Source of the DNA: Haloarcula salinisoli
GTDB taxonomy: Archaea > Halobacteriota > Halobacteria > Halobacteriales > Haloarculaceae
NCBI RefSeq assembly: GCF_019599405.1
Contig: NZ_RKLQ01000001.1
Span: 248,001 to 312,000, forward strand
Direction of reading: 5' to 3'
Length of the DNA stretch: 64,000 nt
This document shows positions 1 to 64,000 of this stretch, piece after piece. The notes beneath the pieces were generated by a model that was not told where the DNA came from, made no database searches, and saw only the letters and a list, made by a program, of their open reading frames with translations. Made by a program: the position numbers and the translations under genes. How positions within the stretch are numbered: the first letter of the stretch is position 1; each line of letters begins with the position of its first letter.

Positions 1-1265
1 TCCTCTCACTGTCGATGCTGGCTTTCTCCCTGTCGTTCCAGATGACCAGTCGCTACCTCCCGGAGTATATGCGTGTCCTGGGTGCGAGTGCCGGCGTCAT
101 CGGGCTGTACGGCAGCGTCGGCAACCTCATCAGCGCCGTCTACCCCTATCCAGGGGGTGCAGTCTCGGACCGGCTTGGCTCTCGCTTTGCCCTGACCGCC
201 TTCGGCGTCCTCGCGACGGTGGGATTTGCCGTCTGGTATCTCGCCGCCGCCGTCGGCTCGCTCACCGTTGGCCCGGTGACCCTGCCCGCCTGGACGTTCG
301 TCTTCGTCGGGCTCTTTCTGGCACAGGCCTGGAAGTCGTTCGGCCTGGGCGCGACCTTCGCCATCGTCAAGCAGGCCGTCCCACCCGACCGGCTGGCGAT
401 GGGTTTCGCGAGTACCGAAGTGTTCCGCCGGCTGGGCTTTCTCTTTGGTCCGCTTATCGCCGCGGCGCTGCTCGCCGCGACGGCGACGTTCGTCGGCGGT
501 TTCCAGGCGGTGCTGCTCGTGGCTATCGCCTTCGGTGCGGTCGCGACGGTCGCCCAGCACTACCTCTACGATGCGAGCGAGGACACGCTCGGCAAGTCCT
601 TCGAGGGCGTCAGCCAGGTACTCACGGACCTGCGGGAGCTTCCGGCCCCCTTGCGACCCCTGCTGGTCGCGGACACCCTCGTGCGCTTCGCCAACGGGAT
701 GGTGTACGTCTTCTTCGTCATCGTCGTCACTGAGTTCCTCGCTGTGGGCTTTTCGGGTTTCGGGCTCTCTCTGCGACCCGACGCCTTCTTCGGCATCCTG
801 CTCGGGGTGGAGATGGTCGTCGCCATCCTCTCGATGGCGCCCGTCTCGAAGCTCGCGGAGTACGCCGGGCTCAAACCCGCCGTCACGCTGGGTTTTTCGG
901 TGTATGCGCTCTTTCCCCTCCTCCTCATCTTCGCGCCGGCGAACCAGTGGGTCCTCCTCCTGCTGTTTGCCTACTCCGGGCTTCGGTTCGCTGGGCTGCC
1001 AGCACACAAGGCGCTCATCGTCGGGCCCGCCCAGCGTGACGCCGGCGGCCGCGTCACCGGGAGCTACTACCTCGTGCGGAACACGCTCGTGATTCCCAGC
1101 GCCGCCCTGGGCGGGTGGCTCTACGGGGCCGAGTGGGCAGTCGAGGTCGGTGGCTCGACGCTGCAGGCCGGCCCGCGACTGGCCTTCGCCACTGCGACCG
1201 CTATCGGCGTCCTCGGTGTCGCGTACTTCGTCGTCTTCGGGCAGGAGTTCGAACCGTACGAATGA
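1..1265 (+). CDS. MFS family transporter, 5'-truncated by window edge
   Basis: This is an integral membrane permease of the major facilitator superfamily, with about 416 residues visible from the first ATG at position 15. The frame is open back to the window edge (LSLS precedes that methionine), so the true start probably lies upstream and a first helix may be partly missing. The visible part has about 11 hydrophobic segments. It contains an MFS-like loop with a GGAVSDRLGSR motif after the second helix (around residue 48) and a charged central loop near residues 185-215. The substrate cannot be read from sequence. The downstream lipoprotein gene is convergent, so no operon partner is visible. 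Confidence 0.8.
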   Translation, partial: LSLSMLAFSLSFQMTSRYLPEYMRVLGASAGVIGLYGSVGNLISAVYPYPGGAVSDRLGSRFALTAFGVLATVGFAVWYLAAAVGSLTVGPVTLPAWTFVFVGLFLAQAWKSFGLGATFAIVKQAVPPDRLAMGFASTEVFRRLGFLFGPLIAAALLAATATFVGGFQAVLLVAIAFGAVATVAQHYLYDASEDTLGKSFEGVSQVLTDLRELPAPLRPLLVADTLVRFANGMVYVFFVIVVTEFLAVGFSGFGLSLRPDAFFGILLGVEMVVAILSMAPVSKLAEYAGLKPAVTLGFSVYALFPLLLIFAPANQWVLLLLFAYSGLRFAGLPAHKALIVGPAQRDAGGRVTGSYYLVRNTLVIPSAALGGWLYGAEWAVEVGGSTLQAGPRLAFATATAIGVLGVAYFVVFGQEFEPYE

Positions 1266-1298
1266 CTGCCCGTATTTTCGGTTGCTCTGGGTCGGCGA

Positions 1299-1874
1299 CT
1301 ACACCGATGCAGTCGCACAGCCTACCATGGTGCTTATGGTCTGTGTCTCGGCAGTGCCCTCTGGACCGACGAAGATGCTCGTGGTGGCATCGTTGCAGTC
1401 GAACCGCGATATCGTGACGGTCGTCTCCACGCCGCTCGCGGTGACGGTGACCTCGTAGCGGGCCGGTTCGGCGAGTTCTAGCTGGCAGATACCACCCGCC
1501 GGAAACGACAGCTCCTCCTCGACGGCCGGCCGGTCGGCAGTCCGGTCGCGGACCCGCACGGTCATGGTCTGTGACGCGTCGGCCTGGTTCTCGACGACGA
1601 CGTACCGCGGTTCGATGTCCGTCGGTCGAGCGACTGGATTGCCGACGACGTAGGTGACGAACGGGCTGGCGTCGGGTTCGAGCCCCTGGACAGCTGTCCA
1701 CTCCGGCTCCCCACCGTCACGCCGCGTGGCGTCGGTCACCGGCGGGCGCGGCGTCGGTGTGATCTCGGTGTCAGTGGGTGCCGGCTCCGTGTTTGTCGGT
1801 GTCGAGTCGCCGGGAGCGCCGACACAGCCGCTGAGTCCGAGCGCGAGGAGGGCCAGGTATCGGCGGCGGTCCAT
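1299..1874 (-). CDS. Secreted lipoprotein of unknown function
   Basis: The predicted 191-aa protein starts at the ATG at 1874. A longer in-frame start exists, but this one gives a clean signal peptide: arginines RRR at residues 3-5, a short hydrophobic stretch and a lipobox LSGC with the lipidated cysteine at residue 17. Haloarchaeal lipoproteins commonly use the Tat route, and the arginines fit that. A low-complexity Thr/Pro linker (about residues 22-50) leads into a beta-rich domain of about 130 residues, likely on the outside of the membrane. I do not recognise the domain. It is transcribed divergently from truD with about 100 bp between them. Confidence 0.7.
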
Positions 1875-1977
1875 ATCGGTCGATTCAGCGGCGCCGGTAA
1901 GTGCTTTCCCCCAGTTGACAGCTCCGAGGGCCGACCGGAACGCCAACCCTAAGCGGCGAGCCGCGAACACTCTCCCA

Positions 1978-3405
1978 ATGCGCGAGGCCCACCCCATCGA
2001 GCGTGTGGTCGGTATGGAGTACTACGTCAGCGACGCCGACGGCGTGGGCGGCCATCTGCGGGCGAGCCCCGAGGACTTCCGCGTCACCGAGCTGGAGTCG
2101 TTCGACACCGCGCCGGTCGACGCCGATACGGGCGGATATCCCCACCTCGTCTTCCGGGCACAACTCCGCGACTGGGACACCAACGACTTCGCCAGCGCGC
2201 TGTCGGACAAGCTGGGCATCTCCCGCGAGCGCGTCTCCTGGGCGGGCACGAAGGACAAGCGAGCGGTCACCCGCCAGCTGTTCTCGGTGAAAGGGGTCGA
2301 CCCGGACGACCTCCCGGAGCTGGACGCGGCAGACATCGACGTCGTCGGCCGCGCCGGCCGCCCCATCCTCTTTGGCGACCTCGCCGGCAACGCCTTCGAA
2401 ATCGTCGTTCGGGACGCCGACGCGCCCGAGAACGCGGCGTCCGTCGTCACTGACCTGCGGCGGTTCGCCGGTGGCGAGGCACGCGAGTCCCGTCGGGACG
2501 AGCGAGCCTCGGAACCGTCGAGCGGTGAGGGTACCGAACCGCGAGAGCCAGATGGCGACGCCCTCCCGGACGACGAGACCACCGTCGCCGTCCCGAACTA
2601 CTTCGGCCAGCAGCGGTTCGGTTCGCGCCGACCGGTCACCCACGAGGTCGGTCTCGCTATCGTCCGTGAGGCGTGGAAAGACGCGGTGCTTGCCTACGTG
2701 GGCAATCCACACGAGCGCGAGCCCGAGGCCACGCAGGCCGCCCGTGAGTACGTGGACGAGACCGAGGACTGGCAGGGGGCGCTGGAGCGGCTTCCACGAG
2801 CGCTGGGCTACGAGCGGTCGATGTGTCACACGCTGGTAGACAACGGCGGTGAGACGGCAGCGGACTTCCGCGAGGCCGTCGAGACCCTTCCCACCAATCT
2901 CCAGACGCTCTTTGTCAACGCCGCCCAGTCGTACGTCTTCAACAGGATTCTCTCCGAGCGGCTCGAACGGGGCCTGCCGTTCGACCGACCCGTCGAGGGT
3001 GACGTGGTATGTTTCAGAGATAGCGAGGCGCCCGCCGACCTCCCGCTGCCCGACACCGACCGCATCCAGCGGGTCACCGGAAAACGGCTGCGGACCGTCG
3101 AACGCCACTGCGAGCGCGGCCGGGCGTTCGTCACCGCACCGCTGGTGGGCACCGAGACCGAACTGGCCGACGGCGAAGCGGGCGAGATAGAGCGCGAGGT
3201 CCTCGACGACGTGGGGCTGGAACCGAATGACTTCGCGCTTCCGGGGGAGTTCGATAGCTCGGGAACACGACGGGCGGTCCAGGTCCAGACGGAACTCTCC
3301 GTCGAGCGAGACGGCGACGACCTGACCTTCGAGTTCTCGTTGCCAAAGGGGAGCTACGCGACCGTCCTGCTCCGGGAGTTCCGCAAGAACGACCCGGCGA
3401 AGTAG
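1978..3405 (+). CDS. truD: tRNA pseudouridine(13) synthase TruD
   Basis: This 475-aa enzyme isomerises uridine 13 of tRNA to pseudouridine. The TruD signature [11 protein letters not shown] lies about 85 residues from the start, and the aspartate in it is the catalytic residue of the family. The TruD insertion domain follows the motif [12 protein letters not shown] in the middle. The start at 1978 ([10 protein letters not shown]) matches archaeal TruD N-termini; the longer open frame upstream is antisense to the lipoprotein gene. A charged, low-complexity insert of about 35 residues (around residues 160-200) is a typical haloarchaeal acidic elaboration. A TTTTT run immediately after the stop (3406-3410) could act as a terminator. 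Confidence 0.93.
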
Positions 3406-3411
3406 TTTTTG
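3406..3411 (+). terminator. T-run after truD
   Basis: TTTTT directly follows the TAG stop of truD and precedes the repeat region. Archaeal RNA polymerase terminates at short T tracts without needing a hairpin, so this is a plausible terminator. The assignment rests on position and composition only. Confidence 0.4.
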
Positions 3412-3449
3412 GGTAGTCGACCTACTGATTCACTGCGACTCCCTCTCAG

Positions 3450-3758
3450 AGCCAGAAAGCCCCGGCCGTCTGAACTCGGGAGGCTCGTTGCGGTCCTCGC
3501 TCACTTCGTTCGCTGTGGTCCTTACTTCGCCTGCCTTCGTTCAGACGGCCGCCCCTTTCAGTCCCACCCAGCGCTGTTTGACCAGCCGGCTACGGGTGGG
3601 ACTGAAAGGGGCCGTGCGCTCGACGAACCCCGACGAAGCAAGCACTGGAGCGAACGAAGTGAGCGAAGCGCGCAGCGAGTCGCGGGAGTCGAGCGCACGG
3701 GGGCTTTCTGGCTGTCCGCAGTGGCGGTCACCTGTACTGCTATCGGGGCTTTCTGGCT
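3450..3758. repeat. Three-arm inverted-repeat element, copy A
   Basis: This fills most of the 440-bp gap between truD and the next gene; the short open frames across it are not genes. The left end AGCCAGAAAGCCCC (3450-3463) pairs with GGGGGCTTTCTGGCT (3699-3713), and a second right end occurs at 3745-3758. Arm 1 is closed by GGCCGTCTGAAC (3464-3475) and GTTCAGACGGCC (3539-3550). Arm 2 is CCCCTTTCAGTCCCACCC (3552-3569) with its exact complement at 3594-3611. Arm 3 is GTGCGCTCGAC (3614-3624) with GTCGAGCGCAC (3688-3698). The arm 1 interior is largely the reverse complement of the arm 3 interior, including AGCGAACGAAGTGAGCGA in arm 3. I see no coding capacity for a transposase. Confidence 0.85.
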
Positions 3759-3845
3759 GTCTGCACTCGCGGCCCTGTCCCCAACTGCAATGTTGTCGAC
3801 GAGGAACCGCCTCGCTTATCCGCGCCTGCGACCCTACCAATCGGT

Positions 3846-4577
3846 ATGGACTGCCGGCAGTGTGCCACCGCGTTAGATAGACCGGGCGATTACTGCCTGG
3901 TCTGTCGCACTGCCAACGCCGACGCCGTCGTGCTGGAACTCGAACGCGAGCGGGCGACGGTCACCTGTCTGCTGGACGGGGAGGTGGTCGGCGCACGGAC
4001 GGTGACGACGACCCCCGAGGGGTCGGGCAGCGACCAGAACGCGGTCGTCGAGCTGCGGAACTTCGCCGGCCTCGTCGCCGACGAAGTACAACGGAAACGG
4101 CCCGAGGAGGTGTACGTCACCGGCGACCGGGCGGTCATTAGCGCGGTCAGGGGCCAGCTCCACCACGAGTTCTTCCGGGTGGAAGGCGAGGACCCCGTCC
4201 AGCGGGTCATCGACCGGCAGGGCGAGCCGGCTCTGGAAGTCGTGGACGCCCCGCCCGAGTCGAAACTGGGCGGGAGCCACTCGACGCTCATCGGCGGCCG
4301 AGCGGGCCAGCGGGTCATCTACACCGTCGCCGGCCATCCACACGTCAAGAAGGTGATTCCGGGGCCTATCGACGCCGGCGGGGCGTCCTCGCCGACGGGC
4401 GTGCGGGCGAAGGCGACACGGGCCGACGCCAACGGGAACGTCCGGGTCCTGATTCGCGATGGCTCCAGCGTCCAGGAGAACCGCGTGGTGACGACCGCCG
4501 GGGACCGCGAACTCGGCGAGCACGTTCGGGCGGACCTGAACGAGGCGCTGGTCGAGGCCGAGCTCCAGGACGAGTAG
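3846..4577 (+). CDS. DUF2103-like predicted metal-binding protein
   Basis: The 243-aa protein begins with a small zinc-ribbon-like module (CRQC near residue 3 and CLVC near residue 17). The central region contains SKLGGSHSTLIGG and a following PHVKKVIPGPI motif, which I associate from memory with the archaeal DUF2103 family of predicted metal-binding proteins. No enzymatic role is known to me. The ATG at 3846 follows a GCTTATCC element about 30 nt upstream, consistent with a short or absent leader. The gene ends 1 bp before a convergent membrane-protein gene. A role in RNA or translation would be a guess. Confidence 0.7.
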   Translation: MDCRQCATALDRPGDYCLVCRTANADAVVLELERERATVTCLLDGEVVGARTVTTTPEGSGSDQNAVVELRNFAGLVADEVQRKRPEEVYVTGDRAVISAVRGQLHHEFFRVEGEDPVQRVIDRQGEPALEVVDAPPESKLGGSHSTLIGGRAGQRVIYTVAGHPHVKKVIPGPIDAGGASSPTGVRAKATRADANGNVRVLIRDGSSVQENRVVTTAGDRELGEHVRADLNEALVEAELQDE

Positions 4578-4578
4578 C

Positions 4579-5220
4579 TCAGACGACCAGCCCCACGGCG
4601 AGGAGCCCACAGACCACGAGCGAGACTGTGCCGCCGCGAGCGACCGCCGAGAGAGTCGTCTTCGCGTCGAGTACCAGCGGGATAGCGTGTAGCGTCGCCA
4701 GCAGGAGGAACGCGACCGGTGCGACGGCGTCGAAAGCGACGGTTCCCAGCGCGAGCACTGCGAGCGCGACGGCACCCGCAGCCAGATACCCCCACCCACG
4801 ACGACCTGCGCCCGCTCGCACGAGTAGCCCGCCGGTCCACAGATAGCCCAGCGTTGCCGCCCCGACCCAGGCGGTCCAGAAGGCCAGGCGAGCGGGGACC
4901 ACGTCGACCAGGCCGCCGACGGTCAGTGCCATCGCGGTCCCGTTGACGACGCCCCAGCCGAACATCGGGTCGGAGAACCGCACCGCGTCGGGGCCGTGCA
5001 GAACCGTCAGCGAGACGAAGCCGCCGACGAGGACGGCCCACAGCGCCGTCGCGAGCAGGGCACTCGCGGGCGGGTCGAGCCACAAAAGCATCTGCGTCCC
5101 ACCCCAGCCGACCAGCCCGGCCGTCGCGCCGGCGAGCAGGAACCTCGATTCGCCTATGCGGGCGCTGGTGGCCGGTGCGACCCGCTCGAGTCGCGTCCGA
5201 AGGCCGTCGGTCACAGCCAT
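4579..5220 (-). CDS. Multipass membrane protein, unknown function
   Basis: The 213-aa protein has a short charged N-terminus (about 25 residues) and then about seven hydrophobic segments separated by very short loops, so it is almost entirely embedded in the membrane. There are no recognisable catalytic or transport motifs. It lies downstream of the small membrane protein at 5282-5506 on the same strand, with a gap of about 60 bp, and the two could be co-transcribed. It is convergent with the DUF2103-like gene. Confidence 0.65.
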   Translation of the reverse strand: MAVTDGLRTRLERVAPATSARIGESRFLLAGATAGLVGWGGTQMLLWLDPPASALLATALWAVLVGGFVSLTVLHGPDAVRFSDPMFGWGVVNGTAMALTVGGLVDVVPARLAFWTAWVGAATLGYLWTGGLLVRAGAGRRGWGYLAAGAVALAVLALGTVAFDAVAPVAFLLLATLHAIPLVLDAKTTLSAVARGGTVSLVVCGLLAVGLVV

Positions 5221-5281
5221 CGGCGGCGGTTAGACCGCGGCCGCCTTGTGACTGTCTACAGCCTGCGCAGGCCGAGACCGC

Positions 5282-5506
5282 TCACGCGAACTCGGCTGCC
5301 AGCAGGAGGACACTGGGCGCCACCAGCAACACCAGGCCGGCGAGTATGCACAGTGCCGGGAGCACTAGCAGCCCCATCTCGGTGAACAGCCACAGACCAA
5401 GCCCCGCGAGCAGCAGTACGAGCCCGACGAGGCGGAGCAACCACGTGACGATACCCTCGAAGCCCGAATCCGCGACGACGTCGACGACTTCCAGTACTTC
5501 GTCCAT
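5282..5506 (-). CDS. Small two-helix membrane protein
   Basis: This 74-aa protein is read from the ATG at 5506 (MDEVLEVVDVV). An upstream in-frame ATG at 5524 would add six residues. A short acidic N-terminus is followed by two strongly hydrophobic segments (about residues 23-42 and 44-66) with almost no loop between them. No family is recognised. It precedes a larger membrane-protein gene on the same strand and is divergent from the ribosomal operon at 5615. Confidence 0.55.
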   Translation of the reverse strand: MDEVLEVVDVVADSGFEGIVTWLLRLVGLVLLLAGLGLWLFTEMGLLVLPALCILAGLVLLVAPSVLLLAAEFA

Positions 5507-5614
5507 GGCGTTGCAGGCGTTCATCGTCGAGCCGGTTAATCGCTGTGGATGGCACCCTCGACAACGCCGTATCTCGAAGGGCTTATGTGGCCGCTGGGCC
5601 GACCAATGGGTACT

Positions 5615-5893
5615 ATGGCTAGCAAGAGCGGGAAGACCGGCAGCTCCGGCCGATTCGGCGCTCGCTACGGTCGCGTCTCACGGCGTCGCGTCGCGGAGAT
5701 CGAGGCGGAGATGAACGAGGACCACACCTGTCCGAACTGCGGCGAGGACCAGGTCGACCGGCAGGGCACGGGCATCTGGCAGTGTAGCTACTGCGATTAC
5801 AAGTACACCGGTGGGAGCTACAAGCCCGAGACCCCCGGCGGCAAGACGGTCCGTCGCTCCATCCGCGCTGCACTCGCCGAAGACGAGGAATAA
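5615..5893 (+). CDS. rpl37ae: Large-subunit ribosomal protein L37Ae
   Basis: The 92-aa zinc-ribbon protein of the 50S subunit has a basic N-terminus containing [12 protein letters not shown], then CPNC and, about 18 residues later, CSYC, giving the C4 zinc site of the L37Ae family, followed by a conserved YTGGSY segment. The start at 5615 (MASKSGKTG) matches the family; the in-frame sequence further upstream is not conserved protein. A CTTATG element about 30 nt upstream may be its TATA box. It heads a compact operon with rpoP and pcc1, an order I know from other haloarchaea. Confidence 0.93.
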
Positions 5894-5916
5894 CGCTCGA
5901 ACCCAATCTGTCAGCT

Positions 5917-6051
5917 ATGAGCTACAAGTGTTCACGCTGTAAGCGCGACGTAACACTCGACGAGTACGGTGGCGTCCGCTGTCCGTACTGCGGCCACCGC
6001 GTGCTGCTGAAGGAGCGCTCGCCCGACGTCAAAGAAATCGACGTCAAGTGA
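5917..6051 (+). CDS. rpoP: DNA-directed RNA polymerase subunit P
   Basis: This 44-aa gene encodes the archaeal Rpb12 homologue (RpoP), a small zinc-binding subunit that helps the assembly of subunits D and L and promoter opening. The protein starts [12 protein letters not shown] and carries a second CPYCGHR motif, giving the four cysteine ligands, followed by the basic RVLLKERSP segment typical of the family. It begins 23 bp after rpl37ae and its TGA stop overlaps the GTG start of pcc1, so the three genes should be translated from one message. Confidence 0.95.
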
Positions 6052-6308
6052 CGCCCCAGCGTACGGGCCCGCCCCACCGCACTGTTTTTCGGCTGGACTA
6101 CCCTGACGAGTCGGTGGCTCGCTGCGTCGAGCGGAGCCTCCGGCCCGAAATCGGTGACATCGAGGGGGACCGGACAACCGCCCGCCTGGCCCGCGAGGGT
6201 GCGACGCTGTGCGTGACCGTCGCGGCCGACGACCTCGTCGCCCTGCGGGCGGGGTGTAACACGTGGCTGACGCTCTCGTCGGTCGCCGAGGCGGCTTCTC
6301 AGGACTGA
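6048..6308 (+). CDS. pcc1: KEOPS complex subunit Pcc1
   Basis: The 86-aa protein has the small alpha/beta fold pattern of Pcc1, the dimerising subunit of KEOPS, which makes threonylcarbamoyladenosine at position 37 of tRNA. Supporting segments are [15 protein letters not shown] and, later, [17 protein letters not shown], which match the two helices and strand of the family. Translation starts at a GTG that overlaps the rpoP stop (GTGA, 6048-6051), a sign of translational coupling. Length and operon position both agree. The start is fixed by the overlap and the family alignment from memory. Confidence 0.85.
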
Positions 6309-6313
6309 GACGG

Positions 6314-6373
6314 TTCTTGTAGCTGTGTCCCGGGAGTCGCCGTCACGGCGACTCCGGTACGAGACTACAAGAA
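6314..6373. repeat. Two-tier inverted repeat between pcc1 and the HTH-10 regulator
   Basis: An outer 9-bp stem, TTCTTGTAG (6314-6322) with CTACAAGAA (6365-6373), encloses a perfect 10-bp inner hairpin, GGAGTCGCCG (6333-6342) with CGGCGACTCC (6346-6355), with the trinucleotide TCA as loop. It lies 6 bp after the pcc1 stop and about 77 bp before the next start codon. It could terminate the ribosomal operon, bind a regulator, or be one of the small hairpin modules common in this genome. Confidence 0.65.
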
Positions 6374-6449
6374 TCCATATGGATACGCACCGATACGCTA
6401 TAGTTCGTCGGCTCTGTCAGTTATGCTATCAACGAGCTGACGCTGTAGT

Positions 6450-9400
6450 ATGACGAACGAATCCACCAGTCGCGAACTGATAGTTGGCGGTGCGGACATG
6501 CCCGCGCCGAGCAGCGCCGTCGAGGTACTGTACGTCGACGCGGAGGCGGCGGTCCGCGAGCGGACGCGGGCTGCGATGGCAGACCAGCGGTCCGACCTCT
6601 CCGTCGCGAGTGTCGGTACCGTCGAGGCCGCTGTCGAGGTGGCAACGGCGACGCCGCCGGCCTGTCTGGTCGTGGACCCAGTCGGGCTAGGGGACATCGG
6701 CCCGCTGCTCGATGTCGTCGACGCGCCGGTCATCGTCTACACGGAGCGAGAGCCGACGGAACTGGCGGACCCGCTCGCGGGCGCGATGCGGACGGTCGTC
6801 GAGAAAGGGCCGACGAACCGCGGCGGCTTCCTCGCGGAGAAGGTCATCAGCACGGTCGACACTCCGACCGCACGGAGCGAGTACGCGCTCCAGCAGGCTC
6901 TGGCCGGCGTGAGTCGGCAGGCCGAGACCGGCCAGGCGGTGTTCCTCGTCGAGGACGGCGATATCGTCTGGTCAAGTATGTCGCTGGTCGGACTGGTCGG
7001 GACGAGCGACCCGCCGGCGACCGACGATATCTACGAGCAGCTGGCCGCCCTCTGTGCGCACCAGAGCGGTGTCATCGCGGTCGAACAGTTCAGTAGGGAC
7101 CCGCCGGAGTCGACGACTATCCGGACTGGGGCGGCGGCCAACGAGCGCCATCTCCTCCTGCAGCGGTATCCGTTGCCCGACGAGACGACGGCGACGTCGT
7201 TCGTTCTGGTCAGGGACGTCACCGAGACGGCCGGGCGGGACGCCCGGCTCTCGATGCTGGAACTGCTGACCGAGCAGGCACAGGACGGGCTCTACACGCT
7301 CGACGAACGGGGCATCATCGACTTCTGTAACGAGTCGTTCGCGAAGAACCTGGGCTACGAGCCGGCCGAACTGCGCGGTGAACACGCCGAGCAGACGCTG
7401 GCACCGGGCGAACTGGAGAAGGGCCAGCGGACCATCGCGGAGCTGCTTTCCTCCGAGCGAGACAGCACCACGGTCGACCTGACCTTCCAGCGCAAGGACG
7501 GCACCGAACGTGAGATATCCATCCACTACACGCTGTTGTACGACCAGGACGGCGGCTACAGCGGCCTGATGGGTGTCACTCGCGACATCACCGAGCGAAT
7601 CGAGCGCGAGCGGGAACTGGAGCGACGCAAGGAGCTGTTCGACGGTATCGTCGACCACTTCCCCAACGGCGCCGTCTTCCTCTTCGACGACGACCTGCAG
7701 TATACGATGGCGGGTGGCGACGAACTGGAACGGGTGGGGCTCGACCAGTCGGACATACTCGGCCAGACGCCGTCTGCGGTGTTCCCGCCGGAGAACGCCG
7801 ACCGGCTCGAACAGGCCCACCAGGACGCCCTGGTCGGCGAGGAGAGTTCCTTCCACGCCACTGTCTTCGGCCGACACTACGAGATTCAGACGATTCCGAT
7901 ACGGGACAGCGACGGGGCGGTCGTCTCCGGGATGGCGCTCGCACAGAACGTCACCGAACGGGTACAGCGGGAACGCGAGCTCGAACAGTCGAACACGCTG
8001 CTGTCGACGCTGTTCGATGCGCTCCCGGTGGGTATCCTCGTCGAGGACAGCGACCGGGAGATCCTCACGGTTAACCAGCGCTTTGTCGACCTGTTCGATA
8101 TCCCCCAGTCGCCCGACGACCTCGTCGGCACGTACTGTCTGGACAACGCCGAGGCTATCGCCGATGTCGTCGCCGACCGGGAGGCGTTTCTGTCGGCGCT
8201 GGAGCGGCTGCCGGACGGGCGCCAACGCCGGCTCAACGAACACCTCGAACTGGCCGACGGGCGCGTCTTCCAGCGCAGTTACCTCCCGGTCGACCTCCCG
8301 ACCGGACCGGCGAACATCTGGCTCTACCGGGATATCACCGACCGAATCGAACGCGAGCGGGAACTCGAACAGACGACAGAGCGGCTCGAACTCGCACTCG
8401 AGGGCGCCGAACTCGGCGTCTGGGACTGGAACGTCGAGACCGGCGAGATTGCCTTCGACGATCGCTGGGCCGGGATGCTCGGCTACTCGGTGTCGGAGCT
8501 CGCCCCCCGGCTGGAGACGTGGGAGGAGCTGGTCCACCCGGAGGACTCAGACCGCGTGTGGGAGACGATGGACACGCATCTCGCGGGCGGGAGCCATACC
8601 TTCCACTGTGAGTACCGGCTGCGGACGAACTCGGGGGAGTATCGGTGGACACGCGACATCGGCCGTGTCGTCGACCGCGACGACGACGGCAGGCCGCTGC
8701 GCGCCGTCGGCATCCACCAGGACATCACCGAGCGCAAGGAGCGCCAGCGCGAACTCGAGACACAGCGCGACGAACTGGCGACGCTCGCGCAGGTCCACGG
8801 CCTCATCCACGACGTCATCGGCGCGCTGGGGTCGGCGGCGACCCGGTCGGCTATCGAAGAGACGGTGTGTGACCGCCTCGTAGAGTCGGAGCTCTACCAG
8901 TTCGCGTGTATCGGCGAGCGCGAGGGGGCGAGCACGCAGCTCCGGCGCAAGACTGTCGCCGGGGACGACGACGGTTATCTGGACATCGTCTCCGAGCGCT
9001 CCGACGCCGGCGACGGCAACCCCGGCACGGAAGCGATTCGAACCGGTGAGGCCCAGGTCGTCCACGATATCGAGACCGACGACCGGGTCGCGTCGTGGCG
9101 GGACGCGGCGCTGGCCCGGGAGTTCCGCTCGGCGCTCGTGGTCCCGCTGCGCCACGACGAGGCCATCCACGGCGTCCTCGCCGTCTACGCCAACCGTCCC
9201 GAGGCGTTCAGCCAGCGCGCCGTCGAGGCCTTCACGGTGCTGGGCGAGATGGTCGGCTTTGCCTACACGGCCGTCCAGAACCGACAGCTTCTGGCCCACG
9301 ACCGCGTCGTCGAGATGGAGTTCCAGTCGACGTCACCGGAGGCCTACCCGCTGGACGTGGCCACGAAACACGACTGCGTGCTCCGGGGCTCCGGGAGCGT

Positions 9401-9950
9401 CGACCTCGGTGACGAGGTGCTGGCGTACATGACCGTCGAGGGCGCACCGCCGGAGGCTGTGTTACCGGATTTCCTCGACCACGACTCCGTTCCGAATGGG
9501 CGGGTCATCCGCGCCGACGGGGACAGCGGTGTCATCGAACTCAGGGCGGCCGGGTCCTATCAGTCCGCGCTCCTCGATGTCGGCGTCAGGCCCATCGACT
9601 TCGTCGCGGACGGCGAGTCACTCACCATCACCGTCGAGGCCCCGCTCGACGCCGAGCCGCGGACGATACTCGATACGCTATCGGAGCACGCACCCGGGTT
9701 CGAGCTGGTCGTCAAACAGGCCCGGGACCGCCAGCCGACGGACGAGGGCGACAGTCTCTCTCTCTGTGACGAACTGACCGACCGGCAACGGGAAGTGCTC
9801 CGCTCGGCCTATCTCGCGGGCTACTACGAATGGCCCCGGGATACGACTGCCGAACAACTGGCCGAGACGCTCGATATCGCTTCCTCGACGCTACACCAGC
9901 ATCTCCGACGGGCCGAGCGTAACCTGTTGGGCAAGATACTTGATATGTGA
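6450..9950 (+). CDS. Large PAS/GAF sensor with C-terminal HTH-10 (Bat-like regulator)
   Basis: This 1166-aa soluble protein has a degenerate response-regulator-like domain (about residues 23-115, with a possible phospho-acceptor aspartate in CLVVDP). Four PAS domains follow (about 265-385, 390-510, 515-635 and 640-765), several ending in DITER-type motifs, then a GAF domain (about 785-945), a bacterio-opsin-activator-type domain (about 950-1095) and a C-terminal HTH-10 DNA-binding domain with LTDRQREVLRSAYLAGYYEWPR. No histidine-kinase core is present, so it most likely binds DNA directly under control of ligands, redox state or light. Halorhodopsin lies 1.4 kb downstream; a regulatory link is inference only. 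None of its PAS domains shows the LOV cysteine motif. Confidence 0.85.
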   Translation: MTNESTSRELIVGGADMPAPSSAVEVLYVDAEAAVRERTRAAMADQRSDLSVASVGTVEAAVEVATATPPACLVVDPVGLGDIGPLLDVVDAPVIVYTEREPTELADPLAGAMRTVVEKGPTNRGGFLAEKVISTVDTPTARSEYALQQALAGVSRQAETGQAVFLVEDGDIVWSSMSLVGLVGTSDPPATDDIYEQLAALCAHQSGVIAVEQFSRDPPESTTIRTGAAANERHLLLQRYPLPDETTATSFVLVRDVTETAGRDARLSMLELLTEQAQDGLYTLDERGIIDFCNESFAKNLGYEPAELRGEHAEQTLAPGELEKGQRTIAELLSSERDSTTVDLTFQRKDGTEREISIHYTLLYDQDGGYSGLMGVTRDITERIERERELERRKELFDGIVDHFPNGAVFLFDDDLQYTMAGGDELERVGLDQSDILGQTPSAVFPPENADRLEQAHQDALVGEESSFHATVFGRHYEIQTIPIRDSDGAVVSGMALAQNVTERVQRERELEQSNTLLSTLFDALPVGILVEDSDREILTVNQRFVDLFDIPQSPDDLVGTYCLDNAEAIADVVADREAFLSALERLPDGRQRRLNEHLELADGRVFQRSYLPVDLPTGPANIWLYRDITDRIERERELEQTTERLELALEGAELGVWDWNVETGEIAFDDRWAGMLGYSVSELAPRLETWEELVHPEDSDRVWETMDTHLAGGSHTFHCEYRLRTNSGEYRWTRDIGRVVDRDDDGRPLRAVGIHQDITERKERQRELETQRDELATLAQVHGLIHDVIGALGSAATRSAIEETVCDRLVESELYQFACIGEREGASTQLRRKTVAGDDDGYLDIVSERSDAGDGNPGTEAIRTGEAQVVHDIETDDRVASWRDAALAREFRSALVVPLRHDEAIHGVLAVYANRPEAFSQRAVEAFTVLGEMVGFAYTAVQNRQLLAHDRVVEMEFQSTSPEAYPLDVATKHDCVLRGSGSVDLGDEVLAYMTVEGAPPEAVLPDFLDHDSVPNGRVIRADGDSGVIELRAAGSYQSALLDVGVRPIDFVADGESLTITVEAPLDAEPRTILDTLSEHAPGFELVVKQARDRQPTDEGDSLSLCDELTDRQREVLRSAYLAGYYEWPRDTTAEQLAETLDIASSTLHQHLRRAERNLLGKILDM

Positions 9951-9960
9951 GGGTCACTTC

Positions 9961-10034
9961 ACCTAGAAGGTTCGGACGGCAAGCAGTTACCTAGACAACT
10001 AGGTGGTCAGTTGATGTTCCCATCGGTTCTAGGT
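9961..10034. promoter_or_regulatory. Three CCTAG-type sites before the DUF7344 gene
   Basis: ACCTAG occurs at 9961-9966 and 9989-9994, and its complement CTAGGT at 9999-10004 and 10029-10034. The middle pair forms ACCTAG-ACAA-CTAGGT, a perfect palindrome. The last site overlaps a TATA-like GGTATAATA (10032-10040). CTAG is a rare tetranucleotide in such genomes, so four occurrences in 74 bp is notable. This looks like an operator region, possibly autoregulatory for the downstream helix-turn-helix gene. That is inference from the pattern. Confidence 0.45.
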
Positions 10035-10046
10035 ATAATACGGGAA

Positions 10047-10451
10047 ATGAGCGAACAGCAACAAGGCCCACGCGGTGAGCAGTGGCAGGGGATGACTCCC
10101 CAGGACCGGGGTCTCAGGACACCGGTGATAGACGACGTCTTCGCGGCGCTGTCGGACTGGCGACGGCGCGCGGTCTGTCGGTACCTCGTGACCTGCGACG
10201 ACACAGGGGTCGAGGCCGGCACACTGGCGACTGCCGTGGCCAGACGGGCGCAGGCGAGCGGGGTAGCCGACTCGGAGGCCACCGTCGAGGCCGTCGAGCA
10301 GGCGCTGGTCGAGACCCACCTGCCCGAACTGGACCGTCTCGGCCTGCTCGACTTCGACGAACGGAGCGGTGCCGTCCACTACTGGGGCCACGCCACCGTC
10401 GAGAAGTGGGCCGAACACGCCGACGCCGTCACCAAGCGCAACGAGTTCTAA
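10047..10451 (+). CDS. DUF7344-type winged-helix regulator
   Basis: The predicted 134-aa protein contains a winged-helix core beginning VFAALSDWRRRAVCRYL and ending ELDRLGLLDFDERSGAVHYWG, the pattern of the haloarchaeal DUF7344 HTH family (name from memory). I use the ATG at 10047. If the TATA-like box at 10032-10040 is real, transcription would begin near 10060 and the ATG at 10092 (MTPQDRG) would be the start instead, which still keeps the whole domain. The palindromic CCTAG sites just upstream suggest tight regulation. Confidence 0.7.
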   Translation: MSEQQQGPRGEQWQGMTPQDRGLRTPVIDDVFAALSDWRRRAVCRYLVTCDDTGVEAGTLATAVARRAQASGVADSEATVEAVEQALVETHLPELDRLGLLDFDERSGAVHYWGHATVEKWAEHADAVTKRNEF

Positions 10452-10493
10452 TACGACCGACAGTCGTAGGTCCCCGCCGGCCCTCCACCACGC

Positions 10494-11249
10494 ATGGACC
10501 TCCCGCCGGTCGGTCTCGGCACGATGGGCGTCGACGACCCGAGTGTCGTCGCTGCCGCCCTCGATGTCGGGTACACTCACATCGACACCGCCCAGATATA
10601 CGACAACGAAGCCGTCGTCGGGGACGGGCTCGCGGGTGGCGACCTCGAGGACTGCGTCGTCGCGACCAAACTCTGGACCGACAGCCTCGCCGCCGACGCG
10701 GTGCGTGCCGGCACCGAACGGAGTCTCGACCGCCTCGGACTCGACGCCGTGGACCTGCTGTACGTCCACCGACCTCGCGGCGACTACGACCCCGCGACGA
10801 CGCTGCCCGCCCTCGAACGGGTCCGGGCAACTGGACTCACTGACGGTATCGGCCTCTCGAACTTCACGCTCGACCAGGTCCGGACGGCCGACGAGTACGT
10901 CGACGACATCGCCGCCCATCAGGTGGAGTTTCACCCCTTCTTCCGGGACGAGGCGCTGCTCGGGCACGCACAGCGCGAGGACTACCCGCTGGTCGCGTAC
11001 TCGCCGCTCGCCGGCGGGCTGGTGTTCGAGGACCCCACTATCCAGGCTATCGCCCAGCGACACGAGACGACGCCCGCCGCCGTCGCCATCGCCTGGGCCA
11101 CGAGCTACGACAACGTCGTGACCATCCCGAAGGCGTCCTCCCGGGCGCATCTCGAAGCGAACCTTGAGGCCACCCGGCTGGAACTGGCGGCGGGGGATAT
11201 CGACGCCATCGAGGCCATCGACCGGGAAGAGGAGCTGTTCCCGGAGTAA
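10494..11249 (+). CDS. Aldo/keto reductase family oxidoreductase
   Basis: This is a 251-aa TIM-barrel NAD(P)H-dependent carbonyl reductase. The catalytic tetrad of the family is visible: Asp31 and Tyr36 in IDTAQIYDNE, Lys59 in ATKLW and His92 in YVHRP. The C-terminal TIPKASS motif is the usual cofactor-phosphate contact. Length is slightly short for the family because both ends are trimmed. The physiological substrate is not predictable. It lies 43 bp after the DUF7344 gene and 77 bp before halorhodopsin, all on the same strand. Confidence 0.88.
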   Translation: MDLPPVGLGTMGVDDPSVVAAALDVGYTHIDTAQIYDNEAVVGDGLAGGDLEDCVVATKLWTDSLAADAVRAGTERSLDRLGLDAVDLLYVHRPRGDYDPATTLPALERVRATGLTDGIGLSNFTLDQVRTADEYVDDIAAHQVEFHPFFRDEALLGHAQREDYPLVAYSPLAGGLVFEDPTIQAIAQRHETTPAAVAIAWATSYDNVVTIPKASSRAHLEANLEATRLELAAGDIDAIEAIDREEELFPE

Positions 11250-11326
11250 GTGAGACGGAAAATCGGCCGTCGTACCTATTGGGTTGGGGTAGCCGACTTT
11301 ACGTGCTCACCGTCTATATCAAATGT

Positions 11327-12166
11327 ATGTCATCTCCAGCAACGGCAACGGCAGCACTGCTCCAGGCCACGCAGGCGGAGGCCGTAGAGGCAATCCAGAA
11401 CGACGTGTTACTGTCGTCGTCCCTCTGGGTGAACATCGCGCTCGCCGGCTTTTCGGCGCTGTTGTTCGTGTATATGGGCCGGAACGTGACCGACCCCCGG
11501 GCGAAGTTCATCTTCGCAGCGACGTTGATGATTCCGCTGGTCTCCATCTCGAGTTACACCGGCCTCCTCTCGGGGCTGACAGTCGGGTTCATCGAGATGC
11601 CGGCCGGCCACGCGCTGGCCGGCGAGGAAGTGATGAGCCAGTGGGGCCGCTACCTGACCTGGGCGCTGTCGACGCCGATGATACTGCTGGCGCTCGGGCT
11701 CTTGGCGAAGGTCGACACCCCTAGCCTCTTTACCGTCATCGTCGCCGACATCGGGATGTGTATCACCGGCCTCGCGGCCGCGCTCGTCACCTCGTCGTAC
11801 GCCCTCCGGTGGGCCTTCTATCTCATCAGCTGTGCGTTCTTCATCGTGGTGTTGTACGCCATCCTCGTCGAGTGGCCCAAATCAGCCGCCGCGGCCGACA
11901 CCGACGAGATATTCGGCACTCTCCGGGCACTGACCGTCGTGCTGTGGCTGGGCTATCCGATCATCTGGGCGCTGGGCGTCGAGGGACTCGCGCTCGTCCA
12001 GAGCGTCGGCCTCACCTCCTGGGGCTACTCGGCGCTCGACATCGGTGCGAAGTACGTCTTCGCGTTCCTGCTCCTGCGCTGGGTCGCGGCCAACGAGGGC
12101 GTCGTCTCCGAGTCGGGCGTGACGGCCGGTTCGGAGGCCGGCGGCGCCGCACCGGTCGACGACTGA
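11327..12166 (+). CDS. hop: Halorhodopsin, light-driven chloride pump
   Basis: The 279-aa seven-helix retinal protein pumps chloride into the cell on absorbing light. Helix C reads RYLTWALSTPMILLALGLLA, with Thr111, Ser115 and Ala122 where proton pumps have Asp, Thr and Asp, the signature of a chloride pump. Arg108 is present, and Lys242 in DIGAKYVF is the retinal Schiff-base lysine. These positions have the same numbers as I recall for Halobacterium salinarum halorhodopsin, supporting the ATG at 11327 over the longer frame from 11279. A short polar N-terminus precedes helix A. No bacteriorhodopsin, sensory rhodopsin or brp gene is in the window. Confidence 0.95.
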   Translation: MSSPATATAALLQATQAEAVEAIQNDVLLSSSLWVNIALAGFSALLFVYMGRNVTDPRAKFIFAATLMIPLVSISSYTGLLSGLTVGFIEMPAGHALAGEEVMSQWGRYLTWALSTPMILLALGLLAKVDTPSLFTVIVADIGMCITGLAAALVTSSYALRWAFYLISCAFFIVVLYAILVEWPKSAAAADTDEIFGTLRALTVVLWLGYPIIWALGVEGLALVQSVGLTSWGYSALDIGAKYVFAFLLLRWVAANEGVVSESGVTAGSEAGGAAPVDD

Positions 12167-12184
12167 CGCCGGCGCGTCCCCTAA

Positions 12185-12235
12185 TCACTCCCGGACGAGC
12201 AGGTACGCGATGAAACCGGGGATGCTGCCGAAGAG
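12185..12235 (-). pseudogene. Orphan 3' tail of a membrane-protein gene
   Basis: Read on the minus strand, this stretch gives LFGSIPGFIAYLLVRE and then TGA, which looks like the C-terminal end of an integral membrane protein. No start or upstream coding sequence is present. The frame is replaced at 12238 by a small hairpin (TGTCAC, 12-nt loop, GTGACA, 12238-12261). It therefore looks like the remnant of a gene cut short by the hairpin DNA. The call rests on the amino-acid pattern of 16 residues. Confidence 0.4.
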
Positions 12236-12276
12236 GCTGTCACTTCGCTACGCTCGTGACAAGCTCCCGCTCAACG

Positions 12277-12308
12277 GCCAGCGCCGTCTCAGGGAGACAG
12301 GCGCTGGC
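12277..12308. repeat. Hairpin spanning the aspS stop codon
   Basis: GCCAGCGCC (12277-12285) pairs perfectly with GGCGCTGGC (12300-12308), and the loop can continue with GTCTC opposite GAGAC. The aspS stop codon (12289-12291) is in the loop. It may shape the 3' end of the aspS message. A second small hairpin with the loop TTCGCTACGCTC follows at 12238-12261. Confidence 0.55.
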
Positions 12309-13593
12309 GGTCTCGCGGGAACAGAACAGCTTCTCGGATGTTCTCCAGCCCGAGCATCGTCATGACCAGGCGTTCGCCACCCAGGCCCCAGCCGGCGTGG
12401 GGCGGCATCCCGTACTTGAACATCTTGGTGTAGTACTCGAAGGCTTCCGGGTCCAGGCCCTGCTGTTCGAAGCCGGAGACGAGGTGGTCGTAGCGGTGCT
12501 CACGCTGGCCGCCCGAGACCAGTTCCATCGACGGGTGCATCATGTCGAAGCCGGTCGAGATCTCCTCGTCGTCGTCGTGGTCCTTGATGTAGAACGGCTT
12601 GATCTCGCTGGGCCAGTCGGTGATGAAGTAGTGCTCGCCGACTTCCTGGCCCAGCACGTGTTCGGCCTCCGTCGAGAGGTCGTCGCCCCAGACCAGCGGC
12701 TCGTCCAGCTCGCCCGTGGCGTTTATCTCGTCGAGGGCCTCCTGGTAGGTGAGCCGCGGGAAGTCACCCTCGGGGGCCTCGAATTCGTCTTCGAGCCCGA
12801 GCGCTTCCAGTTCGTCCTGGCAGTTCTGTGCGACGCCCTCGTAGGCCGCCTTCACGACGTGTTCGCAGGCGTCCATCGCCTCCGTGTGGTCGTAGAAGGC
12901 CGACTCGAAGTCGATGCTGGTGGCCTCGTTGAGGTGCCGCGGCGTGTTGTGCTCCTCGGCACGGAAGATGGGGCCGATCTCGAAGACCCGCTCCAGCCCG
13001 GAGCCGACCATCAGCTGCTTGAACAGCTGCGGGCTCTGGTTCATGAACGCTTCCTGGCCGAAGTAGGTGATGGGGAACAGCTCGGTGCCGCCCTCGGTCC
13101 CCGTGGCGACGATTTTCGGCGTGTTGATCTCCGTACCACCCAGCTCGCGGAAGGCCTCGCGCACCGACCGCAGCACTTCGGCGCGAATCTCGAAGATGGC
13201 CTTGACCTCGTCCTTGCGGAGGTCCAGCGTGCGGTTGTCCAGTCGAGTCGGGAGCTCGGCGTCGACCTTGCCGGAGGGGTCCAGCGGCAGTTCCGGGTCG
13301 GCCTCCGAAATCACGTCGACCGACTCGGGCGTGACCTCGACACCGGTCGGGGCACGCGGCTCCTCTTCGACCTCGCCCGTCACGCTGATGACCGACTCGC
13401 GCTGGACGCCGAGTCCGGTCTCGACCAGCTCGTCGTCCATCTCGTCTTTCTCGAACTTGACCTGAATCTTCCCGGTGGTGTCCCGGAGGATGAGGAAGGC
13501 GATACCACCGAGGTCGCGAATCTCGTGGACCCAGCCGGCGACGGTGACGTGGTCGCCCGGCTCGGCGTCTGCGGTGTAGGTTCGGTCGTCCAT
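12289..13593 (-). CDS. aspS: Aspartyl-tRNA synthetase, archaeal type
   Basis: The 434-aa class II synthetase has an N-terminal OB-fold anticodon-binding domain (residues 1-105, starting near [15 protein letters not shown]). The catalytic core carries motif 2 ([14 protein letters not shown]) and motif 3 ([14 protein letters not shown]), and the protein ends in [10 protein letters not shown]. The compact length is that of the archaeal/eukaryotic AspRS without the bacterial insertion domain. Because gatB is also in this window and no AsnRS is seen, the enzyme may be non-discriminating and also charge tRNA-Asn for amidation; that is inference. A 450-aa open frame on the opposite strand is only the shadow of this gene. 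Confidence 0.93.
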
Positions 13594-13638
13594 GGGGGCA
13601 GCTATTGATGGGTGGGACTTAAGGACAGTCTTTCTGTG

Positions 13639-13768
13639 CGAGGTGACGAACGAAGTGAGTCACCTCGATACGGACACGGCGAACGGAGTGAGCCGTGGAG
13701 GAGCGGCGAGACGCCGAACGAAGTGAGGCGTCTCGAAGGCGACGCGGTGACTGTTACCGAGTCACCGC
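13639..13768. repeat. String of hairpins with constant GAACGRAGTGA loops
   Basis: Three hairpins share an 11-nt loop while their stems differ. CGAGGTGAC/GTCACCTCG is at 13639-13667, CACGGC/GCCGTG at 13675-13697 and CGAGACGCC/GGCGTCTCG at 13707-13735; the loops read GAACGAAGTGA, GAACGGAGTGA and GAACGAAGTGA. A fourth hairpin, GCGGTGACT/AGTCACCGC (13744-13768), has a different loop and includes the stop codon of the membrane-protein gene at 13762. The string fills the gap between that gene and the start of aspS. Confidence 0.8.
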
Positions 13769-14013
13769 TCGGCCTGCCAGATCATCATGACGGCGCCCAG
13801 GACCACTGCTCCGATGACGATGCCTCGCGTCAGATATCCCGCCACCGTCTCACCGAGGCCCAGCGAGACGAGATACTCTGTCCCGTACGTGACGAAGACG
13901 ATTCCCACGAGGCCGAGTATCATGATGATGATGAATCGCTTCAGTCGTACGATGTACCGTCGAACGGCGGTCTCGACGAGGTCGCGCAACGAGTTGGGAA
14001 ACAGGTCGAGCAT
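13762..14013 (-). CDS. Small membrane protein with amphipathic N-terminus
   Basis: I take the ATG at 14013, giving 83 aa (MLDLFPNSLRDLV). A TATA-like CTTATATT lies about 25 nt upstream on the coding strand, so this ATG would be at or next to the transcription start, a typical leaderless arrangement; a start at 14055 is possible but lies upstream of that box. A basic, amphipathic N-terminal helix is followed by two hydrophobic segments (about residues 25-45 and 58-78). No family is recognised. The stop codon lies inside a hairpin (13744-13768). Confidence 0.6.
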   Translation of the reverse strand: MLDLFPNSLRDLVETAVRRYIVRLKRFIIIMILGLVGIVFVTYGTEYLVSLGLGETVAGYLTRGIVIGAVVLGAVMMIWQAER

Positions 14014-14096
14014 TACTGCAATATAAGAAAGGTAGAATATAAGCGTTTCTGACACGGAATAATGCTAGCGCGTCCGGTCGCAGGCCCGACTCTGGC

Positions 14097-14426
14097 TCAC
14101 TCCGTGAACTCCCTCGACCGCCAGTGCGCCCAGCCCGCAAGCGCCAGCGCGAGGACGATGTAGCCGCCCCACAGCAGGCCCCGCTCTGGCGACCCGACCA
14201 GTGGGTCCACCAGCCCGACCAGCACAGTGAGGACACCGGTCGCGGTGGTCACCCGCCCGACTAGCGTCGTGAGCGCCGCGGCGTCGGTCACCGTCGCCCC
14301 GCGAGCGCCGGCCACGAGCGACAGGTCCTCTGTGCGTCTGATATAGCGACCGAGCCAGACGAGAAATAGGCCCGTCACGGTCATAACGGCGACGAGAAAG
14401 AGCGACTCAGCTGTCAGCTGGCCCAT
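14097..14426 (-). CDS. Small membrane protein, three to four helices
   Basis: The 109-aa protein starts MGQLTAESLFLVAVM and has hydrophobic segments near residues 8-25, 58-75 and 83-100, with the polar loop RRTEDLSLVAGARG after the first. The layout resembles DUF3784-type small membrane proteins, but I cannot confirm that. It starts 24 bp downstream of the GGGP synthase stop on the same strand, so the two may be co-transcribed. Confidence 0.6.
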   Translation of the reverse strand: MGQLTAESLFLVAVMTVTGLFLVWLGRYIRRTEDLSLVAGARGATVTDAAALTTLVGRVTTATGVLTVLVGLVDPLVGSPERGLLWGGYIVLALALAGWAHWRSREFTE

Positions 14427-14450
14427 CAGACGAGTGGAGAACCAAGTCGC

Positions 14451-15170
14451 TTACTCGGTCGCTTTCGCGGCCTTGGCGTCCTGTGCACCCTTGACGGTCT
14501 CGCGGACCGCCTCGACGCCCTCGTCGTGGACCAGGTCACCGACGACGATGGTGTCGGCGTGTTCGGCCATCGTGCGGGCGGAGTCGTAGTCGTGGATGCC
14601 GCCGCCGTAGAAGAGGGTGGCCTCGTCTAAGATGTCGGCCGCGGCGGCGACCTTCTCGGTGTCACCCAGCATCCCGGAGTACTCGACGTAGATTATCTCC
14701 TGGCCCAGCAGGTGTTCGGCGGCCTCGGCGTAGGCGGCCACTTCGTCGGCTTCGAGGTCGCAGTTGGCCTGCGTGTAGGTGGCGACGGAGGCGTCGGGGT
14801 TCATCACGATGTAGGCCTCCGTGAAGGTGCGCGACCAGTCTATCTCGTCGTCGATGCGAATCCACTCCTTGTGGGCGCCCGTAATCCAGGTGACGTCGCC
14901 GGCGTTCATCACGACGGGGATGAGATAGCCGTCGTGGCGGTCGCTGTGGACGACCGACGCGGGGTTCGAGGGCTCGATGTAGACGGGGATGTCGTGTTTG
15001 CCACAGGCGTCGACGACCCGTTTCATCTTCTCCTCGGTCATCCCGGTGGTGCCGCCGACTTCGATGGCGTCGGTCCCGGTCGCCGCCACGTCCTCGTATG
15101 TCTCGTCGGCGTACAGCGTCTTGTCGGGGTCGATTTTGGTGATGTGGTCCCAGTCCGCCCAGTCGCTCAT
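14451..15170 (-). CDS. Geranylgeranylglyceryl phosphate synthase
   Basis: The 239-aa TIM-barrel prenyltransferase joins geranylgeranyl diphosphate to sn-glycerol-1-phosphate, the first committed ether-bond step of archaeal lipid synthesis. Diagnostic segments are [27 protein letters not shown] and FYGGGI, the last two near the phosphate-binding end of the barrel. The start at 15170 ([16 protein letters not shown]) fits the family best; an in-frame ATG at 15197 would add nine residues. The enzyme works at the cytoplasmic face of the membrane. Downstream on the same strand is a small membrane protein. Confidence 0.93.
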
Positions 15171-15331
15171 ACGGATGGGACGTTCGTCTGACGGCATAAC
15201 CGCTTCGGATGGGCGAAACAGGAGTGAGTCGGCACACGTCACCACCAGCGGGTGAGCCGCCACCGCGAGCGCTGACGAGGTTCGAACACACCCGCGGAAG
15301 CCTTTTTCACCCTGCGGCCGTCCGATCTGCC

Positions 15332-16048
15332 ATGGCATCGACCGGCGAGCACGCGAGGGCCACGCCGACGGAACTGGCCGCGGAGCTGCTGGTGGCGTTG
15401 CGGACCGACGCCGAGCCCGAGCCGTTACTGTCGGCGCTGGCTGACTGTTCGGAGGCCGCACTCGCGCCCGTTCGCGAGGACCACGAGACCGGGCTCGCGT
15501 TCTGGCTGAACTGCTACAACGCGGGGACGACGCGGCTCCTCGCCGAGCGGCCCGAACTGTACGACTCTCACTGGCGCTTCTTCCGCGCGCCGGCGCTGAC
15601 CGTCGCCGGCCACCCGCTCGGGCTTGACGCCATCGAGCACGGCATCCTGCGGGGCTCGCGTTCGAAGTACGGGCTGGGGTATCTGCCCCGATTGCTCCCC
15701 GATAGCTTCGAACACCGCTACAAGCTCGCCGCCGTGGACCCGCGCATCCACTTCGCATTGCACTGTGGCGCAGCGAGCTGTCCGGCGATTCGCGCCTACG
15801 AGCCGGCCGTCGTCGACGACCAGCTCGACACCGCGACACGGACGTATCTCGACGCCACCGTCGAGTACGACCACGACGCGGGTGTGGTCAGCGTCCCGCG
15901 GGTTTTCCGCTGGTTCCCGGGCGATTTCGGCGGCCGGGCCGGGGTTCGGGCGTTCCTTCGCCGGTACGACCAGTTGCCCGAGGCGTCCGTCGACCTCGAC
16001 TATCTCGACTGGGACTGGTCGCGCGAGACGCCGACGTTCGCCGGCTGA
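15332..16048 (+). CDS. DUF547 domain-containing protein
   Basis: The 238-aa protein matches the DUF547 pattern: [15 protein letters not shown] near the first third, then a region with [19 protein letters not shown], where the conserved cysteine and histidine may form an active site resembling thiol peptidase-like folds, and a C-terminal [14 protein letters not shown] segment. No signal peptide is seen with the ATG at 15332, so it is probably cytoplasmic. The start is chosen because the upstream in-frame sequence is antisense to the GGGP synthase leader. Biochemical activity of the family is not established to my knowledge. Confidence 0.82.
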
Positions 16049-16078
16049 CACGAGCCGGTCCGCACGCCCGATACCGGG

Positions 16079-16420
16079 CTAGAACACGTCACCGGAGAGT
16101 TCGTCAGCGTTCTCGACGAGACAATCGAGCAGTGGTCGGAGCTCATCGAAGCGTGGCCCCCGCGCTATCTCGCCGGTGTCTCGGTCCCACTGGATATACC
16201 CCTCGTCGGCCAGTTTCGGGAGGTGGACGTGACACATATCTATCTCGAACGATTGGGGCTCTGTCTCGACTCGGTGGAGCTCATGCAGATGCAGGGGTGG
16301 TGACGGGCTCTCCGGCCCGGAACCAAACAGCGAGACGAGGACTCGGCGGCGCTTGCGGTCGGCGAGAGCGGTCAGGGCGGCGTCTAGCGATGGTTGGGTT
16401 CGTGTCTCCTGTCCGGTCAT
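16079..16420 (-). CDS. DUF7344-type winged-helix regulator
   Basis: This 113-aa small DNA-binding protein has a winged-helix core beginning ALTALADRKRRRVLVSLFG and ending HVHLPKLADEGYIQWDRDTGEI. It is one of four related genes in the window (10047, 16079, 26358, 47862). It is convergent with the DUF547 gene, 30 bp away. The gene has an upstream region of about 280 bp shared with the tail of the HTH-10 regulator at 16702; a TATA-like CATATATG at about 16594-16601 could serve it with a long leader. Target genes are unknown. Confidence 0.7.
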   Translation of the reverse strand: MTGQETRTQPSLDAALTALADRKRRRVLVSLFGSGPESPSPPLHLHELHRVETEPQSFEIDMCHVHLPKLADEGYIQWDRDTGEIARGPRFDELRPLLDCLVENADELSGDVF

Positions 16421-16701
16421 CGGTCCCCATACCCCCTGTCGGTCGAGGCGGCCGCGTGCCGAACGCGCCCCGCCGGCGTGACCCGCTGGTTGACCGACGC
16501 GTTCGCGCTCGTCCGCGTCACTCGCCGGCGAAGGCGGTCTGCCTGCGGAGTGGCCGGCGAGCGGGCGCCGCTGTCAGATGTCATGATATTGTCCATATAT
16601 GAAACTGCACTGTCAGCATTGAAAGGACAGTGTCTCAATACTGCGACAGCTGACTGATTACAGTCGCAACATTGCGACTACTGGTCGAGACAGACCGCAC
16701 G

Positions 16702-19164
16702 TCACTCTTGCCAGTGGTGGTCTGTCTGCGCTGCCCCGGCCGGGTCGAAGACAGCCGCACAGAGCTGCCGCTGGGCACCTCGCAGGTGGTAATTGAACGT
16801 CGACTGCGCGATACCGAGGGCGTCCGCGAGCTCGGCACCGGTCTGGACGCGCGGCGACTCGAAGAACCCACAGCGGTACGCGAGCGCGAACACTTCCTGT
16901 TGCCGGGGGGTAAGCTGCTCCCGGAAGGCCGTCTGCAGCCGCTGGGTGGTGTCGGGCGACCGCTCCCGGGTGCGGCGTGCGATCAGTTCCAGTTCCAGAC
17001 CGGTGGCCGTGAGTCCGTCGAGGTACTCCCGAACGGCCGCCGTCTCCGGAAGGGTAACGACAGCCGTCGCGACACCGGCGTCGATTGTCAGTGACTGAAC
17101 GGTCGCGCTGTCGCTCTGCAATCGTGTGACGAGCGAGTCGTCCGCTATCTCGGCTTTGCACAGCGTACCGCCCTCACCCGCCGCGAGGGCCCTGAGGCTA
17201 TCGACGGACAGGGACGACTCGGCGGCCGTCATCAGCGCCTCCCGGGTCACGCCACTGGCTGTGAACACGACCGTCGGTTCCGCCCCGTCGCCGACTACCA
17301 CCCCATCGGACTCGATGACGCACCCGGTCTCCCGCGAGAGACGGCACAGCGGCGTCTTTGCGTCCGTGACCCGGAGTGTGAGTTCGACGACGCTCCCGCC
17401 CTGGCGGGTCGCTGCGGCCTCCGCAGCGTGAATCGCGTGGGCGATTGTCCCGCCCAGCTCAGCGAGGACTTGCTCGTCGCGGTCTCCCCGGTGGGGTGTC
17501 GCTGCGTAGACGACCAGCACTCCGAAGGCGGATTCCTCGTAGACAAGCGGGATACAGTGACAGGAGCGCGCGCCACGTTCGAGGGCCGCCTCGCGCCACG
17601 GTGTGGCCCGCACATCGGTTGCGATATCACCGACGGTCTGCATCTCGCTCGACTGGACGGCCGTCACGAACGGGTCAGTCGCGGGGGTTCCGGGCCCGAG
17701 TCTGTCGTCCGCGGTCGGATCGGTGGTGGCGGTGAGCGCCTCGATGGCACTGCTGTCGACCCCGGCCCAGGCCCGCGGGCTCACCGCTGGGGGCTCCGGG
17801 TCGTAGCCGCCGACCCAGGCGAACAGGTACCGCTCGGACTCGGCCAGGCGCTCACAGACCGTCTTGTCTATCGCCGAGACGGTGTCGGCCTCCACGAGCG
17901 ACTGGTCGATTCGCCGGATGAGGGTGTTCAGTTCGTCGAGTTCCTGGAGTTCCCGATTCCGGCGCTGCAATGCCGCTTCACCCGATGCACGGTCCCACGC
18001 TGTCTCGATGGTCGCCGCGAGCGTCTCGACGAGGTCGAGCGTCCCGCTGTCGAACCGACCCGGCTCGGTCGAGGCCACCTCGAGGACGCCGTGGCGGCCC
18101 AGCGGGACCACGAGACGGCTTCGTATCGGCTCGGCCGACGGGTCCTCGGGGACCCCCGCCGGGGCGTCGAGCTCGCTCTCGACGGCCGGCTCCCCGCTGA
18201 CGAACGCCGCCCAGGCGCGCTCGCTGCGCTGGTCCGACGGTCGGTCCGGCGTCGCGTGCTCTGGGTCGGTCTCGCTGTCGACTGCCCTGAGTTCCCCCTC
18301 GTCCTTGTCGTAGCGCCACAGTGTCGTCGACGGACAGTCGACGACCTCCCGGGCGAGTTCGACGACCCTCTCTCGGAGTGTCGCTACGTCGGCGTCGATG
18401 AACACCTGGCTCGCGTCCGTGAGCCGCCGGAGGATACTGTTGGTTTCGGCCAGTTCTCGCTCGGCCCGAGCCCGCTCGACGGCTGCCCAGGTCGACTCGA
18501 CCGTCTCCCTGGTCAGCTCGACGGCGGTGTCGCTCCACTCGCGAGGGGTGGTCTGTTGGAGCGTGAACAGGCCGACGAGCCGCCCGGATTTCAATAAGGG
18601 TACGGTGAGATACGCGTGGATGTCGGCGGCCAGGTACGCCGCCTCCTGCTCGTCGGACTGGTCCTCGATGGCCGTCACGTCGTCGACGACCAGTGGCTCC
18701 CCCCGCCGGAGCCTGTCCCCGACGTGGTCCCCGAAGTCCGAGAATCGGTGTTTGGTTTCGACCTCTGTGAGCCCGTCGCGGGCATACCCGTCCCGGACCT
18801 GGAGTGTCTCCTCGTCGGGGAACACCTCGAGATACAGCGCCCGGTCGACGTCCAGCCGTTCGGCGAGGAGCTTACCGGCCACGCTCTGGATTTCCTCCGG
18901 GTCGGTCAGCGGCCGGAGCCGCTCGGCGAGCTCGGCGCGGAACGTGTCCACGCCCTCTTTGTCGTCCGGTATGCGCCACCACAGGCGACTGCACCCGTCG
19001 ACGACTCTGGTCTCCACAACGCCCGCATCGACGAGGGCGTCGAGACTGTCCTCGAGTGCCCCGTCCGAACAGTCGACCATCCCGGCGAGTTCGCCCGTTG
19101 TCACTGGGCCGAGTCCGTCGAGCGCGCCGATGATGTCCTCGTTCGAACAGGCGAGGTCGCTCAT
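16702..19164 (-). CDS. Multi-GAF sensor with C-terminal HTH-10 (Bat-like regulator)
   Basis: The 820-aa soluble regulator has an N-terminal winged helix (residues 1-70, GPVTTGELAGMVDCS), three GAF-like sensory domains (about 85-235, 250-395 and 420-590), a bacterio-opsin-activator-type domain (about 600-745) and a C-terminal HTH-10 domain (LTPRQQEVFALAYRCGFFESPR). It has DNA-binding modules at both ends and no kinase core. Its closest architectural relative here is the 1166-aa protein at 6450, which uses PAS domains instead. A TATA-like TTTTTATC on the coding strand about 20-30 nt before the ATG points to a leaderless transcript. It is divergent from the Rieske gene. Confidence 0.85.
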   Translation of the reverse strand: MSDLACSNEDIIGALDGLGPVTTGELAGMVDCSDGALEDSLDALVDAGVVETRVVDGCSRLWWRIPDDKEGVDTFRAELAERLRPLTDPEEIQSVAGKLLAERLDVDRALYLEVFPDEETLQVRDGYARDGLTEVETKHRFSDFGDHVGDRLRRGEPLVVDDVTAIEDQSDEQEAAYLAADIHAYLTVPLLKSGRLVGLFTLQQTTPREWSDTAVELTRETVESTWAAVERARAERELAETNSILRRLTDASQVFIDADVATLRERVVELAREVVDCPSTTLWRYDKDEGELRAVDSETDPEHATPDRPSDQRSERAWAAFVSGEPAVESELDAPAGVPEDPSAEPIRSRLVVPLGRHGVLEVASTEPGRFDSGTLDLVETLAATIETAWDRASGEAALQRRNRELQELDELNTLIRRIDQSLVEADTVSAIDKTVCERLAESERYLFAWVGGYDPEPPAVSPRAWAGVDSSAIEALTATTDPTADDRLGPGTPATDPFVTAVQSSEMQTVGDIATDVRATPWREAALERGARSCHCIPLVYEESAFGVLVVYAATPHRGDRDEQVLAELGGTIAHAIHAAEAAATRQGGSVVELTLRVTDAKTPLCRLSRETGCVIESDGVVVGDGAEPTVVFTASGVTREALMTAAESSLSVDSLRALAAGEGGTLCKAEIADDSLVTRLQSDSATVQSLTIDAGVATAVVTLPETAAVREYLDGLTATGLELELIARRTRERSPDTTQRLQTAFREQLTPRQQEVFALAYRCGFFESPRVQTGAELADALGIAQSTFNYHLRGAQRQLCAAVFDPAGAAQTDHHWQE

Positions 19165-19180
19165 ACCGCCAAAATGTAAG

Positions 19181-19193
19181 CAGGAGATAAAAA
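19181..19193 (-). promoter_or_regulatory. TATA element for the HTH-10 regulator
   Basis: On the minus strand the sequence CGTTTTTATCTCC lies about 20-30 nt upstream of the ATG at 19164. This matches the haloarchaeal TATA spacing for a leaderless or nearly leaderless transcript. The divergent Rieske gene has its own TTTTAG-type element about 30 nt before its start. Confidence 0.5.
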
Positions 19194-19250
19194 CGTCTGG
19201 CCCGTGTGCGGTGGCCTACGTTTTAGTCCCTCCTCGCAGTCCCTCCGACC

Positions 19251-19652
19251 ATGCACCAGTTGACGACTGTCGAGGCGGTCCACGAGGACGGCTCGTACCT
19301 GTTCACCGCCGAGGACCCCTACGGCGACCCCGAAGAGGTCATCCTGGTGCCCTGTAAGGACGGTGTCGCGGCGTGGGTCAACCGCTGTACCCACGAGAAC
19401 CAGCCGTTCGATACCGGACAGGGCGTCCCGATGCGCGACGGCGAGATTATCTGCCCCCGCCACGGCTCGCTGTTCGACGCCTGCGACGGCGACTGTGACA
19501 ACGGCGAGGCCGCCGGGACGACGCTGCCAGATATCGATATCGCGGAGCGTCATGGGACGATTTTTCTCATCGACGACGACTACGAGTTCATGCACGAGGG
19601 AGGTATCGACGACGACGGGGGACCGAGTTCGACGTCGCATCTGCAGTTGTAG
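19251..19652 (+). CDS. Rieske [2Fe-2S] protein
   Basis: The 133-aa soluble Rieske-type ferredoxin has both cluster-binding motifs: Cys46 and His48 in CTHENQPF, and Cys68 and His71 in CPRHGSLFD. The spacing is that of ferredoxin/oxygenase-type Rieske proteins, without a membrane anchor, so it is probably a cytoplasmic electron carrier or a subunit of an oxygenase whose partner is not adjacent. The C-terminus ends DDDGGPSSTSHLQL. About 370 bp downstream, beyond hairpin repeats, the sequence of this 3' end recurs in diverged form. Confidence 0.88.
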   Translation: MHQLTTVEAVHEDGSYLFTAEDPYGDPEEVILVPCKDGVAAWVNRCTHENQPFDTGQGVPMRDGEIICPRHGSLFDACDGDCDNGEAAGTTLPDIDIAERHGTIFLIDDDYEFMHEGGIDDDGGPSSTSHLQL

Positions 19653-20018
19653 GGTCCGCACGAACGGAGTGAGTGCGGTTCACTGACCACGAGGCGAAGC
19701 CGAGTGGTCAGCCTTTTTGGCCACCGAATGACTCGCTGGCTCACGGCGGGGCCGTTCGCCTCCCACGGTTCTTACTCTGCTCGAACCGCGCATTGCTCGT
19801 CTTTCGAGCCTTCGTTCGCTGCGCTCACGAAGACCACGTTTTTCGAGTCGAGCGGGACCGGCGGTCCCGCTGTCTGCGCGCGGGTCCATGACCCGCTCGC
19901 ACGGTCCGAGGGAGCTTTGCTCCCTCGCTAACCTGCGAACGGGCGCGACGCGCCGTGGGCAGAGAGTGGTGACTGTAGCGAGCACCGTGAGCGAAGTCAC
20001 CCGACGACGAAAAAGGTG
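19653..20018. repeat. Hairpin mosaic between the Rieske gene and a copy of its tail
   Basis: This gap is a string of small inverted repeats. CCGCAC/GTGCGG with loop GAACGGAGTGA is at 19656-19678, followed by TGACCAC/GTGGTCA. Three-nucleotide-loop hairpins such as GCGGGTC-CAT-GACCCGC and GAGGGAGC-TTT-GCTCCCTC follow, and then a GGTGACT/AGTCACC pair. The 114 nt at 19835-19948 are identical, in inverted orientation, to 29028-29141. The string ends in the 16-nt sequence GACGACGAAAAAGGTG (20003-20018), which also borders the mosaic next to gatB. Open frames here are by-products of the repeats. Confidence 0.8.
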
Positions 20019-20063
20019 GACGACGATGACGGGCCGAGTTCGACCTCGTATCTACATCTGTAG
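20019..20063 (+). pseudogene. Second, diverged copy of the Rieske gene 3' end
   Basis: In the frame of the intact gene this reads DDDDGPSSTSYLHL and stop, against DDDGGPSSTSHLQL and stop at the real end of the Rieske gene. Several of the codon differences are silent. It has no start and is separated from the gene by about 370 bp of hairpin repeats. It is either the original gene end displaced by an insertion or a duplication made by one. Confidence 0.7.
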
Positions 20064-20317
20064 GGCCATAGCCCGATTCTGCGGGCGTTTTGCAACGGTC
20101 TCAGTCTGAGCTACACGCCGCTGTATAATTGTGCACAAATACAGCTAGAACTTCCAGTTCCTGTCCCAATCGTGCAGCAAAAACAGTGGAGAAAAAGACT
20201 TTAGGTGACACACGTCCAAGTAACTGGTAGAAAGTGGCCGGGACCTAAACTCGTGACTTGTCGACACGAGTCGACGAGGCCGAGCGCAGGCGACCGGTCC
20301 GAACAAAGGTACAGCAA
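20064..20317. other. Intergenic region with nothing recognised
   Basis: This stretch of about 250 bp lies between the duplicated Rieske tail and the small protein at 20318. It is AT-richer than its surroundings around 20125-20215. A run GAAAAAGACTTTAGG (about 20191-20205) could include a TATA element for the downstream gene. No coding sequence, RNA gene or strong inverted repeat is apparent. Confidence 0.4.
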
Positions 20318-20521
20318 ATGGCTAGACACGATTACGACCTCCCGGCAGACTACGAGACGCGGATTGCAGAGGGAACGATGAGCGACTGGTACACGCAGGA
20401 ACGCGCCAAACGACAGGCGCTGCAACAGGACACGAACTTCGAACGGGAGTTCCTGGGCCTGCGCGACAGTATCGAGCGGCTAGTCGCGGCCGCCAGCGAG
20501 ACAGTGAAGATAGAGCGCTAG
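20318..20521 (+). CDS. Small conserved-looking haloarchaeal protein
   Basis: The 67-aa charged protein starts MARHDYDLPADYETRIAEG and is probably all helical, with an amphipathic C-terminal half (FLGLRDSIERLVAAASETV). No cysteines or recognised motifs occur. I chose the ATG at 20318 because upstream in-frame sequence is not protein-like. The gene is convergent with topA and the two stop codons overlap by 4 bp. Confidence 0.6.
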   Translation: MARHDYDLPADYETRIAEGTMSDWYTQERAKRQALQQDTNFEREFLGLRDSIERLVAAASETVKIER

Positions 20522-23001
20522 GCCTCGAGTTCGGTCTGCCAGTCCCGCACCTGGCTCGCGCTGACGCCCTGGACCTCGGCGGCGACGATGTCGGCGTCCG
20601 CTTCCTTTAGAGCGTCCAGGGAGTCTACGCCGGCCGCTTCGAGCTTCTCGGCGGTCGCCCCGCCGATGCCGCTTAAGTCCTCTAGCTCCTCGACGGCGTT
20701 TCTGGCGCGGTACTCCTCGAAGTTACAGATGGGACAGCCCAGTTCCCACGGGTCGTCGCTGTCGGGGTCGACGACGAGTTCGGGGAGGTCGTGGTCCTCG
20801 CAGAACTCGTCGGTGACCTCGATGTCGCCGTTTCGGGGCAGCGGCAGCGAGTACTCACAGTCGGGGTAGCGCGTACAGCCGACCAGCCGGGAGCCCGAGC
20901 GGAGGTGTTTGATGGCGAGTTCGCCGCCGTCCGGTTCGTGGCAGTCCGGACACGGTCCGATAATCTCGTCCTCGCTCTCGTCGGCCTTCTCGGCCTCACA
21001 GCGGGGACAGCCGTGGACGAAGGTGTCCCGGCCCGCGAGCATCTTCACGTGGTGCATCTCGTGCTCGTCGCACTCGTCGTCCAGCACGAGCGGCTCGCCG
21101 GTCGAGGGCAGCGGGAGCGTGTTCCGACACTCGGGGAAGCCGTCACAGCCGACGAAATAGGAACCCTGGCGAGAGCGGCGGACGAGCATCGCCTCGCCAC
21201 ACTGCGGACACGGGCCCAGCGTCTTGTCGGCCTTCAGGGACTCCTGGAGGTGTTCGCCGATCTCCTCGCGGGAGTCGGCCAGTTCGTCGAACACCTTCTG
21301 GAGCATCTCGCGGGACTCGTCGGTCACCTCGTCGAGGGTGGCCTCGCCGTTGGCGATACGAGTCATGTCTTCCTCCAGCTGGGCGGTCATGTCGTCGCTG
21401 ACGACGCGGTCGGCGAACTCCTCGGCGGCCTCGACGACGGCCATCGCCAGCGTCGTCGGGCGGGGCGGGTCCCCCTCGATGTAGCCGCGGTCGTACAGTT
21501 TCTCGATGCTATTGTGTCGCGTGCTCTTTGTTCCCAACCCACGTGACTCCATGGTCTCGATGAGCCGGGACTGCCCGTACCGTCGGGGCGGCTGGGTCTG
21601 TTTGTCTTCGAGGGTGACCTCGCTCATCGCCAGCGCCTCGCCCTCCTCGACGTCGGGGACGTGGTTCTCGCTGGCGCTGGAGTACGGATAGACGGCGTGG
21701 TAGCCGGGTTCGACCAGGCGCTTGCCGTTGGCCTTCAGCGAGCGACCGGCGGCCTCGGCGACGACGCGCAGGCGCTCCCACGTGGCGGCCTCGGCGACCG
21801 TCGCGAAAAAGCGACGGACGACGAGTTCGTACACTTCCCACTCGTCCTCGGAGAGCTCGGACTTCGGGGGCAGCTCACCGGTCGGGTGGATCGGCGGGTG
21901 GTCGGTGGTCTCCTCGTCGCCCTCGGTGGCGACGATGTCGTCCTGTTCGAGCAGCGCCTCGGCGTCCTCGCCGAAATCGGGCGAGCTGACGAACGCGTCG
22001 AGCAGCTCGTCCTCCTCTAGGTCTTCGGGGTAGACGGTGTTGTCCGTCCGCGGGTAGGTCATGTAACCCGCGGTGTAGAGCTCCTCGGCGATGGACATCG
22101 CCCGCTGGGCGGAGTAGCCAAGCGAACTGGCCGCCGAGATAAAGGCCGTCGTGTTAAAGGGCGTCGGCGGGCTGTCGGTGCGGGTACGCCGGCGAACGCT
22201 GGTGACCGTCGCGGCCTCGACCCCGCTGAGGTCGGCGTAGGCCGCGTCGGCGGCGTCTTCGTCCCAGACGCGTTCGGCCTCGCTGCCGTCGTCGTCGTAG
22301 AAGTACTGGGCCTCGAAGGTCGAATCGTCTTTCGTGAGGTCGGCGAATATCTCCCAGTAGTCCTCGGGGTCGAAGGCCTGGATTTCCCGCTCGCGGTCGA
22401 CGATGAGCTTCAGCGTCGGTGACTGGACCCGGCCCACGGAGATGAAGTCGTCGCCCAGCTGCCGCGCGGAGAGGGAGAGAAAGCGGGTGAGGGCGGCCCC
22501 CCACACGAGGTCGATAATCTGGCGGGCTTCGCCCGCGGCAGCGAGGTCGAAGTCGATGTCGTCCGGTTCGGAAAAGGCCTCCCGGACCTCACGTTCGGTG
22601 ATAGAGGAGAAGCGAACGCGGGAGACGGGCACGTCGGTCACCTCGCGGATGAGCTCGTAGGCCTCCTTGCCGATGAGTTCGCCCTCGCGGTCGTAGTCAG
22701 TCGCGATGATGGCGGACTCGGCTTTCCGTGCGAGTTGCTTGAGCGTCGTGACGATGTTCTCCTGGGTCGCTTCCTTCGTGACTTCGGCGTCGATGAGTTC
22801 GACCGGCTCGACGTCGCGCCAGTCGTTGTACTCGGGCGGGAAGTCGACGCCGACGACGTGGCCCGAGAGGCCGACGACGCGCTTGGTCCCCCACCGGTAG
22901 ACGTTCACCCCGTTGCGCCGCTCGGCCGAAGCGCTCCCCTCCGAGAGGATTTCGGCGATGCGGCGGGCGGCGTTGTCCTTCTCTGTGATTATCAGCTCCA
23001 T
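20518..23001 (-). CDS. topA: DNA topoisomerase I, type IA
   Basis: The 827-aa enzyme relaxes negative supercoils by a single-strand break. The TOPRIM domain (residues 1-145) carries the acidic motif TDYDREGE (Asp102, Asp104, Glu106). The catalytic tyrosine is Tyr316 in TYPRTD. After the core (to about residue 590) come several cysteine-rich zinc-ribbon modules (GPCPQCG, GCPRC, GPCPDC, GCPIC) and a C-terminal helix-hairpin-helix segment (LSGIGGATAEKLEAAGV). The start at 23001 (MELIITEKDNAARRIAEIL) is the standard N-terminus; the longer frame upstream overlaps the divergent gene's promoter. Confidence 0.94.
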   Translation of the reverse strand: MELIITEKDNAARRIAEILSEGSASAERRNGVNVYRWGTKRVVGLSGHVVGVDFPPEYNDWRDVEPVELIDAEVTKEATQENIVTTLKQLARKAESAIIATDYDREGELIGKEAYELIREVTDVPVSRVRFSSITEREVREAFSEPDDIDFDLAAAGEARQIIDLVWGAALTRFLSLSARQLGDDFISVGRVQSPTLKLIVDREREIQAFDPEDYWEIFADLTKDDSTFEAQYFYDDDGSEAERVWDEDAADAAYADLSGVEAATVTSVRRRTRTDSPPTPFNTTAFISAASSLGYSAQRAMSIAEELYTAGYMTYPRTDNTVYPEDLEEDELLDAFVSSPDFGEDAEALLEQDDIVATEGDEETTDHPPIHPTGELPPKSELSEDEWEVYELVVRRFFATVAEAATWERLRVVAEAAGRSLKANGKRLVEPGYHAVYPYSSASENHVPDVEEGEALAMSEVTLEDKQTQPPRRYGQSRLIETMESRGLGTKSTRHNSIEKLYDRGYIEGDPPRPTTLAMAVVEAAEEFADRVVSDDMTAQLEEDMTRIANGEATLDEVTDESREMLQKVFDELADSREEIGEHLQESLKADKTLGPCPQCGEAMLVRRSRQGSYFVGCDGFPECRNTLPLPSTGEPLVLDDECDEHEMHHVKMLAGRDTFVHGCPRCEAEKADESEDEIIGPCPDCHEPDGGELAIKHLRSGSRLVGCTRYPDCEYSLPLPRNGDIEVTDEFCEDHDLPELVVDPDSDDPWELGCPICNFEEYRARNAVEELEDLSGIGGATAEKLEAAGVDSLDALKEADADIVAAEVQGVSASQVRDWQTELEA

Positions 23002-23181
23002 CGGACACCACCTGTCGTGCTCATTAGGGGTCGCTACGCTCGGAGTCGTTCTAAAGACTTTCGGGGGAATCGGCCTACAGCGCGGGTGCGCGAGCGCCTG
23101 CGGGCCCGTGGGCCACGCTATAGGCGGCGGTGGAACCGAGCCAGCGAACGATTGCCGAATATCTTTCACCCTTATAGACAA

Positions 23182-23228
23182 AGTTTTATCTGTTATTTGG
23201 ACGAACGAACATGATAGACCGGGGATGA
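23182..23228 (+). promoter_or_regulatory. TATA element and five-codon leader ORF before the PNPOx-like gene
   Basis: AGTTTTATC (23182-23190) is a TATA candidate. About 25 nt later ATG at 23211 opens a five-codon frame (MIDRG) whose TGA overlaps the ATG of the main gene at 23225 (ATGA). Transcription should start close to 23211, so the tiny frame could be translated from a leaderless message and couple translation to the main gene. This is inference from spacing. Confidence 0.4.
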
Positions 23229-24295
23229 CTGTAGGAAGCAACACGCCGGGGGCGGAGGAATCGAGCACGGACGAGACGACGGACCCACGAGCTGACCTGC
23301 CCGGGAGCCAGGGAGAACACGAACTGCAGGCGGAGCTGGGCACAGCCGACCGGGCCGAGGCGTTCTACGACACGGCCATGCAACACGCCCTGACCAGCCA
23401 GATGAAGTCGTTCCTCATGGACCGATGGATGGGCTTTGCCAGCGCACTCGACGGCGACCGACCGGTGACGGAACCGTGCTTCGCCGACGAGGGGTTCATC
23501 AGGATACTCGCCGACGACCGAATCGCGTGGCCGGCGGCGGCGATGGTCGACGGCAGCGGGCCGCTGGTCGGCCCCAACGAGGAACGGTTCCTCTCGCTGG
23601 TGACTGTCGACTGGTGGGACACGACCGTCGGCCTCCACATCAACGGGTCGGCGCATCGACGAGTGGCCCCGCCGGTCGGCGTCTCCCGGGACGGGCCCGC
23701 GACGGACTGGTACGTCCTCGACATCGAGGAGGCGTACATCCACTGTGCGAAACACATCCCCGAACTGGCGGTCGACGACGGGGCGCCCGAGGGCCCCGAG
23801 GTCGCGCCGAGTCGGACGACGTACGACCGCCTGGTCCCCGCCGTCGAGAAGTTCATCGGAACGCAGGTGGTCTCCTTCCTCGGCACGGCTGACAGCGAGG
23901 GTGAGACCGACCTCTCGCCCCGGATAGGTCCCCCCGGATTCGTCCAGGTGCTCGACGAACACACGCTGGCGTGGCCGGAGTACCGCGGCAACGGCATCCA
24001 CGCCTCTATGGGTAACATCAGGGAACGCGGGGTCGCGACCCTCACGTTCCTCGACTGGTGGAACACGGAGGCTATCGTCCGGGTCTCCGGCTCGGCGACG
24101 CTGCACGACGAGGTCGCCGGCGCCACCGACCTCACCGACGTCGACCGGACGAAAAAGTGGGTCCTGATGGACGTCGAGGAGGCGACGGTCACGACGGACC
24201 CGCCGCTGCCGTCGCTCTCGGTCGAGTCGTTCGACCCGCCGTGGGGGACCGACGACGAGGAGGTCAAGAAGAGCGGCTTCTTCACAGAGGCGTGA
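23225..24295 (+). CDS. Pyridoxamine 5'-phosphate oxidase-like protein, two tandem domains
   Basis: The 356-aa protein appears to contain two FMN-binding split-barrel domains. The first covers about residues 55-190 and the second about 205-335. They share related segments, such as LVTVDWWDTTVGLHINGSA in the first and LTFLDWWNTEAIVRVSGSA in the second, each followed by a WYVLDIEEAYIH or WVLMDVEEATVT strand. That internal duplication is visible directly. The family includes flavin-dependent oxidases and general stress proteins; the actual substrate is unknown. A low-complexity acidic N-terminus of about 40 residues precedes the first domain. The ATG at 23225 is preferred over the long upstream frame, which crosses the promoter. 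Confidence 0.75.
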   Translation: MTVGSNTPGAEESSTDETTDPRADLPGSQGEHELQAELGTADRAEAFYDTAMQHALTSQMKSFLMDRWMGFASALDGDRPVTEPCFADEGFIRILADDRIAWPAAAMVDGSGPLVGPNEERFLSLVTVDWWDTTVGLHINGSAHRRVAPPVGVSRDGPATDWYVLDIEEAYIHCAKHIPELAVDDGAPEGPEVAPSRTTYDRLVPAVEKFIGTQVVSFLGTADSEGETDLSPRIGPPGFVQVLDEHTLAWPEYRGNGIHASMGNIRERGVATLTFLDWWNTEAIVRVSGSATLHDEVAGATDLTDVDRTKKWVLMDVEEATVTTDPPLPSLSVESFDPPWGTDDEEVKKSGFFTEA

Positions 24296-24365
24296 CGGTG
24301 GTCCGGGTCGGCTACCTCCGCCGGGAGACCGACGCGCTCTTGTCGCTGACAGTCCGAGTATCGCT

Positions 24366-24902
24366 ATGGACAGACGGACCGCCCGTATCTCCCGTGCGGT
24401 CGCCGCCGCGCTCGTCTTCGTGACGGCGGCCTACCACCTCTGGTGGGGATTCCCCCGGAGCCTCGTCTACCTGAACGCGTTCGGGACGGGAATCCCGCCT
24501 GACCCGCGACCGTTCCTCTTCGTCGCGCTCGGACTGCTCTTGCTCGCGGGCCCGTATCTCGTCAGCTTCGAGGTCATCTCACTCAGAACTGCCTATGCTG
24601 GGGCCGCGCTCCTGCTGGTCGGCTCCATCGCAGCCTGGGTCACCTGGCACGCCACCGGCCACGGGGCCTTCCTCGTCGGTGGCCCGGCCCCCGCGTCGGG
24701 CGGCGGCGGACACAGTCACGGCGGTCAGAACACCGTGCTCCTCGTCCTCTCGCACTTCCCCGCCGAACCGGTCGAGGGCGCTATCAAGCTGGTCGAGACC
24801 GCTGCGGTCGTCCTCTTTGTGACGCTGCTGCGGCTGGACCCGGCGGTCACGACGCAGGCACAGCAGGCAAACGGTGACCAGACCGAGGCGAGCGAGACCT
24901 AG
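24366..24902 (+). CDS. Membrane protein with a His/Gly-rich loop
   Basis: The 178-aa protein has four hydrophobic segments (about residues 10-25, 48-70, 75-95 and 135-157) and a polar C-terminal tail. Between the third and fourth segments is a loop with SGGGGHSHGG, which could bind metal ions such as zinc, copper or nickel, although that is only suggested by the histidines. No family is recognised. It starts 70 bp after the PNPOx-like gene on the same strand. Confidence 0.65.
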   Translation: MDRRTARISRAVAAALVFVTAAYHLWWGFPRSLVYLNAFGTGIPPDPRPFLFVALGLLLLAGPYLVSFEVISLRTAYAGAALLLVGSIAAWVTWHATGHGAFLVGGPAPASGGGGHSHGGQNTVLLVLSHFPAEPVEGAIKLVETAAVVLFVTLLRLDPAVTTQAQQANGDQTEASET

Positions 24903-25070
24903 TCGGTCGGACCGGCGAGCCGCTCTCTCGGTGGCGGAGCCAAACGCGATACGATCTCGCGCGTACTGTCGCTGTCCGCTGGGCCGTCTCCCTTCCACCG
25001 GACGCCCCCTCCCACGCAATTACTTTGCCTGCGGTGAGTAACGCGCGCTCATTCAGTGAGCAGACGCGGA

Positions 25071-25113
25071 TATGTCTATAAGGCTACAGAAATAGTATGT
25101 GTCAATAGTGACA
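25071..25113 (+). promoter_or_regulatory. TATA box and TGTCA palindrome before the cupin gene
   Basis: A TATA-like TCTATAAGG lies at about 25074-25082. Between it and the start codon is a perfect inverted repeat TGTCA-ATAG-TGACA (25100-25113), ending 3 nt before the ATG at 25117. The position over the expected transcription start is that of a repressor operator. The factor is unknown. Confidence 0.45.
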
Positions 25114-25116
25114 ATT

Positions 25117-25590
25117 ATGGAAACCGACAACGCTGACAGTGTCGACGAGCGCACCACACCCGACCTGACGAAGATACGGTTCGACGAATTGGAGACGGTC
25201 GAGATGACCCAGGCCGACTCCGAGACGGAGTTCGGTGTCAGTATCCCGTTCGCACCGGAGTTCCCGGCGACGACCGGACTCGAACTGTCCGGTGGCCACA
25301 CCGTCGTCTACACCGAGATACCGCCGGGAAAGGAGCTGGGCACCCACACCGACAGCCCCGAGGAACTCCTCGTCTGCCTCGAGGGCGACGGGGTCGAGAT
25401 ATGGGCCGGTGACGGCGGCGGCGAACTCGCTGCCGGAGAGATGGCAGTGTTTCCGGCGATGGAACCGCACGGCCTCCGCAACACTGGGTCGGAGACGGCA
25501 CGGTTCGTAGCGTTCTTCTCTGACAGCACCACCGTCCACGAGTTCGAGGCACCGCTGGACCCGCTCGGCGACAGCATCGTCCGCACCTGA
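25117..25590 (+). CDS. Cupin domain-containing protein
   Basis: The 157-aa protein has a single cupin barrel. The two metal-binding motifs can be traced as GKELGTHTDSPEELLVCLEG (motif 1, with His, Glu) and GEMAVFPAMEPHGLRNTG (motif 2, with the distal His). An acidic N-terminal extension of about 60 residues precedes the barrel. Cupins include dioxygenases, isomerases and sugar or ligand-binding sensors, so no reaction can be assigned. The ATG at 25117 is chosen over 25099 because of the operator-like palindrome and TATA spacing upstream. Confidence 0.8.
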   Translation: METDNADSVDERTTPDLTKIRFDELETVEMTQADSETEFGVSIPFAPEFPATTGLELSGGHTVVYTEIPPGKELGTHTDSPEELLVCLEGDGVEIWAGDGGGELAAGEMAVFPAMEPHGLRNTGSETARFVAFFSDSTTVHEFEAPLDPLGDSIVRT

Positions 25591-25613
25591 CCTGACCGGC
25601 GCCGTCTACCGCC

Positions 25614-26345
25614 CTACTGGACACCGTAGGTGGCTCTGAGATAGTCGATGATTTCGTCGACGATTCCTGGTCTGTACGTCCAGAACCCGTAAAACCGGCC
25701 TGGTTCGCGCTCTTCGGCCAGGAGCCCGCATTTCGACTGGTCGGCGCCACCGCCGTCGAACAGCAGGAACCAGAACCGTCCAATCTCCTCGCCCCCGCCC
25801 GATACCACGTCGATAGACCCGTCCAGCCGCCCATCGAACTCGTCTTCGATGAACAGCTGCAGCCCGACGGCGCTCCGACGAGCGAACCGATTGTAGACGG
25901 CCGCCTGTGCGTCGACTGCGGTCGCGTTCTGGAAGCCGACGTACAGCACTCCCGTGTCGACCCGCCACGCGCGCTCCTCGATTTCGCGTGAGACCGCCAG
26001 CATCTGCCGGCGGCTGAACGAGGTAAACAGCGTGCTATCGAGGAAGTCGAACAGGTCGGCGAGGTCCGCCTCCGTTCCGGAGCGCTCCCAGGGCGGATGG
26101 ATGTCGGGCGCGATGAGCGTCCGGAACTGCTCGACCCCCAGCGCGCCCTGTGGGTCTCCCTCGGCGTTCCGAACGACCATAAACTCCGTGTCGGCACCCA
26201 CCGCGTACTCGTTCTGGATAACCTGTACGTTCCGCGTCGAGAACTGTGCCGCCAACTCAGCGACCGTCGCCGCCTTATCCGTGTACACGTCGAGCGTCTT
26301 GCGTCGACTCTCTATGGCCTCGAGCTGGTCGCTGAGTGCCTCCAT
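25614..26345 (-). CDS. DICT-like sensory domain protein
   Basis: The 243-aa protein contains an N-terminal region (TLDVYTDKAATVAELAAQF) and a DICT-type domain with VLYVGFQ and a later GRFWFLLFDGGGADQSKCGLLAEER segment. I link these from memory to the DICT sensory family found with diguanylate cyclases and two-component proteins, and common in haloarchaea. No output domain is attached. It starts 12 bp downstream of a DUF7344-type regulator on the same strand, which suggests a sensor-regulator pair in one operon. Confidence 0.65.
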   Translation of the reverse strand: MEALSDQLEAIESRRKTLDVYTDKAATVAELAAQFSTRNVQVIQNEYAVGADTEFMVVRNAEGDPQGALGVEQFRTLIAPDIHPPWERSGTEADLADLFDFLDSTLFTSFSRRQMLAVSREIEERAWRVDTGVLYVGFQNATAVDAQAAVYNRFARRSAVGLQLFIEDEFDGRLDGSIDVVSGGGEEIGRFWFLLFDGGGADQSKCGLLAEEREPGRFYGFWTYRPGIVDEIIDYLRATYGVQ

Positions 26346-26357
26346 CCCGGTCTCAGT

Positions 26358-26720
26358 TCACTCGTCGATGCCCATCGCTGTGAAGGCGTCCTCCGGAACG
26401 TCCGCTCGGGCGACGGTCTGTTCGTCGGGGTCGAAATCGACGTAGTCCCGTTCGTCGAGCTCCGGCAGGACGGTGTTACGAAGCGAGAAGCAGACAGGCT
26501 CCCGGTTCGCGGGTGTCGCGACACTGTCGGACTCGGCCACTTCCGCCCCGAAGACGACGTCTACCAGTTCCTCCACCCTGGCGGTCGGGTGCTCGTGCAG
26601 GTAGCGGAGTACGTAGCGGTTGTACGGCTCTGAGAGCACCTCGGCGACCGCCGGCGATACCGATTCGTTTCCCTGCCCTACTGCAGCCTCGAGCTCCATC
26701 GTCGACCTGTCGTTTGTCAT
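26358..26720 (-). CDS. DUF7344-type winged-helix regulator
   Basis: The 120-aa protein has the core VAEVLSEPYNRYVLRYLHEH near residue 25 and RNTVLPELDERDYVDFDPDEQTV near residue 80, the same layout as the other three DUF7344-like proteins in the window. It precedes the DICT-like gene by 12 bp, so both are probably co-transcribed from a promoter near 26745. There is no known target. Confidence 0.7.
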   Translation of the reverse strand: MTNDRSTMELEAAVGQGNESVSPAVAEVLSEPYNRYVLRYLHEHPTARVEELVDVVFGAEVAESDSVATPANREPVCFSLRNTVLPELDERDYVDFDPDEQTVARADVPEDAFTAMGIDE

Positions 26721-26821
26721 GATAGTACCTGCACTACCACACGTGAAATATGTATTCTTAGTTGACTGGTTGGGGCGGGGTCCGAATAAAAAATGTAGCC
26801 CGAACTGCCCGGCTGTGTGGA

Positions 26822-28699
26822 CTACGCTGCCAGTGGGAGATCGACGACGAACACGGCTCCTTCGGCGTCGTTTTCGTCGACCTGGGACTGACTGCCCGAG
26901 GGAGTCCAGTCCGCTCTGTCCTCGATACGAATCGTCCCGCCGTAGCTATCGACGAGCGTCTCGACCAGATAGAGCCCGATTCCCGTCCCGTCGCTTGCCA
27001 GACCCATCTCGCCTTTCCCGAATATCTCCGTTTTCCGGTCGTCGGAGACGCCCGGACCGTTGTCGGCTATCTGGATGCGGGCCATCTCGTCGCGTTCGGT
27101 CGCCGACACGACGACTTCGGCCACCTCTTTGTCGTTGTGCTGGACGGCGTTTTTCAGGAGGTTCCTGAACACCGACGGGAGCAGGTCATCGCCGGTGACG
27201 CGGACGTCTGGCACCGGCCCCGCGAGCGTGATGGACGCGTTCCGACTGGTTGCGCGGGCCTCCTCCATCTGGGCGTCGAGGACGGGTCGGAGCCAGAACG
27301 CCCCTTCGGCGTCGCTGTCGTGGAGCATCACCTCTGCGAGGTCTCGGGCGGACCGCGTCAGGCCGACGGCCGTCTCGACGTTGTGGAGTATCTTCTCGAC
27401 CGATTCCCGGCCGCCCTCGTCGACGTGGTCGGCGAGCGCCTCCGCGTGCCCGGAGACGACCTGGAGGTTGTTGCGCAGGTCGTGACGGACCAACCGGTCC
27501 AGCAGTTCGAGGGTATCGCGCTGTCTCGTGAGTTCCTGCTCGCGTTCCTTGCGGTCGGTGACGTCCTGGATCGTCCCGCGGACGCGCTGGCAGGTGCCGT
27601 CTTCGAACTGCGGATCTGCGCGCGTGCGAACCCATTTTTCGGTGCCGTCGGCGGCGGTGATCCGGACCTCGATATCGTACGGCTCGCCGTACTCTAGGGC
27701 CCCTGAGACGGCGTCCCGAACCGTGTCGTGGTCCGCCGGATGGTAGAACCGCTGGATATCCGACTCGGGCTCGGGGTCGTGGTCCGGGCCGACGCCGTAG
27801 ATATCGTACACCTGGTCCGTGAAGTACGTCTCCCCCGAGTGTGGGTCGTACTCCCACGCACCGACGTCGGCGATGTCCTGTGCCTTCTCGAAGAGGTCGT
27901 TCTGGCGCTCCAGTTCCGTCTCGCGCTCCTTTCGCACTGTCACGTCCTGCTGGAACCCGACGAAGTTAGTGACGGTGCCGTCCTCGTCCGTGACCGGTGC
28001 GATGGAGACGCGGTTCCAGAACTGCTCGCCGTCTTTCCGGTAGTTTCGGAGTTCGACGGTCACCGGCTCCGCCTCCGAGATTGCCGCACGTATCTTCCTG
28101 ACCGGCTCCGCGTCAGTGTCCTCGCCCTGCAGGAACCGGCAGTTCCGTCCGACCACCGCCGATTCGTCGTATCCTGTCATCTGCGTGTAACTGGAGTTGA
28201 CATCGATGAGCGGGTTGTCCTTCTGTGTGGGGTCGGTGATGGTGATTCCGACCGGTGCCGCGTCGATGGCCTGGGTCTTGCGTTCCAGTTCCCGTCGGCG
28301 CTGCTTGCGCTCTGCGATATCTCGCGCGGTACCCGCGAACCCGACGATGTCGCCGCCCCGACCGCGTAACGGGGACCCGGAGAACTCGTACGGAATCGAG
28401 TCCCCATCGGCCGTCAGGAGGTGCCCCTCGGTTCGGATTCGCTCGCCGTCCTCTACGATGTCGGTCACGCGCTCGGTGATCCGGGCTCGATCGGCCTCGC
28501 GGACGAACTCCCACATCTTCATCGACTCGATTTCCTCGGCCGCGTAGCCGCTCACTTCCGGTACCCGTTCGTTGTAGTCGACGACCGTGCCGTCCCTATC
28601 GCAGACGTAGAAGATGTCCTGAACCGCATCGAGCAGCCCCGCCGTGAGAGCAGTGCCTTCGCCCTCGGCGAAACAACTCAGGTCTTCACCAATCGTCAT
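26822..28699 (-). CDS. PAS/LOV sensor histidine kinase (predicted blue-light sensor)
   Basis: The 625-aa kinase has three PAS-type domains (about residues 15-130, 145-255 and 265-385), a HisKA region with phospho-acceptor His406 in VRHDLRNN, and an ATPase domain with NLLKNAVQHND, DNGPGVS and GTGIGLYLVETLV. The second PAS domain is a canonical LOV domain: GRNCRFLQ at 184-191, with Cys187 as the residue that forms the flavin adduct, NYRKDG at 219-224, FWN at 227-229 and a glutamine at 250 in VGFQQDVT. All key flavin contacts I know are present, so blue-light sensing is a strong prediction. No transmembrane segment is seen. There is no cognate response regulator next to it. Confidence 0.9.
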   Translation of the reverse strand: MTIGEDLSCFAEGEGTALTAGLLDAVQDIFYVCDRDGTVVDYNERVPEVSGYAAEEIESMKMWEFVREADRARITERVTDIVEDGERIRTEGHLLTADGDSIPYEFSGSPLRGRGGDIVGFAGTARDIAERKQRRRELERKTQAIDAAPVGITITDPTQKDNPLIDVNSSYTQMTGYDESAVVGRNCRFLQGEDTDAEPVRKIRAAISEAEPVTVELRNYRKDGEQFWNRVSIAPVTDEDGTVTNFVGFQQDVTVRKERETELERQNDLFEKAQDIADVGAWEYDPHSGETYFTDQVYDIYGVGPDHDPEPESDIQRFYHPADHDTVRDAVSGALEYGEPYDIEVRITAADGTEKWVRTRADPQFEDGTCQRVRGTIQDVTDRKEREQELTRQRDTLELLDRLVRHDLRNNLQVVSGHAEALADHVDEGGRESVEKILHNVETAVGLTRSARDLAEVMLHDSDAEGAFWLRPVLDAQMEEARATSRNASITLAGPVPDVRVTGDDLLPSVFRNLLKNAVQHNDKEVAEVVVSATERDEMARIQIADNGPGVSDDRKTEIFGKGEMGLASDGTGIGLYLVETLVDSYGGTIRIEDRADWTPSGSQSQVDENDAEGAVFVVDLPLAA

Positions 28700-28805
28700 C
28701 TACGGTGATTGACGGCTACCGGTTTATAAGGGCTGTTGAGGGATTATCACTGCTGATACCGGATGCGAGAATCGGACGGGTCCGGAAGCCGATGCTGTCG
28801 GAGTG
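28700..28805. other. Promoter region upstream of the LOV kinase
   Basis: About 100 bp separate the kinase start from the gatB-tail copy. On the minus strand CCTTATAAACC (about 28722-28732) lies about 25-30 nt before the ATG at 28699 and is a good TATA candidate for a short-leader transcript. Nothing else is apparent. Confidence 0.5.
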
Positions 28806-28844
28806 TTATTCGTCCAGTTCTTCGCGAAGCAGTCCGTTGGCCTG
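28806..28844 (-). pseudogene. Second, diverged copy of the gatB 3' end
   Basis: On the minus strand this reads QANGLLREELDE and TAA, against EVNGLLREELDE and TAG at the true end of gatB (29311). Within the shared NGLLREELDE every nucleotide difference is silent. It is preceded in frame by the codons ATG AAA AAG GTG, part of the 16-nt junction at 28845-28860. The intact gene and this copy are separated by about 470 bp of hairpin repeats. Confidence 0.75.
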
Positions 28845-29310
28845 CACCTTTTTCATCGTCCTCAGAAATCGAAGATTTCTGATGGGCTGCACGAGAGCTT
28901 CGCTCTCGTGAACGTCGCCCTTCCTCGCGAGCCTTCGGCTCGCTGCGGGGAGAGCGTGGCGGCTACGCCGCCACGTCGTTCGGTTGCGGGCTGACAGCCC
29001 GCAACCGGCTCTCTGCTCACGGGCGCATCGCGCCCGTTCGCAGGTTAGCGAGGGAGCAAAGCTCCCTCGGACCGTGCGAGCGGGTCATGGACCCGCGCGC
29101 AGACAGCGGGACCGCCGGTCCCGCTCGACTCGAAAAACGTGCGCGAAAAAGGCTCGCCCTCGTGATCCGAGAGAGCAAAGCTCTCTCGTCATCTGCTCAC
29201 GGGCGGCGAAGCCGCCCGTTCGCAGGCTCGTGGGACTCGCCGAGTCCCACGCTCATCACGAAAGGCGCGAAGCGCCTTTCGGACGACTCCGCTCGGGCGA
29301 GTACAGTACC
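28845..29310. repeat. Hairpin mosaic between gatB and a copy of its tail
   Basis: This is a string of at least ten short inverted repeats, mostly with 3-nt loops: AGAAATC-GAA-GATTTCT, CGAGAGC-TTC-GCTCTCG, GTGGCGGC-TAC-GCCGCCAC, GAGGGAGC-AAA-GCTCCCTC, GCGGGTC-ATG-GACCCGC, GGGCGGC-GAA-GCCGCCC, GTGGGACTCG/CGAGTCCCAC and GAAAGGCGC-GAA-GCGCCTTTC, plus GGTTGCGGGCT/AGCCCGCAACC. Positions 29028-29141 are identical and inverted relative to 19835-19948. The end nearest the tail copy is GACGATGAAAAAGGTG on the minus strand (28845-28860). There are no genes. Confidence 0.8.
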
Positions 29311-30825
29311 CTACTCGTCCAGTTCCTCGCGCAGCAGTCCGTTGACCTCGCCGGGGTCCGCTGAGCCGCCGGTCTTCTGCATCACCTGCCCGACCAGGAA
29401 GTTCAGGGCGTTGTCCTCGCCGTCGTAGTAGTCGGAGACGGTGTCGGGGTTCTCCGCGATGGCTTCCTCGACGGCGCCCTGGACCGCGTCGCCGGAAGTC
29501 TTGCCCAGCCCCTCGCGGTCGACAATAGTGTCGGGGTCCTCGCCCTCGTCGAGCATCTCCCTGAGGACGGTCTCGTGGGCGTTCTTGGCCGTAATCTCGT
29601 CCTCGTCGACGAGTTCCACGAGCCGGGTCACCTCCTCGAAGCGGTCGTCGATATCGGTGATAGACATATCGCGGTAGTTCAGCTCGCCCAGCAGATTGTC
29701 GGCGACCCAGGTCGCGGCGAGGTCGGCGTCGAACGCTTCAGCGACGCTCTCGAAGAAGTCGGCGACCTGTTTGGTGCTGGTGAGTTTCGAGGCGGCCTCG
29801 TCGCTCAGCCCGTACTCGGCGACGAACCGCTCGCGGCGGGCGTCCGGGAGCTCCGGAATCGCGATTTCGTCTTTCCAGCCCGACACCTGCAACGGCGGGA
29901 TGTCGGCCTCGCGGAAGTACCGATAGTCCTTCTCCTCCTCCTTCGAGCGCATCGAGACGGTGTTGCCGTGAGTCTCGTTGAAGTGGCGGGTCTCCTGTTC
30001 GACCGCGCGGCCCGACTGGACGAGCTTGCGCTGGCGGGACTCCTCGAAGGCCAGGGCCTTCTCGGCGCCCTTGTGACTGGAGATGTTCTTGACCTCCGTG
30101 CGGTTCGCTTCTTCGAGCACCTCGTCGTCGATGTGCCCGTCCTCGCCCACCGCCTCGGCGTCGACCATCGAGAGGTTCGCGTCGATGCGGAGGCTCCCGT
30201 CGCGAGTCGCGTCGAAGACGCCCAGATACTCCAGTACCTCCTCCAGCTTCTCGAGGAAGGCCCGAACCTCACCGGGCGCGCGGAAGTCCGGCTCCGTGAC
30301 GATCTCCATCAGCGGCGTCCCGGCGCGGTTGTAGTCGACGAGCGTGTAGTCGGCCCGCTCGATGCTGGTGGTGCGAGATTCGAGCGGTCCGCTGCCGTCC
30401 CGGACGTGCTTGATGGAGCCGGGGTCTTCCTCCAGGTGGGCCCGGCGGATGTCGACCGCACGGCGGTCACCCTCTACAGCAAACTCCAGCTCGCCGTCCG
30501 CACAGATGGGCGCGTCGTACTGCGTTATCTGGAAGTTCTTGGGCAGGTCGGGGTAGTAGTAGTTCTTCCGGTGGAAGGTGGTCTCCTCGGGGATGTCGGC
30601 GTCGATGGCCTTGCCGACCTTGACGGCGGCCTCGACCGCTCCCTCGTTGACGACCGGCAGCGCCCCTGGCAGCCCCAGACAGACCGGACAGGTGTTGGTG
30701 TTTGGCTCCTCGCTGGGCTCGGTCGAACAGCCACAGAATATCTTCGTCTCCGTCTCCAGCTGGACGTGGACCTCCAGCCCGATGACGGCCGCGAGTTCGC
30801 GGGACTCGGCGGCTTGTGCAGTCAT
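29311..30825 (-). CDS. gatB: Asp-tRNA(Asn)/Glu-tRNA(Gln) amidotransferase subunit B
   Basis: The 504-aa tRNA-binding and kinase-like subunit of the GatCAB amidotransferase activates the acylated carboxyl group and positions the tRNA. The N-terminal cradle shows IGLEVHVQL and the zinc-site cysteines in FCGCST and CPVCLGLPG, then the conserved HRKNYYYPDLPKNFQITQYD and YNRAGTPLMEIVTEPD. A C-terminal YqeY-like domain ends NGLLREELDE. The start at 30825 fits the family. GatA and GatC are not in the window. It probably works with the aspS product on Asn-tRNA formation. Beyond its 3' end lie hairpin repeats and a diverged copy of its tail. Confidence 0.93.
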   Translation of the reverse strand: MTAQAAESRELAAVIGLEVHVQLETETKIFCGCSTEPSEEPNTNTCPVCLGLPGALPVVNEGAVEAAVKVGKAIDADIPEETTFHRKNYYYPDLPKNFQITQYDAPICADGELEFAVEGDRRAVDIRRAHLEEDPGSIKHVRDGSGPLESRTTSIERADYTLVDYNRAGTPLMEIVTEPDFRAPGEVRAFLEKLEEVLEYLGVFDATRDGSLRIDANLSMVDAEAVGEDGHIDDEVLEEANRTEVKNISSHKGAEKALAFEESRQRKLVQSGRAVEQETRHFNETHGNTVSMRSKEEEKDYRYFREADIPPLQVSGWKDEIAIPELPDARRERFVAEYGLSDEAASKLTSTKQVADFFESVAEAFDADLAATWVADNLLGELNYRDMSITDIDDRFEEVTRLVELVDEDEITAKNAHETVLREMLDEGEDPDTIVDREGLGKTSGDAVQGAVEEAIAENPDTVSDYYDGEDNALNFLVGQVMQKTGGSADPGEVNGLLREELDE

Positions 30826-30905
30826 TACCCGTGGTTCGGGGCCCCCCGGCTAAAGCGTAACGACCCCTAGCTGTGGTGTTTGAATGAGTGGCTGGGATTC
30901 TTATC

Positions 30906-31204
30906 AGCCAGAAAGCCTTGCTAGCTGGTGGGGTCGACAGCGTTGCTGACAGCCAGAAAGTCCCTGGAGACGCTGCGCGTCTCCTGACCCTCGCGGAGCC
31001 GTCGGCTCCGCTCAGTCCCACCCGTAGCCGGTTGGTCAAACAGCTCTGGGCGGGACTGAAAGGGGCCGCGCTCTCGACGAAGCACGGCGAAGTAAGCACC
31101 GCAGCCAACCGTAGGGAGGCGAGGAGCACAGCGAGCCGCGCGAGAGCACGATAGACGAGCGCAGCGAGTCTATCGGCGGTCGAGAGCGCGGGGGCTTTCT
31201 GGCT
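30906..31204. repeat. Three-arm inverted-repeat element, copy B (arm 1 deleted)
   Basis: Left ends occur twice (30906-30919 and 30951-30963). Arm 1 is missing: the left end runs straight into a 47-nt two-hairpin insert (30965-31011) next to arm 2, CAGTCCCACCC (31013-31023) with GGGCGGGACTG (31048-31058). Arm 3 is complete, closed by GCGCTCTCGAC (31068-31078) and GTCGAGAGCGC (31179-31189). It contains an additional hairpin, CGATAGAC/GTCTATCG with loop GAGCGCAGCGA (31149-31175). The right end GGGGGCTTTCTGGCT is at 31190-31204. It lies between the divergent genes gatB and the coiled-coil gene. The rest of the gap to 31439 holds only the promoter of the latter (TTTATG at about 31409-31414). Confidence 0.8.
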
Positions 31205-31439
31205 GTTGGCAGTACAGTTGCCAGGGTAAGCTAGCGAGACGTTCCAGCCGTTGGTAGTCAAGTTCGGACGTTTCGCTCCAACCCCAGGTTTCCACTCCAG
31301 ATAGCGACAGTATCCGACCACCGAAGCAACGGCCGCGTCTCGCCCGCACATCAGCCAGCGCACGCGAACACGCTATCTATCGGAATCCGTACTGTTGTCT
31401 GACGCACGTTTATGTGGCCGGAACGTCACTGTGTGGCAT

Positions 31440-31850
31440 ATGTGTGGCAACCGCGTCGAGGAACTGGAAACGCGCGTTCAGGAACTGGAAGCCTCCGTCG
31501 AGGGTCTGACCGACGAGCTCGTCGAGTGCAAGGTCCGCATCCGCGAGCTGGAAAACACCGTCGACGAGCAGAACGGGTTCAGCCGGGCGCCGCCCGAACA
31601 GGCGGGCGAGCGACCGAGCGAACAGCAGGCCGACGAGTCCGACGCAACGTCGGAAACCGAGAGCGAGGAAACGGAGGAGACCTCGACCGAGAGCGAGATT
31701 CTGGTTCCCGAGGCCGGGAGCTCCGAGACCGCGACGGCCGAGGCCGGTACATCTAACACTGAGGCTCCCGAGGAGACTGACAACACCGCCGACCCCGAGG
31801 CCGAATCGGAGGCCGACGACGACTCCGGCTCCGACATCATCGTGGCCTAG
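31440..31850 (+). CDS. Short coiled-coil protein with acidic tail, upstream of smc
   Basis: The 136-aa protein begins MCGNRVEELETRVQELEAS, a regular heptad coiled coil of about 45 residues. The rest is a Glu/Ser/Thr-rich disordered tail ending SGSDIIVA. It ends 20 bp before smc on the same strand, so it belongs to the smc-scpA operon. The acidic tail could mimic DNA or contact the condensin complex, but that is speculation. The ATG at 31440 is chosen because the TATA-like TTTATG sits about 25-30 nt upstream. I recall similar genes before smc in other haloarchaea without a known role. Confidence 0.65.
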   Translation: MCGNRVEELETRVQELEASVEGLTDELVECKVRIRELENTVDEQNGFSRAPPEQAGERPSEQQADESDATSETESEETEETSTESEILVPEAGSSETATAEAGTSNTEAPEETDNTADPEAESEADDDSGSDIIVA

Positions 31851-31870
31851 ACGGGCGGCCCCCACACCGT

Positions 31871-34800
31871 ATGCACATCAAAGAGCTCGTCCTCGACAAC
31901 TTCAAGAGCTTCGGGCGGAAGACCCGAATCCCGTTCTACGAGGACTTTACTACTATTTCGGGCCCGAACGGCTCGGGCAAGTCCAACATCATCGACGCCG
32001 TCCTCTTCGCGCTCGGCCTCGCCCGGACCTCCGGCATCCGCGCCGAGAAGCTGACGGACCTCATCTACAATCCGGGCCACGCCGACGAGGACGTCGAGTA
32101 CAGCGGCGAGCGCGAGGCCAGCGTTGAGGTCATCCTCGCAAACGAGGACCGGACCGTCGACCGAGCCCAGGTGGTCAACGCCGCCGGCACCGAGGACGTC
32201 GGCGACGTCGACGAGATATCCATCAAGCGCCGTGTCAAGGAGACCGAGGACAACTACTACTCGTACTACTACATCAACGGCCGCTCGGTCAACCTCTCGG
32301 ACATCCAGGACCTGCTCGCCCAGGCCGGTGTCACGCCGGAGGGGTACAACGTGGTCATGCAGGGCGACGTCACCGAGATAATCAACATGACCGCCGGGAG
32401 CCGGCGTGAGATTATCGACGAGATCGCCGGCGTCGCGCAGTTCGACGCGAAGAAGGAAGACGCCTTCGAGGAACTGGAGGTCGTCCAGGAGCGCATCGAC
32501 GAGGCCGAACTGCGCATCGAGGAGAAGCAAGAACGCCTCGACCAGCTCGAAGACGAGCGCGAGACCGCGCTCCAGTACCAGGAGCTGCGCGACGAGAAAG
32601 AGGAGTTCGAGGGGTATCGCAAGGCCGCCGAACTGGAGGACAAGCGGGCGGAACTCGCCGACACCGAGGCGGCCATCGAGGAACTCGAGAGCGAACTCGC
32701 CGAGCTCCAGGAGGAACTCGACAGCCGGCAAGGGAAGGTCGTCCGGCTGGAGGACGAGCTCCACGAGCTCAACAACGAAATCGAGCGCAAGGGCGAGGAC
32801 GAACAGCTCGCCATCAAGCGGGACATCGAAGAGATAAAAGGCGACATCTCCAGACTGGAGGACAAGATAGCGAACGCCGAGGAGGCCGTCGAGGCCGCCG
32901 AGAACGAACGCCGCCAGGCGTTCGTCCAGATAGACCGCAAGCAGGAGACCATCGACGAACTGGAGAGCGACATCCGCGAGACGAAAGTCGAGAAGTCAAA
33001 CGTCAAAGCGGATATCACGAGCACGGAAAGTGAGCTCGCCGACGTTCAGGGTCGCATCGACGACATCGGCGAGGAGTTCGAGGAGATAAAGGACGAACTC
33101 GAGGCCAAACGCGACGAGCTCGAACAGCGGAAGACCGAGCGCAACGACCTCCAGCGAGAGCAGGACCGCCTGTTAGACGAGGCCCGACGGCGCTCCAACG
33201 AGGAAGACGAGAAACGCGAGGCTATCGAGGAGGCAGAGGCCGAGATTCCCGACCTCGAGGCCGACATCGAGGACCTCGAATCCGAACTGGAGAAAGCCAG
33301 AAAGAACAAGCAGACCATCGGCGAGGTCGTCGACGACCTGCGCGACGAGAAGCGGGAACTCCAGTCCGACCTCGACGCGCTGGAAGACAAAATAAGCGCC
33401 AAACAACAGGAGTACGCCGAACTCGAGGCGAAGGCAGGCCAGGACGGCGACTCCTCCTATGGCCGTGCGGTCACCGCAATCCTGAACGCGGGCCGCGAGG
33501 GGGTCCACGGTACCGTCGGGCAACTGGGCGGGGTCGACGCCGAGTACGCCACCGCCTGCGAGACCGCCGCCGGCGGCCGACTCGCCCACGTCGTCGTGGA
33601 CGACGACGGCGTCGGTCAGTCCTGTATCGAGTACCTCAAATCCCGCAACGCGGGGCGGGCGACCTTCCTCCCGATTACGCAGATGCAGAACCGCTCGCTG
33701 CCGTCGCTGCCGAGCGAGGAGGGCGTCATCGATTTCGCCTACAACCTGGTCGACTTCGACCGGGAGTACGCGGGCGTCTTCTCGTACGTGCTGGGCGATA
33801 CGGTCATCGTCGACACGATGGAGACCGCCCGCGACCTGATGGGCGACTACCGGATGGTCACCCTGGAGGGCGACCTCGTCGAGAAGAGCGGCGCGATGAC
33901 CGGTGGCTCCTCGTCGGGGACTCGATACTCTTTCTCCGGCGGCGCCGGCCAGCTCGAACGGGTCGCGACGCGTATCCAGGAACTGGAGGACGAGCGCGCG
34001 GACGTACGCGAGGACCTCCGGGACGTGGAGGAGCGCTTAGACGACGCCCGCGACCGCGAGTCCGACGCGACCGAGCAGCTCCGGGACATCGAGACGAGCA
34101 TCGAGCGCAAGCAGGCCGAACTCGAACAGGCCAGCGAACGCATCGACGACCTCGAAGCGGCAATCGAGGAGATCGCCAGCGAGCGCGAGGACGTGGCCGA
34201 CGAGATGGACGAACTGGAGGCCGACATCGAGGCGGCCAACGAGACTATCGCCGCAATCGAGGGCGATATCGAGGAGCTGGAAAGCGAGGTCGCCGACTCC
34301 GAGCTGCCGGACCTGACCGACGAACGCGAGGCAATACGCGAGGAGATAGACGCGCTCGAAGACCGGGAGGACGACCTCGACGCGAAGCTCAACGAGTTGC
34401 AACTCGAAAAGCAGTACGCCGAGGACGCCATCGAGGAGCTCCACGACGACATCGAGGCCGCGCAGAATCGCAAGGCGGAGAAGGAGGAGACCATCGCGGA
34501 CCTGGAAGAGGAGGTCGCCGAGAAACGCGAACTGAAAAGCGAGAAAGAACAGGAGGTCGAGGAGCTGGAAAGCGAACTCGCCGAGCTCAAGGGCGAGCGT
34601 GAGGACCTTCGTGGTGACCTCCAGGACGCGAAGGAGGCCCGCGACGAGCAGCAGGCGAAAGTCACCGACGTCGAACGCGACCTCGAGGACGAGCGCGACG
34701 ACCGCGAGCGTCTGGAGTGGGAGATAGACGAACTCGAGGCGCAGGTCGGCGACTACGACCCCGAGGACGTCCCCGACCACGAGACCGTCGAGTCCGAGAT

Positions 34801-35458
34801 AGAGCGCCTGACCGCCGAGATGGAAGCGCTCGAACCGGTCAACATGCGCGCCATCGAGGAGTACGACCGGGTGGCCGACGACCTCGAAGAGCTGGAGGAG
34901 CAGATGGCGACGCTCGTCGAGGAGGCCGACGGGATACGGGAGCGCATCGACAGCTACGAACAGAAGAAGAAGGCGACGTTCATGGAGTCGTTCGACGAGA
35001 TAAACGAGCAGTTCCAGGACATCTTCGAGCGCCTCTCGAACGGTACTGGCCACCTCCACCTGGAAGACGAGGCGGACCCCTTCGAGGGCGGGCTGACGAT
35101 GAAGGCCCAGCCCGGCGACAAGCCCATCCAGCGACTCGCGGCGATGTCCGGCGGCGAGAAGTCGCTCACTGCGCTGGCCTTTATCTTCGCCATCCAGCGG
35201 CACAACCCGGCGCCGTTCTACGCGTTAGACGAGGTCGACGCCTTCCTCGACGCGAAAAACGCCGACCTCGTGGGCGAGCTCGTCGACGAACTCGCCGGCG
35301 ACGCCCAGTTCGTGGTCGTCTCGCATCGCTCGGCGCTGCTGGAACGCTCCGAGCGGGCCATCGGCGTTATGATGCAGGGCGACAACGTCTCGGCCGTGAC
35401 CGGTATCGACCTCTCGGAGGAGGGCCCCGACGAGGAGGAAGTAGTCGCAGACGACTGA
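31871..35458 (+). CDS. smc: Chromosome segregation protein SMC
   Basis: The 1195-aa condensin ATPase has Walker A GPNGSGKS at residues 31-38 and a first coiled coil (about 165-515). The hinge (about 520-680) contains HGTVGQLGGVD, and a second coiled coil covers about 690-1010. The C-terminal head carries the signature SGGEKSLTALAF and Walker B FYALDEVDAFLD. The coiled coils are strongly Glu/Asp/Arg-rich. SMC dimers organise and segregate chromosomes by DNA-loop extrusion. The gene is followed 6 bp later by scpA, its kleisin partner. Confidence 0.96.
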   Translation: MHIKELVLDNFKSFGRKTRIPFYEDFTTISGPNGSGKSNIIDAVLFALGLARTSGIRAEKLTDLIYNPGHADEDVEYSGEREASVEVILANEDRTVDRAQVVNAAGTEDVGDVDEISIKRRVKETEDNYYSYYYINGRSVNLSDIQDLLAQAGVTPEGYNVVMQGDVTEIINMTAGSRREIIDEIAGVAQFDAKKEDAFEELEVVQERIDEAELRIEEKQERLDQLEDERETALQYQELRDEKEEFEGYRKAAELEDKRAELADTEAAIEELESELAELQEELDSRQGKVVRLEDELHELNNEIERKGEDEQLAIKRDIEEIKGDISRLEDKIANAEEAVEAAENERRQAFVQIDRKQETIDELESDIRETKVEKSNVKADITSTESELADVQGRIDDIGEEFEEIKDELEAKRDELEQRKTERNDLQREQDRLLDEARRRSNEEDEKREAIEEAEAEIPDLEADIEDLESELEKARKNKQTIGEVVDDLRDEKRELQSDLDALEDKISAKQQEYAELEAKAGQDGDSSYGRAVTAILNAGREGVHGTVGQLGGVDAEYATACETAAGGRLAHVVVDDDGVGQSCIEYLKSRNAGRATFLPITQMQNRSLPSLPSEEGVIDFAYNLVDFDREYAGVFSYVLGDTVIVDTMETARDLMGDYRMVTLEGDLVEKSGAMTGGSSSGTRYSFSGGAGQLERVATRIQELEDERADVREDLRDVEERLDDARDRESDATEQLRDIETSIERKQAELEQASERIDDLEAAIEEIASEREDVADEMDELEADIEAANETIAAIEGDIEELESEVADSELPDLTDEREAIREEIDALEDREDDLDAKLNELQLEKQYAEDAIEELHDDIEAAQNRKAEKEETIADLEEEVAEKRELKSEKEQEVEELESELAELKGEREDLRGDLQDAKEARDEQQAKVTDVERDLEDERDDRERLEWEIDELEAQVGDYDPEDVPDHETVESEIERLTAEMEALEPVNMRAIEEYDRVADDLEELEEQMATLVEEADGIRERIDSYEQKKKATFMESFDEINEQFQDIFERLSNGTGHLHLEDEADPFEGGLTMKAQPGDKPIQRLAAMSGGEKSLTALAFIFAIQRHNPAPFYALDEVDAFLDAKNADLVGELVDELAGDAQFVVVSHRSALLERSERAIGVMMQGDNVSAVTGIDLSEEGPDEEEVVADD

Positions 35459-35464
35459 CCACTC

Positions 35465-36424
35465 ATGACAGACGACATCCCGCTCGATATCACCGGACAC
35501 GAGGACCGCGAACGGCCCAGCGAACAGTCCGACGTGGACCTGCTGACCGGCGACGCGGGTGTCGACGACGGGGCCGAAGTGGAGCCGACGCCAGCGGCTG
35601 GCGCCGGCGAAGACGGCCCTGCTCAGGATAGTGGCGAAGACGACGACGCGCCCGAACCCGTCGAAGTGCTGGTCCAGCTCGCCGATGACGGCGAGATAGA
35701 CCCGTGGGACATCGACGTCGTGACGGTGACCGACAAGTTCTTAGATGCCATCGACGGCACCGACCTGCGCACGTCGGGGCGGGCGCTGTTCTACGCCTCC
35801 GTGCTGGTCCGGATGAAAAGCGACGCAATGCTTGGCACCGACGAGCCCGAGGAAGAGCCCGTCGAGCCGTGGGAGCAGGCGATGTCCGGTGACGACCCTA
35901 TCGACGAGCCCGACCCCTTCGCCGCCCTGGAGTCGGAGATGGACCGCCGACTGGAACGGCGCCGCGCTCGCGGGATGCCCCAGACCCTGGACGAACTCGT
36001 CCGGGACCTGCGGGAGGCCGAGCGGGACAACTGGTGGAAGGAGTCCCGGGAGTACGACACCAGCGGCTCGCCGAAGGGGTTCCAGCGGGGCACCCAGGAA
36101 CTGGACTACCGCGGGGCCGACGACATGCGGCTGGACGACGAGCCCTCCGCCGCCGACGTGACCGGCACCGCCCACGGCGAGCAGATAGACGAGATAATCG
36201 AGGACGTCTACGCCGCCGTGCGCGAGCAGTACGACAAGGGCCGCGAGGAGGTGCTCTACCGCGAGGTCGAGTCGGCGGGTGGCTCCCGCGTCGAGACGTT
36301 CCTCGGCCTGCTCTTTCTGGCCCATCGAGGCCGGGTCGTCCTCCAGCAGGACGACCTCTTTGGCGACCTCTGGATTCAGGACCCCAGCGCCGCAACCGGG
36401 TCCGGGGAAGCCGTCGCGGACTAG
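35465..36424 (+). CDS. scpA: Segregation and condensation protein A (kleisin)
   Basis: The 319-aa kleisin bridges the SMC heads. After an acidic N-terminal extension of about 65 residues, the SMC-binding domain starts at VEVLVQLADDGEIDPWDIDVVTVTDKFLDAI, as in other ScpA proteins. The middle is variable and acidic. The C-terminal winged helix (from about residue 245) contains ESAGGSRVETFLGLLFLAHRGRVVLQQDDLFGD. Spacing of 6 bp from smc implies co-transcription. No scpB is nearby, as expected where archaeal condensins lack it or encode it elsewhere. Confidence 0.92.
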   Translation: MTDDIPLDITGHEDRERPSEQSDVDLLTGDAGVDDGAEVEPTPAAGAGEDGPAQDSGEDDDAPEPVEVLVQLADDGEIDPWDIDVVTVTDKFLDAIDGTDLRTSGRALFYASVLVRMKSDAMLGTDEPEEEPVEPWEQAMSGDDPIDEPDPFAALESEMDRRLERRRARGMPQTLDELVRDLREAERDNWWKESREYDTSGSPKGFQRGTQELDYRGADDMRLDDEPSAADVTGTAHGEQIDEIIEDVYAAVREQYDKGREEVLYREVESAGGSRVETFLGLLFLAHRGRVVLQQDDLFGDLWIQDPSAATGSGEAVAD

Positions 36425-36540
36425 TCGACTGTCTTTGCGCCTGTGGCCACAGCCCGGAACAGCCAGTCGTCACCTCTAGCCCAGCCACTGCTACTAGTTA
36501 GCAAACAGGTTCAAAACGCTCGCGGCCGTACGTGTCGGTG

Positions 36541-37641
36541 ATGGGTCAGGAGTCGGGTCAGTCGCCGCCGGGTCCCGAGCGCCTCGCCGACGTCTTCAGC
36601 GTCCGTGAAATCGACCTCACAGAGGGGGATATCCGGTACTACGGCGAGCCGGTGACCGACGCCGCGCAGGTCATCCAGCAGGTCGGACCGACGTTCCGAC
36701 AGCACGGCTACCGCGTCCGCCTGCGGACCGAGTCCGACGGGCACGTGCTGGTGGCGAGCGAGCGCTCGCTGGGTGTCGACGGCGTCCCGTGGCTCAACGT
36801 CGTCCTCGCGGCGGCGACGCTGCTCTCGACGCTGTACGCGGGGACGCGGTGGTACGGCCTCTCGGTGGTCGAAGAGCCCGCTGCCATCTGGCAGGCGTGG
36901 CCCTTCGCCGCCGCCGTCCTGGGTATCCTCGCGGTCCACGAGTTCGGCCACTACGCCCTCTCGCGGTATCACGAGGTCCAGGCCAGCCTGCCCTACTTCC
37001 TCCCGTTGCCGTTCAACGTCATCGGCACGCTGGGCGCCGTCATCAGGATGCAGGACAACATCCCCGACCGGCGGGCGCTGTTCGACATCGGCGTCGCCGG
37101 GCCGCTGGCGGGGCTGGTCGCGACGGTCGTCGTCACGGCCGTCGGCGTCACGCTGGACCCGATATACGTCGACGGCGGCCTCATCACCAGAATCGAGCTG
37201 GGGTATCCGCCGCTGATACAGGGTATCGCCGCTCTGGTCGGCGAGCCACTCAGCTACGACGACCCGAACCTGCTGCCCAACCCCGTGGTCATCGGCGGCT
37301 GGGTCGGCGCCTTCGTCACCTTCCTCAACCTCATCCCGGTCGGCCAGCTCGACGGTGCCCACATCAGCCGTTCGCTGGTCGGCGAGCGCATGGACGCGGT
37401 ACAGTTTATCGTTCCCGTCCTCCTCTTTTGCCTGGCGGGGTACCTGTTCCTGTTCGAGGCCGGCCGGGGCGCCCCGCTGTGGGGGTTCTGGGGTATCATC
37501 GCGCTGGTGTTCAGCCGCGCTGGCACCGCCTCGCCGCTCGTGGAGACGCCACTGGGGCCCAGGCGACGGGCTCTCGGTATCCTGACGCTCGTACTCGGCG
37601 CGCTCTGTTTCGTGCCGGTGCCGATCGTCGTCTCGGTGTAG
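36541..37641 (+). CDS. Site-2-protease-family membrane metalloprotease (M50)
   Basis: The 366-aa intramembrane protease carries the zinc-binding HEFGH motif in VHEFGHYALSRYH and the distal zinc ligand in NLIPVGQLDGAH. About seven hydrophobic segments follow a cytoplasmic N-terminal domain of about 80 residues. A GTG nine bases upstream (36532) is an alternative start. S2P enzymes cleave membrane-anchored regulators or signal-peptide remnants; the substrate here is unknown. The gene lies about 115 bp downstream of scpA on the same strand. Confidence 0.88.
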   Translation: MGQESGQSPPGPERLADVFSVREIDLTEGDIRYYGEPVTDAAQVIQQVGPTFRQHGYRVRLRTESDGHVLVASERSLGVDGVPWLNVVLAAATLLSTLYAGTRWYGLSVVEEPAAIWQAWPFAAAVLGILAVHEFGHYALSRYHEVQASLPYFLPLPFNVIGTLGAVIRMQDNIPDRRALFDIGVAGPLAGLVATVVVTAVGVTLDPIYVDGGLITRIELGYPPLIQGIAALVGEPLSYDDPNLLPNPVVIGGWVGAFVTFLNLIPVGQLDGAHISRSLVGERMDAVQFIVPVLLFCLAGYLFLFEAGRGAPLWGFWGIIALVFSRAGTASPLVETPLGPRRRALGILTLVLGALCFVPVPIVVSV

Positions 37642-37665
37642 CACCTCTCGCTGCGTCGCCACCCG

Positions 37666-38316
37666 CTAGATGCCGTAGGGGTCGTACGCCGGCCGACTGT
37701 CCTCGGCGGGGTCGATGTCGTAGGCCCCGTAGAACTCGTCGCGAAGCGCCTCGCCCGCCGCGCTGAAGAACACGACGGCGCCGAAGGGCCGCGAGTAGCG
37801 GTCGGCGTCCGGCGGGTCCGGGTCGACGAAGAGCGCGTCGGTCACCGGCTCGCCGACCGACTGGAGGTCGCCCAGCCGCTCCTCCATGGGGATTAGCCCG
37901 GTGAGCACGCTGGGGACGAATGCACCGCCCGGCAGCGGCGCCCTCGGCTGGACCGCGACCTCGGCGACTGGCTCGCCCTCCCACTCCAGGACGGTCGTCG
38001 ACGGTCGCTCCTGGCCCTCGGTCCACAGCTCCTCGGCGACGGCTGGCGGGTCGGCGTCGACGGCGAAGGCCATCCGCACCCGGTCGACACGCTCGACGGA
38101 CTGGATAGACCACGCTTCGTCCGGGTCGTCGGGGTCGCCGGCCAGCGTCGCCTCGACGAGGTCGCCGGTCCGGAGCCCGTCGATCTCGGCCTGTCGGTCG
38201 CCGTAGCCCGACCGGTAGGCGGTGTAGAGCCGCGTCGCCTCGGTGTCGAAGAGGTTGATGTGTGGCACCGACTCGACGACGCGGTAGACCCGGAACCGAC
38301 CCGCGTGTGTCTCCAT
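37666..38316 (-). CDS. Conserved-looking haloarchaeal protein, unknown function
   Basis: The 216-aa acidic soluble protein starts METHAGRFRVYRVVES and has alternating beta strands (AVQPRAPLPGG, FGAVVFFSAAGEAL near the C-terminus). A central TGDLVEATLAGDPDDPDEAWSI region resembles a TRAM or OB-like strand pattern, but I cannot assign it firmly. There are no cysteine clusters or membrane segments. It is convergent with the M50 protease gene, 24 bp apart, and divergent from the small protein at 38441. Confidence 0.6.
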   Translation of the reverse strand: METHAGRFRVYRVVESVPHINLFDTEATRLYTAYRSGYGDRQAEIDGLRTGDLVEATLAGDPDDPDEAWSIQSVERVDRVRMAFAVDADPPAVAEELWTEGQERPSTTVLEWEGEPVAEVAVQPRAPLPGGAFVPSVLTGLIPMEERLGDLQSVGEPVTDALFVDPDPPDADRYSRPFGAVVFFSAAGEALRDEFYGAYDIDPAEDSRPAYDPYGI

Positions 38317-38440
38317 ACTCCGCCCGAGGGCCTCGGGCGTGATACGGATTGCTGTCGTCCCGGTATCGTCGTCCCCCGGTACCCAGCGACACCGCGGGTC
38401 GGGGGAAACAAAGAGATAGGTGGAGCCGTTATGCGACTGT

Positions 38441-38713
38441 ATGAGCCAGAGCACGGGGATGCCGGAACCGGACATGGACGAACTACAGGCCGCCGTCGAA
38501 CGGCTCCTCGACGAGACGGTCGACCGGGACGACTCGCTCGACGTCGCCGTCGAGGACCTCGAGGTGGACGTTCCGATATACTTCGGTGAGGAGTCCCCGC
38601 GAGCGAAGTGGCGCTTCAACGGCGACGTCACCGTCACGTTCGACGGGATTCGCGGGCCCCTCCGGGAGTGGTTCGACCTCCACGGCGAACAGCCCGGCTC
38701 TGATACCGAGTGA
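38441..38713 (+). CDS. Small acidic protein, unknown function
   Basis: The 90-aa protein has a helical N-terminus (MDELQAAVERLLDETVD) and a beta-rich second half (DVPIYFGEESPRAKWRFNGDVTVTFDG). ATGs at 38441, 38459 and 38474 are all possible; the conserved-looking part starts at the last. No family is recognised. It is divergent from the gene at 37666-38316. Confidence 0.55.
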   Translation: MSQSTGMPEPDMDELQAAVERLLDETVDRDDSLDVAVEDLEVDVPIYFGEESPRAKWRFNGDVTVTFDGIRGPLREWFDLHGEQPGSDTE

Positions 38714-38795
38714 GGCGGCGCTGGTGAACAGGTCGCGAGTACGACCTAGCCGTCTCGGAAGAACCGCTATGTGCTCTTCTGTGGTATGTCTAGAC

Positions 38796-38918
38796 ATGAC
38801 ACCGACAAAGATTCGCGAACGACTGGCGGAGTCCGGCGACCGCGTCGACGTCGAGCAGTTCGTCGCCGCCCTGGAGTACGTCCGCGACGACGGGCGGTCT
38901 CGAACGAAAGAGCGCTAG
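38796..38918 (+). CDS. Very small basic-acidic protein
   Basis: This is a 40-aa frame, MTPTKIRERLAESGDRVDVE and onwards, ending in RSRTKER. Composition is typical of haloarchaeal protein and it has a predicted helix-turn-helix-like pair of short helices, but length is too short for certainty. It stands alone, 80 bp after the previous gene and just before repeat copy C. Confidence 0.4.
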   Translation: MTPTKIRERLAESGDRVDVEQFVAALEYVRDDGRSRTKER

Positions 38919-38968
38919 GAGTGTGCTGCGATTCTGGGATGGTTACTTCCTTAGTGACTGCTGCGTAG

Positions 38969-39376
38969 AGCCAGAAAGCCCCCGACTGCTCGACTCCCGC
39001 GGCTCGCTGCGGTCCTCACTCCGTTGCGGTCCTTACGTCGCCGGGGTTCGTCGAGCAGTCGGCCCCTTTCAGTCCCGCCCATGCCGGCTGACCAATCGGC
39101 TACGGGTGGGACTGAGCGGAGCCGAACGGCTCCGCGAGGGTCAGGAGACGCGCAGCGTCTCCAGGGACTGAAAGGGGCGGCTGCGTGGCGGCTACGCCGC
39201 CACGTTTAACGAGGTCGGCGGAGCCGACCGCGCTTGCTACACGAAGGCGGGAGACGCAAGCACTGCAGCGAACATAGTGAGCGAAGCGCGCAACGAGCCC
39301 CCCGAGTGTAGCTGGCCGGGGCTATCTGGCTGTTGGCAGTGCTACTGACCCGGAGTACTGCCGGGGCTTTCTGGCT
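38969..39376. repeat. Three-arm inverted-repeat element, copy C
   Basis: The left end is AGCCAGAAAGCCCCC (38969-38983). Arm 1 is CCGACTGCTCGAC (38982-38994) with GTCGAGCAGTCGG (39050-39062). Arm 2 is CCCCTTTCAGTCCCGCCC (39063-39080), whose partner strand is split by a 48-nt insert (39116-39163) flanked by the 8-bp direct repeat GGGACTGA. Arm 3 is looser: GCTACAC (39236-39242) can pair with GTGTAGC (39306-39312), and more small hairpins, including GTGGCGGC-TAC-GCCGCCAC, precede it. Two right ends follow (one with CTATC for CTTTC, one intact). This accounts for most of the 545-bp gap before the PhzF-like gene; no gene is present. Confidence 0.82.
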
Positions 39377-39463
39377 GTTCGAACTGTGCCAGTTGCTACT
39401 GATACGAGCCGCGACCATTCCTAGCGGGTAACTGTTATCCGGGGGCTGGCACAACAGGGGGCC

Positions 39464-40369
39464 ATGGACACACGGGACGTGTTGCTCGTCGACGCCTTCG
39501 CCGCGGAGCCGATGACGGGGAACCCGGCCGGGGTCGTACTGGACGCGAGCGAGTTGACCGACGACCAGATGGCGGCAATCGCGGGGGAACTGGGCGCGAG
39601 CGCGACGGCCTTCGTCTGTGAGAGCGAGCGGGCCGACCGGCGGCTGCGCTTTTTCGCGCCCACTGGCGAAGTCGACCGGAGCGACCACGCGACTGTCGCC
39701 GCGTTCGCGACGCTGTTCGAACGGGGCGGCCTCGAGGCGGGCGAGTACGAGATGGAGACCATCGGGCGGACCCGGGCGGTTGAGGTCAAAGGGGACGGCA
39801 CGGTGTGGCTCGAACAGGGCGAGGCCCGTTTCGAGGAGGTGCCCCTGGAACACGACGAGGTAGCGGATGCCCTCGGCATCGACGTGGCGACGTTACAGGA
39901 CGTGGGCGCGGATATGCCCATGGCCGTCGCCGACACGAGCGAGCCGTGGCTGCTGGTCCCGGTCAACTACTTCGAGCACGTCAGCCGTATCGACCCAGAC
40001 CTGCCGGCCATCCAGGACCTGTGCGAGCGGGTCGACGCGGTGGGGCTGTACGCCTTCACGTTCGACACTATCGGCGGCGAGGCGACGCTGCACGGCCGGG
40101 GTTTCGCACCCTCGCGTGGCGTCGGCGAGGACCCGGTCACCGGCACCGCCGCTGGCGGGTGTGCCGCCTACGTCCGCCGGGAGGGAGCGCTGGACAACAC
40201 CATCGACCAGGTCGTCGTCGAGCAGGGCCACTTCCTCGACCGGCCCGGCACGGTCAGGGTCGACACCGACGGGCTGGAGGCGTGGGTCGGCGGGCGAGCG
40301 GTGACGACCATGGACGGGTCGATGACTGTTCCCGAAGCCACAGAAGACGACGACATCATCGAGATCTAG
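39464..40369 (+). CDS. PhzF-family isomerase-like protein lacking the catalytic glutamate
   Basis: The 301-aa protein has the two-domain diaminopimelate epimerase fold of PhzF proteins: N-terminal DAFAAEPMTGNPAGVVLDA and C-terminal EDPVTGTAAGGCAAY, both family hallmarks. In PhzF the general acid-base glutamate sits in an SETAFV-type motif; here the segment reads GASATAFV, with alanine at that place, and the usual GHAT is DHAT. The protein may therefore be inactive as an isomerase or use another residue. Small-molecule substrates of non-phenazine PhzF homologues are mostly unknown. A CTGTTATCC element about 30 nt upstream may be the TATA box. Confidence 0.82.
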   Translation: MDTRDVLLVDAFAAEPMTGNPAGVVLDASELTDDQMAAIAGELGASATAFVCESERADRRLRFFAPTGEVDRSDHATVAAFATLFERGGLEAGEYEMETIGRTRAVEVKGDGTVWLEQGEARFEEVPLEHDEVADALGIDVATLQDVGADMPMAVADTSEPWLLVPVNYFEHVSRIDPDLPAIQDLCERVDAVGLYAFTFDTIGGEATLHGRGFAPSRGVGEDPVTGTAAGGCAAYVRREGALDNTIDQVVVEQGHFLDRPGTVRVDTDGLEAWVGGRAVTTMDGSMTVPEATEDDDIIEI

Positions 40370-40435
40370 GCCTCCCCTACCGACCATAAGACCGCAACGA
40401 ACTTAATGGACGTTCATGAAAGTTAGGACGAGTCC

Positions 40436-42757
40436 ATGCACACACTGTGGCTCGCGGATATCGGTGCCGACGACCTGGCGCGGGTCGGCGGCAAGGCAGC
40501 GTCCCTGGGAGAACTGACCGGCGCGGGGCTGCCCGTCCCGTCGGCGTTCGTCGTGAGCGCCGGGACGTATCGGTCGTTTATCGAGGACACGGGCATCGAG
40601 ACGGCGCTGTTCGAGGCCGTCGACATCGACAGCGACGACTCGGCAGCGCTCGCGGGAGCGGCCGAGCGCGCCCAGGAGCTGATTCTCGAAACGGCGGTGC
40701 CGGCCAACGTACGCGAGGACGTGCTCGCGGCGTACGACGAACTCGGTGACGGGGCCGTCGCGGTTCGGTCCTCGGCGACGGCCGAGGACCTCCCCGATGC
40801 ATCCTTCGCCGGCCAGCAGGACACCTATCTGAACGTCGAGCGCGCGGACCTGCTCGACCGGGTCAAGGAGTGCTGGGCGTCGCTGTTCACCCAGCGGGCC
40901 ATCTACTATCGCAACGAACAGGGCTTTGCCCACGACGCCGTCGACATCGCCGTCGTCGTCCAGGAGATGGTCGACGCCGAGAAATCGGGCGTGCTCTTTA
41001 CCAGCCATCCCTCGACCGGGGCGCCGACGGCCATCGTCGAGGCCGCCTGGGGGCTGGGCGAGGCTGTCGTCTCCGGCACCGTCTCGCCGGACAACTACGT
41101 CCTCGACCGCGAGAGCGCCGAGGTGACGGACGTGACCGTCGCGGAGAAACGGGTCATGTGCGTCCGCGGCGAGGACGGCCGGACCGTCGAGCGGTCGGTC
41201 CCCGACGAGAAACGTGACGCGCAGGTGCTCGAGGAGTCCGAACTCCGTCGGCTCATCGAGCTGGGCGACCGCGTCGAGGCCCACTACGACTGCCCGCAGG
41301 ACGTCGAGTGGGCCATGCGCGACGGGGAGCTGTACCTGCTGCAGTCCCGACCAATCACCACAATCGACGACGCCGAGCCCGCCGTCGGCACCGGCGCGTC
41401 GGCCGACGGCGGCGCCATGCAGAGCCCGCCCGACGAGGTGCGGCTCTCGGGTATCGGCTCCAGCCCCGGCAAGGTGTCGGGCACGGTCCGTATCGTCGAC
41501 AAGCTGGACAACCTCGACAAGGTAGAGCAGGGCGACATCATCGTCACGGAGATGACCACGCCCGACATGGTGCCGGCGATGAAACGCGCCGCGGGTATCG
41601 TCACCGACCAGGGCGGGATGACGAGCCACGCCGCCATCGTCTCCCGCGAACTTGGCGTTCCTGCCGTGGTCGGCACCGACGACGCCACCGAGCGGCTCCG
41701 GGACGGCCAGACGGTCACGATCAACGGCGAGATGGGAACCGTCGAGGTCGGCGAGCCCGAGTCGGCGGCGAGCGACGACGCGGGGTCGGGCGACGGAGCC
41801 GCGCCGGTAGACGCCTCGGCGTCGGGTTCCACGGCCCCGCCGACGGAGCAAGGACACAGCCCGGTCAAGCCCATGACCGGCACCGAGGTGAAGGTCAACG
41901 TCTCCATCCCGGAGGCGGCCGAACGGGCCGCGGCGACCGGTGCCGACGGCGTCGGCCTGCTGCGCATCGAGCACATGATACTCTCGACGGACAAGACGCC
42001 CACGCGGTACGTCGAAGACCACGGCGAACGCGCCTACGTCGACGAGATCGTCGAGGGCGTCCGGGGTGTGGCCGAGGCGTTCTACCCCCGGCCGGTGCGG
42101 GTCCGCACCCTCGATGCGCCTTCCGACGAGTTTCGCCAGCTCCAGGGCGGCGAAGACGAGCCGGCCGAACACAACCCGATGCTGGGCTACCGTGGCATCC
42201 GGCGGTCGCTCGACCGGCCCGACGAGTTCGAACTCGAACTGCGCGCCTTCGCCCGGCTGTACGAACTGGGCTACGACAACGTCGAGCTAATGCTCCCGCT
42301 CGTCACCGACGCCGAGGACGTGCTTCGGGCGAAGTCCATGATGCAGGCGGCCGGTATCGACCCCGACAAGCGCGACTGGGGCGTGATGATCGAGACGCCC
42401 GCGAGCGCGCTCGGCATCGAGGAGCTGTGCGAGACGGGTATCGACTTCGCCTCCTTCGGGACGAACGACCTCACCCAGTACACGCTGGCCGTGGATCGCA
42501 ACAACACTAACGTCGCCGACCGATTCTCGGAACTCCACCCCGCCGTGCTGGAGCTGATGGGGCAGGTCATCGGGACCTGCCGCGAGCACGACGTGGCGAC
42601 GAGCATCTGCGGGCAGGCGGCCTCGAAACCCGAGATGGTGCAGTTCCTCGTCGACGAGGGTGTCAGCTCCATCTCCGCGAACATCGACGCCGTCCGGGAC
42701 GTCCAGCACGAGGTCAAGCGGGTCGAACAGCGGTTGCTGCTGGAGTCGGTCCGCTGA
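40436..42757 (+). CDS. ppsA: Phosphoenolpyruvate synthase
   Basis: The 773-aa enzyme converts pyruvate, ATP and water to phosphoenolpyruvate, AMP and phosphate, for gluconeogenesis. The N-terminal ATP-binding domain has VGGKAASLGEL and AVRSSATAEDLPDASFAGQQ. The phosphohistidine domain carries GGMTSHAAIVSREL with His398. The C-terminal barrel has VRTLDAPSDEFRQLQGG, NPMLGYRGIRRSL and GTNDLTQYTLAVDRNN. A Ser/Ala/Gly-rich acidic linker of about 45 residues (around 440-485) joins the swivelling domain to the barrel. It starts 66 bp after the PhzF-like gene; an ACTTAATGG element upstream may be its TATA box. Confidence 0.94.
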   Translation: MHTLWLADIGADDLARVGGKAASLGELTGAGLPVPSAFVVSAGTYRSFIEDTGIETALFEAVDIDSDDSAALAGAAERAQELILETAVPANVREDVLAAYDELGDGAVAVRSSATAEDLPDASFAGQQDTYLNVERADLLDRVKECWASLFTQRAIYYRNEQGFAHDAVDIAVVVQEMVDAEKSGVLFTSHPSTGAPTAIVEAAWGLGEAVVSGTVSPDNYVLDRESAEVTDVTVAEKRVMCVRGEDGRTVERSVPDEKRDAQVLEESELRRLIELGDRVEAHYDCPQDVEWAMRDGELYLLQSRPITTIDDAEPAVGTGASADGGAMQSPPDEVRLSGIGSSPGKVSGTVRIVDKLDNLDKVEQGDIIVTEMTTPDMVPAMKRAAGIVTDQGGMTSHAAIVSRELGVPAVVGTDDATERLRDGQTVTINGEMGTVEVGEPESAASDDAGSGDGAAPVDASASGSTAPPTEQGHSPVKPMTGTEVKVNVSIPEAAERAAATGADGVGLLRIEHMILSTDKTPTRYVEDHGERAYVDEIVEGVRGVAEAFYPRPVRVRTLDAPSDEFRQLQGGEDEPAEHNPMLGYRGIRRSLDRPDEFELELRAFARLYELGYDNVELMLPLVTDAEDVLRAKSMMQAAGIDPDKRDWGVMIETPASALGIEELCETGIDFASFGTNDLTQYTLAVDRNNTNVADRFSELHPAVLELMGQVIGTCREHDVATSICGQAASKPEMVQFLVDEGVSSISANIDAVRDVQHEVKRVEQRLLLESVR

Positions 42758-42851
42758 CCGCCGGCGGCGAACGTCCCGAGATTCGCTGTGTGAGGTGCCC
42801 CCACCAGTTTGGGGGATACCTTCATTATCGATGCAACGAGAGTATTCCCCG

Positions 42852-43331
42852 ATGGTAGGGACTGGGGACATCGCCCCGGATTTCACGCTTCGGGGGACTG
42901 ACGGGCAGATGCTCACCCAGTATACGCTCTCGGAGTACACCGACGAGGGGTTCGTCATCCTATCCTTCTACATGAACGATTTCTCGCCCGTCTGCTCGGA
43001 CCAGATGTGTGACCTGGACGATATCGAGCTGTTCCAGTTCGAAGAAGACGTCACGATGTTCGGTATCTCCCCGGACTACGTCTACTCCCACCGGGAGTAC
43101 AGCCGCCAGAAGGGCATCACCTTCCCGCTGCTGTCGGATACCCAGTTCGAGGTCTCGAAGGAGTACGGCGTCTACGACCCCGAGTTAGAGTCGGGCGTCC
43201 GGCGGGCGCTCTTCTTGCTGGACAGCGAGCGCCGGGTACAGTTCCGCTGGGTCGCCGAGGACAACTGGGAAGCCTGGGACCACGGGACGACCGAGGCGCT
43301 GAAAGAGGCCCTCGACGGGCTTCGGGCCTGA
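42852..43331 (+). CDS. Peroxiredoxin / redoxin family protein
   Basis: The 159-aa AhpC/TSA-type thioredoxin-fold protein starts MVGTGDIAPDFTLRGTDGQ. The likely peroxidatic cysteine is in SPVCSDQMC, which matches the TPxCTxExC pattern of the BCP/AhpC group and leaves the second cysteine as possible resolving residue. It likely reduces peroxides in the cytosol. An in-frame ATG at 42831 would add seven residues. An imperfect inverted repeat, GGTGCCCCC/GGGGGATACC, lies about 30-50 nt before the start and could be a terminator for ppsA or an operator. Confidence 0.85.
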   Translation: MVGTGDIAPDFTLRGTDGQMLTQYTLSEYTDEGFVILSFYMNDFSPVCSDQMCDLDDIELFQFEEDVTMFGISPDYVYSHREYSRQKGITFPLLSDTQFEVSKEYGVYDPELESGVRRALFLLDSERRVQFRWVAEDNWEAWDHGTTEALKEALDGLRA

Positions 43332-43406
43332 CTAAGCGTCCGGGCCGACCCCGAACTCGCGGAACGGGCCGCCGGTGCTTAAGTTATCGAAGAGAGACTG
43401 TGGGGT

Positions 43407-43814
43407 ATGAGCGACATCGACGACCTGGAGACGATAGACGAGGAGACGCCGTCGATGCCGGCGGAGGCGAGAGACCTCGTCGAGGCGATTCGGGACGACA
43501 CCGCCGATACGCTACAGCTAGCGGTCCGGTACTCCGGTGAGGGGTACGATATCGTCTATCTCCGTGAGGATATAGACGAACAGTTCAGCGACCCCGAACT
43601 CGAAGAGCAGGTCGAGACGCTGATGCTCAAGGGCCACGGCGACCCGCCACAGGAGGGTGCGCTGTTCAACTTCGGGAGCCTGAACGCCACGATGCGGTTC
43701 TACGACGAGTCGCTCGTCGTCCACTTCCCGACCGGCGAGTGGACGGGGCTGGTGTTCGTCCTCGACCAGGAGGCCGAGTCGCTGCTGGACATCGTCGAAT
43801 CACACATCCTCTAA
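43407..43814 (+). CDS. Conserved-looking haloarchaeal protein, unknown function
   Basis: This is a 135-aa acidic protein. A helical N-terminus (EARDLVEAIRDDT) is followed by a beta-sheet-rich body (LAVRYSGEGYDIVYLREDI, ATMRFYDESLVVHFPTGEW) and a C-terminal amphipathic helix. I have seen this pattern as an uncharacterised haloarchaeal family, but I cannot name it with confidence. Its stop overlaps the stop of the convergent RecA-like gene by 4 bp. Confidence 0.6.
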   Translation: MSDIDDLETIDEETPSMPAEARDLVEAIRDDTADTLQLAVRYSGEGYDIVYLREDIDEQFSDPELEEQVETLMLKGHGDPPQEGALFNFGSLNATMRFYDESLVVHFPTGEWTGLVFVLDQEAESLLDIVESHIL

Positions 43815-44473
43815 CCGAAGTACGTCCACGACGACGGGCCGAAGGCGTCGCCCTTGACGCGGAGCTTCCGCCCGGAGTCGTCGGTCTCGACCTCGACCAG
43901 GGCGTCGAAGACGCCCGACAGCGTCTCGACGGCGTCGGCGTTCCGACTGGTCGTATCGAGCGTGACGGCGCCGACCGCGCCGGCCGTGCTGATCCGGCTG
44001 TTGATGACGTGGCTGAACCGATAGACTGTCCCGAGGTCGGTGTACATCAGCAGGGTCGAAAGCGAGTGAAAGCCGATGCGGGGGTCGGTCGTCCCGGCGG
44101 CGTGCTGGCGCTGGAGGAAGCCGGTGAGCTTGATACCGATACCTGTCATGTCACGGGGGCTCGACACCCTGACGACGTCCGTGCCGGTCGGTTCGCCGAA
44201 CACGCCGGAGGTTCCCACGCAGTCGACTATCGTCAGCGACCAGTCGTCGGCGTCGGCCACGACCGAGTCGAACCAGCTCCGGACCCGCGAGGCGGACTTC
44301 TTGGTCGTGACCAGACAGCCTACCGACTCTTTCGACCCCTGGACGATATCCAGCATCAGGTCCCGTTTCCCGGTCATCGCGGGACCGGCGACGAGCACGC
44401 TCGTTCCGGGGTCGATGTCTGCCGCGTCGAGCGGTATCTCGGCGTCGTCCGCGAGTGTGAGCCACTTCGACAC
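43811..44473 (-). CDS. RecA/KaiC-superfamily ATPase-like protein
   Basis: The 220-aa protein resembles the RAD55/GvpD-like single-domain RecA-fold ATPases common in haloarchaea. The P-loop region reads [16 protein letters not shown], where the usual Ser/Thr after GK is Arg, so nucleotide binding may be altered. A Walker-B-like hydrophobic strand with aspartate is LTIVDCVG, and a later [12 protein letters not shown] strand fits the fold. Such proteins often act in signalling near sensor kinases and HTH regulators. It is divergent from the decarboxylase gene. Confidence 0.65.
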
Positions 44474-44598
44474 ATCGGCGGTTTCTGCGTATCGGTACTT
44501 ATGCGTGGGGGTATGGTATCGGCTCCACGCTCGCTACGACGCCCTGTCACCGAACAACACAACGGCTAAACCGGTCGACCGCCACGTTGCTGACAGGA

Positions 44599-45651
44599 AT
44601 GCTACAGCGGGCCGAGCCACAGGATTTCGAACGGGTACTCTCCTCGATGTGTACCGTCCCCCACCCGGTGGCCCGCCAGGCGGCCGAGCGATTTCTGGCG
44701 ACGAACCCCGGCGACCCCGGTACCTACGAGACCGTCGCCGACCTCGAAGACGCGGCCGTCGACGCACTGGGCGAACTCACGGGGCTCGCCGACCCGGCAG
44801 GCTACGTCGCCTCCGGCGGGACGGAGGCCAACATCCAGGCCCTGCGCATCGCCCGCAACCGGGCCGACACCGACGACCCGAACGTCGTCGCGCCGGTCCA
44901 CGCCCACTTTTCGTTTACCAAAGCGGCGGACGTGCTGGACCTCGAACTCCGGACCGCTCCGGCCACCGACTACCGCGCTAACACCGACGCCGTGGCCGAG
45001 CTGATAGACGAGGACACCGTCTGTGTCGTCGGCGTCGCCGGCTCGACGGAGTACGGCTTCGTCGACCCGATTCCCGCTATCGCCGACCTCGCTCACGACG
45101 CCGACGCGCTCTGTCACGTCGACGCCGCCTGGGGCGGCTTCTATCTGCCTTTCACCGACCACGACTGGCACTTCGGCCACGCCGCCGTCGACACGATGAC
45201 TATCGACCCTCACAAGGTCGGCCAGGCCGCGGTGCCGGCCGGCGGCTTGCTCGCCCGGGACGAGTCGCTGCTGGACGAACTGGCCGTCGAGACCCCCTAC
45301 CTCGAATCGACGAGCCAGCTCACGCTCACTGGCACGCGCTCGGGCGCCGGCGTCGCGAGCGCCGTCGCAGCGATGGACGAACTCTGGCCCGCGGGCTACC
45401 GTGAGCAGTACGACCGCTCGATGGCTAACGCGGAGTGGCTGGCCGACCAGCTACGGGCCCGGGGCCACGATGTCGTCGGGCCCGAGCTCCCGCTCGTGGC
45501 CGCCGACCTCTCGGTGCCGATGACCGACGAACTCCGCGAGCGGGGCTGGCGCGTCTCCAAGACCGGTGCCGGCGAGATGCGGGTGGTCTGTATGCCCCAC
45601 GTGACCCGGTCGATGCTGCGGTCCTTTGTCGCAGATCTTGATTGGTACTAA
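44599..45651 (+). CDS. mfnA: PLP-dependent decarboxylase, MfnA type
   Basis: The 350-aa group II decarboxylase has [12 protein letters not shown] for cofactor binding, [14 protein letters not shown] with the PLP-contacting aspartate, and the Schiff-base lysine in [14 protein letters not shown]. Archaeal MfnA homologues decarboxylate tyrosine (methanofuran, in methanogens) or aspartate; in haloarchaea, which lack methanofuran, beta-alanine production for coenzyme A is the likelier job. I use the ATG at 44599; a TTG at 44587 would add four residues. The symbol refers to the family rather than a proven substrate. Confidence 0.85.
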
Positions 45652-45715
45652 ACGGCGGCGCATTTCATTTCACGGCTCGGACACCACTAAACTACCATCT
45701 CAGTAGCGTTCCCGA

Positions 45716-46345
45716 GTGAAAATATCAAGCTTTAGGACCCACTGTTTGCTATCGGAGGGTGTGAGTTCGCCCCTCCCGTTTCCGTTGCCGGTCGCTTTCC
45801 TGAGCGACTGTGGAACCGCCAGCGGGTCGCTTGCTGTCCTCGAACAGGCCGTCTGTACCGCGACCGGCCCGACGGGGCTGGCTATCATCGCGGTCTACTC
45901 CTTTCTCATCGCCTTTATACTGCCCCTGCCCAGCGAGGTCGTCCTCGTCCCGGCCGGCACGCTCCGGCTGGGGCTGTCGACGAACGGAAATATCGTCGCC
46001 ATCATCCTCTTCAGCGCCTTCGGCAAGGCGCTGGGCAGTCTCTTCGCGTTCCACATCGGTCAGGAGGCAAAGGAGTACGGCCCGCTGGTCCAGCGTATCA
46101 AGGACTCCCGGTTCGATATCATCGAGTGGTCCGAGAAGAAGACGATCAAGATTGCGAAGAAGTACGGCTACGTCGGGCTCGCGCTGGCGCTGTGTGTCCC
46201 CTTTTTCCCCGACACGCTCTCCATCTACGCCTTTACCGTGCTGGAGGAGGACTACCTGCGCTTCGGTGCCGCGACCTTCTTCGGCAGCGCGGGCCGCCTG
46301 GTCGTGACGCTGGGGCTGGCCGGCGGGACGCTGGCGCTGCTGTAA
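45716..46345 (+). CDS. VTT-domain (YqaA/DedA-like) membrane protein
   Basis: The protein has up to 209 aa with several hydrophobic segments. The region FILPLPSEVVLVPAGTLRLG and the later KYGYVGLALALCVPFFPDTLSIYAF are typical of the VTT/SNARE-associated family, whose members are lipid-scramblase or transporter candidates in bacteria. No ATG exists near the 5' end; I use the GTG at 45716, but the GTG at 45761 (MSSPLPF) is equally possible. It is about 65 bp downstream of the decarboxylase gene. Confidence 0.7.
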   Translation: MKISSFRTHCLLSEGVSSPLPFPLPVAFLSDCGTASGSLAVLEQAVCTATGPTGLAIIAVYSFLIAFILPLPSEVVLVPAGTLRLGLSTNGNIVAIILFSAFGKALGSLFAFHIGQEAKEYGPLVQRIKDSRFDIIEWSEKKTIKIAKKYGYVGLALALCVPFFPDTLSIYAFTVLEEDYLRFGAATFFGSAGRLVVTLGLAGGTLALL

Positions 46346-46430
46346 CGGGCCGGGCTGGCAACGTTTAATACGCAGTCGTCGCTCCGGATTGCTATGTATC
46401 GCTGTTTCGTCGGTGGGGTGTCGCCCTGAG

Positions 46431-47789
46431 ATGCGTCGACGGACACTGCTTCGCGGGGGACTCGCCGCTATCGTCGTCGTCGCGTCGCTAACGCTGCTCG
46501 TGTCCTGGCAGCAGACGCCGCCCGACGCCGTCGCCGCGGCGGCGAACCAGACCGACACGCCGCTTTCCGAGCGCGACCAGGTCGTGCCGGCGCGACCGAA
46601 CGCCACCGTGGTGACGACTGACCCGCCCGGCGGCAACAGCGGGACCGCCGCCATCGTGGCCTACACCGACGACGGCCGGACGCTGTATCACAACGACACG
46701 TACGGGAACTACTTCGACGTGGACCCGGACCCGCCCGGCTCCCGGTCCGTCCTCTACGTCGCCGGAACCCGCTACGACGACTGTCCCGACGGCCTCGCGG
46801 CGCTCGGGAACGGGAGCTTTGAGGACGGTTGTGCGAAGGTGGTCATCGAGCGCGCGAACCTCACGACCGGTGAGACAGAGCGACTCCACACGGCGGTGAC
46901 CGAGTGGGACATCTGGCACGACGTGGACCGCCTGGACGAGGACCGACTGGTCGTCGCGGATATCGCCGACGACCGCGTGTTCACGCTGAACACGACGACC
47001 GGCGCCGTCGAGTGGGAGTGGCGCGCCGAGACGGACTTCGACCGAGAGGACAGCGGTGGCCAGCCGGGCGACTGGACCCACGTCAACGACGTGGAGATAC
47101 TCGAGGACGGTCGCGTGATGGCGAGTCTGCGCAACCACGACAGGGTCGTCTTCATCGAGCCCGGCGAGGGCGTCCAGTCGAACTGGACGCTCGGTGCCGA
47201 GGACGCCTACGGTATCCTCTACGAGCAACATAACCCCGACTACATCCCCGCATCACAGGGCGGGCCGGCCGTGCTGGTCGCGGACTCGGAGAACAACCGG
47301 GTCGTCGAGTACCAGCGCGACGGCGACGGGTGGCGCCAGACGTGGACGTGGCGGGACGGTCAGCTGCGATGGCCACGGGACGCCGACCGCCTGCCCAACG
47401 GGCACACGCTGGTGACGGACTCACAGGGCGACCGGGTCCTCGAAGTCGACGCGGAGGGTGACGTCGTCTGGTCTATCTCCGTGCCGACCCCCTACGAGGC
47501 CGAACGGCTGGGGACGGGCGACGAGAGCACGAACGGCACGAGCAGGCAGGCGCTGGCCAACGAGACCGCCGGCGAGTCGGCACAGGCGGAGGAGACGACC
47601 GGGCTCGCCTGGGTCGTCGCCTTCGTCACCGGTCCCGCGGTCAACGGGCTGTTGTACGTCGCGCCCGGGTGGATGCGGTTTGGCGACTTGCTGGTGGCGC
47701 TGGGACTGGGCGTTACGGCCCTGGTCTGGGTCGGCGCCGAGCTGTACTGGCGCGGCGTTCACCGGCGGCTGGTCGCGGTCGTGCGCTGA
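46431..47789 (+). CDS. Arylsulfotransferase-like membrane-anchored beta-propeller protein
   Basis: The 452-aa protein has an N-terminal membrane anchor after MRRRTLLRGGLAA and a large extracellular domain with repeated propeller blades (TEWDIWHDVDRLDEDRLVVAD, WTHVNDVEILEDGRVMASLRNHD, RDADRLPNGHTLVTDSQGDRVLEVD). A second hydrophobic segment lies near residues 420-440, so it is anchored at both ends. The HDV and THVND motifs match arylsulfotransferase (ASST)-type propellers, where histidines do catalysis, but the sulfate chemistry is unproven here. The start at 46431 gives the signal-like N-terminus; a longer frame from 46389 adds non-hydrophobic residues. Confidence 0.75.
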   Translation: MRRRTLLRGGLAAIVVVASLTLLVSWQQTPPDAVAAAANQTDTPLSERDQVVPARPNATVVTTDPPGGNSGTAAIVAYTDDGRTLYHNDTYGNYFDVDPDPPGSRSVLYVAGTRYDDCPDGLAALGNGSFEDGCAKVVIERANLTTGETERLHTAVTEWDIWHDVDRLDEDRLVVADIADDRVFTLNTTTGAVEWEWRAETDFDREDSGGQPGDWTHVNDVEILEDGRVMASLRNHDRVVFIEPGEGVQSNWTLGAEDAYGILYEQHNPDYIPASQGGPAVLVADSENNRVVEYQRDGDGWRQTWTWRDGQLRWPRDADRLPNGHTLVTDSQGDRVLEVDAEGDVVWSISVPTPYEAERLGTGDESTNGTSRQALANETAGESAQAEETTGLAWVVAFVTGPAVNGLLYVAPGWMRFGDLLVALGLGVTALVWVGAELYWRGVHRRLVAVVR

Positions 47790-47861
47790 AGTGGGTGGTC
47801 GCCCGACCGGGCGGCTCCCGTCGGTGGACGACGCGGCCGACCCCGGTGGCCCACTGGACCG

Positions 47862-48296
47862 TCACGCCGATTCGCTGTCGGTGCAGGTCGGCTCCGGGCT
47901 GAGTCTCGTCCCGACCGCCTTCAGTGCTGTCAGGACCGCATCGGCGTTCTCGTCGGGCACTACGATACCGCTGTGGTGGTCGAAGTCGACGACGTCGTGT
48001 TCGCGGAGTTTCGGAATGTGGCTGTGGAGCAGGGCGAGACGGATGCGGTCGCGGGTCGAAGTAGATATGTCCGCTCCATCCTCTGTCTCCCACGTGGCGA
48101 TGGCACTCACGGCTTCGTCTACCCGGAGTTCCGAGCGACCACACAGCAGGCAGCAGAGATATCTGCGGCGCACGTGTGCGAGCGATTCGTAGACAAATTC
48201 CCGCTCCAGCACCGACCTTGGGAACTGGGGGCCGCCGTCGTGTACGTTCGACGTATTCTCGTCGCCCGGGCCACCATCATCCGGCTCCTTCGCCAT
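47862..48296 (-). CDS. DUF7344-type winged-helix regulator
   Basis: The 144-aa protein starts MAKEPDDGGPGDE. After an acidic lead of about 30 residues it has the core FVYESLAHVRRRYLCCLLCG and LHSHIPKLREHDVVDFDHHSGIV, as in the other three DUF7344-like proteins here. It starts about 40 bp downstream of the HTH-10 gene at 48336 on the same strand, so the two regulators may be co-transcribed. An in-frame ATG at 48326 would add ten residues. Confidence 0.7.
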   Translation of the reverse strand: MAKEPDDGGPGDENTSNVHDGGPQFPRSVLEREFVYESLAHVRRRYLCCLLCGRSELRVDEAVSAIATWETEDGADISTSTRDRIRLALLHSHIPKLREHDVVDFDHHSGIVVPDENADAVLTALKAVGTRLSPEPTCTDSESA

Positions 48297-48335
48297 AGAT
48301 AAAGGGATATCCCACCGACATTTCAACGGGCGTGT

Positions 48336-49061
48336 TTACCTGTCAACCTCGCCGAACCCCCCGCCGCCTCCGATGAGGGTCTCGAAGACAGTGGCGTGGG
48401 CCTTTCGGAGGTGATCGTGGAACGCCTGTTTCGAGATTCCGAGGCGGTCGGCGAGTTCGGCGCCGGTGCGCCGCCGTGGGCGCTCGTAGTAGCCGCTGAA
48501 ATAGGCGACCTGCAGGACCGTCAGTTGCCGCTCAGTGAGCCGCTCTTTGACCCGCTGTCGGAAATCGCTGACTGTCTCGACGGTGTATCCGTCGACCAGT
48601 TCGAGGCTGGGATACACAGACTGTACCGCCTCGACGATGGTGTCCGTATCCACGTCGACTGGTAACTCGGCGACAACCTCGAACCCGTCCGTGTCGTACG
48701 TGGCGCTCTTGGCAACCGCACCGAACTCTTCGAGCACGCCGAACAGCGACTCTGACGCCCCGTGTACCTCGAACCGGTGGGTGTCGTCGACCGTACTCAG
48801 AAGCTCCGCGTCGAGTTTCGTCGGTAACTGCTCGACGGTCTCGACGAGTCGCTGCGGGTCCCGATGGGTGGTGGTCCAGTATTCGAGGTGGGTCCCGTCG
48901 TCGAGCTGGACCACCGAGTCGATGTGGACGGTTACCCCTTCGGCCAGTACCTCGTGGAACAGCTCGCCGAGAGAGTCCGAGTGAAACCGTAGCCGCCGTC
49001 GAGGCGTCGCAGCGGTCATCCGTTCGTTTGGCTCGGTATCTGGTCCACCATCGTCTCTCAT
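48336..49061 (-). CDS. Short Bat-like HTH-10 regulator
   Basis: The 241-aa protein consists of a bacterio-opsin-activator-type domain (about residues 20-175) and a C-terminal HTH-10 domain (LTERQLTVLQVAYFSGYYERPRRRTGAELADRLG). It has none of the N-terminal PAS or GAF sensors seen in the two long relatives in this window. The tail ends with a run of five glycines, GGGGG. Members of this family control diverse haloarchaeal genes; only a few, such as Bat, have known targets. A second start (M15) is possible. Confidence 0.8.
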   Translation of the reverse strand: MRDDGGPDTEPNERMTAATPRRRLRFHSDSLGELFHEVLAEGVTVHIDSVVQLDDGTHLEYWTTTHRDPQRLVETVEQLPTKLDAELLSTVDDTHRFEVHGASESLFGVLEEFGAVAKSATYDTDGFEVVAELPVDVDTDTIVEAVQSVYPSLELVDGYTVETVSDFRQRVKERLTERQLTVLQVAYFSGYYERPRRRTGAELADRLGISKQAFHDHLRKAHATVFETLIGGGGGFGEVDR

Positions 49062-49217
49062 CAGGAGTGGTAGTCACCCAACTGGCATAACCGTAGTTGC
49101 TTGTGGCGAGTACTCCCACCGAACAGCGCTTGCCGGTCGGCCTCGACGCTTCGCGACTCCCCGGGCAAGCCACGGCAAACCGCCCTCCTTTTGACCCGTC
49201 GGGAGCACAGAACGGGT

Positions 49218-51338
49218 ATGAGCCACGACGACTTTCCCACGGACCACCCAGCGGTGGTCACCTGTGGGCTCCCCTACGCCAACGGCGACCTCCACGTCGG
49301 GCATCTCCGGACGTACGTCGCCGGCGACGCCCTCTCGCGAGGGCTCCGCCGCATCGGCCAGCAGACCGCCTTCGTCTGCGGCTCGGACATGCACGGCACG
49401 CCCGTCGCCGTCAACGCCGCCGAGGAAGGCGTCGAGCCCCGCGAGTTCGCACTGGACTACCACGATACCTACGCCGAGACGTTCCCGCAGTTCAACGTCG
49501 AGTTCGACAACTACGGCCACACGGACGACGAGACCAACACTGAACTCACCCAGGAGTTCGTCCGCTCGTGGGTCGACGAGGGTCACGTCCACGAGAAGGA
49601 GATCGAAGTGGCGTGGGACACCGAGGAAGACCAGCCCCTCCCGGACCGCTTCGTCGAGGGGACCTGTCCGTACTGCGGCGAGCAGGCACGGGGCGACGAG
49701 TGCGACGAGGGGTGTCAGCGCCACCTCGAACCCGGTGACATCGAGGACCCCGTGAGCACCATCACGGGCAACCCAGCCGAGTACCGCACTCGCGAACACA
49801 AGTTCCTCCGGCTGGCGGACTTCCAGGAGTACCTCCAGGGCTTCCTCGACCGAATCGAGGGCACCGACAACGCGAAGAACCAGCCCAGAGAGTGGGTCGA
49901 GGGCGAGCTCCAGGACCTCTGTATCACGCGGGACATGGACTGGGGCATCGACTATCCGGCGGGCGGTGACGAAGGCGAAGACACGGCCGAGGACCTCGTC
50001 CTCTACGTCTGGGTCGACGCCCCCATCGAGTACGTCGCCTCGACGAAGCAGTACTCCGAGCGCGTCGGCGCCGACGAGTACGACTGGGAGCAGGTCTGGA
50101 AGATAGACGGCGAGACCGAACACGGCACCGAGTGGGACGACGACTGGACCGACGAGAGCGGCGACGTCGTCCACGTCATCGGCCGCGATATCATCCAGCA
50201 CCACGCCGTCTTCTGGCCCGCGATGTTGCGGGGCGCCGGCTACAACGAGCCCCGCTCGATTCTGGCCACCGGGTTCGTCGGCATCGACGGCAAGGCCCTC
50301 TCGACCTCCCGGAACCGGGCGGTGTGGGCCGACGAGTACCTAGACGCCGGCTTCCACCCGGACCTGTTCCGGTACTACATCGCCACCGGCGCCGGCCTGG
50401 AGACCGACGTTGACTTCTCCTGGGACCGCTTCGCCGAGCGGGTCAACGGCGAACTCGTGGGTAACGTCGGGAACTTCATCAACCGCGCGCTGCTGTTTGC
50501 GGCCCGCAACTACGACGGCACGCCCGACGCCGCCGTCAGCGAGGACGTCCGGGACCGCATCGAAGAGACACTCGAGTCCTTCGAGACAGCGGTGAGGGAC
50601 TACGACGTCCGCACGCTCGCAGAGCTTGCGACCGGGCTCTCGGACTACGGCAACGAGTACATCCAGCGCACCGAGCCGTGGCACCTTCTCGACGAGGACC
50701 CCTCGGAGGCCGCACAGGTCATCCGCGACTGCGTCCAGCTCGCCAAAGCCGTCGCCGTGGTCATGCAGCCGGTGTTGCCGGGCAAGGCCGAGCGGCTGTG
50801 GGGCCAGCTGGGCGAGGCCGGCTCGGTCGCTGACGTCTCCCTCGACACCGCGTTAGAGGCACCGCCCGAGACCTTCGACGAGCCCGACCAGCTGTTCGAG
50901 CAGGTAGAGGACGACCACATCGCCGAGCTCAACGAGGAACTGCAGGACCGAGTCGAAGAAGCGAGCGATGACGGGGACGACGCTGACGAGGCCGACGTCG
51001 ACCTCGAACCGCTCGAAACCGACCGCATCGGCTTCGAGGACTTCGAGGGCGTCGACATGCGCGTCGGCGAAATCGTCACCGCCGAGTCCGTCGAGGACGC
51101 CGACAAGCTGCTCAAACTCGAGGTCGACATCGGTCACGAGGTCCGCCAGGTCGTCGCCGGCCTGGCCGAACTCCACGACGTCGACGAGCTCCCCGGGACC
51201 CGCGTCATCCTGCTTGCCAACATGGAGCAAGCCACCATCTTCGGCGTCGAGTCCAACGGGATGGTGCTGGCCGCCGGCGACGAGGCCGACCTGCTGACCA
51301 CCCACGAGGACGCCCCGCTCGGGACTCGGGTGCAGTAG
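49218..51338 (+). CDS. metG: Methionyl-tRNA synthetase with C-terminal tRNA-binding domain
   Basis: The 706-aa class I synthetase charges tRNA with methionine. The HIGH-type motif is HVGHLRT near residue 26, the zinc knuckle is CPYCGEQARGDECDEGC near residue 155, and the KMSKS-type loop is KALSTSRN. A helical anticodon-binding domain follows, then an acidic linker (about 560-600), and a C-terminal EMAP/Trbp111-like domain (FEGVDMRVGEIV, GTRVILLANM). The start at 49218 (MSHDDFPTDHPAVVTCGLPYANGD) fits the family. The C-terminal domain is fused here, whereas some archaea carry it as a separate protein. Confidence 0.95.
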   Translation: MSHDDFPTDHPAVVTCGLPYANGDLHVGHLRTYVAGDALSRGLRRIGQQTAFVCGSDMHGTPVAVNAAEEGVEPREFALDYHDTYAETFPQFNVEFDNYGHTDDETNTELTQEFVRSWVDEGHVHEKEIEVAWDTEEDQPLPDRFVEGTCPYCGEQARGDECDEGCQRHLEPGDIEDPVSTITGNPAEYRTREHKFLRLADFQEYLQGFLDRIEGTDNAKNQPREWVEGELQDLCITRDMDWGIDYPAGGDEGEDTAEDLVLYVWVDAPIEYVASTKQYSERVGADEYDWEQVWKIDGETEHGTEWDDDWTDESGDVVHVIGRDIIQHHAVFWPAMLRGAGYNEPRSILATGFVGIDGKALSTSRNRAVWADEYLDAGFHPDLFRYYIATGAGLETDVDFSWDRFAERVNGELVGNVGNFINRALLFAARNYDGTPDAAVSEDVRDRIEETLESFETAVRDYDVRTLAELATGLSDYGNEYIQRTEPWHLLDEDPSEAAQVIRDCVQLAKAVAVVMQPVLPGKAERLWGQLGEAGSVADVSLDTALEAPPETFDEPDQLFEQVEDDHIAELNEELQDRVEEASDDGDDADEADVDLEPLETDRIGFEDFEGVDMRVGEIVTAESVEDADKLLKLEVDIGHEVRQVVAGLAELHDVDELPGTRVILLANMEQATIFGVESNGMVLAAGDEADLLTTHEDAPLGTRVQ

Positions 51339-51382
51339 CTGCGACTGCAGCGGTCTGTAGTTCGACAGCGTCTCTTTCGGAG

Positions 51383-51632
51383 AGCCAGAAAGCCCCCGAG
51401 CTATCAGCTCCCGCGGCTCGCTGTGCTCCTCGGCCTCCGGTGCTTGCTTCGCCGGGGTTCGCTGATAGCTCGGCCCCTTTCAGTCCACCCGTAGAGGGTT
51501 GGCCAGCCGGCTTGGGTGGGACTGAAAGGGGCCGACCGCTCGACGTTCGAGGCGACGCAAGCACCGCAGGGAGCGAAGTGACCGAGGAGCGCAGCGAGCC
51601 GCAGTAGTCGAGCGGTCGGGGGATTTCTGGCT
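51383..51632. repeat. Three-arm inverted-repeat element, copy D (most regular copy)
   Basis: The ends are AGCCAGAAAGCCCCC (51383-51397) and GGGGGATTTCTGGCT (51618-51632). Arm 1 is CCGAGCTATCAGC (51396-51408) with GCTGATAGCTCGG (51461-51473). Arm 2 is CCCCTTTCAGTCCACCC (51474-51490) with GGGTGGGACTGAAAGGGG (51514-51531). Arm 3 is CCGACCGCTCGAC (51532-51544) with GTCGAGCGGTCGG (51607-51619). The stems directly adjoin one another, so the whole can fold as a cloverleaf-like four-way junction. The interiors of arms 1 and 3 are reverse complements over most of their length. It occupies the 420-bp gap after metG; no gene is present. Confidence 0.88.
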
Positions 51633-51759
51633 GTTGGCAGACTGCTTGACGGCGACTGCTGCCGAGACTATTCGGCTGCGCAAATCTGCACTCACGTCGC
51701 GGAATCCGACCACAACTAGTCGCCGTCCCTTTTTGTAGCTCGCTGTCCTAGCGACGGCC

Positions 51760-52140
51760 ATGTCTGCCGACGGGAGCGACGAGGACGAGGTCGTCGCGGA
51801 GTCCGAGCCCGCGACAGTGGCCGATATCATCGAGGAGGCCGAGCCGTCGGCGACGGTCGACGGGGAGCGGTCCGAGGCGGGCCACGAGGAGCGCTCTGAG
51901 GCGGGCGACGACGAGGGGGCGGTCGCGGGCTCCTTTGCCCCGGATATCGAGGTAACGCCACAGGCGCCCACGCCGGAGAACACCATGTTCGTCGCGCTGG
52001 GTGTCTGTCTCACCATACTCGCGCTCGCGGACACGATCGTCGGACTGAGCCTGGTGTTGGTCGCTACGGTCTTTGCTGCCGTCGGACTCACAGCGGCCGT
52101 CTGCTACGGTGTGCTCGTCCACACGACCCCAGAGACTTAA
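51760..52140 (+). CDS. Membrane protein with acidic N-terminus (DUF7312-like)
   Basis: The 126-aa protein has an acidic, disordered N-terminal half with a repeated EERSEAG-type phrase and two C-terminal hydrophobic segments (about residues 75-95 and 98-118). I associate this layout, with low certainty, with a haloarchaeal DUF. It lies 25 bp upstream of the NfeD gene on the same strand and is probably co-transcribed with it. Confidence 0.6.
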   Translation: MSADGSDEDEVVAESEPATVADIIEEAEPSATVDGERSEAGHEERSEAGDDEGAVAGSFAPDIEVTPQAPTPENTMFVALGVCLTILALADTIVGLSLVLVATVFAAVGLTAAVCYGVLVHTTPET

Positions 52141-52165
52141 TCTGTCACCGGGCCCAAGTAGGGGT

Positions 52166-52765
52166 ATGAACGTTCCCGTGGGGTCGCTCGCTCTCGTGCC
52201 CGCACAGCTCGAACCGCTGTTTGGGACGACGATATCCGCCGTCCTCTTCCTTGCCGGTGCGGCGCTCATCGTCGCCGAGGCGTTCGCGCCGGGGACTCAC
52301 TTTTTCGTCCTCGGCGCCGCCTTGCTGGTCGCCGGACTGGTCGGCTTTTTCATCCCGGCCAGTCTGGGGCTGCTCGCGCCGCTCATCCTCGCCGTGGCGG
52401 TCCTCCTGACGACGGCCTTCACGCTGTGGGGCTACCGGAAGATAGACTTCTCGGCACCCGGCCGGGGCCAGTCCCTCTCATCGAGTTCGCTCCAGGGACA
52501 GTTCGGGACGGTCACCGAACGCGTCACGAAGAGTGCTGGCCAGGTCAAGCTAGAGGACGGCGGGTTCAACCCCTACTACGAGGCCCGTAGCGTGGGCGGC
52601 GACATCGAGGAGGGGGCCGAGGTGTTGGTCGTCGACCCCGGCGGCGGCAACGTCCTCAAGGTCGAAGCGACGGCGACCAGCGACGACGACATCGACCGGG
52701 CGCTGGAGCGGGACCGCGAGGAGCGGCCGGCGCCGGAGGCCGACGCCGAGTCCGAGCACGCCTGA
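52166..52765 (+). CDS. NfeD family membrane protein
   Basis: The 199-aa protein has about four membrane segments (residues 20-105) with the NfeD-typical FLAGAALIVAEAFAPGTHFFVLG, followed by a soluble OB-fold domain (about 125-175: GQFGTVTERV, GAEVLVVDPGGG) and an acidic tail. NfeD proteins pair with SPFH/stomatin proteins to form membrane-microdomain complexes; the stomatin gene is 157 bp downstream, which supports the call. It has no ClpP-like protease domain, so it belongs to the short NfeD group. Confidence 0.85.
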   Translation: MNVPVGSLALVPAQLEPLFGTTISAVLFLAGAALIVAEAFAPGTHFFVLGAALLVAGLVGFFIPASLGLLAPLILAVAVLLTTAFTLWGYRKIDFSAPGRGQSLSSSSLQGQFGTVTERVTKSAGQVKLEDGGFNPYYEARSVGGDIEEGAEVLVVDPGGGNVLKVEATATSDDDIDRALERDREERPAPEADAESEHA

Positions 52766-52922
52766 GGTACTGTTGTGCCGCTTTGTCAGCAGTTGCCTGC
52801 CAATCCGTCGAATCTGTCCGGAAATGGTGACCAGAACTACCGCTATCGCTGTGTTGAATATCGGTAGTTTGTGACACAGCCACCGAAGGCTTTTATTTCA
52901 GCCGACCGGAGTTCGATGTGCC

Positions 52923-54125
52923 ATGACAATCCCGCTAATACCGCTACAGTTCCTCGCTGGCAGCATCTTCGTGTTCGTCACGATGGTGTTGCTGGTGCTG
53001 GCCATCGCTGTAGCGTACTCCAGTGTCGTCATCATCCGGCCGTACCAGAAAGGTGCCTACACCGTGCTGGGGACCTATCGCGGCATCCTCGACCAGGGGA
53101 TTCACTTCATCTATCCCTTCGTCTCCGACGTCACCCGCTTCGATATGCGGACCCAGACGCTCGACGTGCCCCGACAGGAGGCCATCACGCGTGACAACTC
53201 GCCCGTCACCGCCGACGCCGTCGTCTACATCAAGGTGATGGACCCGAAGAAGGCCTTCCTCGAGGTCGACAACTACGAGCGCGCCGTCTCGAACCTCGCC
53301 CAGACCACGCTCCGTGCAGTGCTGGGTGACATGGAACTGGACGACACGCTGAACAAGCGCCAGGAGATCAACTCGCGCATCCGACGCGAACTGGACGAAC
53401 CCACCGACGAGTGGGGTGTCCGTGTCGAGTCCGTCGAGGTCCGTGAGGTCAACCCCTCGAAGGACGTCCAGCAGGCCATGGAGCAACAGACCTCCGCCGA
53501 GCGGAAACGCCGTGCCATGATCCTGGAAGCGCAGGGTGAACGGCGCTCCGCCATCGAGACCGCGGAGGGTGACAAGCAGTCCAACATCATCCGCGCCCAG
53601 GGTGAGAAGCAGAGCCAGATTCTGGAAGCCCAGGGTGACGCTATCTCGACGGTGCTGCGAGCGAAATCCGCCGAGTCGATGGGCGAACGCGCCGTCATCG
53701 ACAAGGGGATGGAGACGCTCGGCGAGATGGGCAAATCCGAGTCCACGACCTTCGTGTTGCCCCAGGAGCTCACCTCGCTCGTCGGTCGGTACGGCAAGCA
53801 CCTCCAGGGCTCCGACGTGAAAGAGAACGGTCACACCTTAGAGGCGCTCGACTTCACCGAGGAGACCCGCGAGATGCTCGGCCTCGACGACATCGAAGAG
53901 ATTCTCGGCCAGATAGACGAGGAGGCCGAGGTCGACGTCGAGGCGATGGAGGAAGAGGCCCAGAAGATAAAACGCGGCAAGGACGCCGGCGTCGACAACG
54001 CCGACGACATGATAGAGCAGATGGACGCCGAGATCGACGACGGCGTCGGCGGCGAGACCGACATCGCCGGCGGCCCCGACGACACCGGCGGCTCCGGGGA
54101 CGGCGACAGCGAAAGCGGTAAATAA
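52923..54125 (+). CDS. SPFH/band 7 (stomatin-like) protein
   Basis: The 400-aa protein has one N-terminal membrane anchor (about residues 10-35) and an SPFH domain (VVIIRPYQKGAYTVLGTYRG onwards, to about residue 200). An alanine/glutamate-rich coiled coil contains the stomatin-type repeats ILEAQGERRSAIETAEG and IIRAQGEKQSQILEAQG. The C-terminal acidic tail of about 90 residues is a haloarchaeal addition. It likely forms ring oligomers with the NfeD protein encoded just upstream. The intergenic stretch before it contains CTTTTATTT, about 30 nt from the ATG, a good TATA candidate. Confidence 0.9.
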   Translation: MTIPLIPLQFLAGSIFVFVTMVLLVLAIAVAYSSVVIIRPYQKGAYTVLGTYRGILDQGIHFIYPFVSDVTRFDMRTQTLDVPRQEAITRDNSPVTADAVVYIKVMDPKKAFLEVDNYERAVSNLAQTTLRAVLGDMELDDTLNKRQEINSRIRRELDEPTDEWGVRVESVEVREVNPSKDVQQAMEQQTSAERKRRAMILEAQGERRSAIETAEGDKQSNIIRAQGEKQSQILEAQGDAISTVLRAKSAESMGERAVIDKGMETLGEMGKSESTTFVLPQELTSLVGRYGKHLQGSDVKENGHTLEALDFTEETREMLGLDDIEEILGQIDEEAEVDVEAMEEEAQKIKRGKDAGVDNADDMIEQMDAEIDDGVGGETDIAGGPDDTGGSGDGDSESGK

Positions 54126-54171
54126 CTGGACCCGAAGCCGTTTTATAGTAGAACTACTTCCTGAAAGATAT

Positions 54172-54780
54172 ATGAGTGGTGACGAGGGGGTCGACACGGA
54201 GAAGCGAGCGACGTTGCGTCGCTTCGCGGCTCTGGGCGCCGCTAGCCCCTTCGTCGGCCTGGCCAGCGGCGACAGCGACAGCGAGACGCCCGACGCAATC
54301 GCGGGCTACGTCTCGGCCCGCCCGGGGACCCACTTCTCGAAGCTCCGGGACGACCTCAAACTGGGTACCGGCGAGGCCCAGCACCATCTCCACCGCCTGG
54401 AGCAGGAGGGCGCCGTCGACTCCCGGAAAGACGGCGACTATCGCCGGTACTTCCCGGCGGGCCAGTTCTCCGAGTTCGAGCAAGTGACGCTTGGCTACCT
54501 GCGGCGGTCGACCCCCCGCGGGATGCTCGTCGCCCTGCTCCGAGACCCCTCGGTGACGGCCTCGGGGCTGGCGACGACGCTGTCGGTGTCACGACCAACG
54601 ATAAGCAAGCACGCGAAGGACCTCGAGGCGGCTGGTCTGCTCTCACGGGACGAGGGCTACGCCGTCGCCGAACCGGAGACTGTACTGACCTTGCTGATTC
54701 GCTACGCAGACTCCTTCGGTGACGGCGCCGCACAGCTGGCCGCCGACGCTGATTCCTTGCTGCGCTACGACCCTGACTGA
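54172..54780 (+). CDS. Two-domain winged-helix regulator with a signal-like N-terminus
   Basis: The 202-aa protein has two winged helices: AIAGYVSARPGTHFSKLRDDL (about residues 45-105) and LLRDPSVTASGLATTLSVSRPTISKH (about 115-180). Such tandem winged-helix proteins are common transcription regulators in haloarchaea. The first 35 residues, with EKRATLRRFAALGAASPF, look like a degenerate twin-arginine signal or a short membrane-contacting segment, which is odd for a DNA-binding protein and could mean membrane association. It follows the stomatin gene by 46 bp. Confidence 0.7.
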   Translation: MSGDEGVDTEKRATLRRFAALGAASPFVGLASGDSDSETPDAIAGYVSARPGTHFSKLRDDLKLGTGEAQHHLHRLEQEGAVDSRKDGDYRRYFPAGQFSEFEQVTLGYLRRSTPRGMLVALLRDPSVTASGLATTLSVSRPTISKHAKDLEAAGLLSRDEGYAVAEPETVLTLLIRYADSFGDGAAQLAADADSLLRYDPD

Positions 54781-54874
54781 CAGCTGGGACGCCCGCTGGC
54801 CGCAGACTGGTGGCTGTACGTTCGTACAGATATTCGCGGTGGCGAATTACTTCAGTTTGCTACAGCCACCAGTC

Positions 54875-55117
54875 TCAGGCGTCGACCATCCACGTCGTCG
54901 AGGAGGAGTACCCCCACTTCTCCACGTCGACGGCGAACTCCCCGTCGGCGATGGTCGTCATGTTCGTTCCGACTTCCTTGGCCGAGAGCCCCAGCTCCTC
55001 GCCGATGAGGCGTGATTTGAAGTAGGTCTGCTCGTCGGCGTTGGCTTCCAGGTACTCGAGGATGCGGCGCTGTTTCTCCGAGAGTGGGCTGTCGGTCGCC
55101 TGTGCGGTTGCGCTCAT
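54875..55117 (-). CDS. Small winged-helix-like protein (DUF7123-like)
   Basis: The 80-aa protein starts MSATAQATDSPLSEKQRRIL. A winged-helix pattern is visible: EKQRRILEYLEANADEQ, YFKSRLIGEELGLSAKEVGTNMTTI, then a wing ending STTWMVDA. I believe it corresponds to a small conserved haloarchaeal family (DUF7123, from memory). It is a DNA-binding or adaptor candidate. It stands alone between a convergent regulator and a divergent TRAM gene. Confidence 0.7.
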   Translation of the reverse strand: MSATAQATDSPLSEKQRRILEYLEANADEQTYFKSRLIGEELGLSAKEVGTNMTTIADGEFAVDVEKWGYSSSTTWMVDA

Positions 55118-55349
55118 GTACTCGGTAGTTCGACCGAACCGCCCTTAGGGGGTTTGGTACGGTGGGTTAACCGACCGCTGTCTTGCGGTTTGCTCGTCTT
55201 ACCGGTCGCGTCGGGTACCGCTGACCGGGCCGTCACGGCTCGGTTGGTACAGCGGGGCAACGCGGTCGGGACGGGAGACCCATCGGACCACCTGCTCCGG
55301 CAGTTCTTTAATCGTGGCCGGATATTACCGCAAGTGGAGGTCTATCACT

Positions 55350-55751
55350 ATGGAAATCTCGGACGAACTGCTGTGTCTGTTCAGTGCTGACGTGACTGCC
55401 GAGGACGACCGGTATCTCGTCGAAGTGCCCCGACGCGAGGTCGAGACGGGCGCCGTCGAGGCAGGCGAGACATACCGGGTCGCTCTCATCTCCACGGATA
55501 TCGAAGCTGGGGCCGAAGAGAGCCCAGAGGCGGAGACACCACCGGACCAGCCACAGCCGCCGGTCGAACCGGGCGAGACCCGCTACGTCGAGATCGAGGA
55601 TATCGGCAAGCAGGGCGACGGCATCGCCCGCGTCGAACGCGGCTACGTCATCATCGTCCCCGGGGCCGACATCGGTGAACGGGTCAAGATAGAGGTCACC
55701 GAGGTCAAGTCCAACTTCGCCGTCGGCGAGATTCTCGACGAGGACGTCTAG
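55350..55751 (+). CDS. TRAM domain protein
   Basis: The 133-aa protein has a C-terminal TRAM domain (about residues 75-130), a small beta-barrel RNA-binding fold, with GETRYVEIEDIGKQGDGIARVERGYVIIVPG and ERVKIEVTEVKSNFAVGE. The N-terminal half (MEISDELLCLFSADV) is a separate conserved part, joined by a Pro/Glu-rich linker. Haloarchaeal TRAM proteins are thought to bind RNA, possibly as cold-shock-like chaperones. The start at 55350 is the first ATG in a protein-like frame. The stop overlaps the convergent cysteine-cluster gene by 4 bp. Confidence 0.85.
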   Translation: MEISDELLCLFSADVTAEDDRYLVEVPRREVETGAVEAGETYRVALISTDIEAGAEESPEAETPPDQPQPPVEPGETRYVEIEDIGKQGDGIARVERGYVIIVPGADIGERVKIEVTEVKSNFAVGEILDEDV

Positions 55752-56503
55752 AGTTCGCGTCCGTCGGGCCGCTTTTGCCCCTCGGAGTCGTGGACGACGA
55801 CGCCCTCGACGGCCGTCGGCTCGTAGTTCTCTCTGACGCCGATGGCCTCTTCTAGCTCTCTGATCGCTCGCTCTTTCAGCGCCACAGCCAGTTCCTCGGC
55901 GTCTTTCCGGGAGATGTCTCGTCCTAACCCCTCACACTCGTGGGCCCGAACCATCCCCTCCGAATCGACGGCCTCGCCCATCGGCTGGCTCGTCCCGCCA
56001 ACGGCGACGGAGAAGGGGTACGTCTGACAGATGAGCGGCCGGTCTTCGTGGACGGTGCAGGCGCCGACGCCGTCGGATTCGTCGTAGAACGTACAGTCCC
56101 CACAGTCGTCGGTCTGGAGCGCCCACTCGAAGGTCTCGCCCTGCGGACCGTCGGGCGTCTCCTCGATACCGTAAGGCATCGGCCGGGCCACGTCGCGGAA
56201 GTCGTAGTCGCCCGCCTGCTGTAACCGGCGGATTTCGTCCGGAAACACCGTCGCAGTGTGCGGCTCGGAATCGCCAGTTCCATCCTCACCGTCGCGTTCC
56301 GATGTCGAATCGTCCCCACATCCCCCATCGTCGGCGCTCACGGCTTCGCCGTTCACATTTGACGAGGCCTCCCGTTGGTCGGCTTCGCTCTTACAGCAGG
56401 CCCCACAGCGCGTACACTCGAAGCCGATGGTCTCGATGGCGTCCGCGAGCTCGCTCACGTCCAGTTCGCGGGCGCGGTCGAGTTCGGTCTCGAGTGAGTC
56501 CAT
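55748..56503 (-). CDS. YkgJ-family cysteine cluster protein
   Basis: The 251-aa protein has a metal-chelating cluster beginning with CTRCGACCKSE near residue 33 and continuing with CGDCTFYDES, CTVHEDRPLICQTYPF, the usual spacing of the YkgJ-type Fe/Zn-binding family. A low-complexity acidic insert of about 45 residues (about 45-85) separates the first cluster from the rest. Function is not established; members are linked to metal or Fe-S handling. A GTG nine bases upstream of the chosen ATG (56503) is an alternative start. Confidence 0.85.
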   Translation of the reverse strand: MDSLETELDRARELDVSELADAIETIGFECTRCGACCKSEADQREASSNVNGEAVSADDGGCGDDSTSERDGEDGTGDSEPHTATVFPDEIRRLQQAGDYDFRDVARPMPYGIEETPDGPQGETFEWALQTDDCGDCTFYDESDGVGACTVHEDRPLICQTYPFSVAVGGTSQPMGEAVDSEGMVRAHECEGLGRDISRKDAEELAVALKERAIRELEEAIGVRENYEPTAVEGVVVHDSEGQKRPDGREL

Positions 56504-56525
56504 ACCGGTCACTGGGCGCCGACGG

Positions 56526-57635
56526 TCAAAAGGCGTGTGTCGTGGCCAGGGCCCGGTCGTGAACGGAGCCGACGGTGGCCCCCAGGGGAAGCGACAGCCA
56601 GCCGAAATAGAGGAGGGCGCTGATGCCGGGCTCGACGCTGGCCGCGACGGTGACCTCCGGCACCCCGTACAGCAGGGGGACGACGCTACCGGCGACCAGC
56701 AGGGTGGCGGCCATCACCCCCGTCCCACCGACGGGGCCGCGGTAGGGGAAGTCGTCGGGAAGTAGCGACCACACGAGCGTGCCTGCGGCGGCGGCCACAG
56801 GAACGAACACCACCGCGGAGAGGGCTAGCCAGCGACTCTCGGGTGCCTCCAACTGCAGAGCGAGACGTATCAAAGCGAGGGCCAGAACCCCGGCGACAGC
56901 GGCGAAGGCATAGCCCGCGCCGATAGCCGGGCGGGTGCCGCCTGGGAGCCAACCGAGGCCGTAGCGCGTCCACCCGTAGACGGCTCGGTCGCTGAGGGGA
57001 GCGAGCGCTCTCGCGGCGACCGCTCGCACTCTGTTGCCGAGACGGGACGCGATACCGCGCTGGACCGAGTCGCCCACGGCACGCTGGTGGACGTGACCGA
57101 CGGCGGCGCCGATCGGTAGCGACAGCCAGGCACTATACGGGAACGCAACGAGGCTGAAGATGGATCCGAAGAACAGAGCCCCGGCGAGGTCCCCGACTTC
57201 ACCGTACAGCATGAGGGCGACACCGATCGGTAATCCGCCCACGAGGTACGCGCCGGCCATCGTGAGGGTCCCTGTGAGAGCGCCGCGACGGCGCAGTCGC
57301 GCCGGCAGGTATCGCGCGAACGTCCCGGCGAGGAACGCCGACGGCACGAAAACCAGGGGGATGAGCCCGGCAACCTCGAGTGGGTTTAACAACCCGTCGA
57401 GGTCGTCGGACCAGAGCACTCTCAGCGTGGTCTCCCCGAACCTGTAGGAATCGTAAGAAATGATGAGCATAATCACGCCACCGACGAAAAGCTCCCAGAC
57501 CACCGTCGAGAGCAGCGCCGCGGTGGCGAACGCGTACCCCGTGGCGACTACGCGGCGGTCTGCGAGCGGGAGCCGGCCGGGACCGTACCGGCGACAGAGC
57601 GTCTCGATTGGCGTCGGACCGGCATCGTTGGCCAT
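56526..57635 (-). CDS. Multipass membrane protein with internal duplication
   Basis: The 369-aa protein has about eight to ten membrane segments. It contains an internal repeat: RYGPGRLPLADRRVVATGYAF near residue 16 corresponds to RYGLGWLPGGTRPAIGAGYAF near residue 220. YSAWLSLPIGAAVGHVHQRA near residue 178 corresponds to YFGWLSLPLGATVGSVHDRA near the C-terminus. The gene thus arose by tandem duplication of a four- or five-helix unit. No family is recognised. The ATG at 57635 is chosen since the upstream residues (MFYYRPSRSES) overlap a likely TTTTATTAT promoter element. Confidence 0.7.
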   Translation of the reverse strand: MANDAGPTPIETLCRRYGPGRLPLADRRVVATGYAFATAALLSTVVWELFVGGVIMLIISYDSYRFGETTLRVLWSDDLDGLLNPLEVAGLIPLVFVPSAFLAGTFARYLPARLRRRGALTGTLTMAGAYLVGGLPIGVALMLYGEVGDLAGALFFGSIFSLVAFPYSAWLSLPIGAAVGHVHQRAVGDSVQRGIASRLGNRVRAVAARALAPLSDRAVYGWTRYGLGWLPGGTRPAIGAGYAFAAVAGVLALALIRLALQLEAPESRWLALSAVVFVPVAAAAGTLVWSLLPDDFPYRGPVGGTGVMAATLLVAGSVVPLLYGVPEVTVAASVEPGISALLYFGWLSLPLGATVGSVHDRALATTHAF

Positions 57636-57707
57636 ACTTTCACTTCGACTGGGCCGATAATAAAACACGTACTCACGGAGTCAGAACCCCGGATTATCAG
57701 GTGCTCG

Positions 57708-58499
57708 TCACCGCCGGGACGCTCGTGCCGGGAGCGCCTGGTTGCCATCCCACCGGAGGGCGGCCTCGACGGCGAGTTTTTCGAGGTGCGCGACAACCGT
57801 CGCGAGCGCGAGGTCCCGCACGCCGCTCAGGTCCTTCTCGTAGGCCCGGTCGAGGATTTCTTCCGGCGTCGCCGCGCCCGCCGCGACGGCCTCGCGGACA
57901 CGCTCCTCTCGGCCACGTCGGTGGCGGAGGAGGCGCCGGCAGGAGCTCCGGGGCTCGTCAATCGTGGGTCCGTGGCCGGGATACAGCGCATCCGGATTCC
58001 GGCTGTGGAGCCGGCGCAGCGACGAGAGATAGGCCCGCATATCGCCCTCGGGCGCGCCCACCACGACGCTGCCCTCGGCGACGGCCACGTCCCCGCTGAC
58101 GACGCCACTCTCCGTGGCGAAGCCGACGTGTTCGGGCGCGTGGCCGGGGAGGTCCAGCACTTCCACGCCATCGTCGCCCGCCGGAACTGTCGTCCCCTGG
58201 GCGAACGTCCGGTCCGGCGCGATACCGGTCGCCGACTCGAACGACTCGGCCCGACCGCGGCGGGCCCAGACCGTCGTGTCAGTCTCCCGAGCGTAGTCGG
58301 CCACGGCGCCGACGTGGTCCGGGTGGTGGTGGGTGACCGCGACGTGCGCGACGTCGGCGGCGCTGACCGCGTCGTCGAGCGCTGGCGTCCGGTCCGCGGG
58401 GTCGACCAGCAGCGCGTCGGGGCCCTCGCTCAGATACGCGGCGGTCTCGCCAGTGGGTGCGCGCGATTCGACGGCGACGTTGACCCGGCGCCAGTCCAT
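57708..58499 (-). CDS. MBL-fold metallo-hydrolase
   Basis: The 263-aa metallo-beta-lactamase-fold enzyme carries the zinc motif THHHPDH (near residue 57), then GHAPEHVGF, SGDVAVAEG and PGHGPTID, the further metal ligands of the fold. A C-terminal winged-helix-like region (EEILDRAYEKDLSGVRDLALATVVAHLEKL) makes it similar to the LACTB2-like group of hydrolases or nucleases. The substrate could be a thioester or RNA; sequence alone does not decide. It stands alone, divergent from genes to the right. Confidence 0.85.
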   Translation of the reverse strand: MDWRRVNVAVESRAPTGETAAYLSEGPDALLVDPADRTPALDDAVSAADVAHVAVTHHHPDHVGAVADYARETDTTVWARRGRAESFESATGIAPDRTFAQGTTVPAGDDGVEVLDLPGHAPEHVGFATESGVVSGDVAVAEGSVVVGAPEGDMRAYLSSLRRLHSRNPDALYPGHGPTIDEPRSSCRRLLRHRRGREERVREAVAAGAATPEEILDRAYEKDLSGVRDLALATVVAHLEKLAVEAALRWDGNQALPARASRR

Positions 58500-58615
58500 C
58501 GGCTATCCGCTCGCGGGCGCCGCTGAAAACTCCGGCGGCTCGGACTGTGGGCTGGTATCCCCATATCTACGCCCCTCCCCCGGATGGCGACGTCCGTCGC
58601 GTGCACTCGACCGTC

Positions 58616-58885
58616 TCAGGCCGTGAGGAAGTAGACCTGCTTTCGCGCGTCGGTGAAGCTGTATCGGGAGTCGACGAGCTCTGACTCTTCGAGCCGGTTC
58701 AGCGCGTAGCGCACGGTGCGGTCGGGCAACAGTGAGGTCTCTGCGAGCTGGCCCTGCGAGAGGGGTGCGTCGTCTTCCAGCACTTTCGCGACGAGCTTCG
58801 CGCTCGGTGGTAGTTCTCGGAGCCGCTCCCGGAAGTCCTCTTGCGCGAACGGTGACGCCGACATATCCTCGGTGGTCGTACTCAT
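58616..58885 (-). CDS. Winged-helix (MarR-like) transcription regulator
   Basis: The 89-aa protein has the winged-helix core LPPSAKLVAKVLEDDAPLSQGQLAETSLLPDRTVRYALNRLEESELVDSRYS, which covers nearly the whole chain. The pattern matches small haloarchaeal MarR/TrmB-like regulators. A TATA-like AAGTTTTACC on the coding strand lies about 25-30 nt before the ATG at 58885, consistent with a leaderless mRNA. Targets are unknown. Confidence 0.78.
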   Translation of the reverse strand: MSTTTEDMSASPFAQEDFRERLRELPPSAKLVAKVLEDDAPLSQGQLAETSLLPDRTVRYALNRLEESELVDSRYSFTDARKQVYFLTA

Positions 58886-59055
58886 ACTGACCGATAATCC
58901 AGTACTACTGGTAAAACTTGGCTATATTCATGACCAAACAATACGGATACTATGGTATGTTTAATGTCTCCTTATACAATACTCGAATCGAGAAATTCGG
59001 CTCCGCTGGCAATCGGTTCCAGCACAGTTCGGGGGCGAAACGGCGATTCCAGTAT

Positions 59056-59065
59056 CGTTTTATCC
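59056..59065 (+). promoter_or_regulatory. TATA element for the methyltransferase gene
   Basis: CGTTTTATCC lies 22-31 nt before the GTG start at 59087, the expected distance for a leaderless haloarchaeal transcript. It supports the GTG start against the longer open frame that begins at 58952. Confidence 0.55.
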
Positions 59066-59086
59066 CCCCGGTGGGCACAATCGAGC

Positions 59087-59800
59087 GTGAAAGGGCAGGA
59101 GTGGTACCAGACCGACACCGTGGCCGAAGAGTACGAGGCCAAGCGATTCTCCCGCGGTGGCCGGCTTATCGACCGTCGTGAGAAGGAAGCGGTGCTTGAG
59201 GCCATCGGTCCGGTGGCGGACAAGAAAGTGCTAGAGGTCGCCTGCGGTACCGGTCGCTTCACCGTGATGCTCGCCGAGCGTGACGCCGACATCACCGGGC
59301 TCGATATCTCGGGCCCGATGCTCCAGCAGGGCCGCGAGAAAGCCAAAAACGCTGGTGTCGACGACCACGTCGAGTTCATGCGCGGCGACGCCGCCAGGCT
59401 CCCCTTCCCGGACAACCACTTCGACACAGTGCTGGCGATGCGGTTTTTCCACCTGGCCGATACGCCCGCGGCCTTCCTCGCGGAGATGCGCCGGGTCGCC
59501 AAAGACCAGGTCTTCTTCGACACGTTCAACCGCTTCTCGACGCGCTCGCTGTACAACTGGGCGCTCCCGATGGGGTCGCGGTTGTACTCCCGCTGGGAGA
59601 TCGACCGCCTGCTAGACGGCGCCGACCTCGAACTCGCCAACGAATCCCACGACTGGGTGCTCCCCTACGGCTTCTATCGGAAGATTCCGAACGAACTCGC
59701 CTCCTCGTTTCGCTCTATCGATACGGCCATCGGCGGCACGCCACTGGGCGATAAACTCGCGTCGGTCTCCTACTGGAACACGCACGTCTCGCCTAGCTAA
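59087..59800 (+). CDS. SAM-dependent class I methyltransferase
   Basis: The 237-aa protein has the class I methyltransferase fold. SAM-binding motif I is VLEVACGTGRFTVMLAE (about residue 47), the acidic ribose contact is in ITGLDIS, and FMRGDAARLPFPDNHFDTVLAMRFFHL carries motifs II-III. It belongs to the broad ubiquinone/menaquinone-biosynthesis-like group; the acceptor is unknown. Translation starts at a GTG (MKGQEWYQTDTVAEEYEAKRF), supported by a TATA box 22-31 nt upstream. The next feature is repeat copy E. Confidence 0.85.
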   Translation: MKGQEWYQTDTVAEEYEAKRFSRGGRLIDRREKEAVLEAIGPVADKKVLEVACGTGRFTVMLAERDADITGLDISGPMLQQGREKAKNAGVDDHVEFMRGDAARLPFPDNHFDTVLAMRFFHLADTPAAFLAEMRRVAKDQVFFDTFNRFSTRSLYNWALPMGSRLYSRWEIDRLLDGADLELANESHDWVLPYGFYRKIPNELASSFRSIDTAIGGTPLGDKLASVSYWNTHVSPS

Positions 59801-59885
59801 TCGGTCCACGCTAGTTGCTAGCGGCTCGCGTGCAATCTCGGCTTCCGATAGGTAGAACACCCCACCCAGCGACGGCGATGCCAAC

Positions 59886-60170
59886 AGCCGGAAAGCCCCC
59901 GTGCTATGGGCTCCCGCGGCTCGTTGTGCTCCTCGCTCGTTTCACTCGCTGCGGTGCTTACGTCGTCCTCAGAAACCGAAGATTTCTGATGGGTGGTTCG
60001 AGAGACGCCGACGGCGTCTCTCGTCATCCCGAAAATCGAAGATTTTCGGACGACTGCGCAAGAGCTCCGCTCTTGCGAACGCCGGGGTTCGCCCATAGCA
60101 CGGCCCCTTTCAGTCCCACCCATGCTGGTTGATCAAAGAGCGCGGGGTGGACTGAAAGGGCCGTTCACGA
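59886..60170. repeat. Three-arm inverted-repeat element, copy E (arm 3 missing)
   Basis: The left end is AGCCGGAAAGCCCCC (59886-59900). Arm 1 is CCGTGCTATGGGC (59899-59911) with GCCCATAGCACGG (60091-60103). It is enlarged by a hairpin insert containing AGAAACC-GAA-GATTTCT, GAGAGACGCC-GAC-GGCGTCTCTC, CGAAAATC-GAA-GATTTTCG and CAAGAGC-TCC-GCTCTTG. Arm 2 is CCCTTTCAGTCCCACCC (60105-60121) with GGGGTGGACTGAAAGGG ending at 60160. Arm 3 and the right end are absent. The remaining sequence to 60274 contains the promoter of the glycosyltransferase gene. There are no genes in the gap. Confidence 0.8.
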
Positions 60171-60239
60171 CGCGACTGCCGGCTGCCGGGGTGTTCCAGC
60201 CGTTCACAACAGGGGGTATACCTGCTGGCCCCAGCCCGC

Positions 60240-60250
60240 GACTTTTAAGC
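60240..60250 (+). promoter_or_regulatory. TATA element for the glycosyltransferase gene
   Basis: ACTTTTAAGC (60241-60250) lies 25-34 nt before the ATG at 60275, the distance expected for a leaderless transcript. It supports that start over upstream in-frame codons that run through the repeat. Confidence 0.55.
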
Positions 60251-60274
60251 GGTTCCGGCGTCGAATCGTGGAGC

Positions 60275-61168
60275 ATGGAGCTATCGGTAGTGGTCCCGAC
60301 GCTGAACGGCCGGGAGGAGCTGGCCGGCTGTCTGGACGCACTCGCCGAGCAGGTGCCCGACGCCGAGGTCATCGTCGTCAACGGGCCCTCTGCCGATGGC
60401 ACGACCGGGATGGTCCGTGACCGGTCGGACGTCGACGTACTGGTCGAAATCGCGGACCGGTCTGTCACCGTCGCCCGCAACGCCGGCCTCGACCGGGCGA
60501 CGGGTGACGTCGTGGCGCTGGTGAGTCACACCCTCTCCGTCGAGGATGGGTGGGGCGAGGCCGTTCGGGCGGGCATCGAGGCCCACGCGGCGGTGACGGG
60601 GCCCACCCACGAGCAACTCACAGCGGGTATGACGACCGAGTCCAAGGAGTCACGGACCATCGCCGGACGAGCGGTCACCTACTTCAACGCCGGGAACGTC
60701 GCCTTCCGCCGCGAGGCCCTCGACGCGCTCGATGGCTTCGACGAGTATCTCCAGATAGGGAGTTCCCGCGACGTGGCCCACCGCCTGGCCGAGCGAGAGT
60801 ACACGGTGGGCTGGGACAGCGGGATGTGCGTGCGCCGGGAGTTCGAGGCCGACGGTGGCATCCGCGAACGGAACTGGCACTGGAAGTACCGGTCGCTTTC
60901 CTACCGGCTGGTGAAAAACTACGGCGTCCGGCCGACGGTGGCGCGACGGATACTGAGCCACGCCGGCAGCGACGCCGTCCAGGCACTGAAAGGCGTCGCA
61001 AAGGGGAACACGGCCCCGTCGCAGTGGTTCTCGACCGGCCGGGATGTCGTCGGGGGCGCAGGGACCGGCAGCAAGGACGGTCTTCTCGCGCGGTTCCGGG
61101 ATGGTGTGAATCCAAACGGCCGCTCCGTGCGTGCCGACCGGGCCGTCGCAGTGTACGACTGGCGCTAG
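60275..61168 (+). CDS. Family 2 glycosyltransferase
   Basis: The 297-aa GT-A fold glycosyltransferase starts MELSVVVPTLNGREELAGCL, the classic N-terminus of family GT2. Nucleotide-sugar binding is suggested by VIVVNGPSADGT, and the conserved acceptor-side region by YFNAGNVAFRREALDALDGFDE. No membrane segments are seen. It probably transfers a sugar to a lipid, protein or exopolysaccharide precursor. The stop overlaps the stop of the convergent amidohydrolase gene by 4 bp. Confidence 0.85.
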   Translation: MELSVVVPTLNGREELAGCLDALAEQVPDAEVIVVNGPSADGTTGMVRDRSDVDVLVEIADRSVTVARNAGLDRATGDVVALVSHTLSVEDGWGEAVRAGIEAHAAVTGPTHEQLTAGMTTESKESRTIAGRAVTYFNAGNVAFRREALDALDGFDEYLQIGSSRDVAHRLAEREYTVGWDSGMCVRREFEADGGIRERNWHWKYRSLSYRLVKNYGVRPTVARRILSHAGSDAVQALKGVAKGNTAPSQWFSTGRDVVGGAGTGSKDGLLARFRDGVNPNGRSVRADRAVAVYDWR

Positions 61169-61983
61169 AACTGCCGGGGTGCGAGCGGGTCGACGACCCG
61201 GCCGGCGTTGTTCGAGAACACCTTCTTCATCGCGTCTTCGGGGACGTCCAGCGTGAGAATCTCCATCACTGCGACGTTCGGGTGGGTGTGTGGCGAGCCG
61301 CTGCCAAACAGCACCCGGTCGGGGTGTTCGCGAATCGCCCGCTCCAGCGGGTCCCGGTAGCGGACGACGCTCGTGTCCAGATAGAGCTGGTCGTGGTCGG
61401 AAAGCAGGGCGATGGCCTCGTCCATCAGCCCCACGCGCAGCGGGTGGGCACCGAAGTGGGCGAGGATGACGGGGATGTCGTAGCCCAGCAGCTCGTCGGC
61501 GATAGCCGACGGGGGAACGTCCTCGCCGCCGTGGACGAGCACCGGCAGGGCGACGTCGGCCAGCTGTTCGAGGACGGCCTCGGTCGGCAGCCCGTCCTTC
61601 CCCGGGTGGAGCTTGAAGCCGTAGAAGCGGTCGTCGTAGGCGTACTGCTCGATGTCTTCGGGTGTCGTGTGGTCCCCGCCGCCCCGTCCGGCGAGGTTCC
61701 GGAGCCGCGAGCCGGCGCCGCCGCCCGGTTCGCGGGCACCGTCGATACGGGCGAAGGCCACCAGTGGGCGGCCGACCGACATTCGCGCGACGGCGTTGTT
61801 GGCCGTCAGATAATCACCCTCGCGGGCGCCCGGATAGACGACGGCACGGACGACCCCGGCCTGGTGCATCTCCCGTTCGAGCTGTTCGGGGTCGCCCAGC
61901 CCGGGTCGTGGCCGGCGCTGTTCGTCCGGTTCCACGCGTGCGTGAACGTCCACTACTCGAAAGCCGTGCTCCAGCTCCAGCAT
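61165..61983 (-). CDS. Amidohydrolase-2 family TIM-barrel protein
   Basis: The 272-aa protein belongs to the amidohydrolase superfamily: the first metal motif is degenerate, VVDVHARVEP, with a single histidine. Later ligands are FKLHPGKDG, PVLVHGGED, VILAHFGAHPLR, and LFGSGSPHTHPN, where the usual metal-binding aspartate is replaced by serine. The barrel is therefore recognisable but the metal site may be unusual. Family members are decarboxylases or hydrolases of small carboxylates. The start at 61983 is the first ATG. Confidence 0.78.
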   Translation of the reverse strand: MLELEHGFRVVDVHARVEPDEQRRPRPGLGDPEQLEREMHQAGVVRAVVYPGAREGDYLTANNAVARMSVGRPLVAFARIDGAREPGGGAGSRLRNLAGRGGGDHTTPEDIEQYAYDDRFYGFKLHPGKDGLPTEAVLEQLADVALPVLVHGGEDVPPSAIADELLGYDIPVILAHFGAHPLRVGLMDEAIALLSDHDQLYLDTSVVRYRDPLERAIREHPDRVLFGSGSPHTHPNVAVMEILTLDVPEDAMKKVFSNNAGRVVDPLAPRQF

Positions 61984-62094
61984 CTACATGACATGGGATG
62001 AACCCGCTAATAAATCATCGGGCCCTCATGGCGTGGACACCGGCCGCTGGGGGTCGCATCGTACTCTCTTCCGTGGGTCGGCGAGCTCTCCCAA

Positions 62095-62110
62095 CCGAAG
62101 TTTTTATATA
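62095..62110 (+). promoter_or_regulatory. Promoter of the thermosome gene
   Basis: CCGAAG (62095-62100) resembles a TFB-recognition element and is followed at once by TTTTTATATA (62101-62110), a strong archaeal TATA box. Transcription should start near 62130-62135, leaving a leader of about 15 nt before the ATG at 62148. Such strong, well-conserved elements are known upstream of haloarchaeal cct genes; heat induction is an inference. Confidence 0.7.
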
Positions 62111-62147
62111 GAACCGCTTGCGATGAACAAAGTGAGGCTACATCACT

Positions 62148-63728
62148 ATGTCATCTGGCCAGCGACGCATGGGCGGCCAGCCCCTCTTCATTCTCGACGA
62201 GGACGCCCAGCGTACACACGGGAAGGACGCACAGTCGTCGAACATCTCTGCCGGCAAGGCCGTTAGCGAGGCCGTACGCACCACCCTCGGTCCCCGAGGC
62301 ATGGACAAGATGCTCGTCTCCGACAGCGGCGACGTCGTCATCACGAACGACGGCGCGACCATCCTCTCGGAGATGGACATCGAACACCCGGCCGCACAGA
62401 TGATCGTCGAAGTCGCCCAGACCCAGGAGGACGAGGTCGGCGACGGGACGACCACGGCGTCGGTTCTGGCCGGTGAACTGCTCGCGAAGGCCGAGGACCT
62501 GCTCGACGACGACGTCCACCCGACGACCATCGTCGAGGGCTACCACGAGGCCGCGGGTCTGGCCCAGGAGGCTATCGAGGCCGAAGTACTCGACGTCGAA
62601 CTCGACGACGACACGCTCGTCGAGGTCGCCGAGTCCTCCATGACCGGCAAGGGCACCGGCGACGTCGACGCCGAGCGACTCGCCGAGGTCATCGTCGACG
62701 CGGTGCGCCACGCCAAGACCGACAACGGGGTCCTGCGTGACAACATCGAGGTCCACACCCAGACCGGCGCGGCCACCTCCGCGACGGAGCTCGTCGAGGG
62801 CGTCATCATCGACGACACGCCCGTCCACGACAACATGCCCCACTCGGTCGAGGACGCAGACATCGCCGTCCTCGACGCCGAACTCGACGTCAAGGAGAGC
62901 AACGTCGACGCCCAGTACAACGTCACCAACGTCGACCAGCTCAACGCCGCCTTAGACGCCGAGGAGCAGGAGCTGTCGGGGTACGCGGAAGCGGTCGTCG
63001 ACTCGGGCGCTGACGTCGTCTTCGTCACCGACGACGTCGCGGACCGCGTCGCCTCCCAGCTGGCGAAAGCCGGCGTGCTGGCCGTCGAGAGTGTCAGCTC
63101 CGGCACCGCGAAGGACATCGTCGAGACCACCGGCGCCAAGCGCGTCGGCTCCGTCGAGGACCTCGATTCCGACGCGCTTGGCTTTGCCGAGTCTGTCGGC
63201 GTCGAGAAGCACGGCGACGAGGAGGTCACCTTCATCCAGGGCGGCGCCGCCGCGGAGAAGGTCACCGTCTTCGCGCGTGGCTCGACCGAGCACGTCGTCG
63301 ACGAGATTGAGCGCGCGCTCAACGACGCACTCGACGTGACCATCGCCGCCCTCGACGCCGGCGGCGTCGTTCCCGGCGCCGGCGCGACCGAGATCGCCGC
63401 CGCCGACCACATCCGCTCGAAGGCCGCCTCCATCGAGGGCCGCAAACAGCTCGCTGTCGAGGCGTTCGCCGACGCTATCGACGTCCTCCCGCGCACGCTC
63501 GCGGAGAACACCGGCCTCGACGCCATCGACGCCCTGGTCGACCTGCGCTCGCGCCACGAGAGCGAGGGCATCGCCGGTGTCATCAGCGAGGGCCAGACGG
63601 GCGTCGTCGACAACCCCATCGAGTACGGTATCCTCGACCCCGCCGCGGTCAAGCGCGAAGCGGTCGACTCGGCCACCGAGGCCGCGACGATGATCGTCCG
63701 CATCGACGACGTCATCTCGTCGAGCTAA
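62148..63728 (+). CDS. thsA: Thermosome subunit (group II chaperonin)
   Basis: The 526-aa chaperonin subunit assembles into double-ring ATP-dependent folding chambers. Group II signatures present are [31 protein letters not shown] and [15 protein letters not shown], with the ATPase aspartate in GDGTTT, and the apical region is intact. The C-terminus ends IDDVISSS without the GGM-rich tail of some cct subunits. The symbol is generic, since several paralogues exist in haloarchaea and I cannot tell which this is. A strong TATA box is about 40 nt upstream. Confidence 0.93.
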
Positions 63729-64000
63729 GCGAGGTCGCCCCGCGACCTCGAAACGAACGGCAAAGCCGTGAGTTAACCACCCGAGCGTTTGAGCGCGAGG
63801 GCTTCGGTAGACGAGATTCCAGCTCGTCGGAAGCCGTTTAACACGGCCCTATCGCCGATTTTCTGACACTCGCAGTACAGAGTAATTCATAGACAGACCG
63901 ACACAGCAGGCTATTAGCTGTCGGGTGTGACGAACCGCAAGAAGGGACAGACACGAGTTGGAGCTCGTGGTGCGGCGACAGCGTCGGTGTGACCGACGAC
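63729..64000. repeat. Hairpin mosaic after the thermosome gene, continuing past the window
   Basis: The 272 bp after the thermosome stop contain no convincing gene. They include GCGAGGTCGC-CCC-GCGACCTCG immediately after the stop, ACGGC-AAA-GCCGT (about 63758-63770), ACGAG/CTCGT (about 63813-63828), CACGAG-TTGGA-CTCGTG-like pairing near 63955-63971 and GTCGGT-GTG-ACCGAC at the right edge. The style matches the mosaics beyond the Rieske gene and gatB. Whether a thermosome tail copy follows cannot be seen in this window. Confidence 0.55.

Follow-up and report, generated by a model that had tools for sequence, protein, structure and literature searches.

The window, a stretch of 64,000 nucleotides from Haloarcula salinisoli (GCF_019599405.1, contig NZ_RKLQ01000001.1, positions 248,001 to 312,000), contains a gene for a small Rieske [2Fe-2S] domain protein of 133 amino acids, the 3′ end of which is repeated 366 bp past its stop codon (Table 1). 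The two copies of this end, direct repeat D3, are 81% identical over 47 nt, with an ungapped score of 27.2 against at most 13.4 in shuffles. When the tail is compared with the whole window, the second copy matches at 38 of 47 positions and the runner-up site at 27 of 47. As stated in a preliminary description of this DNA, the right copy reads DDDDGPSSTSYLHL and is closed by a stop in frame, and GACGACGAAAAAGGTG precedes it. The hairpin mosaic that separates the two tails spans 366 bp (19653-20018; z = −4.8 for folding as single-stranded DNA). The tails differ at nine of 45 coding bases, six of the nine at third codon positions, and three amino-acid changes (G/D, H/Y and Q/H) are found in place of the two given in that description. 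The YLHL ending of the right copy is absent from every relative examined, which suggests that the two changes producing it most simply reflect decay in an untranslated copy.

Table 1. Features of the Rieske locus and of the second case in the window
Feature	Position	Strand	Basis
Host gene, small Rieske [2Fe-2S] domain protein, 133 aa	19251..19652	+	ORF; Pfam PF00355, E 1.7e-08
Left gene-tail copy, part of the living gene	19608..19654	+	Direct repeat D3
Left hairpins H1 (stem about 19656-19678) and H2 (arms 19683-19695, 19699-19711), then T5 run	19655..19719	+	Inverted repeats, sequence
Extra segment, first T run to left arm of E	19720..19833		Missing in simple E copies
Left arm of E, CC-ACGTTTTTC-GAGT	19834..19848	+	Sequence
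Nested second hairpin element within E	19849..19966 (end approximate)		Match to 28845-29311 mosaic; ileS element with and without insert
Inner hairpin and right arm of E, ending GAAAAAGGT (20009-20017)	19967..20017	+	Sequence
Right gene-tail copy, joined to ancestral downstream DNA; displaced or duplicated original end	20019..20065	+	D3; empty sites in G017, G022, G025
Right tail copy of second host gene	28807..28843	-	
Second E mosaic: right arm GAAAAAGGT 28846-28854, left arm ACGTTTTTC 29132-29140	28845..29311	-	
Second host gene, ends VNGLLREELDE	29311..30849	-	ORF end duplicated
Left tail copy of second host gene, last 37 nt before the final base of the stop codon	29312-29348	-	

The core of the mosaic is an element, here called E, of the form XY-ACGTTTTTC, inner hairpin, GAAAAAGGT-Y′X′. 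Hairpins of other kinds lie to the left of E or nested within it. The stretch that leads from the first T run to the left arm of E is missing in simple E copies and is thus taken as a further insert, with partial matches elsewhere in the genome at C1:1376443 and C1:559598. A part of the Rieske mosaic of 132 bp (query positions 183-314), which takes in most of the nested hairpin element, recurs at 98% identity at C1:277009-277141, in a mosaic 9 kb away. That mosaic belongs to a second tail-mosaic-tail arrangement in the window (28807-29348), at the gene ending in VNGLLREELDE. Nesting is also seen at ileS, where an insert present in the element of genome G024 is missing from the orthologous element of G023.

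E elements make up a dispersed haloarchaeal family and are short, structured and non-coding. The 107 copies examined are a sample taken with a strict pattern from genomes most of which are drafts, and orthologous insertions in different species sometimes count as separate copies. The E pattern occurs in 31 of the 32 Haloarcula genomes searched (genus as in GTDB) and, at the level of the order, in 82 of 392 genomes, mainly within the same family. In the window and the copies read, E is shorter than 500 bp and non-coding. Its ends form a terminal inverted repeat, XYACGTTTTTC/GAAAAAGGTY′X′, and TTTTTC thus stands on both strands, both occurrences lying within the search pattern. The outermost two bases pair in 101 and 100 of the 107 copies, respectively, and the next bases do not pair. 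The stems covary (98.8% of cells pair; score 0.256, against 0.081 for shuffled and at most 0.034 for slid controls), the support coming from the two outermost pairs and the inner helix, as most of the outer helix is unable to vary under a pattern that fixes nine bases at each end. Head-to-tail arrays of three to four identical E copies occur at G005:C1:56513-56933 (186-bp spacing) and G011:C1:1319201-1319776 (170-bp spacing), the unit of the former, as read, being a gene tail plus E. A known RNA family was rejected as the identity of E, because only a tRNA reaches the Rfam gathering score among the E loci searched. One E region searched against PLSDB plasmids gave no match, and none of the loose-pattern matches in viral contigs with flanking GC of at least 52% carries a gene-end repeat. 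Many of the genome-contig matches listed lie in bacteria, lack the repeat and are attributed to chance; those with GC-rich flanks serve as a negative control. No title or abstract describing the family was found in the open-access literature searched.

A direct repeat lies to the left of E and restarts 0-12 nt after GGT at 46 of the 107 copies, against one in a swapped-flank control. It is 21-235 nt long and mostly corresponds to the end of the host gene, its left copy ending within about 40 nt of the stop codon in most repeat-bearing cases, while the right junction of E holds 0-9 nt of unmatched filler. Repeats also flank E copies in another family of the order. The sequence preceding the Rieske copy, CCGACGACGAAAAAGGTG, is found at 27 sites in the genome (up to two mismatches, one base open) and its reversed control at one; at several of these sites, too, GAAAAAGGT is immediately followed by a repeat of the 3′ end of the preceding gene. 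Hosts identified by Pfam include citrate synthase, M29 and M24 peptidases, PheT, Spt5, a 4Fe-4S protein, an ABC ATPase and a class-I glutamine amidotransferase. Further hosts are putatively named as IleRS, EF-2, EngB and others. Mismatches between paired tails fall at codon positions 1, 2 and 3 in the proportion 30/30/110, or 21/19/41 when the three longest diverged pairs are subtracted from the same table, and this third-position excess indicates that both tail copies mostly diverged while coding. The two tails of citrate synthase in G016 are 100% identical, and there a plain duplication would fit as well as a replacement.

The direction of events is read from relatives with empty sites. In G017, G022 and G025, the Rieske gene has a single tail and no hairpins, as the preliminary description had predicted for the pre-insertion state, whereas the YLHL-type end predicted with it is present in none of them. 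Their downstream DNA matches the window with scores of 61.6 to 127 after the second tail and 8.6 to 10.2 after the first, so the second tail stands where the gene originally ended and the mosaic has been inserted ahead of it. The flank matches in the same way when G002, which has its own insertion at the Rieske gene, is compared with G010, and flank comparison in G010 and G024 likewise places the second ileS tail at the original position. The tests are weaker at citrate synthase, where G021 against G008 is in support and G016/G019 and G021/G020 point neither way. The insertion proposed earlier is thus borne out by the flanks, while the replacement of the tail that was proposed with it is plausible at the Rieske gene, whose tails (47 bp) are too short to tell foreign from native. 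As a separate observation, the Rieske gene of G025 (L071, G025:C13:345942-346004) is shortened by an in-frame internal deletion that retains the start and the tail and removes the iron-sulphur core.

At ileS the origin of the two tails can be told apart. The left tails of G023 and G024 are 99% identical to each other and group with those of G004 and G030, whereas both their right tails and the gene body upstream fall with G029, G003 and G008. Over the 240 upstream positions G023 and G024 show 22 differences, the last of them at −37, followed by only two through the left tail, so the shared foreign block begins at most 37 nt from the insertion point. The junction GGTGGCAGCC-GAGATGCGC is identical in G010, G023 and G024. 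Judged by these sequence affinities, the displacement is shown at ileS, the left tail and E being foreign and the right tail native. This is most simply explained if a unit of tail, E and junction entered the ileS genes of G023 and G024 by homologous recombination and left the native tail downstream. Other ileS ends vary in a different manner. At L168, L177, L179 and L185, and in the right copy at L182, the gene ends in CEADQREASEQASGD, with the usual AAAEASD readable after the stop, which looks like the insertion of a different palindromic repeat into the coding end. Past the ileS stop at L176 (G022), a palindromic unit that is unrelated to E (CACGAGCCCGACCAGCGGGAGGGCTCG...) is repeated in tandem.

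The repeat-bearing copies have one orientation. With the strand of host genes called by codon composition (GC3-GC2), 35 of the 46 lie at same-strand gene ends and none at opposite-strand ends, the other 11 giving no strand call. Transposition of the IS1634/IS1549 type is expected to show no fixed orientation relative to the host gene, and the distribution of E departs from this; it is hard to reconcile with ordinary symmetric transposition and suggests that first placement depends on which way the gene or its transcript runs. As to function, a T5C insert terminates 95% of transcripts in Haloferax volcanii (PMC7237163). Together with TTTTTC on both strands of E, this precedent makes a terminator role likely, and by this analogy E is most likely a bidirectional T5C transcription terminator that settles at gene 3′ ends.

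The explanation that best joins these results, and which we consider probable, is that E elements are mobile terminators lying, at repeat-bearing sites, between two versions of the host tail, the living one on the left and the former gene end on the right. The left version would finish the living gene, and the right version would remain on the original downstream DNA, outside the translated gene. Once formed, the unit of tail, E and junction would pass from one species to another by homologous recombination, with the gene body and the right tail as the regions of exchange; we are moderately confident of such spread. Tandem arrays may arise by unequal exchange between repeats, and E may provide its host gene with termination, by analogy with the Haloferax case. 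Placement at a new gene would be tied to the direction of the gene or transcript, for example through a circle or cDNA of tail plus E and one crossover. More tentatively, the elements can be regarded as mobile bidirectional terminators which carry a piece of host tail as a replacement gene end and enter by a transcript- or circle-linked route, with no usual symmetric transposase; it is possible, at the same tentative level, that such replacement ends would reach either the counterpart of their gene in another species or a new gene.

The strongest alternative, which we regard as a real possibility though on the improbable side, is that E is a non-autonomous transposon (MITE), mobilised in trans by a transposase of the IS1634/IS1549 kind that makes long variable target duplications, the two tails being a plain target-site duplication reshaped afterwards by recombination. 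The terminal inverted repeat with covarying end bases agrees with this, as do the variable length of the repeats and the near-identity of the tails at some sites such as citrate synthase in G016. IS1549 and IS1634, with direct repeats of 8-514 bp for which no mechanistic model has been proposed, provide a precedent, and the IS1634 family favours Euryarchaeota (PMC2266710). On the other hand, a transposon of this kind would account poorly for the one-sided orientation, the left border close to the stop codon and the unmatched filler at the right junction, and no larger transposase-bearing relative is found among the sampled copies, which the search pattern limits to short ones. Integration of a molecule of tail plus E, either a DNA circle or an end-joined cDNA, by a single crossover in the tail would yield gene-tail-E-tail in one orientation. 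Judging from the anatomy, this would account for the fixed orientation, the variable repeat length, the exact right end with its short filler, the left border near the stop codon and the foreign ileS tails; as a general account it is nevertheless unlikely. One ileS base at −4 suggests that the foreign block starts slightly upstream of the tail, which favours a double crossover. That the right tail is a leftover of a tandem Rieske paralogue, or a chance repeat, is most improbable: a second, distant Rieske-domain gene (37% identity) does exist elsewhere in the genome, but the two full tandem genes that the preliminary description had named as its refutation are absent from all genus genomes searched, the D3 score lies far above the shuffles, and the same arrangement at dozens of unrelated genes effectively rules both out.

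If the preferred reading of mobile terminators between two tail versions is true, housekeeping genes of haloarchaea, among them those for IleRS, citrate synthase, PheT and Spt5, would repeatedly receive new 3′ ends, and each displaced tail would be a readable fossil of a transfer and a direct handle on interspecies recombination. The repeats of E also reopen the question of long variable target duplications, left without a model for IS1549/IS1634 (PMC2266710), whose long variable direct repeats and terminal inverted repeats the E sites resemble. E differs from these insertion sequences in being short, non-coding, oriented with the host gene and placed at the stop codon, with a foreign tail at ileS, and no coding relative with a transposase occurs among the copies sampled, which the search pattern limits to short ones. 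Terminal inverted repeats, a non-coding nature, dispersal and empty sites in relatives are shared with MITEs, and a short, palindromic, modular and nested organisation with MITEs and REP/BIME mosaics, but both of these have short or no target duplications, whereas E is flanked by gene-end repeats of up to 235 nt. Some integrative elements restore the 3′ end of their target gene, so that, as proposed for E, incoming DNA brings a new gene end and the old one is displaced; the E unit, in contrast, is a few hundred bp long, lacks integrase and cargo, and has its own tail for each host gene. In archaea, casposons favour aEF-2 and tRNA genes, at their 3′ ends (PMC4046053), and E copies likewise lie at EF-2 and beside tRNA-Arg genes, although the window and the copies read have no Cas1, polymerase, or casposon-type inverted repeats or target duplications.

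The remaining copies have a different placement. No repeat accompanies 61 of the 107 copies, and 30 of these lie 0-6 nt from an opposite-strand stop codon (the next distance being 59), a position never taken by repeat-bearing copies; a single insertion story thus does not cover all copies. The orientation bias and this stop-codon class render the mechanism of E testable. The 30 copies have TTTTTC past a stop codon as haloarchaeal T5C terminators do, some of which also have hairpins (PMC7237163), whereas E carries T5C on both strands, recurs as a defined unit and shows signs of movement. E can also be an old resident terminator. On inspection, an E-like element follows the EF-2 stop codon in 22 of 26 readable genomes, where it has the look of a long-established element more than of a newly inserted one. 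Among close relatives, the EF-2 elements (L400-L429) occur with several stem versions, such as ACCTTTTTC...GAAAAACGT and GTACCTTTTTAC...GTAAAAATCTAC, which suggests a fast exchange of whole stems.

Follow-up and report, generated by a model that had tools for sequence, protein, structure and literature searches.

To our knowledge, the replacement of a gene tail with displacement of the old tail is known from eukaryotes, namely from yeast nuclei and fungal mitochondria, and from elements that code for an endonuclease. At FBA1 of Torulaspora and Lachancea yeasts the mobile unit consists of a WHO element and an upstream replacement 3' end; its integration replaces the 3' end of the gene, pushes the old end rightwards and builds tandem clusters, and the two ends of FBA1 have discordant histories. 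WHO elements encode an endonuclease and home mainly to one gene (PMC7282813). C-terminal replacement has likewise been described for the mORFs of fungal mitochondria, which affect atp6, atp9, cox2 and nad3 in Glomus and Allomyces (PMC3630166). Within the haloarchaea, the mobilisation of the SMRs of Haloquadratum walsbyi has been called enigmatic (PMC3119063).

The haloarchaeal arrangement reported here resembles the WHO system in that a new 3' end is carried and in use while the old one is displaced downstream (empty sites, an ileS chimera and gatB of the genomes G004 and G009), and in its clusters of elements and gene-end fragments (gatB in G004 and G016, citrate synthase in G012, arrays in G017 and G014). 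Unlike WHO, the haloarchaeal element is a non-coding hairpin of 60–470 nt without an endonuclease, affects about 20 genes and resides in archaea. Integron cassettes are comparable as well, being arrays of payloads each followed by a hairpin site (attC) and depending on an integrase and attI; here, no integrase is seen next to an element, an attI appears to be lacking and the payload is the tail of the host's own target gene. With mORFs the element shares a foreign in-frame C-terminus in use, a native one displaced downstream and a mostly synonymous divergence, whereas mORFs carry LAGLIDADG or GIY-YIG endonuclease ORFs and belong to organelles (PMC3630166). SMRs are similar in being transposase-free and about 110 bp long, with inverted ends and no target duplication, but they target other mobile elements and gene-tail carriage has not been described for them (PMC3119063). 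PATEs and IS605-type terminal palindromes are also non-coding and haloarchaeal, with a palindrome near the end (PMC3119063), but the end of the tail element is not seen at any tnpB locus of this genome. What appears to be new is tail replacement in archaea, without a coding gene, in about 20 genes and many times over, although a prior description is possible as the literature search was incomplete.

The window, a stretch of 64,000 nucleotides with a GC content of 66%, is part of contig 1 of a Haloarcula genome of 4.03 Mb. On its minus strand lies an intact gatB (29311–30825; NCBIfam gatB equivalog, 1.3e-187), encoding subunit B of the Asp/Glu-tRNA amidotransferase, the final 39 nt of which (29311–29349) are the tail in use. 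The stop codon is followed by a mosaic of hairpins (28845–29310) with the left arm CACGTTTTTCGAG near 29129–29141 and several nested hairpins of 9–12 bp found by sequence inspection and hairpin scan; its 466 nt agree with the roughly 470 bp given in the preliminary description. The mosaic, in which 137 nt at the right end fold with a z-score of -5.6, closes with the conserved right end GACGATGAAAAAGGTG (28860–28845), and immediately 3' of it a second gatB tail extends from 28844 to 28806. Within NGLLREELDE-stop (28838–28806 in the second copy) the two tails differ in four of 11 codons (CTG/CTT, GAG/GAA, GAG/GAA and TAG/TAA), all silently. The claim that every change in the tail copy is silent thus holds for these codons but not for the two preceding ones (GAG GTC and CAG GCC), which differ non-synonymously, so that the whole match is 33/39.

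A second, unrelated gene with the same order of gene, hairpins and second tail had been pointed out and was indeed found on the plus strand. It is an intact Rieske-type ferredoxin gene (19251–19652, named by sequence reading, with no NCBIfam match), which ends in the first tail copy and is followed by a second hairpin element (19653–20018, right end 20003–20018) and a displaced tail (20019–20063). The two elements have a block of about 130 nt in common (98% identity), and both displaced tails start right after the identical element end GACGAYGAAAAAGGTG. Among 225 minus-strand ORF ends in the window, that of gatB is the best match to its second tail (33/39; control 22/39). Second tails were also sought within 1.5 kb (at least 32/42 matching) over 464 kb, comprising the window and flanking loci which were chosen around elements and mostly lack a duplication. 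In this partial version of the scan proposed in the preliminary description, they occur at 3 of 46 tails near an element end and at 2 of 1363 elsewhere (p = 0.0003; E-values and p-values in places count related sites as independent). Further cases therefore exist and are not equally common away from hairpins, and because of both results chance is excluded as the source of the second gatB tail.

The direction of events can be read from Haloarcula rara (G002), which represents an empty site for both genes. Its gatB tail is joined directly to sequence homologous to the downstream flank here, and its ferredoxin gene body continues directly into the sequence that starts with the displaced tail. Since the empty sites join the gene to that downstream sequence, the displaced copy is the one in the ancestral position. 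The idea that the window's in-use gatB tail demonstrably stems from another lineage was dropped, as the H. rara tail is equally near to both copies (35/39 each). The situation is more informative for ileS of G003. Compared with its clade, the gene body is 90–96% identical and the displaced tail 81–93%, whereas the tail in use reaches only 73–77% (GC 0.55), the identity falling 35–50 nt after P, the point at which the carried tail begins. Between the two copies 23% of sites are changed, for the most part silently. The same odd tail is found in three other genomes (G005, 99%; G016, 89%; G027, 87%), and the near-identical block of G003 and G005 comprises tail and element plus about 36–40 nt on each side, within flanks of 85–93% identity. 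Judged by these identities, the ileS tail in use is foreign and the displaced one native. At gatB, G004 and G009 share the in-use tail (EELN-stop) and the element, but their displaced tails differ and are each typical of the clade concerned. Pooled over sites, the changes between copies are 114 synonymous and 68 non-synonymous, where 26% synonymous would be expected if random (p = 1e-25), or 40 and 32 after removal of L137 and L138, which are not independent. The ileS chimera, the gatB genes of G004 and G009 and this synonymous bias show that at least some in-use tails derive from other lineages, while the gatB tail of the window is not assignable in this way.

The element end GACGAYGAAAAAGGTG occurs exactly eight times in this genome. 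The slightly looser pattern CGRNGAAAAAGGTG is found 91 times in 29 of 32 Haloarcula genomes, each a separate species, as opposed to two occurrences in total of the reversed control pattern; old or variant copies are missed by this collection, which relied on one exact end pattern. At 39 of the 91 ends, the sequence starting 0–12 nt past the end repeats the sequence just upstream of the element, over 25–227 nt and with 76–100% identity. The scores of these flank copies reach 330, while control sequence 400 nt further on does not exceed 31; after swapping of partners two matches lie above 31, both read as orthologous genes. The arrangement is hence beyond chance and recurs near hairpin mosaics, as had been supposed, and displaced tails are also present in at least two other genera of Halobacteriales (L360, a citrate synthase-like tail, belongs to another family). 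The orientation to the gene is, however, variable, as illustrated by convergent genes that are hit right at the stop and lack a duplication and by a gene-head case (L006), in which the copy in use starts with MTDTPLDIG and the displaced one with MVEDPLDIG, the element being antisense to the gene. Owing to the latter case, template switching on mRNA was rejected as an origin.

A further 15 of the 91 ends lie beyond the stop codon of a convergent right neighbour, at a distance of 2–7 nt (2.6% for random positions), and none of these 15 sites has a duplication; here the element ends just past the neighbour's stop without any tail copy. The 3' ends of a tRNA-Ser (L099, 2884–2969) and other tRNA-like 3' ends (also L117, L350 and L351) directly adjoin element ends. 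From these two observations it follows that conserved sequence tends to lie on the right and that a tail copy is carried only where the insertion would otherwise sever a gene end. The remaining 37 sites belong to neither class. In the right flanks of 65 distinct sites, GGTG is followed by G in 60 and the eighth base is A in 43, a weakly conserved A 8 nt past the element end, and the bases in between are partly changed compared with the native gene. Seven genomes (L068, L079, L091, L106, L111, L139 and L145) have the common right flank GTGGACAAATGGTTTAACC, without duplication and in most of them with a convergent stop at +13; their element is apparently an old shared insertion.

The core of the element is a long hairpin, in which an invariant CCAC-G-TTTTTCG is paired with GAAAAA-G-GTGG around a conserved internal loop AGGAG/GACGA. 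The inner stem varies in sequence with its pairing kept, both sides being changed in 7 of 18 pairs, and in most copies a second hairpin with a terminal T-run precedes the core. In the window copies the core is interrupted by extra hairpin modules, which gives rise to the mosaic appearance. Searches in and around the elements gave no ORF, nuclease or recombinase, and no enlarged or autonomous version was detected within 10 kb around 20 sites. There was no Rfam match at gathering scores in the window and no match of one exact end pattern to viral contigs; plasmids gave three weak matches.

Displaced tails were found in about 20 unrelated genes after grouping, and most of the named ones are housekeeping genes. 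Those named by NCBIfam include gatB, pheT, spt5, gyrA, type II methionyl aminopeptidase, sufS, citrate synthase and nuoI, whereas ileS, thiolase and the ferredoxin were named by sequence reading. At least five independent hits at different points are seen in gatB (G000, G004+G009, G004+G016, G017 and G029). Different elements are stacked at citrate synthase in G012 and at gatB in G004, and a gatB cluster is present in G016 as well. In G017, three exact tandem units of tail and element of 186 bp each (L178, G017:C1:55500-58800, about 800–1500) follow a gene with the protein end ...DDLFDVVPALIEEFGG, with another element about 1 kb downstream, and in G014 four element copies are arranged with an exact spacing of 170 bp (G014:C1:1319199-1319819). 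The arrays terminate in a tail and native downstream sequence and not in an element, which argues for repeated insertion at the gene end; simple tandem duplication of tail and element was rejected on this ground. Matches at the same spacing as in the L178 array are found at the opposite end of the G017 contig (near 3341543). In G009, the ileS tail (L159) runs directly into what is left of a second tail (VAAAEASD), with no element in between, perhaps a decayed insertion.

The mobile unit thus consists of a gene tail and the non-coding hairpin element, and an occupied gene reads body, point P, carried tail with stop codon, element ending in GGTG and displaced native tail. As the unit supplies a tail of its own, the gene remains intact. 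Such units move between species and stack in tandem. Their spread is best explained by homing recombination of the WHO kind, which is favoured because the units are built like WHO elements at FBA1 and like mitochondrial mORFs, and to which we assign a probability of about one half. In its favour are also the flank copies at 39 of 91 ends, the empty sites of G002, the ileS and gatB chimeras, the tandem arrays, the synonymous bias, the convergent-stop sites, the housekeeping targets and the stems of the hairpin, invariant on the outside and covarying within. An unoccupied allele that is broken or recombines within the gene tail would be mended on the template of an occupied one; the gene body would provide homology on the left and the displaced tail fragment on the right, and tail and element would thereby be copied into the unoccupied allele. 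The conserved hairpin is probably a site or guide recognised by a trans-acting factor; as no nuclease is encoded, either such a factor or nothing beyond the cell's own recombination has to be assumed. Against homing speak the missing nuclease or recombinase ORF, the 37 unclassed sites and the youngest duplications, the copies of which are 100% identical over 86–100 nt, so that these carried tails, lacking any recoding, would remain cleavable. More tentatively, and with somewhat more doubt than trust, the element may be regarded as a new non-coding selfish archaeal element that homes into housekeeping gene ends as a natural gene drive, the unit carrying a rescue copy of the target's end and a trans-acting protein or RNA-guided machine recognising the common hairpin. 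The element gives haloarchaeal genes chimeric histories, with the end of another species on a native body, by which phylogenies are affected; it accounts for part of the puzzling intergenic hairpin mosaics and points to an underlying recombination or nuclease system.

Several other explanations have to be weighed against homing. The same perfect identity of the youngest copies, a formally identical structure and the gatB duplication of G029, which runs beyond the stop codon, would suit a small transposable element with unusually long and variable target-site duplications (about 35–230 bp), the upstream copy of which was later changed by gene conversion. This is unlikely in view of duplications that usually stop at the stop codon and are absent from the 15 convergent-stop insertions, of ileS copies that differ by 23%, mostly silently, with the foreign one in use, and of identical tails and elements beside differing native tails. 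A MITE or canonical transposon with a target duplication of fixed length was rejected, the duplication being 25–227 nt long or absent. Rather improbable is the integration of circles of tail and element at P by site-specific recombination of the hairpin, as with integron attC sites or tyrosine recombinases. The sharp right end, the conserved hairpin with unpaired bases, the tandem arrays of identical units, the weakly conserved A and the tRNA 3' ends among the targets would fit, and the genome has seven integrase-family matches. However, about 20 unrelated targets lack a common core, the stretch of approximately 7 nt that separates the element end from the native homology varies between copies, unlike an overlap region, and no integrase is seen next to an element; an invariant CCACGTTTTTCG...GAAAAAGGTGG takes the place of the attC boxes (RYYYAAC...GTTRRRY).

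RNA-guided homing of the TnpB/OMEGA kind, in which the hairpin would act as RNA scaffold and the displaced tail next to it as guide, would account for the one-sided logic by which a hairpin scaffold directly precedes a right flank of usually conserved coding or tRNA sequence. It is nevertheless very unlikely, given that other ends (GAGGATGTCA and GGGTAGTTCAC types) stand behind the 16 tnpB loci of the genome and the element end behind not one of them, on which ground an origin from TnpB/IS605 (PATE) was rejected too, and that no motif left of P was found among 37 sites. Haloarchaea recombine readily, and the element has T-runs on both sides and is located at gene ends. The replacement of gene ends by ordinary homologous recombination between strains, with nothing mobile and with hairpins as transcription terminators marking intergenic ends, nonetheless has the smallest probability, as it explains neither why dozens of genes have the same element-end junction, nor why one gene is hit repeatedly at different points, nor the tandem arrays. 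After homing, a long target duplication, the tyrosine-recombinase or attC-like route and RNA-guided homing follow in that order of probability.

The window harbors a further hairpin-rich repeat family at 30880–31060, 38960–39090 and 59890–60135, which is bounded by CCAGAAAGCCCC... and ...GGCCCCTTTCAGTCCCACCCATG and differs from the tail element. A piece resembling this family lies 3' of a tnpB in L224.

What the first reader, a model, noticed from the sequence alone, without database searches (positions are those of the whole stretch)
51383..51632. A family of three-arm inverted-repeat elements with covarying stems (five copies)
Copies at 3450, 30906, 38969, 51383 and 59886 share terminal inverted repeats AGCCAGAAAGCCCC / GGGGCTTTCTGGCT and a conserved middle hairpin CCCCTTTCAGTCCCACCC. 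The stem closing arm 1 differs in each copy that has it (GGCCGTCTGAAC, CCGACTGCTCGAC, CCGAGCTATCAGC, CCGTGCTATGGGC) and so does that of arm 3 (GTGCGCTCGAC, GCGCTCTCGAC, GCTACAC, CCGACCGCTCGAC). In each case the opposite strand of the stem changes to match. This shows directly that structure is preserved while sequence varies. It could be an RNA with a cloverleaf fold, a DNA cruciform, or a non-autonomous mobile element. I cannot name a described family for it.
Basis: seen in the sequence. Interest (0 to 1): 0.82.

Follow-up and report, generated by a model that had tools for sequence, protein, structure and literature searches.

The report
Shuffling DNA cloverleaf repeats in haloarchaea
Salt-loving archaea carry dozens of apparently mobile, non-coding DNA insertions that fold into a cloverleaf of hairpins; the hairpin stems keep perfect pairing while their sequence is swapped from copy to copy and species to species, which shows structure being conserved at the DNA level without conserved sequence.

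Summary
The five window copies belong to a family with 163 terminal motifs and at least 67 multi-motif elements in this Haloarcula genome, found in 44 of 292 class genomes and 18 of 77 genera. Covariation is real: 18 stem pairs in 88 arms are 95.9% paired against 60.4% in shuffles. G-T wobbles are almost absent and nested hairpins nearly all have C-NNN-G triloops, so the fold acts as DNA, not RNA. The elements are insertions: the site at 51383 is filled only in this genome and its sister species, and many sites are clean gaps in relatives. At shared sites in the sister species both arms are no more alike than arms from unrelated sites, while the apex is sometimes retained. Best reading: a non-autonomous, intergenic palindromic mobile element, nearest to haloarchaeal SMRs/MITEs and bacterial REP/BIMEs, whose hairpin arms behave as exchangeable cassettes and landing pads for smaller double-hairpin elements. 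The mobilising enzyme is unknown; a RAYT-like Y1 transposase does not track copy number.

The parts
51383..51632 (.). Element 4, canonical four-motif form X-arm1-Y'-apex-Y-arm3-X'
   Evidence: DNA fold z-score -11.8
51383..51396 (+). left terminal motif X (AGCCAGAAAGCCCC)
51397..51472 (.). arm 1: stem CGAGCTATCAGC / GCTGATAGCTCG around the conserved arm core
51474..51531 (.). middle hairpin Y'-apex-Y
51532..51619 (.). arm 3: stem CCGACCGCTCGAC / GTCGAGCGGTCGG around the reverse-complement arm core
51619..51632 (-). right terminal motif X'
51339..51719 (.). approximate extent of the DNA absent at the orthologous site in 28 of 30 genomes compared, between the stop of the upstream gene (methionyl-tRNA synthetase-like, ends 51338) and CTAG at 51716-51719
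3450..3758 (.). Element 1: X, arm 1, middle hairpin 3552-3611, arm 3, X' 3700-3713, second X' 3745-3758 (45 bp further out)
30906..31204 (.). Element 2: two X motifs 45 bp apart, arm 1 replaced by a double hairpin (about 30964-31012), middle hairpin 31006-31065, arm 3 with a nested hairpin, X' 31191-31204
38969..39376 (.). Element 3: X, arm 1, middle hairpin interrupted by a double hairpin (about 39104-39165), arm 3 with a second double-hairpin insertion, X' 39318-39331 and 39363-39376
59886..60161 (.). Element 5: X, arm 1 with nested hairpin units (about 59968-60079), middle hairpin 60104-60161; arm 3 and X' missing

Best explanation
It is a non-autonomous palindromic mobile DNA element of haloarchaea. 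Shown: each unit is a large inverted repeat (X-arm1-Y'-apex-Y-arm3-X', with about 31-53 bp of end sequence beyond each X) inserted in intergenic DNA; each arm is closed by a 12-bp stem whose sequence differs from copy to copy but whose two sides match; arms are replaced and the element gained, lost or eroded on short time scales; smaller double-hairpin units are nested in the arms. Inferred: the working form is a folded single strand or extruded cruciform in which outer stem, two arms and middle hairpin meet in a four-way junction. An unidentified recombinase acting in trans recognises the conserved X/Y boxes plus the hairpins and not the stem sequence. Stem variants arise and stay matched because whole arms are exchanged between copies or re-copied across the hairpin (template switching), not mainly by slow compensatory point mutation.
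For: Covariation: 95.9% of cells paired against 60.4 +/- 0.9 in shuffles, covariation score 0.822 against 0.207, every slid register fails; 74 distinct stems of 92 arms, 995 of 1020 pairs Watson-Crick. DNA-level fold: 3 G-U cells in the 12-bp stem; 83 of 89 perfect nested hairpins have 3-nt loops, almost all closed by C-G, against 0-4 hairpins in all in shuffled sequence. Insertion: at 51383 only this genome and G002 are filled among 30 compared; clean gaps of 2, 10 and 14 bp where this genome holds 452, 264 and 536 bp; eroded X-x remnants in relatives. Turnover: orthologous arms have median identity 0.51 and 0.64 against 0.52 and 0.62 for non-orthologous pairs, while an apex variant seen at one listed site per genome is shared at the same site (C2:1314331) and the rare short apex at two further shared sites. 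Patchy distribution: 18 of 77 genera, 0-27 exact copies per genome.
Against: No general target-site duplication; one site has a 13-bp direct repeat that is single in G025. No copy was seen carrying a transposase between X motifs; spans of 0.6-6 kb between convergent motifs look like neighbouring elements with genes between, inspected only by their longest ORFs. Y1 transposase presence does not track copy number. Position is often shared between sister species, which selection for a host function would also give. The recombinase and any transposition event are unobserved.
Confidence: 0.6

Rival explanations
1. Host-useful structured sites (REP/BIME-like): DNA hairpins kept at intergenic positions as binding sites for a chromosome-organising, transcription-terminating or topology protein, with sequence free to vary so long as the cruciform forms.
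For: Intergenic setting, gene starts typically about 80-90 bp and gene ends about 40-50 bp away; most G002 element loci fetched align to element loci of this genome; conserved X and Y boxes.
Against: 28 of 30 genomes compared lack it at 51383; 248 of 292 class genomes have no exact middle hairpin, though the pattern is strict; loss and erosion are common.
Confidence: 0.17
2. Passive palindromes: after an old insertion, hairpin template-switch repair keeps the arms complementary and generates inversions, nested hairpins and 45-bp end duplications, with no recombinase and no function now.
For: Near-perfect Watson-Crick stems with few intermediates; apex nearer to its inverse at a few orthologous sites; exact 45-bp tandem end units in G002.
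Against: Stem position 8 stays T-A in 80 of 85 arms and the X/Y boxes stay conserved across genera, so sequence recognition persists; class-wide spread and clean gaps need insertion at some time.
Confidence: 0.15
3. Structured non-coding RNA family (cloverleaf RNA, attenuator or terminator).
For: Cloverleaf geometry and strong covariation; intergenic setting.
Against: Wobble pairs about 0.3% of paired cells in the main stem, triloops in nested hairpins, arms replaced wholesale between sister species, no Rfam match.
Confidence: 0.05

Closest known systems
SMR-A short mobile repeats of Haloquadratum walsbyi (PMC3119063)
   Same: Haloarchaeal, non-coding, inverted terminal repeats, no target duplication, unrelated to known transposons, up to tens of copies, insert into palindromes of other elements, mobilisation enigmatic; the nested double hairpins behave like this.
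   Different: SMR-A are about 110 bp; here the main unit is about 250-430 bp with two covarying arms, and it hosts the smaller elements. SMR sequences were not compared.
MITEs
   Same: Short, non-coding, terminal inverted repeats, high copy, empty sites in relatives.
   Different: No parent transposon with these termini was seen and no general target-site duplication; stems vary between copies.
REP/BIME elements and RAYT transposases (PMC2817692)
   Same: Extragenic palindromes, mosaic, complementary substitutions in stems noted in Stenotrophomonas, substitution rate above that of neighbouring genes.
   Different: The only Y1 transposase hit in this genome carries no X or Y box nearby and Y1 presence does not follow copy number in the genus; the unit is far larger, with a four-way geometry.
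Double-hairpin / repetitive hairpin-forming elements of fungal and sponge mitochondria (PMC2800124)
   Same: Mobile-looking single, double and triple hairpins in intergenic DNA, scattered distribution, tandem arrays.
   Different: Organellar; X/Y boxes and arm exchange are not described there, and sequences were not compared.

Membership tests
MITE | terminal inverted repeats | tested here: met
   X/X' plus end sequence with tip ...AACACTGCC about 34 bp out in a subset of flanks
MITE | target-site duplication | tested here: not met
   56 elements, no excess over mismatched flanks; one exception (C2:774433, 13 bp)
MITE | termini shared with an autonomous transposon in the genome | tested here: inconclusive
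   no transposase noticed between convergent X motifs among the listed hits; longest ORFs only, not exhaustive
SMR (Haloquadratum) | inverted terminal repeats without target duplication | tested here: met
SMR (Haloquadratum) | termini unrelated to known transposons | tested here: inconclusive
   no transposon database could be searched; none noticed locally
SMR (Haloquadratum) | length about 110 bp and insertion into palindromes of other mobile elements | tested here: not met
   main unit 250-430 bp and intergenic; only the nested minis fit
REP/BIME | extragenic palindromes in high copy | tested here: met
REP/BIME | cognate RAYT (Y1) gene flanked by the repeat, presence tracks abundance | tested here: not met
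   G001, G008 and G025 have 7, 6 and 4 exact middle hairpins without a Y1 hit; G013, G016 and G022 have Y1 and none; no X/Y box at the local Y1 gene
Structured RNA family | covariation with wobble tolerance | tested here: not met
   covariation yes, G-U about 0.3% in the main stem
Structured RNA family | discrete transcript | not testable with these tools
   no RNA-seq held

The most novel reading that the evidence does not exclude
A class-wide family of DNA-level structural elements in which hairpin arms are exchangeable cassettes: a recombination system recognises folded DNA by shape plus short boxes, swaps or re-copies whole arms so that new stems are always self-complementary, and measures end units in 45-bp (multiple-of-three) steps. 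This would be a mode of mobile-element evolution in which structure is inherited and sequence is not.
Probability: 0.3. Interest if true: 0.88.

Novelty: new variant of a known kind. Interest (0 to 1): 0.72.

Why it matters
It is an unusually strong natural example of nucleic-acid structure conserved at the DNA level with almost no sequence conservation: 88 sequences, all 12 pairs of the main stem with changes on both sides, wobble nearly absent. It warns that covariation tests, usually read as proof of a structured RNA, can be passed by DNA hairpins; a practical discriminator is wobble rate and loop size. It also offers a tractable system for archaeal hairpin recombination: cultured haloarchaea, many copies, naturally filled and empty sites. 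In two public plasmid records examined, no feature is annotated over the match, and none of the papers that held one of the six motif strings is about haloarchaea.

Tried and rejected
Rfam: nothing at gathering threshold. CRISPR-like reading of the 14+31 bp end repeats: units are identical tandem copies or diverged relatives, not unique spacers. Coding explanation for the 3-bp phasing of CTAG and X: host stop codons other than TAG are not phased and no consistent ORF runs through. Y1 transposase as mobiliser. Viral carriage: none in phage records, 3 pattern matches in 2.9 million viral contigs, not examined further. Hymenobacter, Actinophytocola, Haloechinothrix, Paludibacteraceae and Streptococcus hits of the middle-hairpin pattern lack the arms and X box and look like unrelated palindromes. 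Search for the tip GGCAGTGTTTAG elsewhere in the genome: no clear excess over control.

Full report
Observation. The window lies in a 4.03-Mb Haloarcula genome (G000). The terminal motif X (AGCCAGAAAGCCCC) has 163 matches genome-wide against 1 in the control; the exact middle hairpin 27 against 0. I collected 84 motif clusters, of which 67 have two or more motifs. The canonical order is X-arm1-Y'-apex-Y-arm3-X', and arm 3 is the reverse complement of the arm-1 type, so the whole unit is itself a palindrome. Variants lack an arm, lack both (a 59-bp X-apex-X' hairpin at C2:45638), or have tandem end units at exactly 45 bp (up to XXX...xxxxx at C2:324210).

Covariation. Among 92 arms of this genome 74 of the 12-bp stems are distinct; in the 85 arms scored, 995 of 1020 pairs are Watson-Crick, with 5 G-T and 9 A-C. 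On an alignment of 88 arms from this genome, G002 and other genera, 18 named pairs are 95.9% paired (shuffled 60.4 +/- 0.9; slid registers at most 46%), all 18 show changes on both sides, and the covariation score is 0.822 against 0.207. I set the structure from the sequence, which favours it over slid registers, but the size of the difference and the presence of all four Watson-Crick types at several positions leave little doubt. Position 8 is nearly always T-A, so some sequence recognition remains.

DNA, not RNA. In the 12-bp stem only 3 cells are G-U. RNA families normally tolerate several per cent wobble (general knowledge, not tested here). Small perfect hairpins nested in the arms (stem >=8) number 89 in 67 elements against 0-4 in shuffled sequence; 83 have 3-nt loops, nearly all C-NNN-G, with varied loop sequence. 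Minimal triloops closed by C-G suit DNA hairpins and cruciform tips, whereas RNA favours tetraloops (general knowledge; one search found no suitable paper in the library to cite). There is no Rfam match. The DNA fold of the 51383 copy has a z-score of -11.8; its minimum-energy form pairs arm 1 with arm 3, so the cloverleaf and the long hairpin are alternatives. A weak excess of A-C over G-T on the X-to-Y strand lies mostly at the last two pairs in other genera, and I do not build on it.

Insertion. The 51383 copy lies between a methionyl-tRNA synthetase-like gene and a small putative membrane protein gene (named by eye). Among 30 Haloarcula genomes compared at this locus, only G000 and G002 hold the element; the others have short intergenic stretches where the downstream gene is found, and G007 has a possible remnant of X'. 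For further sites I found empty and eroded counterparts in G002, G024 and G025: for example C1:582672 (452 bp here, 2 bp in G002), C2:1121441 (536 and 14), C2:1064519 (264 and 10). These show that the inserted unit extends about 31-53 bp beyond X. A subset of ends has the tip AACACTGCC about 34 bp out. There is no general target duplication; C2:774433 has a 13-bp direct repeat that is single in G025.

Turnover. Of the G002 element loci fetched, most align by flanks of about 93% identity to element loci of this genome (the set was chosen by the middle hairpin, so this is not an unbiased rate). At these shared sites the arms are no more alike than random pairs (median 0.51 against 0.52 for arm 1; 0.64 against 0.62 for arm 3), and the 31-bp ends differ too at most sites. 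The apex is different: C2:1314331 shares an identical apex variant seen at one listed site in each genome, and the rare short apex is shared at C2:363999 and C2:1267033, so these elements appear to descend from a common insertion whose arms were replaced. At a few sites the apex is nearer to its inverse, and a few arms seem to have changed side, but stem similarity by chance is high and I treat this as suggestive. Compensatory point evolution is expected to be slower than neutral drift; here stems change faster than flanking genes, so exchange or re-copying of whole arms, or repeated re-insertion, is the better account (inference).

Distribution. Exact middle hairpins occur in 44 of 292 genomes and 18 of 77 genera of the class, with zero control matches (a strict pattern, so a lower bound), in 19 of 30 Haloarcula genomes, and DNA similar to the element lies on plasmids of many haloarchaea but not in phage records. 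In other genera the outer stem changes together on both sides (AGCCAGAAAG, ACCTCGAAAG, CAGCAAGAAAG) around a constant GAAAGCCCC (by eye).

Mechanism. Shown: DNA-level pairing signature, insertion, loss, arm replacement, nesting. Inferred: recognition of folded DNA by a recombinase in trans. A Y1 (IS200/605, RAYT-type) enzyme is not supported. No autonomous copy was recognised (not exhaustive).

Novelty. The nearest described things are SMRs and PATEs of Haloquadratum, MITEs, REP/BIMEs and mitochondrial hairpin elements. No paper on haloarchaea in the held library contains the motif strings searched, but most subscription journals are not held. I rate it a new variant of a known kind, with a real chance that the arm-exchange process is new.

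Noticed in passing
flanks of elements in G000 and G002: CTAG, rare elsewhere, is about 11-fold enriched within 100 bp outside X, and its distance from X is fixed modulo 3 (68 of 80 in G000, 31 of 34 in G002); every third base of the ends is C-rich, and tandem end units are 45, 57 or 33 bp. Unexplained.
   Followed up: partly
G000 C1:1396742, C2:1134803: The same 65-bp nested double hairpin sits at two loci outside the large elements; by eye the reading frame around C1:1396742 looks like a histidine-kinase gene, so the mini-element may be tolerated inside a gene.
   Followed up: no
window 38969-39376 and 30906-31204; C1:569326; C3:94531: One double-hairpin type interrupts the middle hairpin and is flanked by a repeated CAGTCCC, which looks like a short target duplication of the nested element.
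   Followed up: no
L224, L233 (G002): Exact tandem copies of the 45-bp end unit (about 5 each) in G002, single in G000 at the same sites; a candidate strain marker.
   Followed up: no
plasmids CP002989.1 and CP007061.1: Two different haloarchaea give matches with the same score and identity to arm 3 on their plasmids, possibly a shared copy.
   Followed up: no
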